Positions 1-36,316 of a DNA stretch of 36,316 bases are shown here, one piece after another (within the stretch, counting starts at the first letter, position 1; each line of letters starts with the position of its first letter). The stretch is from Clostridia bacterium (GTDB lineage: Bacteria; Bacillota; Clostridia; Christensenellales; Aristaeellaceae). Position numbers and translations under genes: made by a program. The stretch lies in contig JAFXZO010000076.1 in the NCBI GenBank assembly GCA_017541205.1, positions 1-36,316 on the forward strand, given 5' to 3'. Under the pieces are notes generated by a model. That model was not told the DNA's origin and searched no databases. It saw nothing but the letters and a program-made list of their open reading frames with translations.

Positions 1-12
1 AGCAGGGAGCGC

Positions 13-39
13 AAAAAGCCGCGCCTTTGCGGGCGCGGC
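13..39 (-). terminator. Intrinsic terminator of metNIQ operon
   Basis: On the minus strand an 8-bp GC-only stem (GCCGCGCC/GGCGCGGC, loop 26-31) is followed by five T residues. It lies 23 nt after the metQ stop codon and closes the methionine transporter operon. Confidence 0.9.
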
Positions 40-62
40 CTCGGGGATGATTGGATTTTCAA

Positions 63-869
63 TTATTCGGCAACCTCGAACACGGGCACGAAGCCGCTGT
101 TCACGATCAGGTCGTACACCTTCTGGGTGTACACGGTCTGCTCCAGGGCCTTCACGAAATCCGCGTCAGCGTTTTCGGGCTTCACGGCGAAGATGTTCAC
201 ATAGGCTTCGGCGGCCTGGCTGCCGGGCTGTTCAAAGTACACGGCGTCCTTGCCGGGGATCAGGCCCGCCAGGGAAGCGTTGTTGCCGTTGATGACCACG
301 AAGGCCGCGCCGTCCCGCATGGTGGGGGCCAGCTCAGCGTTTACATCCTGGAATTCCAGGTTCTTGGGATTGCCGATGTCATACTTGGTGACGGCGCTCT
401 CCAGGGTGGTGCCTTCGGGCAGCTCCACCAGGCCGGCGTCCGCCAGCAGGATGAAGGCGCGGGTCATGTTCACGGGATCGTTGGGGACCACGATGATATC
501 GCCTTCGGCCAGCTCGTCCAGGCTGCTCTTGGTGCCCGGATAGAGGCCCATGGGCTCAAAGTGGGTGGGCACGACGTAGACCAGCTTCTGATCGTCCGCG
601 GCCGTCTCGTTATACTGGGTCAGGTAGGGGATATGCTGGAAGAAGTTGGCCTGGGTGTCGCCCGCGGCGGTGGAGGGGTTCTCGACCAGATAGCCTTCGT
701 TGATTTCGATTTCCAGCTCAAAGCCCAGCGCAGCCAGGTCTTCCTTGACCAGCTCCAGGATCTGCGCGTGGGGATTGGGGGTGGCGATGATCTTGATGGT
801 TTCGGCCACAGCGGCCACCGTGCCCAGGGAAAGCGCCAGCGCTAACAGGATCGCAACTACCTTTTTCAT
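63..869 (-). CDS. metQ: Methionine ABC transporter substrate-binding protein (NlpA/MetQ family)
   Basis: The 268-residue product is the extracytoplasmic methionine-binding component of the MetNIQ importer. It starts with a signal peptide (MKK, then a hydrophobic stretch to about residue 22) and continues with the NlpA/MetQ fold, including the family motifs ATPNPHAQIL (about 29-38), NFFQHIPYL (about 76-84) and the VVPNDPVN segment. No cysteine occurs anywhere in the protein, so the usual lipobox and lipid anchor are absent, which is unusual for a Gram-positive binding protein. The start is preceded by AGGAGG at good spacing. It is the last gene of the operon, 55 nt after metI, and is followed by a strong terminator. 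Family assignment is firm; methionine as ligand (rather than an analogue) follows from the NIL-domain ATPase encoded upstream. Confidence 0.93.
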   Translation of the reverse strand: MKKVVAILLALALSLGTVAAVAETIKIIATPNPHAQILELVKEDLAALGFELEIEINEGYLVENPSTAAGDTQANFFQHIPYLTQYNETAADDQKLVYVVPTHFEPMGLYPGTKSSLDELAEGDIIVVPNDPVNMTRAFILLADAGLVELPEGTTLESAVTKYDIGNPKNLEFQDVNAELAPTMRDGAAFVVINGNNASLAGLIPGKDAVYFEQPGSQAAEAYVNIFAVKPENADADFVKALEQTVYTQKVYDLIVNSGFVPVFEVAE

Positions 870-924
870 GAATACAGCCTCCTTAAATACATTTTATATT
901 CAAGCATACGCTTAAATAACGGGT

Positions 925-1683
925 TCAGCGGATCCGGTGATCCATTTTCCGGGAAAGGGACGTGCCGGACACCGTGATGATCTGCACCAGCACCACCAGC
1001 AGGATGCTGGCCGCATACATGATATCGTACTGCCGGTAGGACAGGCCGTAGGTCACGGCCGTGGCCCCCAGGCCGCCGCCCGCGGCGACGCTGGCCATGG
1101 TGGTATAGCCCAGGATGGTGGTCATGCAGATGGAAAAGCCGTTGATGAGCGAGGGCCGGGCTTCCGGCAGGAGCACCTTCCAGATGATCTGCCAGGTGCT
1201 GGAGCCCATGGCCTTGGCCGCTTCGATCACACCGCCGTCCACCTCGATCAGGCTGCCCTCCACCATGCGCGCCACGTAGGGGAAGGCGGAAATGGTGAGG
1301 GGGAAGGAGATCGTGACGGTGCCGGTCATGCGGCCCGTGACCGCGAGGGTGGTGTCCAAAAGCATCACCAGCAGGATGATGAACGGGATGGAACGCAGGA
1401 AATTGACGATCGTGCCCAGCACCATGTTGGTTTTCGGCATGGGCTTGATGCCGTTTTTCCGCGTGATCACCAGCACCACGCCAAGCGCCATGCCGATGAT
1501 GTAGGAGAGGATCGTGGAAAGCAGGGTCATATAGATCGTTTCGCCCAGCGCCGGCCACAGGATGTCCCAGGAGCGCTTATAGATGAAGCCGAAAATGTTG
1601 CCGTGCAGGAAGCTCCCCAGGCCTTTCCAGCCGTCCATGCACACCTTGTAGGGCACCTGCCAGAGGGGATGCATCCAATTCAT
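925..1683 (-). CDS. metI: Methionine ABC transporter permease MetI
   Basis: The product is an integral membrane permease of 252 residues, the translocation subunit of the methionine importer. It has a hydrophilic N-terminal extension of about 45 residues (MetI is usually near 217), then about five membrane segments. The EAA-type coupling loop is seen as IEAAKAMGSSTWQIIWKVLLPEA near residue 155, the contact with the MetN ATPase. The start codon overlaps the metN stop as ATGA (1680-1683), so the two genes are translationally coupled. The operon order N-I-Q is the standard one. Confidence 0.93.
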   Translation of the reverse strand: MNWMHPLWQVPYKVCMDGWKGLGSFLHGNIFGFIYKRSWDILWPALGETIYMTLLSTILSYIIGMALGVVLVITRKNGIKPMPKTNMVLGTIVNFLRSIPFIILLVMLLDTTLAVTGRMTGTVTISFPLTISAFPYVARMVEGSLIEVDGGVIEAAKAMGSSTWQIIWKVLLPEARPSLINGFSICMTTILGYTTMASVAAGGGLGATAVTYGLSYRQYDIMYAASILLVVLVQIITVSGTSLSRKMDHRIR

Positions 1684-2705
1684 CCCTGACGCACCTCCTT
1701 TACCGTCAGCCCCTGCTCGGTCAGGTACTGGATCACCTGCTGGCGGACCGAAGGATCATCCGGCGATTCGATCAGCATCTGCCCGTAGGGCTGGCCGTTG
1801 ATGGGCTTGATATCGGCGGAGAGGATGTTCACATCCACCCCGCAGGTCTTGACCAGGCCCGCGATGATGGGCATGCCCTCCTTGCCGCCTTCAAACACGA
1901 CGCGCAGGGCGGGCACATCGGAAACGGCGTCATCCTCCTCGGAGGGCAGGATGCCGAACAGACGCTTGCCCGCCGCGGAACGCGTATGCACGAACACGTC
2001 GTCCACCGTGCCTTCCTCGGCGATCCGGCCCCCGTCCAGGATGGCCACGCGGCTGCAGATCTGCCGGATCACGGCCATTTCATGCGTGATCAGCACCACC
2101 GTTATGCCCAGGTTTTTGTTGATATCCTGAAGCAAAGCGAGGATCGATTGGGTGGTCATGGGGTCGAGCGCGCTGGTCGCCTCGTCGCACAGCAGCACCT
2201 CCGGATCGCTCGCCAGGGCGCGGGCAATGGCCACGCGCTGGCGCTGGCCGCCGGACAGCTGGATGGGGTAAGCGTCCGCCTTGCCCTCCAGCTCCACAAG
2301 CTTGAGCAGCTCCTTGACCCGCGCGCCGGATTTTGCCCGGGGCACCCCCACGATATCCAGCGGGTAGCGCACGTTCTGAGCCACGGTTTTCTGCATCAGC
2401 AGGTTAAAGGATTGGAAGATCATGCTCACCTTGCGGCGCATGGTCATCAGCTGTTTTCCGTTCATGGCCAGGATATTCTGGCCGTCGATGAGGATCTGGC
2501 CGTCCGTCGGCGTATCCAGGCGGTTCAGACATCGGATCAGGGTGGATTTGCCGGCGCCGGACATGCCGATGATGCCGTAAATCTGGCCCCGCTCGATGGA
2601 CAGGTCGATCCCGTCCAGGGCGACCACTTCGCCGCCCGGCACGGCGTACACCTTGCGCAGGCCGCGGACTTCGATCAGAGGGGAGGTGCCTTCAGACAAA
2701 TGCAT
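1680..2705 (-). CDS. metN: Methionine ABC transporter ATP-binding protein MetN
   Basis: This 341-residue ATPase energises methionine import. Visible motifs in order are Walker A GMSGAGKS (about residue 47-54), the Q-loop in IFQSFNLL, ABC signature LSGGQRQR, Walker B VLLCDEATSALD and the switch histidine in ITHEMAV. The C-terminal 75 residues or so (from about VPALRVVFEG) form a NIL domain, the regulatory module that in MetN homologues binds methionine and inhibits transport; this separates MetN from other amino-acid ATPases. AAAGGA lies 5 nt before the ATG. It is the first structural gene of the operon, downstream of a leader with a Cys-rich small ORF and an intrinsic terminator. Confidence 0.95.
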   Translation of the reverse strand: MHLSEGTSPLIEVRGLRKVYAVPGGEVVALDGIDLSIERGQIYGIIGMSGAGKSTLIRCLNRLDTPTDGQILIDGQNILAMNGKQLMTMRRKVSMIFQSFNLLMQKTVAQNVRYPLDIVGVPRAKSGARVKELLKLVELEGKADAYPIQLSGGQRQRVAIARALASDPEVLLCDEATSALDPMTTQSILALLQDINKNLGITVVLITHEMAVIRQICSRVAILDGGRIAEEGTVDDVFVHTRSAAGKRLFGILPSEEDDAVSDVPALRVVFEGGKEGMPIIAGLVKTCGVDVNILSADIKPINGQPYGQMLIESPDDPSVRQQVIQYLTEQGLTVKEVRQG

Positions 2706-2746
2706 GCATTCCTTTCTTGTTCCGCCTTCGCCCGGATGATCTCAGC

Positions 2747-2779
2747 AAAAGCCCGCTCCGCGTGCTTGCGAAGCGGGCT
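2747..2779 (-). terminator. Attenuator terminator in metN leader
   Basis: The minus strand has a 12-bp stem (2768-2779 with 2750-2761, one G.U pair), a 6-nt loop and a T4 tract, about 40 nt upstream of the metN start and about 20 nt after the leader ORF stop. Its position between promoter and first gene makes it an attenuator rather than an end-of-operon terminator. Seven bases of its 5' arm (AGCCCGC) can also pair with GCGGGCT at 2831-2837 inside the leader ORF, giving a possible antiterminator. Confidence 0.75.
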
Positions 2780-2798
2780 CAACGGACGAAAACGCACA

Positions 2799-2870
2799 TC
2801 AAGCGGCGCAGCGCAAACAGCGCGGAGCACAGCCCGCGCACATCTGCATTCGCGCCAAGGGATTCCTCAT
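2799..2870 (-). CDS. Cys-rich leader peptide upstream of metNIQ
   Basis: This short ORF of 23 codons starts at an ATG 8 nt after a strong AGGAGG site and ends 20 nt before the attenuator stem. The peptide starts MRNPLARMQM and then carries Cys at residues 11, 14, 18 and 21. Four Cys codons in 23, after an excellent ribosome-binding site and before an intrinsic terminator, is the hallmark of an attenuation leader peptide. A hairpin (2820-2839, six GC pairs) lies within the ORF and competes with the possible antiterminator. I infer sensing of charged Cys-tRNA, although the two extra Met codons (8 and 10) leave room for a Met contribution. I know of no named family for it. Confidence 0.65.
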   Translation of the reverse strand: MRNPLARMQMCAGCAPRCLRCAA

Positions 2871-2913
2871 TCCGCAGGCCTCCTCTCCGGCTTGCACGCC
2901 GTTCGATGCAGAT

Positions 2914-2942
2914 ATTATAAAAGATAGGCCCTGCAAAGTCAA
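2914..2942 (-). promoter_or_regulatory. metNIQ promoter with flanking inverted repeat
   Basis: The minus strand has TTGACT (2937-2942), a 17-bp spacer and a perfect TATAAT (2914-2919). A 6-bp inverted repeat, ATAGGC (2924-2929) and GCCTAT (2943-2948), brackets the -35 box and could be an operator. The transcript would start near 2907 and carry a leader of about 200 nt. Confidence 0.8.
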
Positions 2943-3034
2943 GCCTATGGGCGGGAAGATAAAATGTATTGCCAGTTATAGCTTCAATCTATAATACCGG
3001 CGCGACGGAAAGCATTTTTCTTTTGCGGGATTTA

Positions 3035-3043
3035 TGCTATACT
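3035..3043 (+). promoter_or_regulatory. Extended -10 promoter of the isomerase gene
   Basis: TGCTATACT is an extended -10 element; the -35 region (TTTTTC near 3015) is weak. It lies 35 nt before the chosen start of the sugar isomerase gene, so the earlier in-frame ATG at 3034 would fall before the transcript start. Confidence 0.5.
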
Positions 3044-3078
3044 GGAACGAAAGCATGCAAAAGGGAGAGCCTGAACCG

Positions 3079-3891
3079 ATGAAAATTGCCGTTTTTTACG
3101 AAAACATATGGGATGGCGTGCGGGAAACCGGGGCCGGGATGGGGGAGACCCTCCGCGCGTTCAAGGCCGCGGGCATGGAATTATTGTACATTTCCGCCGA
3201 TTCCTGGAAGCGGGACGGAAAGGCGCTTGCCCCGATCCTGCGCGACTTGGAGATGGGCGTTGAGGGTATGCATGCTTTTTTGGATTTCCCGAAGGGCGCG
3301 GCGGAAAAGGACGCCCGCGCCGCCGTTGAGCTGGCCCTCGAAGCCGGGGCCGGAAATCTGCTGATCGTGCCCGGGTTCCTGTCCACGGGCAACAGCGCGC
3401 GGGACGCAGGAAGGATGCTGGACGGCATGCGGATGGCTGCCGCCTGCGGAAAGGAAAAGGGCCTGCCTGTCCTGATGGAGGATTTTGACGGGATCTTCGC
3501 GCCGTATAACTGCATGGCGGGCCTAAAATACTTTTTGGACCGGATCCCGGACCTTGGCTGCGCGTTTGATACGGGCAACTTCGTCACGTTCCGGGAGGAT
3601 GAGCTGGAAGCCTTTGATCTGTTCGCCGACAGGATCCGGACCCTGCACCTCAAAGACCGCTGCGCCACGCCGCGCCACGAGCGGGACGCCGCCTTTTGCC
3701 GCGCGGATCAGACGAAATGCTATTGCTGCGCGGTCGGCAGCGGCGAGATCCGCATCAAAGAGATCCTGCGCCGCCTGGAGGAACGCGCTTACCCCGGCAA
3801 CGTAATTGTGGAGCTTTATTGCTGCGACGCAAGGTATGTGCTGGACGATCTGTTGTCGTCCGTTCAGTGGCTCCGGGCGAACCTTTCGTAA
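3079..3891 (+). CDS. Sugar phosphate isomerase/epimerase (xylose-isomerase-like TIM barrel)
   Basis: The 270-residue protein belongs to the AP-endonuclease-2-like TIM-barrel superfamily of sugar isomerases and epimerases. Candidate metal and substrate residues are the Glu in VLMEDFD (about 133-139), the Asp in AFDTGNF (about 160), the His in LHLKDR (about 192) and the Glu in VIVELYCCD near the end, matching the usual E-D-H-E set. I chose ATG 3079 because GGGAG precedes it and the fold begins at once with MKIAVFYEN. It is monocistronic and convergent with tex. The sugar substrate cannot be read from the sequence. Confidence 0.8.
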   Translation: MKIAVFYENIWDGVRETGAGMGETLRAFKAAGMELLYISADSWKRDGKALAPILRDLEMGVEGMHAFLDFPKGAAEKDARAAVELALEAGAGNLLIVPGFLSTGNSARDAGRMLDGMRMAAACGKEKGLPVLMEDFDGIFAPYNCMAGLKYFLDRIPDLGCAFDTGNFVTFREDELEAFDLFADRIRTLHLKDRCATPRHERDAAFCRADQTKCYCCAVGSGEIRIKEILRRLEERAYPGNVIVELYCCDARYVLDDLLSSVQWLRANLS

Positions 3892-3900
3892 CGAACGGCT

Positions 3901-6051
3901 TTATTCTTTCCCCTTCACCATCGTCAGCGCGATCCGCTTTTTCTTTTCGTCCACGCTGACCACCCACACCTTCACGACGTCGCCGACCTTCACCACCTCG
4001 GAGGGATGGCGGATAAAGCGGTCGGCCAGGCGGGAGATATGCACCAGGCCGTCCTGATGCACGCCGATGTCCACGAACGCGCCGAAATCAATCACGTTGC
4101 GCACGGTGCCGGTCAATTCCATTCCGGGCCGCAGGTCCTTCATATCCAGCACGTCCGTGCGCAGGACGGGCTTGGGCAATTCGTCGCGGGGGTCGCGGCC
4201 CGGCTTTTGCAGCTCGCTCAAAATATCGTCCAGCGTGGGCAGGCCGATCCCCAATTCGCCCGCCAGCTTTTCCAAACCGTATTCCTGGGCCTTCTTCCGG
4301 ATCCCGGGCAGGCCGCCGTTTTTCAAATCTTTTCCATCATACCCCAATTTATTCAAGGCCCCTTTGGCCGCGTCGTAGCTTTCCGGGTGCACCGCGGTGG
4401 CGTCCAGGGGGTTTTTGCTGTCCATCACGCGCAGGAAACCCGCGCACTGCTCAAACGCCTTGGGGCCAAGCTTGGGCACCTTTTTGAGCGCCGCGCGGGA
4501 GGAAATGCCGTTTTCCTCGCGGTAGGCGACGATGTTTTTCGCCAGGGCCGGGCCGATGCCCGCCACGTGGGAAAGCAATTCCGCGCTCGCGGTGGAAACC
4601 TCCACGCCCACCGCGTTCACGCATTGCTCCACCACCCCGTCCAGGGCCTGGGTCAGCTCGTTTTGCTTCAGGTCATGCTGATACTGGCCCACGCCGATGG
4701 CCTTGGGATCGATCTTGACCAGCTCGGCAAGGGGGTCCTGCATGCGGCGGGCGATGGAAACGGCGCTGCGCTGGGTCACGTCGAAATCCGGGAATTCCTG
4801 CGCGGCCAGCTTGCTCGCGGAATAGACGGAGGCCCCGGCTTCGGAAACGATCATGTAGGCCGTGCCCGGCATTTCGGGCAGCAGGGACACGATGAACTGC
4901 TCGCTTTCGCGGCTGGCAGTGCCGTTGCCGATGGCGATCGCCGTGACGCCGTATTTTTTCACCAGGCTCTTGATGAGCTTGGCCGAAGCGGCTTTGGCGG
5001 CTTCCTGGCCGGGCAGGGTGAAATGCCCGACGCCCGTATCCAGCACCTTGCCGTTTTCGTCGATCACGGCGAGCTTGCAGCCCGTGCGGAAGCCCGGGTC
5101 GACGCCCAAGGTCACCTTGCCCTTGATGGGTGGCTGCATGAGCAATTGATGGAGGTTTTGGGAGAACACGCGGATCGCCTGCTCGTTGGCGCGGTCGGTC
5201 AGCTCGGAACGGACCTCGCGCTCCAGGGAGGGGAACAACAGCCTCTCCCACGCGTCCTCGCACGCCAGGGCGACCTGCTGCGACGCGGGCGCGTTTCCGC
5301 GTACGAACGCGCCTTTGACCGTGAAAAGCGCCTTTTCCTCCGGCACGGCCAGAGAAACCTTCAAAAATTCTTCTCTTTCGCCGCGGTTGACGGCCAGCAC
5401 CCGGTGCGCCGCGATGCGCGGGACGGGCTCGGCATAATCGTAGTACATGCTGTACACGCTGTCTTCTTCCTTGGCCGCTTTGGTCTTGAGCACGCCTTCG
5501 CGAAGCAGGAGGGAGCGCAGGTCCTTTCGCAGCGCCGCGTCGTCGCTCACCTGCTCGGCCAGGATATCCCGCGCTCCGGAAAGCGCGGCCTCTGCGCTTG
5601 GCACGTCCTTTTCGGCGTCCACATATTTTTCCGCTTCCGCGTTTGGATTGCCCTTGGGCAGTTGCAGCAGGAGCCAGAGGGCCAAAGGCTCCAGGCCGCG
5701 TTCCTTGGCGACGGTCGCGCGGGTGCGGCGCTTGGGCCGGAAGGGGCGGTAGAGATCCTCCAATTCCGCCAGGGTCTGGGCTTTCGCCAGCTGCTGGGAG
5801 AGCTCCGGGGTCAGCGCGCCCAGCTCGGTCAGCGCTTTTTCGATTTCCTCGCGGCGCTTTTTCATATTGCGCAGGTATTCCAGGCGTTCAGCCACTTCGC
5901 GCAGCAGCTGATCGTCCATGGAGCCGGTTTTTTCCTTGCGGTAACGCGCGATAAAGGGGATGGTGGCCCCGCCGTCCAGCATTTCGATCACAGCCTGGAC
6001 GTGCTCGGGCCTGAGGGAAAACTCCCTGGCGAGAATCGCGACAAAATCCAT
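3901..6051 (-). CDS. tex: Tex-family S1 RNA-binding protein
   Basis: The 716-residue product matches the full Tex architecture: Tex N-terminal helical region (1-190), central helices, a YqgF/RNase H-like domain (starting about VTLGVDPGFRTG, residue 315), helix-hairpin-helix repeats (about 490-560, with VAGIGPALAKNIV), and a C-terminal S1 domain (about 640-716, with GTVRNVIDFGAFVDIG and DGLVHIS). Tex is a cytosolic nucleic-acid-binding factor tied to transcription and RNA metabolism. The gene is monocistronic, with its own promoter, and convergent with the upstream isomerase (9-nt gap between stops). Confidence 0.95.
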   Translation of the reverse strand: MDFVAILAREFSLRPEHVQAVIEMLDGGATIPFIARYRKEKTGSMDDQLLREVAERLEYLRNMKKRREEIEKALTELGALTPELSQQLAKAQTLAELEDLYRPFRPKRRTRATVAKERGLEPLALWLLLQLPKGNPNAEAEKYVDAEKDVPSAEAALSGARDILAEQVSDDAALRKDLRSLLLREGVLKTKAAKEEDSVYSMYYDYAEPVPRIAAHRVLAVNRGEREEFLKVSLAVPEEKALFTVKGAFVRGNAPASQQVALACEDAWERLLFPSLEREVRSELTDRANEQAIRVFSQNLHQLLMQPPIKGKVTLGVDPGFRTGCKLAVIDENGKVLDTGVGHFTLPGQEAAKAASAKLIKSLVKKYGVTAIAIGNGTASRESEQFIVSLLPEMPGTAYMIVSEAGASVYSASKLAAQEFPDFDVTQRSAVSIARRMQDPLAELVKIDPKAIGVGQYQHDLKQNELTQALDGVVEQCVNAVGVEVSTASAELLSHVAGIGPALAKNIVAYREENGISSRAALKKVPKLGPKAFEQCAGFLRVMDSKNPLDATAVHPESYDAAKGALNKLGYDGKDLKNGGLPGIRKKAQEYGLEKLAGELGIGLPTLDDILSELQKPGRDPRDELPKPVLRTDVLDMKDLRPGMELTGTVRNVIDFGAFVDIGVHQDGLVHISRLADRFIRHPSEVVKVGDVVKVWVVSVDEKKKRIALTMVKGKE

Positions 6052-6173
6052 GAGGCAGCCTCCTTGTCAAATTCCTTCTTCCGGATGGTTCGGCAATAAA
6101 CGGTCATCAGCAGCGCTTGGGCGCAGCCGCGCATGACATTTCATCCCTTGTCCTCCCGATATGCGCAGGGAGT

Positions 6174-6202
6174 ATTATACGGGATTTTTCGCAGGAAAGC
6201 AA
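6174..6202 (-). promoter_or_regulatory. tex promoter
   Basis: The minus strand has TTGCTT (6197-6202), 17 bp, then TATAAT (6174-6179), about 120 nt upstream of the tex start. It is back to back with the thrS promoter. Confidence 0.7.
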
Positions 6203-6222
6203 GGTTTCCTTCCGCAAAGGGG

Positions 6223-6252
6223 TTGACATTCGCTTCGGTTCGGGCGTATAAT
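6223..6252 (+). promoter_or_regulatory. thrS T-box promoter
   Basis: TTGACA (6223-6228), an 18-bp spacer and TATAAT (6247-6252) give a near-consensus sigma-A promoter that starts the T-box leader near 6259. Confidence 0.88.
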
Positions 6253-6258
6253 ACCCCC

Positions 6259-6545
6259 ATCCACGGGATGAGGGAGAACACGTTTCCGTTTCTCCGGCCT
6301 TCAGAGAGCATGCGTTTGGTGCGAGCATGCAGGCCGCGGCGGAAATACCGCCTCCTGACCGTTGACGGGCCGCGCCCGATACAGCGCAGCATCAAGGGGT
6401 CTGGTTTCAGGGAACGCAAGCGCGGGATCCATGCGGGGAGGAAGCGTTCGGCGGACCGGGAAAGCAGGCAACAAGGGTGGAACCGCGGGCGAAGAACAAA
6501 GCTTTCACGCTCGTCCCTTCATTCACATGACGGGGCGGGCGTTTT
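6259..6545 (+). promoter_or_regulatory. T-box leader (tRNA-Thr sensing) of thrS
   Basis: The conserved T-box sequence AAGGGTGGAACCGCG lies at 6473-6487, about 215 nt after the transcript start, followed by a terminator stem at 6507-6542. T-box leaders bind uncharged tRNA: the specifier loop reads the anticodon and the UGGN bulge (UGGA, 6478-6481) pairs with the acceptor end. A Thr codon ACC at 6347-6349, followed by a purine and located in the 3' side of the long first stem, is the likely specifier. The UGGA form predicts a tRNA with U as discriminator base. The Thr specifier agrees with the gene that follows. The region 6052-6623 has no other gene. Confidence 0.9.
6507..6545 (+). terminator. 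T-box regulated terminator
   Basis: An 11-bp stem (ACGCTCGTCCC with GGGGCGGGCGT, including G.U pairs) with a 14-nt loop is followed by TTTT. It lies directly after the T-box and would be replaced by the antiterminator when uncharged tRNA-Thr binds. Confidence 0.8.
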
Positions 6546-6623
6546 CATATGCCCTCCCACAAGGGGCAAACCCCCTGCGGGTTTGCGACGCGGAATACCG
6601 GAACAAAAGGAGGACGAAAAGAA

Positions 6624-8408
6624 ATGAAGATCATCTACAACGACGGCCGCGTGGCCGAATGCCCCCAGGAAATGGAGCTCGAAGTGCTGCGCCACAGCGC
6701 GGCGCACATCATGGCCCAGGCGATCAAGCGCCTGTACCCGGACGCGCACTTCGCCTACGGCCCCGCCACGGAAAAGGGCTTCCATTACGACATTGACCTG
6801 GGCGATGTGAAGCTTTCCGACGAAGACCTGCCCGCCATCGAAGCGGAAATGCAGAAGATCGTGAAGGAAAACCTGCCCTTCAAGGTCTATCCCCTGCCCC
6901 GGGATGAGGCGGTCAGGCTGATGCGGGAGCGCGGCGAAATCTACAAGGTGGAGCATATTTCGGATCTGGCCGAGGACGCGCAGATCACCTTCTATCAGCA
7001 GGGCGAATACATCGATATGTGCGTGGGCCCGCACCTGACCTACACCAAGGCCCTCAAAGCGTTCAAGCTCACGGCCCTGTCCGGCGCGTACTGGAAAAAC
7101 GACCAGAAAAACAAGATGCTCACCCGCGTGAACGGTGTCGCCTTCCGCACCCAGGACGAGCTCAAGGAATACGAAAAGCAGGTGGAGGAAGCCAAGGCCA
7201 GGGACCACCGCCGCATCGGCAGGGACATGATGCTGTTCATGACGGACGATCTGGTGGGCCGGGGACTTCCCATGTTCCTTCCCAAGGGCTATACGCTCTG
7301 GCAGCAGCTGGAAAACTACATCCGCGACAAGGAACTGATGCTGGGCTATCAGCATGTGCTGACCCCGTGCGTCGGCACGGTGGACCTGTACAAGACCAGC
7401 GGCCACTGGGAGCATTACAAGGACAACATGTTCCCCGCCATGGAGGTGGAGGGCGAAGCGTTCGTCCTTAGGCCCATGAACTGCCCGCATCATATGCGCA
7501 TTTACGCCAACCGCCCCCATTCCTACCGCGACCTGCCCATCCGCATCGGCGAGATCGCCCACGATTTCCGCTTTGAAGCCAGCGGTACGCTGAAGGGCAT
7601 CGAGCGCGGACGCCATTTCTGCCAGAACGACGCGCACCTGTTCGTAACGCCCGACCAGATCAAGGACGAGGTCAGCGCCGTGGTGGACCTGATCTTCTCC
7701 ACCTACAAGGATTTCGGCATCACGGATTACCGCTGCGTTTTGTCCCTGCGCGATCCGGAAGACAAGGTGAAATACCACCAGGATGACGAAATGTGGGAAA
7801 AGGCCGAAAGCGCCCTGCGCGAGGTGCTGCGGGAGCTGAACATCGATTTCACCGAGGAAATCGGCGAAGCGGCGTTCTACGGCCCCAAGCTGGACGTGAA
7901 CGTGCGGCCCGCCGTCGGCGCGGAATATACGCTGAGCACCTGCCAGCTGGACTTCTGCCTGCCCGCTAAATTCAACCTGAAATACATCGATAAGGACGGC
8001 GTGGAAAAGACGCCCGTGGTGCTGCACCGGGCCATCCTGGGCAGCCTGGACCGTTTCATGGCTTACCTGATCGAAGAAACCAAGGGCGTGTTCCCGGTAT
8101 GGCTGGCGCCCGTCCAGGTGAAGGTGCTGCCCGTCAGCGATAAGAGCATGGATTACGCCGAAAAGGTCTATCAGTACTTCAAGGAACAGCGCATCCGCGT
8201 GGAATTGGACGACCGCAACGAAAAGATCGGCTACAAGATCCGCTACGCCCGCCAGGAGGACAAGGTACCCTACATGATCATCATCGGCGAAAAGGAAATC
8301 GCCGAGGGCAACATTTCCGTCCGCGACCGCGAGACCGACCAGACCGCCGTGTATTCCAAGGAAGACTTCCTGGCGAAGATCAGCCGGGAAATCAAGGAAC
8401 GGAAGTAA
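6624..8408 (+). CDS. thrS: Threonyl-tRNA synthetase lacking the TGS domain
   Basis: The 594-residue enzyme charges tRNA-Thr. It begins almost directly with the N2 editing domain: the HxxxH motif (HSAAH) is at residues 24-28, while family members with a TGS domain have it near residue 73. The editing-site Cys and His are present in MCVGPH. The class II catalytic core has the three zinc ligands: Cys in MNCPHH, His in CQNDAHLF and His in VVLHRAIL. The anticodon-binding domain follows from about LAPVQVKVLPV. ATG 6624 has AAAGGAGG upstream; the longer in-frame reading would run into the leader terminator. Expression is set by the T-box leader. The missing TGS is either a lineage feature or a secondary loss; the enzyme otherwise looks intact. 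Confidence 0.95.
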   Translation: MKIIYNDGRVAECPQEMELEVLRHSAAHIMAQAIKRLYPDAHFAYGPATEKGFHYDIDLGDVKLSDEDLPAIEAEMQKIVKENLPFKVYPLPRDEAVRLMRERGEIYKVEHISDLAEDAQITFYQQGEYIDMCVGPHLTYTKALKAFKLTALSGAYWKNDQKNKMLTRVNGVAFRTQDELKEYEKQVEEAKARDHRRIGRDMMLFMTDDLVGRGLPMFLPKGYTLWQQLENYIRDKELMLGYQHVLTPCVGTVDLYKTSGHWEHYKDNMFPAMEVEGEAFVLRPMNCPHHMRIYANRPHSYRDLPIRIGEIAHDFRFEASGTLKGIERGRHFCQNDAHLFVTPDQIKDEVSAVVDLIFSTYKDFGITDYRCVLSLRDPEDKVKYHQDDEMWEKAESALREVLRELNIDFTEEIGEAAFYGPKLDVNVRPAVGAEYTLSTCQLDFCLPAKFNLKYIDKDGVEKTPVVLHRAILGSLDRFMAYLIEETKGVFPVWLAPVQVKVLPVSDKSMDYAEKVYQYFKEQRIRVELDDRNEKIGYKIRYARQEDKVPYMIIIGEKEIAEGNISVRDRETDQTAVYSKEDFLAKISREIKERK

Positions 8409-8424
8409 AGCAAGATTAAAAAAG

Positions 8425-8460
8425 AACCACGCCTTGGAGGATGCCAGGGCGTGGTTTTTT
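8425..8460 (+). terminator. thrS terminator, possibly bidirectional
   Basis: A 9-bp stem AACCACGCC/GGCGTGGTT (extended by an inner TGG/CCA) is followed by six T residues. A-rich sequence on the other side means it could also serve the converging membrane-protein gene. Confidence 0.92.
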
Positions 8461-8474
8461 GCATGGAAAAAGGA

Positions 8475-9089
8475 TCACGCAGGCTTTCTTCCGAAGTGGA
8501 GGAAAGCCAGAATGCCGACGGGGAGGAAATAGGCGCACCAGGCGACGAGGGCGATCACGCCGCTGCTGCTCGTTTTGCCGGAGGCCATGCTGGCAAAGAG
8601 ACCCGTCATGGGCATAATAAAGCAGCCGATAAAGAAAACACCGTGGATCATCATCAGGGCTTTCAGCCACTTATCCGCCCTGCACGCCGGCGCCATGGAC
8701 AGGCCGATGAAGAACGTGGAAAGCGCCATCATGCCATAGCCCAGCAGATCGTAATTGAAGATCAGCCCGCCCTTTTTGAAATCCAGGATCGAAAGCGCCT
8801 GCTCGTTAAGGCTTTCCAACCGCACGCTGGTCGTCTGGGCGAAATAGACGAGGAAGATCAGCACGGCGTACACCGCGGACAGCGCCATGCCGACCATCGC
8901 GGGAACGCGGCGGCCCTCCCCGCTTTCATGATGCAGCCCCGCCGCCATCATGATATAGCCGATGGGCAGGAACATGCACACAAAGAAGGAGCCGAAGGTA
9001 AAATCGACGATCAGGAAGACGGCGAACAGAAAGACGGAAACGGAAACGACGGCAGCGCCGATGCGGGAAACCAAACGGTTCATATTCAT
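8475..9089 (-). CDS. Six-helix membrane protein of unknown function
   Basis: About six hydrophobic segments are visible in this product of roughly 204 residues (near 8-30, 33-51, 65-87, 112-132, 140-160 and 176-195), with little outside the membrane. I do not recognise a family or catalytic motif. I chose ATG 9089 rather than the in-frame ATG at 9104, because GGAGGG (9097-9102) sits 7 nt upstream of the former and inside the latter. It follows the khpB terminator, so it probably has its own weak promoter or relies on readthrough. It converges with thrS. Confidence 0.7.
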   Translation of the reverse strand: MNMNRLVSRIGAAVVSVSVFLFAVFLIVDFTFGSFFVCMFLPIGYIMMAAGLHHESGEGRRVPAMVGMALSAVYAVLIFLVYFAQTTSVRLESLNEQALSILDFKKGGLIFNYDLLGYGMMALSTFFIGLSMAPACRADKWLKALMMIHGVFFIGCFIMPMTGLFASMASGKTSSSGVIALVAWCAYFLPVGILAFLHFGRKPA

Positions 9090-9108
9090 TTGCGATCCCT
9101 CCATAGAG

Positions 9109-9131
9109 AAAAGCAGCCGCTTGGGCTGCTT
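9109..9131 (-). terminator. Terminator of the rpmH-khpB operon
   Basis: The minus strand has a 7-bp stem AGCAGCC/GGCTGCT with a 5-nt loop, followed by TTTTCTCT, 20 nt after the khpB stop codon. Confidence 0.82.
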
Positions 9132-9151
9132 TGATAAAACCGCAGATCGGT

Positions 9152-10093
9152 TCAGTTTTTCAGGGTGATGACGACGTGGCGGTTCGGCTCCTCGCCCTCG
9201 GAATGGGTGGTGACGGCGGGATGATCCTGGAGCGCGCTGTGCAGGATGCGGCGCTCGTAGGGGTTCATGGGCTCCAGGGACACCTTGCGGCCCGTCTTCT
9301 GGGCGCGGTTCGCCATGCGGTTCGCCAGGCGCACCAGCGCTTCCTCGCGCTTGGCGCGGTAGCCCTCGGTATCCAGGGTGACGCGGGTGTAATTGCTCTG
9401 GCCCTTGTTCACCTGCAGGCTGGTCAGGTACTGGAGTGCGTCCAGGGTTTCGCCGCGGCGGCCGATCAGGATGCCCAGGGTATCGCCGTCCATGTTGACG
9501 CGCACGTTGCCCTCTTCATCGGTGTTCACGGCCACGGACACGGTAACGCCCATCAGGCGGGTCAGCTCCTGGAGGAATTCCTGGGCGCGGCCGGCGGGGG
9601 TGGCGCGGTCCGCCTGCTCGGCGGGCACGATCTCGCGGGGCGGCTGGGCTTCCTTGGGTTCTTTGGGCGCTTTGGGTTCCTTGGGCGCTTTGGGGGCCTT
9701 AGACTCCTTGGGCGCCTTCGGTTCTTTGGGCTCCTTGGCTTCCTTGGGCTCGCGCGGCTTGCGGGGCTTGGGCGCGGGCTTGGCGGGCTTATCCGCGGCT
9801 TCCTGAGGCTTTGCGGCTTCCGCGGGCTTGGGTTCCCCGGCCTTCTTTTCTTTGGGCTCTTCTTCCTTGAGCACATCGGCCAAAAGGGAGCGGGCCATAT
9901 CTTCTTCGCTGGATTCGTCTTCCTTCAAGGTCAGGCGTACCTTGGCGGGCCGGGAGCCAAACAGGCCGAACAGACCCTTGCTGCCTTCTTCCAATACGTC
10001 CACAGTCACATCGCTGATGGAAACGCCCAGATGCTCCAGGCCCTGGGAAATCGCTTCTTCGATGGTGCGGGCGGATACTTCATAATTCTTCAT
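9152..10093 (-). CDS. khpB: RNA-binding protein KhpB (Jag/SpoIIIJ-associated)
   Basis: The 313-residue protein has a Jag N-terminal domain (1-50, with the SARTIEEAI start), a long linker of Lys, Glu, Pro and Ala (about 75-165, with KEPKAPKE-type repeats), a KH domain (about 170-240, with GILIGRRGETLDALQ) and an R3H domain at the C-terminus (RRILHSAL, with the Arg and His of the motif). KhpB pairs with KhpA to bind RNA and influences cell elongation in Firmicutes. The start overlaps the yidC stop as TAATG, so translation is coupled. The low-complexity linker is longer than in most homologues and is probably disordered. Confidence 0.93.
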   Translation of the reverse strand: MKNYEVSARTIEEAISQGLEHLGVSISDVTVDVLEEGSKGLFGLFGSRPAKVRLTLKEDESSEEDMARSLLADVLKEEEPKEKKAGEPKPAEAAKPQEAADKPAKPAPKPRKPREPKEAKEPKEPKAPKESKAPKAPKEPKAPKEPKEAQPPREIVPAEQADRATPAGRAQEFLQELTRLMGVTVSVAVNTDEEGNVRVNMDGDTLGILIGRRGETLDALQYLTSLQVNKGQSNYTRVTLDTEGYRAKREEALVRLANRMANRAQKTGRKVSLEPMNPYERRILHSALQDHPAVTTHSEGEEPNRHVVITLKN

Positions 10094-11133
10094 TATTTTA
10101 CAGACCCCTCTCCGGTTACGGATTTGGCTTTTTGTTCATCTTTTTTGGCAAGGTATTTGGTGATGACGATGCTTTGCAGCCACATGACGCATGTGGAGGT
10201 GACCCAATACACGGCGAAGCCGGCGTTGGAGGTGAGGCAGAAGAAGACGGACAGGAGGGGGAAGAAATACTTCATGAAGTTGTTCATTCCCGCGCCCTGG
10301 CCATTGCTGGGCTGGGCGGTGGCCTGTTCGGTCATCTGGGGGTTATACTTGGTTTGCAGGATCTGGGTAACGCCCGCGAGGATCGGGAAGATCAGCAGGC
10401 CGTTATACTGCTTGTAGAGGGTAACGGTGAACAGGAAGAAGTTGAGGCCGCTCCAGCCGGACACCGGCTCCACCGCCGCGGCGTAGGTGGGGATGCTTTG
10501 CAGCGCGTTCGTCATCGCTTCCACGCTGGCCTTGACCGCCGCGCTGGAAGAAAAATCCAAGGCCTGACCGGCCAGGTTCTGGATAATAGCGCTGCGCTGG
10601 GCATCGTTCAGCAGGTCATACGCGCGCTGCCACACATCCTGCGTGATCACCTGCAGGGCGGAGGCGTTGGGGGCGATGGGGGTGAAAAGGGAATCGGTCA
10701 TCCAAATGTTCTTGACCCACAGGAACCGATCCGCCGCGGAGACCACGTTATCTTCCCCGGCCAGATAACGGAACGCCTGCATGGCCAGCTGTTCGTTGGC
10801 GATGGCGCGCATGGCCGCGAACATGGCGATCATCAGGGGCCAGGTGAGCAGCATGGGCAGGCAGCCGGACAGGGGATTATAGCCTTCCTTGCGCATGAGC
10901 TCGGCCTGCTTTTGCTGGAACTTTTGCTTGTCGTTGCCGTATTTTTTCTGCAGCTCGTTCAGCTTGGGCTGGATAGCGCTCATTTTGCGCATGCCTTTGC
11001 GGCTCTTATAGTCGAACGGCATGCAGATCATACGCATCAAAAACGTGAAAATGATGATCGAAACGCCGTAGTTCCCCACCACGCCGTTGATGCCGGCCAG
11101 GATATTATACAAAAACTGCGTAACACTGTTCAA
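10093..11133 (-). CDS. yidC: Membrane protein insertase YidC/Oxa1 family
   Basis: The 346-residue insertase folds inner-membrane proteins with or without SecYEG. It has the hydrophobic first segments, the conserved positive residue in the groove (Arg in FLMRMICMPFDYKS, about residue 34), the cytoplasmic hairpin rich in Lys and Gln (RKMSAIQPKLNELQKKYG), and the later helices (LPMLLTWPLMIAM; AVYWVTSTCVMWLQ). The stretch between helices 2 and 3 is long (about 115-225). No N-terminal lipobox is present. The start is TTG 11133, supported by GGAGGG 10 nt upstream and by overlap with the yidD stop (TTGA). Confidence 0.94.
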   Translation of the reverse strand: MNSVTQFLYNILAGINGVVGNYGVSIIIFTFLMRMICMPFDYKSRKGMRKMSAIQPKLNELQKKYGNDKQKFQQKQAELMRKEGYNPLSGCLPMLLTWPLMIAMFAAMRAIANEQLAMQAFRYLAGEDNVVSAADRFLWVKNIWMTDSLFTPIAPNASALQVITQDVWQRAYDLLNDAQRSAIIQNLAGQALDFSSSAAVKASVEAMTNALQSIPTYAAAVEPVSGWSGLNFFLFTVTLYKQYNGLLIFPILAGVTQILQTKYNPQMTEQATAQPSNGQGAGMNNFMKYFFPLLSVFFCLTSNAGFAVYWVTSTCVMWLQSIVITKYLAKKDEQKAKSVTGEGSVK

Positions 11134-11378
11134 GGATTCTCGTCCCTCCTAATGATTGCGCTGGGCGCTTCGGGTACGGGATCATAGCCGCCCTCGGAAA
11201 AGGGATTGCAGCGCATGATCCTTTTGATCGCCATGCCGCCGCCGCGAACGGCGCCAAAACGCCTGACAGCCGTTTCGGCATATTCCGAGCAGGTGGGAAT
11301 GAAGCGGCAACTGGGCTTGGTGTGCGGGCTGATCCCACGCCGGTACAAACGGATCATGAAAAGCAGAAAACGCTTCAT
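11130..11378 (-). CDS. yidD: Membrane protein insertion efficiency factor YidD
   Basis: This small protein of 82 residues matches YidD from end to end: IRLYRRGISP near the start, the Cys-containing CRFIPTCSEYA motif, and RIMRCNPFSEGGYDPVP. YidD sits on the inner face of the membrane and helps YidC. Its ATG overlaps the rnpA stop as ATGA (11375-11378), and its own stop overlaps the yidC TTG start, so three genes are chained by overlaps. A longer in-frame reading upstream is only the shadow of rnpA. Confidence 0.95.
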   Translation of the reverse strand: MKRFLLFMIRLYRRGISPHTKPSCRFIPTCSEYAETAVRRFGAVRGGGMAIKRIMRCNPFSEGGYDPVPEAPSAIIRRDENP

Positions 11379-11713
11379 ACGGATTCTTCCCGGTACAGGC
11401 CCTGTTTTTTGAGCAGGTATTTGAGGCTTTGGCGGAGGCGGGCAAAATCCGCCTCGGCGGCAGGCTCGCGGGCCGTGACCACATACATGCCCCTTTTGAG
11501 GCGCGGCAATTCCCCGCGGAACGCTTCCCGCAGCCGGCGCTTGACGAGGTTGCGCGTGACGGCGTTGCCGATCTTCTTGCTCACCGCAAAGCCGGCCAGC
11601 AGCTTGGGGCCCTTGACGAATCCGAGCGACATTTCCCGGCAGGCCGCGCCTTTGCCCTTCTTGTAAACGTAGCGGAACTGGCCGTTTTTCCTCAGGCGAT
11701 ACTGCTTTTCCAT
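11375..11713 (-). CDS. rnpA: Ribonuclease P protein component
   Basis: The product is a basic protein of 112 residues, the protein subunit of RNase P, which helps the catalytic RNA cut 5' leaders from tRNA precursors. The signature motif GNAVTRNLVKRRLRE (about residues 48-62) is intact, as are the N-terminal YRLRKNGQFRYVYKKG and the central Phe-rich strand. It lies 148 nt downstream of rpmH and overlaps yidD by four bases. A promoter within the rpmH-rnpA gap could raise its dose separately. Confidence 0.96.
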   Translation of the reverse strand: MEKQYRLRKNGQFRYVYKKGKGAACREMSLGFVKGPKLLAGFAVSKKIGNAVTRNLVKRRLREAFRGELPRLKRGMYVVTAREPAAEADFARLRQSLKYLLKKQGLYREESV

Positions 11714-11774
11714 GCTTCCTCCGGCGATGACGCTTGCTATCGCCGCGGGAACGCCCTTTCGCCCGGGCGCTCAA

Positions 11775-11802
11775 ACAATAGCAAACCCGCCCCACGGGTC
11801 AA
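11775..11802 (-). promoter_or_regulatory. Possible rnpA promoter
   Basis: The minus strand has TTGACC (11797-11802), 16 bp, then TATTGT (11775-11780) preceded by an extended TGC. The same segment can form a 10-bp stem (AGCCCGCCCC with GGGGCGGGTT) with a long 28-nt loop, so it may also attenuate readthrough from rpmH. Confidence 0.5.
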
Positions 11803-11861
11803 TGCTCTCTGGCAAGCGGCGGGGGCGGGCTAAGCCATGCAAGAAAGTCGGGAGGCGACGA

Positions 11862-11996
11862 TCAGACCGTCAGCTCCTTGCGGCCGCGATTGCGGCGGCG
11901 GGACAGCACCCGACGGCCGTTCTTGGTGCTCATGCGGGCACGGAAGCCATGGACCTTATTGCGCTGGCGCTTCTTGGGCTGATAAGTACGTTTCAT
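11862..11996 (-). CDS. rpmH: 50S ribosomal protein L34
   Basis: The 44-residue protein is a full-length L34: it begins [18 protein letters not shown] and ends in a basic [12 protein letters not shown] tail. L34 is an rRNA-binding protein of the large subunit. AAGGAG lies at normal spacing before the ATG. It heads the rnpA-yidD-yidC-khpB cluster that in many Firmicutes is next to dnaA and the origin; here the upstream side holds gene fragments instead of dnaA. Confidence 0.98.
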
Positions 11997-12084
11997 GACA
12001 GCAACAACTCCTTCTAATTCCAAAATGCCTTGGGGCATTTATCAATGGCGCGTTGTGATCAAAGTCTCACAAAACAGCCATTAT

Positions 12085-12113
12085 AGTATATCCAGAAGGC
12101 CCGCGGCTGTCAA
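12085..12113 (-). promoter_or_regulatory. rpmH promoter
   Basis: The minus strand has a perfect TTGACA (12108-12113), a 17-bp spacer and TATACT (12085-12090). It drives rpmH and probably the whole cluster down to khpB. Confidence 0.9.
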
Positions 12114-12325
12114 GGGATTTTCCCAAAATTTTTGAACGGTTCCTTGCAGCAATAATAGACAAACGCCGCGCACCATACCCCGTCCGCTTCCCGGAGGCTC
12201 CACGTGGGGAATGGCTGCACGAGCGGCGCAAGATTGGACGCAAGACCGTCCATCGCGCCGTGGAACGGAAGCAGCGCCATTTCCTTGGCAACCTGGGCCA
12301 GATACGCTCTCGTCGCATTTTTCAT
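12110..12325 (-). pseudogene. Truncated gene fragment (N-terminal part only)
   Basis: This 71-codon reading starts with a plausible ribosome site (GAGG, 6 nt before ATG 12325). It contains a helical opening (KNATRAYLAQVAKEMALLPF) and a WCAAFVYYCCKE motif like the start of a CHAP/NlpC-type cysteine-hydrolase domain, with the Cys where a nucleophile would sit. It then breaks off into ten unrelated residues that run into the rpmH promoter. The domain is far too short to fold, so I read it as a gene truncated at its 3' end. The hydrolase reading is a motif-level inference. Confidence 0.5.
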
Positions 12326-12404
12326 ATACGCCTCACGATTTATTAAGGATACCTTCTTATGCGGCTTTCGGCAAACGGGGGATTTTTCACGCGGCGGTTT
12401 TTCG

Positions 12405-12806
12405 TCAGATCCGCTTTTCCAGCTCGTAGGCGGTATGTCCCTTGGGGTAGTCGGGGAGCTCGCCCCTTGCGGTGAATCCGTTTTTGAAGAAGAACCCGGA
12501 TACCCAGTCGCAGCAGTAGGACAGGATCACATAAGCGCCCATTTCCTTTGCTTCGCGCTCGATCCCGCGCAGAAGATCCGTGCCGATGCCCTGCCTGCGG
12601 CAGTGCTCATCCACCCAGATGCCGTCGATTTCGGCGGTGTCGTCCCCGTCGACTCCGGCTATGACGGCGGCGATCAGGTTCCCGTCCTTGTCAGTAAGCT
12701 TCTTGCTGAGCGTGATATCGCCGTGTCCGTCCGGCATGACCTCAACACAAAACTGATCGAGCCCCCTGCCGATGATCTCGGCGTCTTCCCTGCCGCCGGG
12801 CGACAC
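12405..12806 (-). pseudogene. GNAT acetyltransferase, C-terminal part
   Basis: This 133-residue reading holds most of a GNAT N-acetyltransferase: the core strands (LTDKDGNLIAAVIAGV), the acetyl-CoA pyrophosphate loop in VDEHCRRQGIGTDLL, and the C-terminal strand pair ending in ELEKRI. The only available start is a GTG at 12806 without a clear ribosome site, and the same frame stays open upstream to about 12912 before a stop. A GNAT-like N-terminus lies upstream in another frame. I think the gene is disrupted, although a GTG-started short enzyme is possible. Confidence 0.55.
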
Positions 12807-13029
12807 CTGATACCGCTTTGCTGCGGTGTTGTTTTTCGGGATGCAGTCCGGGATATTTTTCTCGAGCCGCTTGGATAAGGACCCTTCCTTTTTCGTCCGC
12901 GATCCTGAAAATCAGCTGCTCCTCCTCGGTGCGGGGCTCTAAAGGCGCTATGGCATCAGCATACGCTATGATCTTTTTTTCGACGAGCGCTTCCTCTTCC
13001 TCGGTCAAGGGCTTGATTTCATAAGGCAT
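12742..13029 (-). pseudogene. GNAT-like N-terminal fragment in a different frame
   Basis: From ATG 13029 (GGGG about 8 nt upstream) this frame encodes a GNAT-type beginning (MPYEIKPLTEEEEALVEKK, then LIFRIADEKGR), but the sequence then becomes Arg- and Gln-rich and unlike a protein fold (RRQGRRRDHRQ) where it overlaps the next fragment. The A-run in the Asp-Glu-Lys-Gly codons near 12895 is a natural slippage or indel site. Either one gene has suffered a frameshift there, or two related GNAT genes have been joined by deletion; both halves contain an equivalent (D-x-x-G) turn, which favours the second. Confidence 0.5.
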
Positions 13030-13054
13030 GTTCGTTTCCCCGATCGTCAAATCT

Positions 13055-14587
13055 TCATGGGTTTTTTCCATTGATCTTATGTATTCTGACGGCCATATAG
13101 GGCCTTGCGGGAAGCGCCACGCGGAAAGCGCCCTGATGATCGCCCGCGTCCGTCACGGTCATGTTCCAGGTGTCGATCACGTCCGCGTGATAAACGTTCG
13201 TATCATCCAAATGGAAAACGCGGAAGGAGGGGCGCATGAAGCTGTAATAATACAGCCGATAGCCCGTTTGCTCCGCTATTTTTTCATCCTCCGGCACGCC
13301 GCAGACCGAATCCCATTCCGGCTGGATGTACCTTAGGCCGTTTCCCGGAACGCTCCGCAAGATATCCAGCAAAAAGCCGATGCGCTTCCAGCTTTCGCCC
13401 CGAAGCATGCCCCCATGGCTCCACCAGAGCACCTCCCGATCGTTCAGATAGGTTTCGCCGTGGCCGGGATAACCGCCCCGCACCGCGCCCTCCCAGAAAC
13501 GGCGGAGCATTTCCTCGCCGCTGATGTTGCCCCAGCCGTGCTGGATGTCGCCCTCGTAGGCGATCTCGTCCAGCACCACGGGCTTTTGATATTGCTCCCG
13601 CCAAAGGTTGGTATTCTCGGCGGTGCGGTACAGGTCCTGGCGCTGGATGCTGCAATGGGTGATCCAGGGGCGGGCGTGATCGTAAAAGGGGCCGCAGTTG
13701 TGGATGGAGCGCAGATGACGATAAGGGTCGTTTTCCTGAATCAGATCGGCGTAATGCTCCCAGTCCGCTTCGGTTTTCGCCTTCATGAGATCGTATTCGT
13801 TGGCCAGGCTCCACCACACGTTCCGATAGGCGGAAAAGCGCGCCAGCACATAGCGCCAGTAAAGATCGTCCGCCGCCCTGTCCATGCAGGAAAAGCCCCA
13901 GCGGTCGTAGGGGTGCATCACGATCAGGTCCGCTTCCACGCCGATGCTTTGCAAGGCCAGGATACACTTTTCAATGTGCTGAAAATGCGCGGGGTTCAGG
14001 CGGGTGAAATCAAAACGGTTGCCCGGCGCGCCGCCGTTGTATTGCCAGAAATTCTCTTTGGTCAGCACGCCGGAATCCATGGGCGTTCCCTCAAAAGGAT
14101 AAGTGCGGGGCTCGCCCAAGTTATAGTCATAATGCTTGGGCAGGATGCAAAAGCGGATTTTGTTGAACCGGGCTTTTTTCACAGAAGCAAGCGTTTGACG
14201 GATGCGCTCGTCGCTTTGCTGCGTCCAGACGTAGCAGGTGGTGCCCAGGGGATAAAAAGGCGTGCCGTCCGCATAGGCAAAATGGTATTGCCCGCTTACT
14301 CGGACAGGCCCGTGATTGTCCGGGGACGCTTCGATCACCTGAAAATCCCCTTCCTGCACCGTATCGGAGAAGGAAGCGGAAACGGCATAGTGATACGTGC
14401 CGGCATAAGAAGGCATGAACCGCACCCGGTAGCAGCCGTCGCCGTCGTAAAAGCCCGAGACGGTCACATCTTCCCGCGCGCCTGTGAAGCGGCCTTGCAC
14501 GGTGTGATCGGTAAAGGGATTTCCGGCGCTTTGGCCGGGCAGGGCGACTTCCATCACGCCCCAGCGTTCCGCGACCGCCTGCCGCAT
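13055..14587 (-). CDS. Glycoside hydrolase-like protein, DUF5060-DUF4038-DUF5605
   Basis: The 510-residue cytoplasmic protein (no signal peptide) has a beta-sandwich front domain (about 1-90, DUF5060 type: GVMEVALPGQSAGNPFTD; YRVRFMPSYAGTYHYAVS), a TIM-barrel catalytic domain (about 95-410) and a short beta C-terminal domain (DUF5605 type). In the barrel, SLANEYDLM (about 262-270) carries an Asn-Glu pair and VVLDEIAYEGD (about 341-351) a second Glu, the layout of clan GH-A retaining glycosidases. A GGAGGGGG site precedes ATG 14587. The barrel resembles the GH140/apiosidase-like group, but the substrate is not readable. It has its own consensus promoter. Confidence 0.82.
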   Translation of the reverse strand: MRQAVAERWGVMEVALPGQSAGNPFTDHTVQGRFTGAREDVTVSGFYDGDGCYRVRFMPSYAGTYHYAVSASFSDTVQEGDFQVIEASPDNHGPVRVSGQYHFAYADGTPFYPLGTTCYVWTQQSDERIRQTLASVKKARFNKIRFCILPKHYDYNLGEPRTYPFEGTPMDSGVLTKENFWQYNGGAPGNRFDFTRLNPAHFQHIEKCILALQSIGVEADLIVMHPYDRWGFSCMDRAADDLYWRYVLARFSAYRNVWWSLANEYDLMKAKTEADWEHYADLIQENDPYRHLRSIHNCGPFYDHARPWITHCSIQRQDLYRTAENTNLWREQYQKPVVLDEIAYEGDIQHGWGNISGEEMLRRFWEGAVRGGYPGHGETYLNDREVLWWSHGGMLRGESWKRIGFLLDILRSVPGNGLRYIQPEWDSVCGVPEDEKIAEQTGYRLYYYSFMRPSFRVFHLDDTNVYHADVIDTWNMTVTDAGDHQGAFRVALPARPYMAVRIHKINGKNP

Positions 14588-14643
14588 GCGTCCCCCTCCT
14601 TTTCCGGAGCCTGATACGGCGGGCCGAAGACCGCCGCGATCTC

Positions 14644-14672
14644 ATTATAGTTTTTCATAACCGCTGTGTCAA
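14644..14672 (-). promoter_or_regulatory. Promoter of the DUF4038 glycosidase
   Basis: The minus strand has a perfect TTGACA (14667-14672), 17 bp and a perfect TATAAT (14644-14649), about 57 nt before the start codon. Confidence 0.9.
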
Positions 14673-14738
14673 TCGATCGGCACGCGGCAATTTGACGGGA
14701 AGCGTGAGCGGGCCTTCCGAATTCTTTGCCGACAGCGC

Positions 14739-14767
14739 TTGCATTCATTTCTTTCATCGAATAAAAT
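14739..14767 (+). promoter_or_regulatory. Promoter of the DUF5680 gene
   Basis: TTGCAT (14739-14744), 17 bp and TAAAAT (14762-14767) lie 57 nt before the chosen start, divergent from the glycosidase promoter. Confidence 0.65.
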
Positions 14768-14824
14768 AGACCTATGCTTTCGATGGTTGGATACAAGAAC
14801 GGGATTGGAAAGAGGGATGGAACG

Positions 14825-15265
14825 ATGGATAAAAAGATCGTGGATTTCCTGATCCGGGCAAAACGGGCGACCTACGCCGGGAAAGGGGCGGAGACAGCCT
14901 CTTCCAGGATCGGATCCCATGACCTGGTTTATCGGGAAAATGATCTGATGTACTATGACACTTATCTTGGCGGAGAAAAGTTTGCCGGAGAGGAAGCGCT
15001 GTGGATCGCCGAAGCGCCGTGCTGGAGCATGAATTACGTGGGCCGGGTGACAGGCAGCCCTTTCAGCGGCGATTTTCTGAAGGAAGCGCTGCTGCGTGTG
15101 CCGCAGGCTGCGCCGTATCGGGGCCCGGCACGGTATGAAAACGGCGATTACGCGTATTCCTGTTCCGTAGAGGGCGAATTCAGCTGGTTTCAGGGGAAAG
15201 AGCGCATCACGTATCAGGGCAGGCTGATTTACGAATGCTGTTTCCACGGCGGGATGATTCAATAA
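14825..15265 (+). CDS. DUF5680 domain protein
   Basis: The 146-residue protein matches the DUF5680 family from the first residues: FLIRAKRATYAGKG, YYDTYLGGEKFAGEEALW, WSMNYVGRV and FLKEALLRVP. In other Clostridia this domain often sits C-terminal to an XRE helix-turn-helix; here it stands alone, so no DNA-binding part is present. The biochemical role is unknown. ATG 14825 follows a GAGGG site; an in-frame ATG at 14774 lies only 7 nt after the -10 box and is unlikely. It converges on the amino-acid ATPase gene with a 32-nt gap. Confidence 0.8.
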   Translation: MDKKIVDFLIRAKRATYAGKGAETASSRIGSHDLVYRENDLMYYDTYLGGEKFAGEEALWIAEAPCWSMNYVGRVTGSPFSGDFLKEALLRVPQAAPYRGPARYENGDYAYSCSVEGEFSWFQGKERITYQGRLIYECCFHGGMIQ

Positions 15266-15297
15266 ATAAACGGGAGACGGCAGGCAAATTGAAACGT

Positions 15298-16047
15298 TCA
15301 GTGCGCGGTCAAGGACGAAAGGAAATCCTTCGCGCGCTGAGACTTAGGATGACCGAAGAAGGCTTCGGGCGTGTTTTCTTCCACGATGCAGCCGCCGTCC
15401 ATGAAAACCACCCGGTCTGCCACCTTCCGGGCGAAATTCATTTCGTGGGTGACGATCAGCATGGTCATGCCGTCCTTGGCCAATTCCGCCATCACGTTCA
15501 ATACCTCGCCGATCATTTCCGGGTCCAGGGCGCTGGTGGGCTCGTCAAACAGCATGGCCTTGGGGTGCATGGCCAGGGCCCTGGCGATAGCGGCCCGCTG
15601 CTGCTGGCCGCCGGAAAGCTGGGCGGGCACTTTATTCGCCTGGTCGGCTACACCCACCCGTTCCAAGAGGCGCATGGCTTCCTGCCGCGCTTCTTTTTTG
15701 CTGGTTTTCAGCACGTCGCAGGGGGCGATGGTCAGGTTGTCCAGGACGGTGCGGTGGGCGAACAGGTTGAAGGATTGGAACACCATGCCGATCCTGGCGC
15801 GCATCTCCGCCAGCTTTCTTCCCTCCCGGGGAAGGGGCTCGCCCTCAAAGAGGATTTCGCCGGAATCAATGGTTTCCAGACGGTTGACGGCCCGGCAGAG
15901 GGTGGATTTGCCGGAGCCGGAAGGCCCGATGATGACCACCACTTCGCCCTTCTTCACCGTCAGGGAAATATCGTTCAGCACGTGCAGATCACCGAAGTGC
16001 TTGTGAACGTGCTTAAGTTCGATGACAGGCCGATCATTTTCCGTCAT
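15298..16047 (-). CDS. Polar amino-acid ABC transporter ATP-binding protein
   Basis: The 249-residue ATPase belongs to the GlnQ/ArtP/TcyC group that powers uptake of polar amino acids. Motifs are Walker [10 protein letters not shown] (41-49), Q-loop [10 protein letters not shown], signature LSGGQQQR, Walker [13 protein letters not shown] and switch His in [11 protein letters not shown] chose ATG 16047 because AAGGAG lies 6 nt upstream and the protein then has normal length. The start overlaps the end of the permease gene by four bases. It is the last gene of the binding protein-permease-permease-ATPase operon. Confidence 0.93.
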
Positions 16048-16877
16048 GCCGCGCTCCTTTCTGCCGCGCCCGCCCGGTTCATGCGCCGGGCCAGGCGGTC
16101 GGACAGCTTGTTCAAAAGATAATTGATGAGAATATAGATCACCGCCACCACCAGATAAATGGACAGCAGCGCGTCGTAATTGGAAATCAGCACCTTGGCG
16201 TTCTGCATCAAGTCCGCGCAGGAAACGATGGAGGCGAAGGTGGTGTCCTTGAGCACGATCACCAATTCGGCGATCAGGGAGGGGATGACAAAACGGATGG
16301 CCTGAGGGAAAATGATCCGATAAAACAGCCGTGTTTCCCGGTAACCCAGGGACAGGGCCGCTTCCCGCTGGCCCTTGGGCACGGCGTTGACGCCGCCCCG
16401 CAGGGCTTCCGCCACCACGCCGCAGGCGGAAATGGCGCAGGGCAGGGTGATTTTCCAAAAAGCGCTGAGCTTCCAGCCGGTCTGCGGCACCACTAAGAAA
16501 AAGAAATAGATGAACAGCAGCGTGGGCACGCCCCGGGTAAACTCGATGATCCCCGTGCTGGCCCAGCGCAGCAGCCGGTTCTTTTGCAGCCTGCCCCGCA
16601 TGAGCAGAAAGCCCAAGGCGAAGGAAATGGCGGAGCCGGTGATTGCCGCCTCCACGGTAGTCAGCAGGCCCTCGCCCAAAAAGCGCCAGGTGGTGAGCTT
16701 GCCAAAGAACGCCCAGTAGCGTTCACCGAGCTGCCCCGTCACATAAAACTGCCGGACGACGATGAACAGCAGGGCGGCCAGGAGCAGCAGCGCCCCCGCC
16801 GTAGCCCAGGCGATGCGCCTGCGGGCCTTCGGCCCCGGCGCTTCATAGAGGATATCCCGAATGGAACCCGTTTTCAT
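16044..16877 (-). CDS. Amino-acid ABC transporter permease (second)
   Basis: The 277-residue membrane subunit is of the HisM/GlnP type, with a charged N-terminus (1-20), a first helix at about 24-44, a further stretch to about 65, and then the transport domain. The EAA coupling loop is [23 protein letters not shown] (about 171-193). ATG 16877 overlaps the first permease stop as ATGA. The two unlike permeases (277 and 219 residues) probably form a heterodimer, as in HisQM. Confidence 0.92.
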
Positions 16878-17533
16878 CGCAGTATCCTCACTTTCCTGTC
16901 GATCCAGCTTCCCGCCGCGCCGATCAAAAGCCCGGTCAGGCAGTACAGGGCGGCGGAAATGGCAAAGGCCATCACGCCCCCCGCGCTGCGGGTGTTGATG
17001 TAGGATACGATGCCCGTCAGCTCCATGGGCCGAAGGGGCACCTGGGAGCCCAGGGAGGTGGTGAGCATGGTGGCGACCATGAGGTTGGTCAGGGGCAGCA
17101 CGGCGGAACGCAGGGATTGGGGGATCACCACGCGCCGGATGAGCTGGAAAAAGGTCATGCCCAGGGCCCGCGCCGCTTCGATCTGGCCCGGATGGATGGT
17201 GTTCATCCCGCTCATCAGATGCTCCGAGCAGAAGGCGGAGGGGATCAGCACCGTGGCGATGAGCACGCATACGTCATAGGGGAACGTGATTTTCAGGTAC
17301 GGCAGGGCGTAGACGAGCAGGATCAAAAGCGCCGCCCCCGGGATGTTGCGGAAGATCTGCACGTAAAAATCCCCGAAAAAACGAAGCGGCTTGATCGGAG
17401 ACACCCGAAGCACCGTGATCACGATACCGATCACAAACGCCCCGAGAAACGAAAAAAACGTCAGCCTCCAGGTGGTGAAAAGCGCCTGGAGGTAACGGTC
17501 GCCATATTGATTGAGAAGCTGTGAAACAGTCAT
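16874..17533 (-). CDS. Amino-acid ABC transporter permease (first)
   Basis: The 219-residue permease, starting MTVSQLLNQYGDRYLQAL, is of standard HisQ/GlnP length. The EAA loop is IEAARALGMTFFQLIRRVVIPQ. ATG 17533 follows GGGAGG by six bases, and that site comes just after a terminator hairpin, so its expression depends on readthrough from the binding-protein gene. The pairing with a second permease gene by ATGA overlap indicates equal translation of the two. Confidence 0.92.
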   Translation of the reverse strand: MTVSQLLNQYGDRYLQALFTTWRLTFFSFLGAFVIGIVITVLRVSPIKPLRFFGDFYVQIFRNIPGAALLILLVYALPYLKITFPYDVCVLIATVLIPSAFCSEHLMSGMNTIHPGQIEAARALGMTFFQLIRRVVIPQSLRSAVLPLTNLMVATMLTTSLGSQVPLRPMELTGIVSYINTRSAGGVMAFAISAALYCLTGLLIGAAGSWIDRKVRILR

Positions 17534-17547
17534 GGGCTGCCTCCCGG

Positions 17548-17583
17548 AAAAGGGCCTCAAGGCGAAATTGTCTTGAGGCCCTT
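17548..17583 (-). terminator. Intercistronic terminator between binding protein and permease
   Basis: The minus strand has a perfect 12-bp stem (17572-17583 with 17550-17561), a 10-nt loop and a T4 tract, ending just upstream of the permease ribosome site. Such partial terminators give more binding protein than membrane subunits. Confidence 0.82.
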
Positions 17584-17656
17584 ATAATCTGGGTTCAGTT
17601 TCTAAGACCAACGTATAATATGCCCTCTTCCCATTACGGCTTTCTCGGAAGGGGGT

Positions 17657-17788
17657 GCGGGGGGAACCGCTCTTTAGCAATACGGCTTTAGACGTATTGC
17701 GCGATACCACGCAAGTATCTTAGAACCGAAGCGCGGGCAAGCGAAGCGCAGGCCGTGCGATGCAGTTCCAAAGAGCGGTTTCCCCCGC
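17657..17788 (-). repeat. 132-nt inverted-repeat element with internal hairpins
   Basis: A 19-nt arm at 17657-17675 is the inverted complement of 17770-17788 with a single mismatch. Inside, 17678-17701 forms a perfect 8-bp hairpin (GCAATACG/CGTATTGC) and 17703-17719 a 5-bp hairpin (GATAC/GTATC); a further GAAC/GTTC closure surrounds GC-rich sequence at about 17724-17768. The whole could fold as a multibranched RNA or be a miniature mobile element. It starts 11 nt after the binding-protein stop codon. No other copy is in this window. Confidence 0.6.
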
Positions 17789-17798
17789 TACATTTCTC

Positions 17799-18710
17799 TT
17801 ATTCGGCGATGGCCGGGGCGGCGGGGGCGGTGTCAATGCCGGTGCGGTCGCCCAGGCTGATCTGCCACAGCTGGGCCCACAGGCCGCTCTCCTCGATGGC
17901 CTTGAGGAAGTCGTTGACGAAGGCCACGCCGTCGGAATCCTTGGGCAGGCCGATGCCGTAGGGGTCTTCGGGGCCGAACACGTCGCCCGCCACGGCATAC
18001 GTGCCGGGATTCTTCACGATGGAGTTGAGGATCAGGGTGTAGTCGGTCACATAGGCGTCGGCGCGGCCCAGCTCCACAGCGGTGCGGGCCTGGATGTCGT
18101 CCTCAAATTCCTGCACGATGGCGTCGGGCGCGAACTGGGTCAGGATGCTGGGGCCGGTGGAGCCCGCCTGGGTCGCCACGATCTTGTCCGCCAGGCCGTC
18201 AATGCCGGTGATCTCGGTGTTGCCGTACTTGACTAACACCGCATACTGGGAGGTGTAGTAGGGGCCGGCGAAGGAAATCACTTCCTGCCGGGAGGGGGTG
18301 ATGGAATAGGTGGCGAACACAGCGTCCACCTGGCCGCCGGTCAGCACGGATTCGCGGGTGCTGGAAGTCACCTGGGTCAATTCAAATTTGGTTTCGTCGC
18401 CCAGGATGTAGCGGGCCAGCAGCTGATACAGTCCGGCGTCAAAACCCCGGATGCCGTTGTCGGTTTCATCCAGCTGGCTGAACAGGAAGGAGGTGCGGGT
18501 GCCGCCCACCCGGAGGATACCGGCTTCCTTCACGGCAGTGGCCCATGTGCTGGCGGCGATCGCTTCATCGCTGGCAACGGGGCCGGAGGCCAGGAGCGCG
18601 TCAAAGGCCGCCTTATCGATGGCCGTGGGCTGCGCTTCTTCCGCAAAAGCGGGGGCAAATGCGGCGAGGGACAGGATCAGCGCGAAAAATACGGCGATGA
18701 TTTTCTTCAT
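17799..18710 (-). CDS. Polar amino-acid (probably cystine) ABC substrate-binding protein
   Basis: The 303-residue secreted protein has a signal peptide (MKKIIAVFFALILSLAAF, cleavage near AFA-EE) and a bilobed SBP_bac_3 fold (about 65-300). Family features are GFDAGLYQLLARYILG, VDAVFATYSITPSRQEVISFAGPYY and the ADAYVTDYTLIL hinge region. There is no Cys at the cleavage site, hence no lipobox. It heads an operon of two permeases and an ATPase, and its leader encodes a Cys-Cys peptide; I infer cystine or a related sulfur amino acid as ligand, which the fold alone would not show. Confidence 0.88.
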   Translation of the reverse strand: MKKIIAVFFALILSLAAFAPAFAEEAQPTAIDKAAFDALLASGPVASDEAIAASTWATAVKEAGILRVGGTRTSFLFSQLDETDNGIRGFDAGLYQLLARYILGDETKFELTQVTSSTRESVLTGGQVDAVFATYSITPSRQEVISFAGPYYTSQYAVLVKYGNTEITGIDGLADKIVATQAGSTGPSILTQFAPDAIVQEFEDDIQARTAVELGRADAYVTDYTLILNSIVKNPGTYAVAGDVFGPEDPYGIGLPKDSDGVAFVNDFLKAIEESGLWAQLWQISLGDRTGIDTAPAAPAIAE

Positions 18711-18742
18711 GGTTCATTTCCTTCTTTCTTTTATTTGATGGT

Positions 18743-18820
18743 TTACAGGATGGATGCAGGCTGCCGGAAGGCAAAAACGATCAGCGGGCCGCAACATCGC
18801 TTCCAGGGACGGTTCCGCAT
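18743..18820 (-). CDS. Cys-Cys leader peptide upstream of the amino-acid transporter
   Basis: This 25-codon ORF starts 7 nt after AAAGGAGG, a better ribosome site than most genes here. It begins MRNRPWKRCCGPLIVF, with tandem Cys codons TGT TGC at positions 9 and 10. A small hairpin followed by TTTTT overlaps exactly these codons, so a ribosome held there would prevent that hairpin from forming. It ends 32 nt before the binding-protein start. I read it as an attenuation leader that senses Cys-tRNA charging. Confidence 0.6.
   Translation of the reverse strand: MRNRPWKRCCGPLIVFAFRQPASIL
18773..18799 (-). terminator. Possible attenuator hairpin in the transporter leader
   Basis: The minus strand forms CGAT...ATCG plus an inner GCG/CGC, separated by a small internal loop, followed by T5 (18773-18777). 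The stem is weaker than the other terminators in the window. Its 5' arm includes the two Cys codons of the leader ORF. Confidence 0.4.
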
Positions 18821-18850
18821 CGAACGGCCTCCTTTCCTGAAATTGGAATT

Positions 18851-18879
18851 ATCCTATCAAAAGAACAGGCGTTTGTAAA
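18851..18879 (-). promoter_or_regulatory. Promoter of the amino-acid transporter operon
   Basis: The minus strand has TTTACA (18874-18879), 17 bp and TAGGAT (18851-18856). The adjoining TTGATAGGATAA resembles the AT-rich half-sites bound by CymR-type Rrf2 regulators, a weak similarity only. Confidence 0.5.
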
Positions 18880-18916
18880 GGAATAACGGGGGTTTCGACT
18901 GTGCTTTCTCTGTCTT

Positions 18917-20203
18917 TTATGCCCGGATGGCCGCAAAGCCGTTTTCCAGATCGGCGATGATATCGTCGATGTGCTCCGTGCCGATGGACAGGCGGATGGT
19001 GTTGGGGCGAATGCCCTGATCCAATAATTCTTCTTCGCTCAGCTGGGAATGGGTGGTGGAGGCCGGATGGATCACCAGGCTCTTTACGTCCGCCACGTTG
19101 GCCAGCAGGGAGAAGATTTGAAGCGCGTCGATGAACGCCCAGGCTTCCGTCTGCCCGCCCTTGATTTCAAACGTGAAAATGGACGCGCCGCCATTGGGGA
19201 AATAGCGCTCGTACAGCGCGCGGTCGGGATGGTCCGGCAGGGAGGGATGGTTGACCTTTTCGACCAGGGGATGGTTTTTCAGGTATTCCACCACCTTCTT
19301 CGTGTTCTCCGCGTGCCGGTCCAGGCGGAGGGAGAGGGTTTCCACCCCCTGCAAAAGCAGGAAAGCGTTGAAGGGGGAGATGGACGCGCCGGTGTCCCGC
19401 AGCAGGATGGCGCGAATGTAGGTGACGAAGGCCGCTGGGCCCACCACATCGTAGAAGGACACGCCGTGATAGCTGGGGTTCGGCGCGGCGATGTTCGGGT
19501 ATTTTCCGCTGGCCTTCCAGTCGAATTTGCCGGCTTCCACGATGATGCCGCCCAGGGTGGTGCCGTGGCCGCCCAGGAACTTGGTGGCGGAGTGCACCAC
19601 GATATCGGCCCCGTGCTCGATGGGGCGGATCCAGTAGGGGGTGCCGAAGGTGTTGTCGATCACCAGCGGCAGGCCGTGCTTGTGGGCGATTTCCGCGATG
19701 GCGTCGATATCCGGGATGTCGCTGTTGGGGTTGCCCAAGGTTTCCAGGTAGATGGCCCGGGTGTTTTCTTTGATGGCGCTTTCCACTTCTTTCAGGTTAT
19801 GGGCGTCCACAAAGGTGGTTGTCACGCCGTACTGGGGCAGGGTATGCGAAAGCAGGTTGAAGCTGCCGCCATAGATGGTCTTCTGCGCCACGATGTGCCC
19901 GCCATTGGCGGCCAGCGCTTCGATGGTGTAGGTGATGGCCGCCGCGCCGGAAGCCACCGCCAGGGCCGCGCTGCCGCCCTCCAAAGCGGCCACCCGCTTT
20001 TCCAGCACGTCCTGGGTGGAATTGGTGAGCCTGCCGTAAATGTTGCCCGCGTCCGCCAGGCCGAAGCGGTCAGCGGCGTGCCGGCTGTTGTGGAACACAT
20101 AGGAAGTGGTCTGATAAATCGGCACCGCGCGGGCGTCGGTGGCGGGGTCGGCCTGTTCCTGGCCTACGTGAAGCTGCAGGGTTTCAAATTTATAGTTACT
20201 CAT
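18917..20203 (-). CDS. metY: O-acetylhomoserine sulfhydrylase / aminocarboxypropyltransferase
   Basis: This 428-residue cytosolic enzyme of the Cys/Met-metabolism PLP family makes homocysteine from O-acetylhomoserine and sulfide. It matches the MetY branch: start [38 protein letters not shown], the phosphate and ring contacts in [21 protein letters not shown] and [10 protein letters not shown], and the PLP lysine in [17 protein letters not shown] (about residue 209). The insertion of the long form typical of MetY is present. AAAGGAG precedes ATG 20203. It is controlled by its own promoter, operator-like palindrome and peptide attenuator, and lies beside the sulfur amino-acid transporter. Confidence 0.94.
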
Positions 20204-20256
20204 GATTTTTTTCTCCTTTTCATTTTTGTCGCTGTGCTGTTTCCCTCCCCGGCAAC

Positions 20257-20288
20257 AAAAAACCGGGGGCTGTTTTTCAAGCTCCCGG
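20257..20288 (-). terminator. metY leader attenuator terminator
   Basis: The minus strand pairs CCGGGAGCT (20280-20288) with AGCCCCCGG (20263-20271), eight pairs and one A.C mismatch, loop 8 nt, followed by T6. Its 5' arm, extended to GCCCGGGAG (20282-20290), is perfectly complementary over 9 nt to CTCCCGGGC at 20379-20387 in the leader ORF, the antiterminator partner. Confidence 0.8.
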
Positions 20289-20314
20289 GCACATGGCAGA
20301 AAGAAGAAGGAGGA

Positions 20315-20443
20315 TCAATCGTTATCCTTCATCCGAAGGCGCGTGGATAAACAGCCGAACGCCCCTGCCACGGAACCTGCCCGGGAGAAAAGCATTCGAC
20401 AGCACATGATGCTCTGCTGAAAACGAATCCTGGTTTCGGACAT
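20315..20443 (-). CDS. Cys-Cys leader peptide upstream of metY
   Basis: This 42-codon ORF begins 8 nt after AAAGGAGG and ends 27 nt before the terminator stem. Its tandem Cys codons are at positions 14 and 15 (SIMCCRML), with one more Cys at 31. The antiterminator segment begins 11 nt after the second Cys codon, just beyond the expected edge of a ribosome waiting for Cys-tRNA at codon 14. This spacing fits textbook attenuation: stalling leaves the antiterminator free and metY is transcribed; smooth translation to the stop lets the terminator form. Confidence 0.7.
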   Translation of the reverse strand: MSETRIRFQQSIMCCRMLFSRAGSVAGAFGCLSTRLRMKDND

Positions 20444-20474
20444 CCCTCGCGCCTCCTTTCGTTTGACTGCCGTT

Positions 20475-20508
20475 ACGATAGCACAAAAAACCTACTGTGT
20501 CAATAGGT
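20475..20508 (-). promoter_or_regulatory. metY promoter with palindromic operator
   Basis: The minus strand has a perfect TTGACA (20498-20503), 17 bp and TATCGT (20475-20480). A 19-bp near-palindrome ACCTAYTG-N3-CARTAGGT (20490-20508) covers the -35 box; half-sites match at 7 of 8 positions. Its placement predicts repression by a dimer, and Rrf2-family regulators of sulfur genes (CymR/IscR type) are the obvious candidates. Confidence 0.75.
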
Positions 20509-20621
20509 AATTGGCGGAGTTTTTGAGAAAAACAATTCCCGTACAAATGCCCGGTCCTTTGTTCGGCAGCGGTCAAGCCCTAACGCGGATCATTTTCAGC
20601 ATCATTTTTTTGGACCTTGGA

Positions 20622-20650
20622 TGGACAGGGCGGATTAAAATTGATATAAT
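20622..20650 (+). promoter_or_regulatory. Promoter of the small protein-giant ABC-STAS operon
   Basis: TGGACA (20622-20627), 17 bp and a perfect TATAAT (20645-20650). The rest of 20509-20765 holds no gene that I can see; the transcript leader is about 110 nt and purine-rich before the first start. Confidence 0.82.
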
Positions 20651-20765
20651 ACGGTGTAAAGACAGGAAAAAGACAGCATCATACCGCGCAAAAGAAGCGA
20701 TGGACGGCGCGGCGTGATCCATTGCTTCCCACACAGAACGAGAGGAAAGAAAGGAAGGAAAGACC

Positions 20766-21035
20766 ATGACCATTGAAGAGAGCGTACAGAAAAACCCGGC
20801 CGGATTCCAGGAGATCCTGGACGCAAGAACAGCGGATATTCAGCGGGCGCTGAACGATCTGTCCACGCAGCTGGATGGGATCTTCGGCGGCGCAATCAGG
20901 GAATACGCGGCGAAGACGGGCACAGAAGTCAATATGGACGGCATTTCTTCCTATAAAACTTTGAACAGGCTGATCACGGGGAAGCTGGACAGCATGATCA
21001 GGGAGCATATCCGTGAGAAGCGGAAGGATCTGTAA
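20766..21035 (+). CDS. Small helical protein of unknown function
   Basis: The 89-residue, soluble, mostly helical protein begins MTIEESVQKNPAGFQEILDA and ends in a basic tail (REKRKDL). I do not recognise the family. It has no signal peptide or membrane segment. The start follows a run of GGAAGG-like purines. It is transcribed from a near-consensus promoter and precedes the giant ABC fusion by 103 nt with no evident terminator between, so it is probably part of that operon and might be a cytoplasmic partner of the transporter or its STAS/HATPase module. Confidence 0.6.
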   Translation: MTIEESVQKNPAGFQEILDARTADIQRALNDLSTQLDGIFGGAIREYAAKTGTEVNMDGISSYKTLNRLITGKLDSMIREHIREKRKDL

Positions 21036-21138
21036 TAAAAATAGGATCGCACGATAACGCGGCGCCGCCTGTGTTCCGGAGGCTGCAGCATGCATCCCAT
21101 CCTGGAAAAATCTGACAGCATTAGGGGAGAAAACCACG

Positions 21139-25356
<4,218 letters not shown>

Positions 25357-25393
25357 CGGTTTTCCTGCTTTCCCGATGCCGCCCGCAAGAGAG

Positions 25394-25415
25394 CGCCGCG
25401 CTGATCGGCGCGGCG
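25394..25415 (+). other. GC-rich intercistronic hairpin
   Basis: A perfect 8-bp stem CGCCGCGC/GCGCGGCG with a 6-nt loop lies between the giant ABC gene and the STAS gene. No T-run follows, so it is not a normal terminator; it could stabilise the 3' end of the ABC message or set the ratio of the two products. Confidence 0.6.
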
Positions 25416-25473
25416 AACCGAAGAAAAACACGGCAAAGGAAAAAACGGCAATCATGAAACGGAGGAAAAGAAA

Positions 25474-25770
25474 ATGACCATCACCAAGAAGCAAAACGGA
25501 ACCAGCCTGGAAATCGCCCTGGAGGGCCGCCTGGACACCATGACCGCACCGGAGCTGGAGAAGGAACTGACCGCCGGCCTGGACGCCGCGGAGACCCTGA
25601 CGCTGGACTTTGAAAACCTGGCCTACATTTCGTCCGCCGGGCTGCGGGTGCTGCTCTCGGCGCATAAGCTCATGAGCCGGAAGGGCGGCATGAAGATCGT
25701 AAACGTCAATGAGATCGTCAAGGAAGTCTTTGACGTCACCGGCTTTGCCGACATCCTGACCATTGCGTGA
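25474..25770 (+). CDS. STAS domain protein (anti-sigma factor antagonist family)
   Basis: The 98-residue, single-domain STAS protein resembles SpoIIAA/RsbV: the first strand pair LEIALEGRLDTMTAPELEKEL, TLTLDFENLAYISSAGLRVLL and KIVNVNEIVKEVFDVTGF. In SpoIIAA the phosphorylated Ser stands just before the Gly of the DSSG loop; here the loop is SSAG (53-56), so that position is Ala and only the preceding Ser remains. GGAGG lies 8 nt before the ATG. It is 117 nt after a transporter gene that ends in an RsbW-like domain, the normal partner of such a protein. I infer direct binding between the two; no sigma factor or PP2C phosphatase gene is nearby. Confidence 0.88.
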   Translation: MTITKKQNGTSLEIALEGRLDTMTAPELEKELTAGLDAAETLTLDFENLAYISSAGLRVLLSAHKLMSRKGGMKIVNVNEIVKEVFDVTGFADILTIA

Positions 25771-26387
25771 GGGAAGCGGCGTAAAAACCTTCCGGAAACG
25801 GCGCCGGAGCGGACGGAAAGGAAGTCCGGCACGAGTGGGGAAAATCCGCAGCGGCGCATGCCGCTGACGATGTGAAGGAACCCGTTTGCAAACGTCAGGT
25901 GGAAAAGATCAACCAAGCGCGGCCTTCCGTCCCAGCGGTGTCATCATCTGGAACATCTTGCGCGCCTGAAGCATCTGGCCGATCGCCGTGCCCTGACGGT
26001 TATATGCGTCCGCAATTTGCGTTTCGGCGGCCACATCGTCGGCCAGGGCGGCCATGCCCATCAGGGTCAGCATGCGGGCCTGTCCGTCGGCGGTGTACGG
26101 ATCGAAGCTGTCGGACGTTGCTTCCTGCAATGCGCCGTAATAGCCTGTCGGATCGGTGTCCGTCGCGTGATCCTGCACCCAGGCCATGGCCCTGTCGATC
26201 TGCTCCCTGTTCGTGTCCGGGTCGTAATCGCTGTTTTCCCGCAGGTATTGCTTCACCTCTTCATGCAGCGCGTCGCTTCTCTGTGCGGTCTGGCTGCCGA
26301 ATTGGCGCTGCCTGGGGCCTTGACTGTTCGTGTTTGCCGGGCCGGGCAGGCCGGTTCCGGGCGGCGTCACGTTGGTTGAGAGCATTC

Positions 26388-26448
26388 CGCCGTTCGCCAT
26401 GAAGCTGCGGAGCATGGATTCGAGCGTGTCGTCGGAGGGGAGGGAATA
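26388..26448 (-). repeat. 61-bp direct repeat, copy A
   Basis: The sequence is identical over 61 bp to 26691-26751. The two copies are 303 bp apart, a multiple of three, so the repeat preserves the frame and encodes the doubled RYSLPSDDTLESMLRSFMAN segment. Confidence 0.95.
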
Positions 26449-26690
26449 ACGAAGGCTATCATTCTGCTGTTCTGCGCTGTCACTATTTTGACCATTTATG
26501 ACATTGTATCCTGCTATTTCTCGTAGTATACTGTTAATAGAAACGTTGCCTTGTGCGGTTACGGGGGCTTCGGCTATCCGGCCGTTCGGATTGATCGAGT
26601 GGGCAGCGTTTTCTTTTATCGCAAGAACTCCATGAAAAGAATATTTGTTTTGCTGTCCTCTCGTCCCGCTGTTCATTTGTGCAACCAAAA

Positions 26691-26751
26691 CGCCGTTCGC
26701 CATGAAGCTGCGGAGCATGGATTCGAGCGTGTCGTCGGAGGGGAGGGAATA
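26691..26751 (-). repeat. 61-bp direct repeat, copy B
   Basis: This is the second copy of the 61-bp repeat. Full identity, including silent positions, points to a recent duplication or gene conversion; the segment between the copies is AT-richer than the flanks. Confidence 0.95.
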
Positions 26752-28769
26752 CCTGAAGCCCTCCTGTTCATTGCTCGCATCCGTTGTTTCGTCAAGGGTC
26801 CGCATTGCCAGATCATTCTGCAAAGTCATATTCGCAAAGTGCGAATACAGGTCTTCCATTGGGTAGATTGCTTCGTCTATACTGGCGTCGCTGGTTTGCC
26901 CATAGTTTTCATGCATGGTAGCAACGCCGTCATTTCCGAAGTAGGAAAGTTGCCAAAGAACGCCTTTCCGAATGGAAGGCGTCAAGACTTCGACACGGCC
27001 ATCCGGCTTCTGGATTTGTAGTCCTTTGAATCCTTCCCGCTGGATGATGTCTTTGATATCTGATTCTCTTTCTCTGATCGTTTGTTCTGCCTGCTCAACG
27101 TCTGCATCCGAATACTTGAATGCGTATGCAGGATCAATTCCCATGGAAGGGAGAGTAACTTCGCCGTCAGTGAAACTATATTTCAGCGTAGTATTACTTT
27201 TCGTTCCGTAAACACGGGCATGCCAATCATCGCTTACTGTTCCTGCGTCTGAAATTTCTCCTTCAGCGGATACTTGCGTTCTATTTCTTCCGCTATCCTG
27301 TTCTGAATATTCAGCCGTTCCTCTCCCGTTGTTCCCTTTATTGGCTTGACCATAGCCAACAGATCGGAATGCGGAATCTTCCTTGTCTGACATGCTGTCA
27401 ATAATTTCTCGTTGATCTTCAAAGTCAAGTTCTCCTTTCGCAAGATCGAACGCCATGTCTTTCATTTTGCTGGCGGTATTGACTGTTTGATCGCTTACGT
27501 CAAGTACGTGTTCTACAACACCTTCGGCATTAGAATACACCAGCAGAGGCCCCATGTCAACAATGAATCCGCCATTGCTGCGCTGTTCGTATTGTCCGTT
27601 GGAATAATTGCGGTTAGATAAGTTGCGGTCGTAATCGAAGTATTCTTTTCCGTTGAGCAAATAATCAGGATCATTTACACGGCCATAATCATACTTCTTT
27701 CCAGCGTCTTCTTTCTGCTGGTCTTGCGCCTCATTCAGCGCATTCCCCAGCATATCAACAACATTCTGCATGTCCTTGATATACGGCCCTTCGATCCCGG
27801 CCAGCTTCTTCAGAAAATCCTTGATCGTGTTGATGACCCTGCGCACCACGCCGGGGTTTTCTCCGGCCAGGCGGTTCGCCATTTCTTGGTTGCCTTTCAG
27901 GATTTCGCCCATGATGTCGGCAGCCACTTCCTGCGCGGCGTATTCGGTCGTCTGCGCTTTGCCGGTGCGTTCGCTGTATTGCTGCTGCTTGGCAAGGATA
28001 TCCGATGCGGCCTGGCTGCGGTTCTCTCCGCTCTCCACGCTGCGGACAAAGTCATCGAAACTTCCGATATCGTTGCCGTATCTGATCCGCAGAAGGGCAG
28101 AAGCAAGATCGCCATACGTCCCGGAGCTTTCAGCGGCATGGGTCAATTCATGCCCAAGCACGGCATACATGGCGTCGCCCACCGTCGCGTTCTTGTTCAG
28201 CGTGATCGTATTGCTTCCGCTGTCGTAATAGCCGTTCGGATTTTGCACAGTGCCGTCAGAAGTGTCGTCTGCAAACGCGATATTGACGCCATACATCTGG
28301 GACACCTTGTCAACGAAAGCCGCCCGGCGCGCAGATGCTTCCGGCGTGAATTCCCTCTGCATCTTCTTCGCCATCTTTTTTATCTTGCGCATTTCCGCCG
28401 GCGTAACGTCGTACCCTTGCTCTCTCAGCTGATCCGCGAAGGCTTGCGCGTTGAAGGTGGCAACGTTATTGTTTTCCTGTCTGGCTTCCTCCTCCTCTGC
28501 CTTGGCTGCCTGCTCTTGCGCTTTCGCCGCCCGTTCCTCCGCCATATTCTGCCTGGCCTCCGTAACGGCGTTTTGAGCCTGTGTACGCGCGTCCGTCAAA
28601 TACTGGGTGCTTATCCTGCCAAGGTTGCCTTCCGCGATGTTTAGGGCCTCGTGTGCATTTTTAACGGCCTGCTCGTACTCCTGCACGACCTTTGCTTTCC
28701 CTTCCAGGGCCGTGACCGCTCTTATATCGAGCTGGACAATGACCTCTATGAGCACGGCATGTTCCAGGG

Positions 28770-28799
28770 CTGACAGGGCTTGACAGGCCATGCTATAAT
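28770..28799 (+). promoter_or_regulatory. Promoter of the coiled-coil/XRE gene pair
   Basis: CTGACA (28770-28775), 18 bp and an extended -10 TGCTATAAT (28791-28799). It overlaps the nominal start of the divergent polyvalent-protein remnant. Confidence 0.75.
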
Positions 28800-28824
28800 G
28801 AAATCAGCGAAGGAGTTGACCGCG

Positions 28825-29370
28825 ATGGAAGAGTACGCAACAAAAAAGGAGCTCCAGGAGCACACCAGCGCCATTATCGAAGCTATGAACAGCATGTTTG
28901 ACACGCTGTCACGTAAGATCGAAGAAAGCGCAGACCAGACAGAGAGGCGTATCAGGGTCTACCTTGAAGCAGTCATGCAGCCGCAGATAAACGCACAGGG
29001 CGAAAAGCTTGACGCCCTGTATAACAAGGTCGATGCGATGGAGGGAAATATAGCCCATATGACCGAGCGCATCGAAAGCATTGACATTCGTTTGACCGCC
29101 GTGGAATCCGATGTAAGAGAACTTAAGGACGGCATGAAGGAAGCCAACGGGCGTTTGGACAACCTCGAGAAATACCAAGTAGAAACCAACGAGCGTTTGG
29201 ACAGCCTCGAGAAAGGCCAGGCAGAAACCAACGAGCGTTTGGACAGCCTCGAGAAAGGCCAGGCGGAGACAAACCAGCGCTTGGAAAACCTCGAAAACGG
29301 ACAGGAGGAAATCAAATCCGCCGTCGCCCGCCATGATGACGAAATATATACCCTTCGCCGGGTGAAATGA
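28825..29370 (+). CDS. Coiled-coil protein with 14-residue repeats
   Basis: The 181-residue, highly charged protein is predicted to be almost wholly coiled coil. From about residue 109 it consists of four 14-residue units of the type ERLDSLEKGQAETN, encoded by 42-bp tandem repeats. There is no signal peptide or membrane segment. ATG 28825 has GGAG nine bases upstream; an in-frame ATG at 28780 precedes the promoter's -10 box and is excluded. Short coiled-coil proteins of this kind are common in phage and ICE regions, and the following gene is a small XRE repressor. Function unknown. Confidence 0.75.
   Translation: MEEYATKKELQEHTSAIIEAMNSMFDTLSRKIEESADQTERRIRVYLEAVMQPQINAQGEKLDALYNKVDAMEGNIAHMTERIESIDIRLTAVESDVRELKDGMKEANGRLDNLEKYQVETNERLDSLEKGQAETNERLDSLEKGQAETNQRLENLENGQEEIKSAVARHDDEIYTLRRVK
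29149..29316 (+). repeat. 42-bp tandem repeat, four units
   Basis: Units start at 29149, 29191, 29233 and 29275. Units two and three are nearly identical, one and four are more diverged, which suggests recent expansion of the centre by slippage or unequal exchange. Confidence 0.9.
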
Positions 29371-29380
29371 GGCGCCGCCA

Positions 29381-29581
29381 TTGTTTGGAGAGCGAATCAG
29401 AATGGCCAAAAAGGCCACAGGATTGACGCAAAAGCAGCTCGGCGAGATGTGCGGATATACCGGCCAAGGCGCAATGGTAACTGTAAATCGCTGGGAGAGT
29501 GACACGCGCCCCGTCCCAATCGAGAAAATCCGCATCCTGGCCAAGTCCCTGCATATGTCCCTGGACGAGCTGATCCCCTGA
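29381..29581 (+). CDS. Small XRE-family transcriptional regulator
   Basis: This 66-residue protein is little more than one helix-turn-helix of the lambda Cro/C1 type: IRMAKKATGLTQKQLGEM as the first helices, VTVNRWESDTRPVP as recognition helix and turn, and ILAKSLHMSLDELIP closing. The start is TTG 29381 (GAGG eight bases upstream; MFGERIRMAKK matches the usual family beginning); ATG 29402 is an alternative. It follows the coiled-coil gene by 10 nt in the same operon and ends before a clear terminator. It probably controls the divergent remnant element or its own promoter. Confidence 0.82.
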   Translation: MFGERIRMAKKATGLTQKQLGEMCGYTGQGAMVTVNRWESDTRPVPIEKIRILAKSLHMSLDELIP

Positions 29582-29598
29582 GGCATCCGCTCATAGCA

Positions 29599-29635
29599 AA
29601 ATCCCCTTTCCGTGATCGGTCAGGGGATTTCTTTT
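29599..29635 (+). terminator. Terminator after the XRE gene
   Basis: A perfect 9-bp stem AAATCCCCT/AGGGGATTT with a 14-nt loop is followed by CTTTTG. Confidence 0.85.
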
Positions 29636-29696
29636 GTATACACCTTTTGCAGTTTATACCATATATCTTCTAAATCATTGAATGGAAAAGCTAGGG

Positions 29697-29785
29697 GGAG
29701 ATCCTTCGCTTCGCTGCGTGATGCTCAGGATGACATAAATAACTTGTGTCATTCTGAGCCAGCGCAGCGCCAGCGAAGAATCTCC
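29697..29785. repeat. REP-like imperfect palindrome
   Basis: Two arms of about 39 nt, GGAGATCCTTCGCT... and ...AGCGAAGAATCTCC, pair with a few mismatches around a short AT-rich centre (about 29736-29746). The arms include the CTCAGGATGACA / TGTCATTCTGAG motif of a palindromic repeat common in many bacterial genomes. The remainder of 29637-29870 shows no gene; it is AT-rich. Confidence 0.75.
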
Positions 29786-29870
29786 TCCGTTCTCATCATT
29801 CATGCTTTTAGATGAGAATTAGTATTATATTTTCAGAAGTCGCGAAGAAACTCTGCTCTCGTTCGATCCG

Positions 29871-30117
29871 ATTCAGCGCATTTCCCAGCATATCGACAAC
29901 ATTCTGTATGCCCTTGATATACGGCCCTTCGATCCCGGCCAGCTTCTTCAGGAAGTCCTTGATCGTGTCGATGCCCCTGCGCTCCACGCCGGGGTTCTCT
30001 CCGGCCAGACGGTTCGCCATATCCTGATTGCCTTTCAGGATTTCACCCATGATGTCGGCAAACCACTTCCTGCGCGGCATATTCGGTCGTCTGCGCTTTG
30101 CCGGTGCGTTCGCTGTA
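29871..30117 (-). pseudogene. Frameshifted second copy of a polyvalent-protein segment
   Basis: These 247 bp align with 27733-27978 of the neighbouring remnant at high but imperfect identity. The protein is recognisable (ADIMGEILKGNQDMANRL, DFLKKLAGIEGPYIK), but one extra A near 30061-30063 breaks the frame compared with the other copy. It begins and ends abruptly on both sides, with no start or stop of its own. It marks either the far edge of the inserted element or a tandem duplication that has decayed. Confidence 0.85.
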
Positions 30118-30185
30118 CCGGGCAATTCCCTCTCAGCGCGCCAGGGCGGCGGAGCGCCCTCGGCCGGGGCCGGCGGCAGGATCGG

Positions 30186-32546
30186 TCAGGATGAAAAAAC
30201 TGCCAGGATCGCAGTCGCGCCGTCCAGGCCATTCAGCGGCATTTCCATACGGCCGTCCGCCAGGCGGTATCCTTCCGGCAATACGAGGTTTCCTTTTATC
30301 CCCTTCGGGACGCGGACGCGGATCGCAATGCCGTCAGGCGTTCTGTCCCAGCGAACGGATATTTTTCCCAAAGGCGCAAGGTAATATGCCTCCGCAAAAT
30401 CCAGCTTCCGCACAAAGCGCGGCGAGATCTCGCAGGCGTTGACGTCGTCGCAGCGCGGGTTCGGTTTCAGTCCGGCGAATTCCTGAATGAACAGGCTGGA
30501 AATGTCGCCCATAAAGTGATGGTTCTTGGAGCCGCCCGCGCTGACGTTCAGATCGGGGAAGCATTCCCACAGCGAAGTCGCGCCATGGGCCGCCCAATAC
30601 CCGTAGCAGGAGCGCGAAGGGGACGTGATCAGCTGATAAGCCAGATCGGCTTCCCCGGCGTGAACGAGGGCGTGATAAACGTACCTTAAGCCGATCATCC
30701 CGCAGGCGTTCACATCCCGATCCCGGTGGATGATTTCGACCAGCCGCCGCCTGGCAGCGGGCAATTCGTTTTCGTCAAACAGTCCCGTTTCGAGGGCGAT
30801 CGCCTGGGAGGTCTGGCATTCGCCCGCTACGGCGCCGGTTTCCGGATCGATCAGGTGCTTGCGGAAGCTGCTTCGCACGTCCTTTGCGAATGCGAATGCG
30901 TAATCCGCCTCCCGGGTCAGGCCGGCCTGTGAAAACAGGAACGCGGCTTTGCGGGCGAGGTCAAAAACGGTGGCGCTGTCCGTGACGCAAAGAGGCGAGG
31001 CGATGCCGCCGCGCTCCTTTTCAAAGGGGTCCAGCCAATCGCCCAGGCCGACGGCGATCAGGCCCCGCGCGTCGCGCCTGCGGGAAATATAATACAGATA
31101 CCGCATCATCATGCCCGCGTTTTCCAGGATCACTTCCCTGTTTCCCGTAAAGCGGTAGATATAATAGGGCAGGGTCACGCACACGCTGTCCCAGGCCGGG
31201 CCGTTGCCCCACGCGAACCCCCATCCCCCCGTCGGCACGATGCCGGGCAGCGCGCCGTCCGCCCGCTGGGCAAGGCGGATATTGAGCAGCCATTCCCTCA
31301 GGCTCTTTTCCGCCGTCAGGTTCAAAAGCATGTGCTCCGCCGACACGGAAGCGTCGCCCGTCCAGCCGTTCTTTTCCCGGTGGGGGCAGTCGGTGGGGAA
31401 ATAATAGAAGTTCGACAGATCCGATCTTCTTGCGCATGCCTGTAATTGATTGAGGACGGGATCGGAGCAGGAAAAGCCCGCCCGCTCCTTCAGGGCGGAA
31501 TTCATGACCAGGAACGCGAGCGCGTTTTCGTCCGCCTGTTCTTTTGTCAGCCCCTCCACAATGGCGTACCGGAAGCCGTCGTACTTGAATGAAGGCGTAA
31601 ACGTTTCGTCCCCGCCGCGGCAGATATACACGTCTGTCTGGCCGTACTCGATATAGCGCTTCATCGTGTTTTTGCGCAGGAAAACCGTAGAATTGACGGA
31701 CACGCAGCCATGCACCAGATCTTCCGCGTGCCGGATGATGACCGTTTGCCCGGGCGCGGCGTTTTTGACAGCCAATCGGGTCACGCCCGCGCCGTTTACG
31801 CCGAAATCATAAACGTATGCCCGCTTTGCCACGGCGCCTTCCAGGGGCGCCGCGCCGCTTTTCATGCTTTCATAGCAAAAGGGCATTTCCTCGTGATACG
31901 TGATGCTGACGGGCTTTAATTCCTCCGTGACCGTGATCGGCTCCGCCTCGCAAAGCCTGGCGATCCCGCGCGGTTTTTGTTCGGGCAGGGCGTTCGCCCA
32001 GCCGCTGTCGTCAAAATCCGCCTCGCTCCAGCCGGGGATCTCGCAGCGCGCGTCATAGCGGCAGCCCATCCGTTCGTCGTCAAACCGGATCGGCGACGGA
32101 TGAACGCGGAAGGTTTCGTCCGCCTCCAGTTCAAACAGGCTTTCCCCGTCCGCCGCTTCCAGGCACAGCGCCACAGTCGGCGCGCCGCGGCACGCTGCTT
32201 TGTCAAAATCCCACACAAAGCCGCCGAATGCGTTGCGAAAACCGTTTCCCAGCAGGATCCCGACGGCGTTTTTTCCTTTTTTCAGCAGCCCGTCAAGCGT
32301 ATAATGGTCGTAATAGCATACGTCGTCCGGGTTGCTGATATAGGGAGCGAGCGGGCCTTTGGTGATGTTTCGGCCATTGACGTACAGTTCATAGAAGCCA
32401 AGGCCGCAAATGGTGATTTCCGCCCGTTTGGGCTCCGTTTTTAGCGTGAACGTCTTCCGGATATACGGCGCGGGGATATGCCTGTCAAAACCGCACATTT
32501 CCATAGACGCCTTGATAAACCGCGTGGACAGCTTCATCTGTTTCAT
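30186..32546 (-). CDS. Alpha-L-rhamnosidase (GH78)
   Basis: The 786-residue glycosidase, cytoplasmic by lack of a signal peptide, has N-terminal beta domains of the rhamnosidase type (about 25-330; YELYVNGRNITKGPLAPY and the GLLKKGKNAVGILLGNGF strand) and an (alpha/alpha)6 barrel (about 350-690). The barrel carries the GH78 signature FPTDCPHREKNGWTGDA (about residue 388-404), where the conserved acidic residues lie, and GGWGFAWGNGPAWDS and a WECFPDLNVSAGGSKNHHF stretch near the end. ATG 32546 has AAGGG close by; ATG 32537 is an alternative start. It is last in an operon behind an MFS permease (16-nt gap), so it probably acts on an imported rhamnoside. Confidence 0.9.
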   Translation of the reverse strand: MKQMKLSTRFIKASMEMCGFDRHIPAPYIRKTFTLKTEPKRAEITICGLGFYELYVNGRNITKGPLAPYISNPDDVCYYDHYTLDGLLKKGKNAVGILLGNGFRNAFGGFVWDFDKAACRGAPTVALCLEAADGESLFELEADETFRVHPSPIRFDDERMGCRYDARCEIPGWSEADFDDSGWANALPEQKPRGIARLCEAEPITVTEELKPVSITYHEEMPFCYESMKSGAAPLEGAVAKRAYVYDFGVNGAGVTRLAVKNAAPGQTVIIRHAEDLVHGCVSVNSTVFLRKNTMKRYIEYGQTDVYICRGGDETFTPSFKYDGFRYAIVEGLTKEQADENALAFLVMNSALKERAGFSCSDPVLNQLQACARRSDLSNFYYFPTDCPHREKNGWTGDASVSAEHMLLNLTAEKSLREWLLNIRLAQRADGALPGIVPTGGWGFAWGNGPAWDSVCVTLPYYIYRFTGNREVILENAGMMMRYLYYISRRRDARGLIAVGLGDWLDPFEKERGGIASPLCVTDSATVFDLARKAAFLFSQAGLTREADYAFAFAKDVRSSFRKHLIDPETGAVAGECQTSQAIALETGLFDENELPAARRRLVEIIHRDRDVNACGMIGLRYVYHALVHAGEADLAYQLITSPSRSCYGYWAAHGATSLWECFPDLNVSAGGSKNHHFMGDISSLFIQEFAGLKPNPRCDDVNACEISPRFVRKLDFAEAYYLAPLGKISVRWDRTPDGIAIRVRVPKGIKGNLVLPEGYRLADGRMEMPLNGLDGATAILAVFSS

Positions 32547-32562
32547 CCCTTATCAAGTATTT

Positions 32563-33768
32563 TTACGCGCCGCGTTTCCCCGCGCGGCGGGCGGCTTCCA
32601 ACGTGAGCGTGCCGATCAGGCTGAGCGCAGCCCAGGAAAGGAACACCGCGCTCCAGCCGAACCTGTCGCAAAGGTACCCGGCGAAGAAGCCGGAAAACGC
32701 GCTGCCTGCATAGATCATCGCGTCCAGCAGGCCCGCCGCCAGCGCCACGCGGTTCATATGGCAATACAGCATGGGCATCAGCGTGGTCAGCAGCGGGTTC
32801 AGCCCGTAGGTCATGGCGGAGATCAGCACCAGAACAGCGATGCAGCCCGGAAGGCTGCTTTGCGAAACGGGCCCCAGCGCCGCGCAAAGCACCGTGCACA
32901 CGGCGAACAGGATGCCCGAGGACAGATACAGATTGTTTCCCGTCCGTTGATACGCCGCCCGGCCCATCTGGATCCCCAGGAAATTGACGCAGGGGATGAT
33001 CAGGATGATGCCCACCGCGCTGTTCAAATCAATGCCTTGGGTGTCCATCAGCAGCTTCGTGGCCCAATAGCTGATGCTGTCGCGCACATAGCCGTTGGTA
33101 AAGCAGCAGATCAGCAGCAGGATCAGGTTCGTGCCAAGCAGCAGCTTTCGGATCGGCGCGCGCGCCTTTGGCGGCTCGCCGGGCAGGGACGGCCCGCCGG
33201 CGGGAAGCCCCTTCATGCGCAAAACGGAGGGAACGGCGATCGCCGCCGTGACCGTGCCTGAAACCAGGAAGGCTGCGCGCCAGCCGAACAGGCTGGTGAG
33301 CAGTCCGGAAAGCGCCCAAGCCAAAAGGTAACCAAAGATCAGGGTCAGCGAGATGAAAAACACCGCGTGATCCCGCACGGAATCCCGAAACTGAACGGCC
33401 AGGATCCGCATGATGGGCGTCCAGACCATGGATTGAAGCAGCCCGTTCACAAACCAAAGCGCGACCAGCAGCGGGAAATACGGACAGATGGAAAACAACA
33501 CGTTCACCGCGGATGAGCCCAGCAGGCCGATGAGCATCAGGCGCACAGCGGGGTATCGATCCGCCAAGAGACCGGAAACGATCTGCCCGACAGCATAGGG
33601 AATGGCAAAGCACGTGGGCAAAAGCCCCGCCCGGGCGGCGCTGACGCCGAACGAAGCGGCGATGGCCGCCAAAGACGGCGACAGATTGCAGCGCGAAATA
33701 TAGGCCGCCGTATACGCCCAAAAGCACGCGAGCAGCAGACGGAGCTCGCTTTTCGTATAGCGCTTCAT
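32563..33768 (-). CDS. Major facilitator superfamily transporter
   Basis: The 401-residue protein has about 12 membrane helices. The first half shows the MFS loop motif between helices 2 and 3 as VSGLLADRYPAVRLMLIG, and the second half repeats a DRFGW-type loop near the end. The family branch resembles the anion:cation symporter/OPA group (NLSPSLAAIAASFGVS). It sits between the EEP hydrolase and the GH78 gene with short gaps, so its substrate is likely an oligosaccharide, glycoside or sugar phosphate handled by those enzymes. Confidence 0.88.
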   Translation of the reverse strand: MKRYTKSELRLLLACFWAYTAAYISRCNLSPSLAAIAASFGVSAARAGLLPTCFAIPYAVGQIVSGLLADRYPAVRLMLIGLLGSSAVNVLFSICPYFPLLVALWFVNGLLQSMVWTPIMRILAVQFRDSVRDHAVFFISLTLIFGYLLAWALSGLLTSLFGWRAAFLVSGTVTAAIAVPSVLRMKGLPAGGPSLPGEPPKARAPIRKLLLGTNLILLLICCFTNGYVRDSISYWATKLLMDTQGIDLNSAVGIILIIPCVNFLGIQMGRAAYQRTGNNLYLSSGILFAVCTVLCAALGPVSQSSLPGCIAVLVLISAMTYGLNPLLTTLMPMLYCHMNRVALAAGLLDAMIYAGSAFSGFFAGYLCDRFGWSAVFLSWAALSLIGTLTLEAARRAGKRGA

Positions 33769-33786
33769 GGTCTTTCGCCTTCTTTA

Positions 33787-34548
33787 TCAGCCTTGGCAAA
33801 AGCTGATTTCCGCACAGACCGGGTAATGATCGGACAGGTAAACGCCGTTTTCCTCCTCCGTCCATTTGCACACGCTTTCGCAGGACAGCGCGCCCTTGAG
33901 CACGATATAATCGATCTGCTCGGGCGGGTCGGCCCTGCCGTAGCCGTGATAGGTGAAGCCGATGGAACGGGTGACGTCGGTGAGGCCGGGATAGGTTTTC
34001 AGGATCTCCATTTCCTCGCTGTCCGGTTCGGCGTTAAAATCCCCGGCCAGGATCATGGGAACGCCGGGGAACGATTCGATCTCCTCCGCATGGCGCAGGA
34101 TCAGGGCAAGGCCCTTCTCCCTCGCCGCTTTCCCTCTGTGGTCCAGGTGGGTGTTGAGCACGCGGAACACCCGCCCGCTTGCTTCTTCCATCAGCACCGC
34201 GTCCGTGCAGCAGCGGGGACAGGAGCTTTCGGGGTAGCGGCTTCCGGGGACAAAGGGCGTTTCGGACAGCCAGAACGTGCGCATCTCCAGCAATTGATAA
34301 CCGCTTTTCCGGAACATGACCGTCATCTGTTCGCTGTCCAGCTTTGCCCCCCGCCCGCAGCCCACCGCATCGTAATCCGGAAAACTGCTTTTCAGCCATG
34401 CCGACATGTGCGGCTCCACTTCCTGGAAACAGATCACGTCCGGCTTTTCCCGGCCGATGGCCCGCAGGATCAGAGGCTGTCGGAAAACAAAGCGGTTGTC
34501 TCCGTCCTGCGGGCGGTCAACGCGCAGATTAAACGTGACGAATTTCAT
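33787..34548 (-). CDS. Endonuclease/exonuclease/phosphatase (EEP) family hydrolase
   Basis: The 253-residue metal-dependent hydrolase has the complete EEP set: Asn in TFNLRVD (6-12), Glu in CFQEVEP (about 40-46), the HLDHRG loop (NTHLDHRGKAAREKG), GDFNAEPDSEE, and the final QIDYI and SDHYPV with Asp and His. The domain order and lack of a DNA-binding addition resemble small EEP enzymes that act on phosphoesters other than DNA. It is first in the EEP-MFS-GH78 operon, with GAAGG before the ATG. A sugar- or inositol-phosphate substrate is an inference from neighbours only. Confidence 0.87.
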   Translation of the reverse strand: MKFVTFNLRVDRPQDGDNRFVFRQPLILRAIGREKPDVICFQEVEPHMSAWLKSSFPDYDAVGCGRGAKLDSEQMTVMFRKSGYQLLEMRTFWLSETPFVPGSRYPESSCPRCCTDAVLMEEASGRVFRVLNTHLDHRGKAAREKGLALILRHAEEIESFPGVPMILAGDFNAEPDSEEMEILKTYPGLTDVTRSIGFTYHGYGRADPPEQIDYIVLKGALSCESVCKWTEEENGVYLSDHYPVCAEISFCQG

Positions 34549-34610
34549 GGGTATTTCCTTCTTTCATGGGCACATTTTTTTGATCGGAGCGGCAAATTCC
34601 TCAAATCATC

Positions 34611-34639
34611 TGGAAAAACGGGAAGCAATCTGGTATAGT
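34611..34639 (+). promoter_or_regulatory. GH125 gene promoter
   Basis: TGGAAA (34611-34616), 17 bp and an extended -10 TGGTATAGT (34631-34639) lie 30 nt before the start codon. The divergent EEP operon must start in the same 120-nt gap, but I see no good promoter for it. Confidence 0.6.
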
Positions 34640-34669
34640 AAAAGAAAAAACACAGGGAGGACAGGCGCT

Positions 34670-35953
34670 ATGGATTGGCTGGAGGAAGCGACGAGGCCCG
34701 TATGCGATCAGCTTTCGGCGCTGGGACGGAACAAACTGGCGGCCATGTACCGCAATTGCTTTCGCAGCACCTGGGACACGACCCTGCAAAGATCCGACGG
34801 CACCGTGTTCCTGGTCACGGGAGACATTCCCGCCATGTGGCTAAGGGATTCTTCGGCCCAGGTGTACCATTACGTGCCTCACGCCCGGAAATACCCGCAG
34901 GTGCGGGAAGCGATCCTGGGCCTCATGGAACGGCAGTTCCGGTATATCGCGCTGGATCCCTACGCCAACGCGTTCAACCGCGAGGCCAACGATCGCAGGA
35001 ACCACCTGGACGACACCTCCTGGACGGAGGAAGCGCGGCCCTGGATCTGGGAAAGGAAGTACGAGGTAGATTCCCTGTGCTATCCCATCAGGCTTGCGCA
35101 CCACTTCTGGAAAACCGCGGGGGACGCCTCCTGGTGCAATGATACCTTTTTGCGGGCGGCATGCCGGATTTTGACTGTTTGGGAAACGGAACAGCGCCAT
35201 ATGGAACGATCCCCGTACCATTTTTCCCGCGTCTGCCGCCGCCCCACCGATACCCTGGGAAACGGCGGCAAGGGCGCGCCGGTGGGCTATACCGGCATGA
35301 CGTGGAGCGGCTTTCGCCCCAGCGACGACGCGTGCACCTACGGGTATCTGATCCCGGCCAATTTCTTCGCCGAAAAATCCCTCAAACAATTGGAAGAAAT
35401 ACTGGACGCCCTGCGGCCGCAAGCCGGGCTGGCCGCCCGCGCCCGGGCGCTTCGGGAGCAGATCCGGGCGGGCCTTGCGCAGTACGCCGTTTTCGATCGG
35501 CCGGGATTCGGGCCGGTGTACGCCTATGAGGTGGACGGCCTTGGAAACGCGGTGTTCATGGACGACGCCAACGTGCCCAGCCTGCTCAGCCTGCCGTATT
35601 TGGGATGCGTGGAAGCGGACGATCCGGTGTACCAAAATACCCGGCGCATGCTGCTCAGCCCCGAAAACCCCTATTATTTCTCGGGCGCGTGCGCCAAAGG
35701 CATCGGCAGCCCCCACACGCCGCCGGATTATATTTGGCCCATTTCCCTGTGCATCCAGGGCCTGACGGCGGTGAACGCCGAAGAAATACGTCAGATCGCC
35801 CGGATGCTGGAAGGCATGGACGCCGATACCCTGCTCATGCACGAGGGCGTGCACAAGGACGATCCGAAGCAATTCACCCGCCCCTGGTTTGCCTGGGCCA
35901 ATTCCATTTTCAGCGAGTTCGTGGAAAAGGCCGCGGACTGTTTACAGGGTTAA
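34670..35953 (+). CDS. Exo-alpha-1,6-mannosidase family protein (GH125)
   Basis: The 427-residue (alpha/alpha)6-barrel glycosidase of family GH125 removes terminal mannose with inversion. Recognisable stretches are FLVTGDIPAMWLRDSSAQV (about 46-64), DPYANAFNREANDRRNHLDD, KYEVDSLCYPIRLAHHFW, the SGFRPSDDACTYGYLIPAN segment and the C-terminal HEGVHKDDPKQFTRPWFAWAN. Acidic residues are present at the expected active-site positions (Asp in MWLRDSS and Glu in MHEGVHKD). No signal peptide, so it acts inside the cell. AGGGAGG lies 9 nt before ATG 34670. The stop overlaps that of the convergent PHP-like gene. Confidence 0.93.
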   Translation: MDWLEEATRPVCDQLSALGRNKLAAMYRNCFRSTWDTTLQRSDGTVFLVTGDIPAMWLRDSSAQVYHYVPHARKYPQVREAILGLMERQFRYIALDPYANAFNREANDRRNHLDDTSWTEEARPWIWERKYEVDSLCYPIRLAHHFWKTAGDASWCNDTFLRAACRILTVWETEQRHMERSPYHFSRVCRRPTDTLGNGGKGAPVGYTGMTWSGFRPSDDACTYGYLIPANFFAEKSLKQLEEILDALRPQAGLAARARALREQIRAGLAQYAVFDRPGFGPVYAYEVDGLGNAVFMDDANVPSLLSLPYLGCVEADDPVYQNTRRMLLSPENPYYFSGACAKGIGSPHTPPDYIWPISLCIQGLTAVNAEEIRQIARMLEGMDADTLLMHEGVHKDDPKQFTRPWFAWANSIFSEFVEKAADCLQG

Positions 35954-36316
35954 TCCTTCTCCGGGAAGAACGGCTGGGAGAACGCCGCCATGCCCCAGCT
36001 CAAGCACATTTCCACGCGGATATACTGTTCGTCGCCCTGGTATTTATAGGCGGCGGTTTTTCCCTTGCCCGTCTGAAGCTGGCGCAGCTGGCCGCCCTGG
36101 CCGATGAAGCGGAAGGTCTTTTCGGGCAGATCGAAAAGGGGATCATGGTGGCACTCCACTACGATCCAGTCCTTGTCCGTATACAGACGCTCGAAAACTG
36201 CGCCGTTGGAAACATACAGGCTGCCGTGGCGCAGCGCGTCCAGCACGCCTTCCTTTGTTTCCTCCTTCACAAGCGCCATGTTCCAGGCGTTGTGCATATC
36301 CCTTACGGAATGGAAA
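35950..36316 (-). CDS. PHP-like protein, C-terminal part (runs off the window)
   Basis: The frame is open to the window edge (codons FHSVRD precede the first Met), so this is the last 121 residues or so of a longer protein. The MHNAWNMALVK and ALRHGSLYVSNG motifs resemble the final part of PHP-type metal-dependent phosphoesterases (the His-x-Trp-Asn and G-x-x-Y-x-S-x-G elements), followed by a beta domain. Its stop overlaps that of the GH125 gene by four bases on opposite strands. Assignment rests on a short region. Confidence 0.6.
   Translation of the reverse strand, partial: FHSVRDMHNAWNMALVKEETKEGVLDALRHGSLYVSNGAVFERLYTDKDWIVVECHHDPLFDLPEKTFRFIGQGGQLRQLQTGKGKTAAYKYQGDEQYIRVEMCLSWGMAAFSQPFFPEKD

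Follow-up and report, generated by a model that had tools for sequence, protein, structure and literature searches.

Transcription of the metY gene in the window (the whole stretch of DNA that was analyzed, 36,316 nucleotides) is very probably controlled by ribosome-mediated attenuation, with the supply of charged Cys-tRNA as the signal. The original prediction, made from the letters of the window, had proposed this reading, and it is now supported by relatives that retain the Cys codons and by compensatory changes in the paired arms. The positions of the features are given in Table 1.

A rereading of the minus strand located the 42-codon leader open reading frame (ORF), its Shine-Dalgarno (SD) sequence and the tandem Cys codons at codons 14 and 15 where they had been placed. 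The ORF is short and translatable, and it has a ribosome binding site. The 11 nt predicted to separate the second Cys codon from the antiterminator segment were also found; the start of that codon is 14 nt before the P1 helix. A stem followed by a T-run lies after the leader stop codon, as had been claimed. This terminator is absent from the list of a consensus scanner run on the window, and its stem carries a mismatch. CTCCCGGGC (20387-20379) is indeed the exact complement of GCCCGGGAG (20290-20282), but the 9-nt complement proposed initially was too small. It is a perfect helix of 10 bp, followed beyond a 5-nt bulge by a helix of 8 bp. The antiterminator consists of these two helices, P1a and P1b, which enclose hairpins P2 and P3. 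Terminator and antiterminator are mutually exclusive, since they have the strand 20291-20282 in common. Strand 1 (20400-20392) can pair with strand 2 (20362-20354); this pairing, referred to as 1:2, would add a third part, the anti-antiterminator, and give the leader the layout of a classical three-part switch. A perfect helix of at least 10 bp whose arms lie 40 nt or more from each other was found in 1 of 300 dinucleotide shuffles, and the folding energy of the whole leader was only mildly below that of shuffles (z, -1.86; 11 of 200 shuffles were as good). The main evidence against chance is conservation.

Table 1. Features of the metY leader and of the genes downstream, in window coordinates
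Feature	Position	Strand	Basis
Palindrome ACCTATTGACACAGTAGGT over the -35 box, putative Rrf2-type operator	20508-20490	-	sequence and relatives
Sigma-70-like promoter, TTGACA-17-TATCGT with TG	20503-20475	-	promoter inspection
Shine-Dalgarno sequence AAAGGAGG of the leader ORF	20459-20452	-	read in the sequence
Leader ORF MSETRIRFQQSIMCCRMLFSRAGSVAGAFGCLSTRLRMKDND, 42 codons	20443-20315	-	ORF list and homologous leaders in relatives
Control Cys codons TGC TGT, codons 14-15	20404-20399	-	sequence; conservation
Anti-antiterminator strand 1, GTCGAATGC / GUCGAAUGC, starting within the second Cys codon	20400-20392	-	
CGA ATG (Arg-Met), near-invariant among relatives	20398-20393	-	leader comparison
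Antiterminator P1a, 5' arm CTCCCGGGCA	20387-20378	-	covariation
Antiterminator P1b, 5' arm CGTGGCAG	20372-20365	-	covariation
Hairpin P2 within the antiterminator	20364-20337	-	fold and covariation
Anti-antiterminator strand 2, GCGTTCGGC / GCGUUCGGC, overlaps P2	20362-20354	-	
Hairpin P3 within the antiterminator, holds the stop codon	20334-20302 (approximate ends)	-	fold and covariation
Stop codon of the leader ORF, inside P3	20317-20315	-	
Antiterminator P1b, 3' arm CTGCCATG	20299-20292	-	covariation
Antiterminator P1a, 3' arm TGCCCGGGAG, common to the terminator 5' arm	20291-20282	-	covariation
Intrinsic terminator, stem 20288-20263 and T-run to 20257	20288-20257	-	sequence
metY, O-acetylhomoserine/O-acetylserine sulfhydrylase	18917..20203	-	TIGR01326, 620.7 bits (cut-off, 495.1)
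Amino-acid ABC transporter substrate-binding protein (SBP_bac_3)	17799..18710	-	
ABC permease	16874..17560	-	best model cystine permease, below its cut-off
Second ABC permease	16044..16877	-	profile
ABC ATPase	15298..16047	-	profile

The conservation of the leader was examined at several distances from the window. A search with the leader peptide over 60 genomes, including the window's own, gave some match at E ≤ 10 in 18 of them. The strong matches were metY leaders in eight further members of the genus; four genomes carry the leader a second time, before cysK. In an alignment of 13 genus leaders (A1; 9 metY and 4 cysK), 93.4% of the 377 antiterminator cells were paired, and 26 cells had double changes; shuffling gave 11.1 such cells, and sliding gave no more than 15. 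Compensatory changes were found between the very segments for which they had been proposed (20282-20290 and 20379-20387), G-C being replaced by A-U in 3 of the 13 genus leaders and in 8 of 73 leaders of the wider set. In three genus leaders, an Ala residue encoded in the P1 arm has become Thr and the far arm is altered to match; the pairing of P1 is therefore preserved at the expense of the peptide. The anti-antiterminator pairs in 99.1% of the cells in the genus, with no double changes found for it among the A1 leaders. RNAalifold, when run on the alignments, gave little structure or a mixture of both states, and the antiterminator pairs were therefore counted separately. In one genome (G014; L006, 2781-3240), about 200 extra bases separate the terminator from metY, and the leader is intact.

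Of 396 genomes of the order, 10 (the window included), from 6 of 142 genera, carried a match to a covariance model (R1) at E ≤ 0.1. Downstream of these leaders stood metY, genes for ABC permeases and for a MetN-like ATPase, and a close relative of the window's substrate-binding protein. One weak relative (L096; R1, E = 0.003) has GRM, with no Cys at that place. A model trained on the genus and run over 299 genomes of the phylum recovered at least the window and one more locus (L247, with four Cys codons and metY), a count that is a lower bound given the strict filters and the narrow model. A core DNA pattern scanned over named genomes matched at least 118 stretches, which were treated in two batches (L099-L178, 80 loci; L179-L216, 38 loci); R1 at E ≤ 0.01 matched 71 loci of the first batch and 34 of the second. 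Most hosts were Lachnospiraceae, Ruminococcaceae and other Clostridia from rumen and gut, and there were also Anaerovibrio and a Phascolarctobacterium metagenome-assembled genome (MAG). Cultured hosts include Anaerovibrio lipolyticus DSM 3074 (L103) and Lachnospiraceae bacterium AC2029 (L165). The pattern itself forces TGTCGAATG and part of P1, and forced letters were not counted as evidence. Among 75 wider matches, whose alignment was fitted to the structure model before counting, 185 cells had double changes, versus 66.1 after shuffling and at most 42 when slid, and such changes occurred in 24 of 29 pairs. Judged by these matches, the element is not private to metY and recurs before sulfur genes in many gut Clostridia.

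The leader ORF was followed in the same loci. For the first batch, 72 leaders were counted: the 80 loci had 81 pattern places; 8 loci that the covariance model did not match were regarded as chance and excluded, a place in L135 containing an N was omitted, and L166 (leader and metY, but no model match) was kept. For the second batch, 33 of the 38 places, those with the 3' arm, were counted. An SD sequence and a start codon were in frame with UGU-CGA-AUG in 70 of the 72 leaders, compared with 4 in each of the other frames, and in 28 of the 33, compared with 1 and 0. The start codon of the 72 leaders was mostly 12 to 15 codons ahead of the UGU. The codon just before this pattern-forced UGU was Cys in 53 of the 72 (TGT in 43, TGC in 10) and in 24 of the 33; the remaining leaders of the first batch had Met (6), Trp (5), Tyr (3) or other residues (5). 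The Cys codons are kept, as the prediction would have it, but the tandem is not essential, as Trp-Cys, Met-Cys, Tyr-Cys and other pairs occur. Total Cys richness was rejected as evidence, because the +1 frame (9.2%) was as rich in Cys as the reading frame (7.9%, not counting the forced codon); the other frame had 2.8%. Arg-Cys-stop ends 18 of 67 attenuator leaders, and RCC or RCR ends 4 more.

A second covariance model, R2, covers just the antiterminator and the terminator and leaves out the leader codons. Over 391 genomes of the class, it matched 27 genomes at E ≤ 0.01, the window included; at E ≤ 3.6e-6, there were 17 matches besides the window, in 12 genomes. In 16 of these 17 strong matches, an SD-led ORF runs through the arm, with CGA-AUG in frame and a Cys codon no more than three codons before it. 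Every one of the 17 has Cys beside the arm, 13 of them directly before CGA; in L227, L244 and L229, the Cys directly before CGA is lost and another stands one or two codons earlier. CGA-AUG lies 11 nt ahead of the first base of the model in 13 of the 17. Where the hairpins are surely present, a Cys codon is therefore present too, although it may shift by one or two codons. Relatives that keep the hairpins and lose the ORF or its Cys codons, named at the outset as a case that would speak against the attenuator, did not occur among the 17 strong matches. In the 17th match (L222, in G548), the ORF, MFKPEIKKQNYTICCRMR, ends just before the arm, with CGA-AUG read, and a ribosome would never traverse the antiterminator arm there. 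There were 18 weaker matches (E, 3.9e-5 to 0.0065), of which 16 were read: L270 (E = 3.3e-4) has a leader with four Cys codons and no CGA, and the 15 without a leader are taken as chance.

The genes downstream were examined next to their leaders. On the same strand of the window, metY is followed by the substrate-binding protein, two permeases and the ATPase, and a close relative of this substrate-binding protein (17799..18710) has its own copy of the switch in another locus (L098). Targets were read in 67 of the first 80 pattern loci. They comprised 39 metY-family genes, 2 cysK genes and 18 genes in a MetQ/NlpA or cystine-type substrate-binding cluster (2 of the 18 are more than 1 kb away and uncertain, and the clusters were named by profile for representatives only). 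There were also 2 PepT-like peptidases and 2 ABC permeases, together with single cases of an SDF-family symporter, a substrate-binding protein of the window type, a GST-like protein and a GNAT gene more than 1 kb away. According to the profiles, L100, L145 and L099 are MetQ/NlpA proteins or MetQ/NlpA-SBP_bac_3 fusions, and L144 is SBP_bac_3. The control codons match the amino acid of the regulated pathway, Cys codons standing before mostly sulfur genes. Other cysK genes of the group (L061-L077) have a different short leader that, by eye, often ends in ..RPGxCWRC-stop or RC-stop; in the window's own genome (G000, L077), MKLWRTFPLRLGHGWRCRG precedes cysK. Divergent from the metY leader, the plus strand of the window (21139-25356) holds an ORF of 1,405 amino acids that, by eye, combines a permease and an ATPase with repeated substrate-binding domains in one chain.

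A second layer of control probably acts at the promoter. A near-copy of CCTATTGACATAGTAGG (at least 14 of 17 positions) was found in 64 of 73 relatives, 97 to 162 nt before the Cys codon, and in none of the shuffles (one for each of the 73 leaders). At L050, an Rrf2-family gene is divergent from cysK. The palindrome over the -35 box suggests that a repressor of the Rrf2 family probably binds there. One attenuator class would be reused as a regulon device, for biosynthesis as well as import, under a common promoter palindrome. In the switch, many gut and rumen Clostridia, most of them uncultured, would have a Cys-tRNA sensor that can be tested, and it points to short leader peptides that searches of gene annotations would miss.

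The switch is proposed to work as follows. A ribosome begins translation of the 42-codon leader. When Cys-tRNA is scarce, it would wait at UGC UGU (20404-20399), covering strand 1 (20400-20392), with its front edge at about the start of the antiterminator arm (20387). The P1/P2/P3 antiterminator could then form and capture 20291-20282, which the terminator needs, and RNA polymerase would continue into metY; we infer that the gene is induced in this way by low cysteine. When Cys-tRNA is ample, the ribosome would traverse the P1 arm and P2, reach the stop codon in P3 and so undo the antiterminator, strands 1 and 2 would pair behind it, and the terminator (20288-20257) would form. A ribosome with a codon in its A site extends about 12 nt downstream, the standard toeprint distance. 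Given the 14-nt spacing, the edge of the waiting ribosome would therefore stop at the foot of P1, and this distance makes the footprint logic directly testable.

Folding models, together with this spacing, indicate that the control codons are placed such that a stalled ribosome would free the antiterminator. In minimum-energy folds of the window leader computed as snapshots along transcription, 1:2 pairing was absent with a ribosome at the Cys codons, P1 formed when its arm emerged, and no terminator appeared later. When the ribosome stood at the stop codon instead, 1:2 persisted and the terminator formed. The free RNA showed 1:2, then antiterminator P1 in four snapshots, and finally 1:2 with the terminator. 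A longer cut of the leader folded as antiterminator, so the outcome for free RNA is a close call. In a partition-function model of 92 leaders (101 candidates minus 10 lacking a parsed part, with the window restored), the antiterminator had a mean probability of 0.50 in free RNA, compared with 0.69 when Cys occupied the A site and 0.37 when the ribosome stood at the stop codon. The Cys stall exceeded the stop-codon position in 51 leaders and fell below it in 5; free RNA already favored the antiterminator in 46. With codons 2 to 11 after CGA in the A site, the value was at most 0.01, and once the ribosome was 13 or more codons past CGA, the antiterminator could re-form (mean, 0.30 to 0.61). Stalls further upstream also permitted it (0.55 to 0.76). 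These values place a sharp downstream boundary at the Cys-Arg-Met block; the upstream boundary is not sharp. For the anti-antiterminator, a perfect 7-bp partner, mostly at one distance, was present in 47 of 102 leaders, versus 3.9 in shuffles, and 55 had no perfect partner. Duplicates of at least four loci (L168/L005, L178/L004, L121/L053 and L152/L088) are contained in the 102- and 92-leader sets, and L135 was counted twice in the former.

The CGA-AUG next to the control codons is near-invariant at the nucleotide level and is conserved more than the attenuator model requires. Among 20 metY loci of a wider group, CGAATG occurred within 400 nt upstream in 16 (1.84 in shuffles). It lay inside an SD-led ORF in 14 of the 20, CGA being codon 12 to 24, mostly 16 or 17. 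Eight of those 14 leaders are without the attenuator, and three of the eight (L011, L013 and L022) are without Cys. A role of CGA-AUG as pairing partner alone was rejected, as it fits about half of the attenuator cases, and its conservation is only partly explained. Some metY leaders of sister species within the genus (L010, L012 and L013) have no such switch, and a tRNA-like element lies between a uORF ending in ..SRNRM and metY. In L010, this element (2714-2785, minus strand) is a tRNA-Met(CAT) by ARAGORN and matches the Rfam tRNA model; that of L013 (2905-2990, minus strand) matches the same model with a Cys-type GCA loop and is 84 to 89% identical over 47 to 58 nt to tRNA-Cys genes of three genomes (G015, G028 and G004). 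A copy of the element with 83% identity stands upstream of metY in L012.

These facts bear on what the leader senses. Instead of a mere shortage of tRNA, the switch could be set by arrest of the nascent peptide or by a pause specific to the codons at [C]CRM, perhaps in response to a sulfur metabolite. Of the 17 strong R2 matches, 16 have CGA-AUG in frame and the 17th has it read, and it is found in the eight metY leaders without the attenuator, including the three without Cys. Known arrest peptides typically conserve the residues ahead of the arrest site, whereas the residues before CCRM vary among the leaders. The Arg codon, where read, is always CGA; this favors a role of the RNA over one of the peptide, and base pairing accounts for about half of the cases. 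L270, with its four Cys codons, does without CGA. We therefore regard an arrest as distinctly unlikely. A broader version, in which [C]C-R-M is the active element, CGA-AUG near codon 16 acts as a pausing signal possibly beyond Clostridia (CRRMC in Streptomyces), and the control of metY was rewired in sister species to a leader with a tRNA-Cys-like element, is a tentative proposal and rather unlikely. A metabolite riboswitch with an incidental ORF would fit the conservation of primary sequence in the P1 arms from family to family (the 5' arm is partly forced by the pattern, the 3' arm is not). It would leave unexplained the SD-led ORF in the right frame (70/72 and 28/33) and the retained Cys codons, and Rfam gave no riboswitch match. 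The window had no Rfam match at the gathering cut-off, and the only matches at E ≤ 1 in eight attenuator loci were two microRNA (miRNA) matches that scored far short of their cut-offs and lay at a distance from the leaders. No Rfam family of riboswitch, T-box or S-box (SAM) fits, and this explanation is highly improbable.

The leader might instead sense methionine, or both sulfur amino acids, its block being read as Met-Cys-Cys-Arg-Met. If the ribosome stalled at the Met that lies two codons ahead of the last Cys, the antiterminator would likewise stay free, and Met stands two codons ahead of the forced UGU in 49 of the 72 leaders. MetQ/NlpA lipoproteins are among the targets, and a metNIQ leader of Streptomyces lividans that ends in RCMCRRMCAF is treated as methionine dependent in the available part of its description (PMC8079986). 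Against this, cysK is also a target, Cys is retained when its codon shifts, and in the model the antiterminator is largely blocked when the Met after CGA occupies the A site (mean, 0.25; next codon, 0.01). A shortage of methionine would, moreover, slow initiation too. Methionine sensing is thus unlikely, and the Cys-tRNA attenuator is the reading that we prefer. A metN leader was also sought in two actinobacterial genomes; many ABC ATPases were found, and the search was dropped.

This kind of attenuator is known; what appears to be new is the family, together with its targets and the reuse of the element as a regulon. The original prediction knew of no Cys-tRNA attenuator described for metY in Clostridia, and searches of the open-access literature showed none before metY or cysK in this class. 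Cys attenuators are known elsewhere, before cysS in Rhodobacterales and in mycobacteria. The Rhodobacterales motif, uORFC-8-2, was reportedly described by Brewer and others. According to the available part of its description, this uORF precedes cysS, has tandem Cys codons usually at positions 14-15 and an intrinsic terminator, and is proposed to act by ribosome-mediated attenuation (PMC8632094). These traits resemble those of the window leader. The same account places uORFC-8-2 in alphaproteobacteria, before cysS only, and gives it two stems, of which the first holds the Cys codons, a third being rare; the two elements were compared by description. The leader studied here precedes metY in the window and metY, cysK and transporter genes in relatives, all of it in Clostridia. 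In mycobacteria, as far as the cited passage goes, polycysteine uORFs likewise use Cys codons to control cysteine genes; they are leaderless and act by translation attenuation (Canestrari 2020, cited in PMC13236596). The window ORF, in contrast, has an SD sequence, a 5' leader and an intrinsic terminator. The metL leader of S. lividans metNIQ is, in the available part of the source, leaderless and without a clear intrinsic terminator (PMC8079986). Its ending, RCMCRRMCAF, resembles the R-M-C block, and its target is likewise a sulfur amino-acid transporter; it differs in the two traits just named and in its dependence on methionine according to its authors. The trp, his and leu attenuators of enterobacteria use a leader peptide, control codons and the logic of 1:2 pairing, antiterminator and terminator. 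The window switch shares this logic with them. It differs in using Cys, in its long antiterminator, which encloses two hairpins, and in the recurrence of one core sequence before several kinds of operon in several families.
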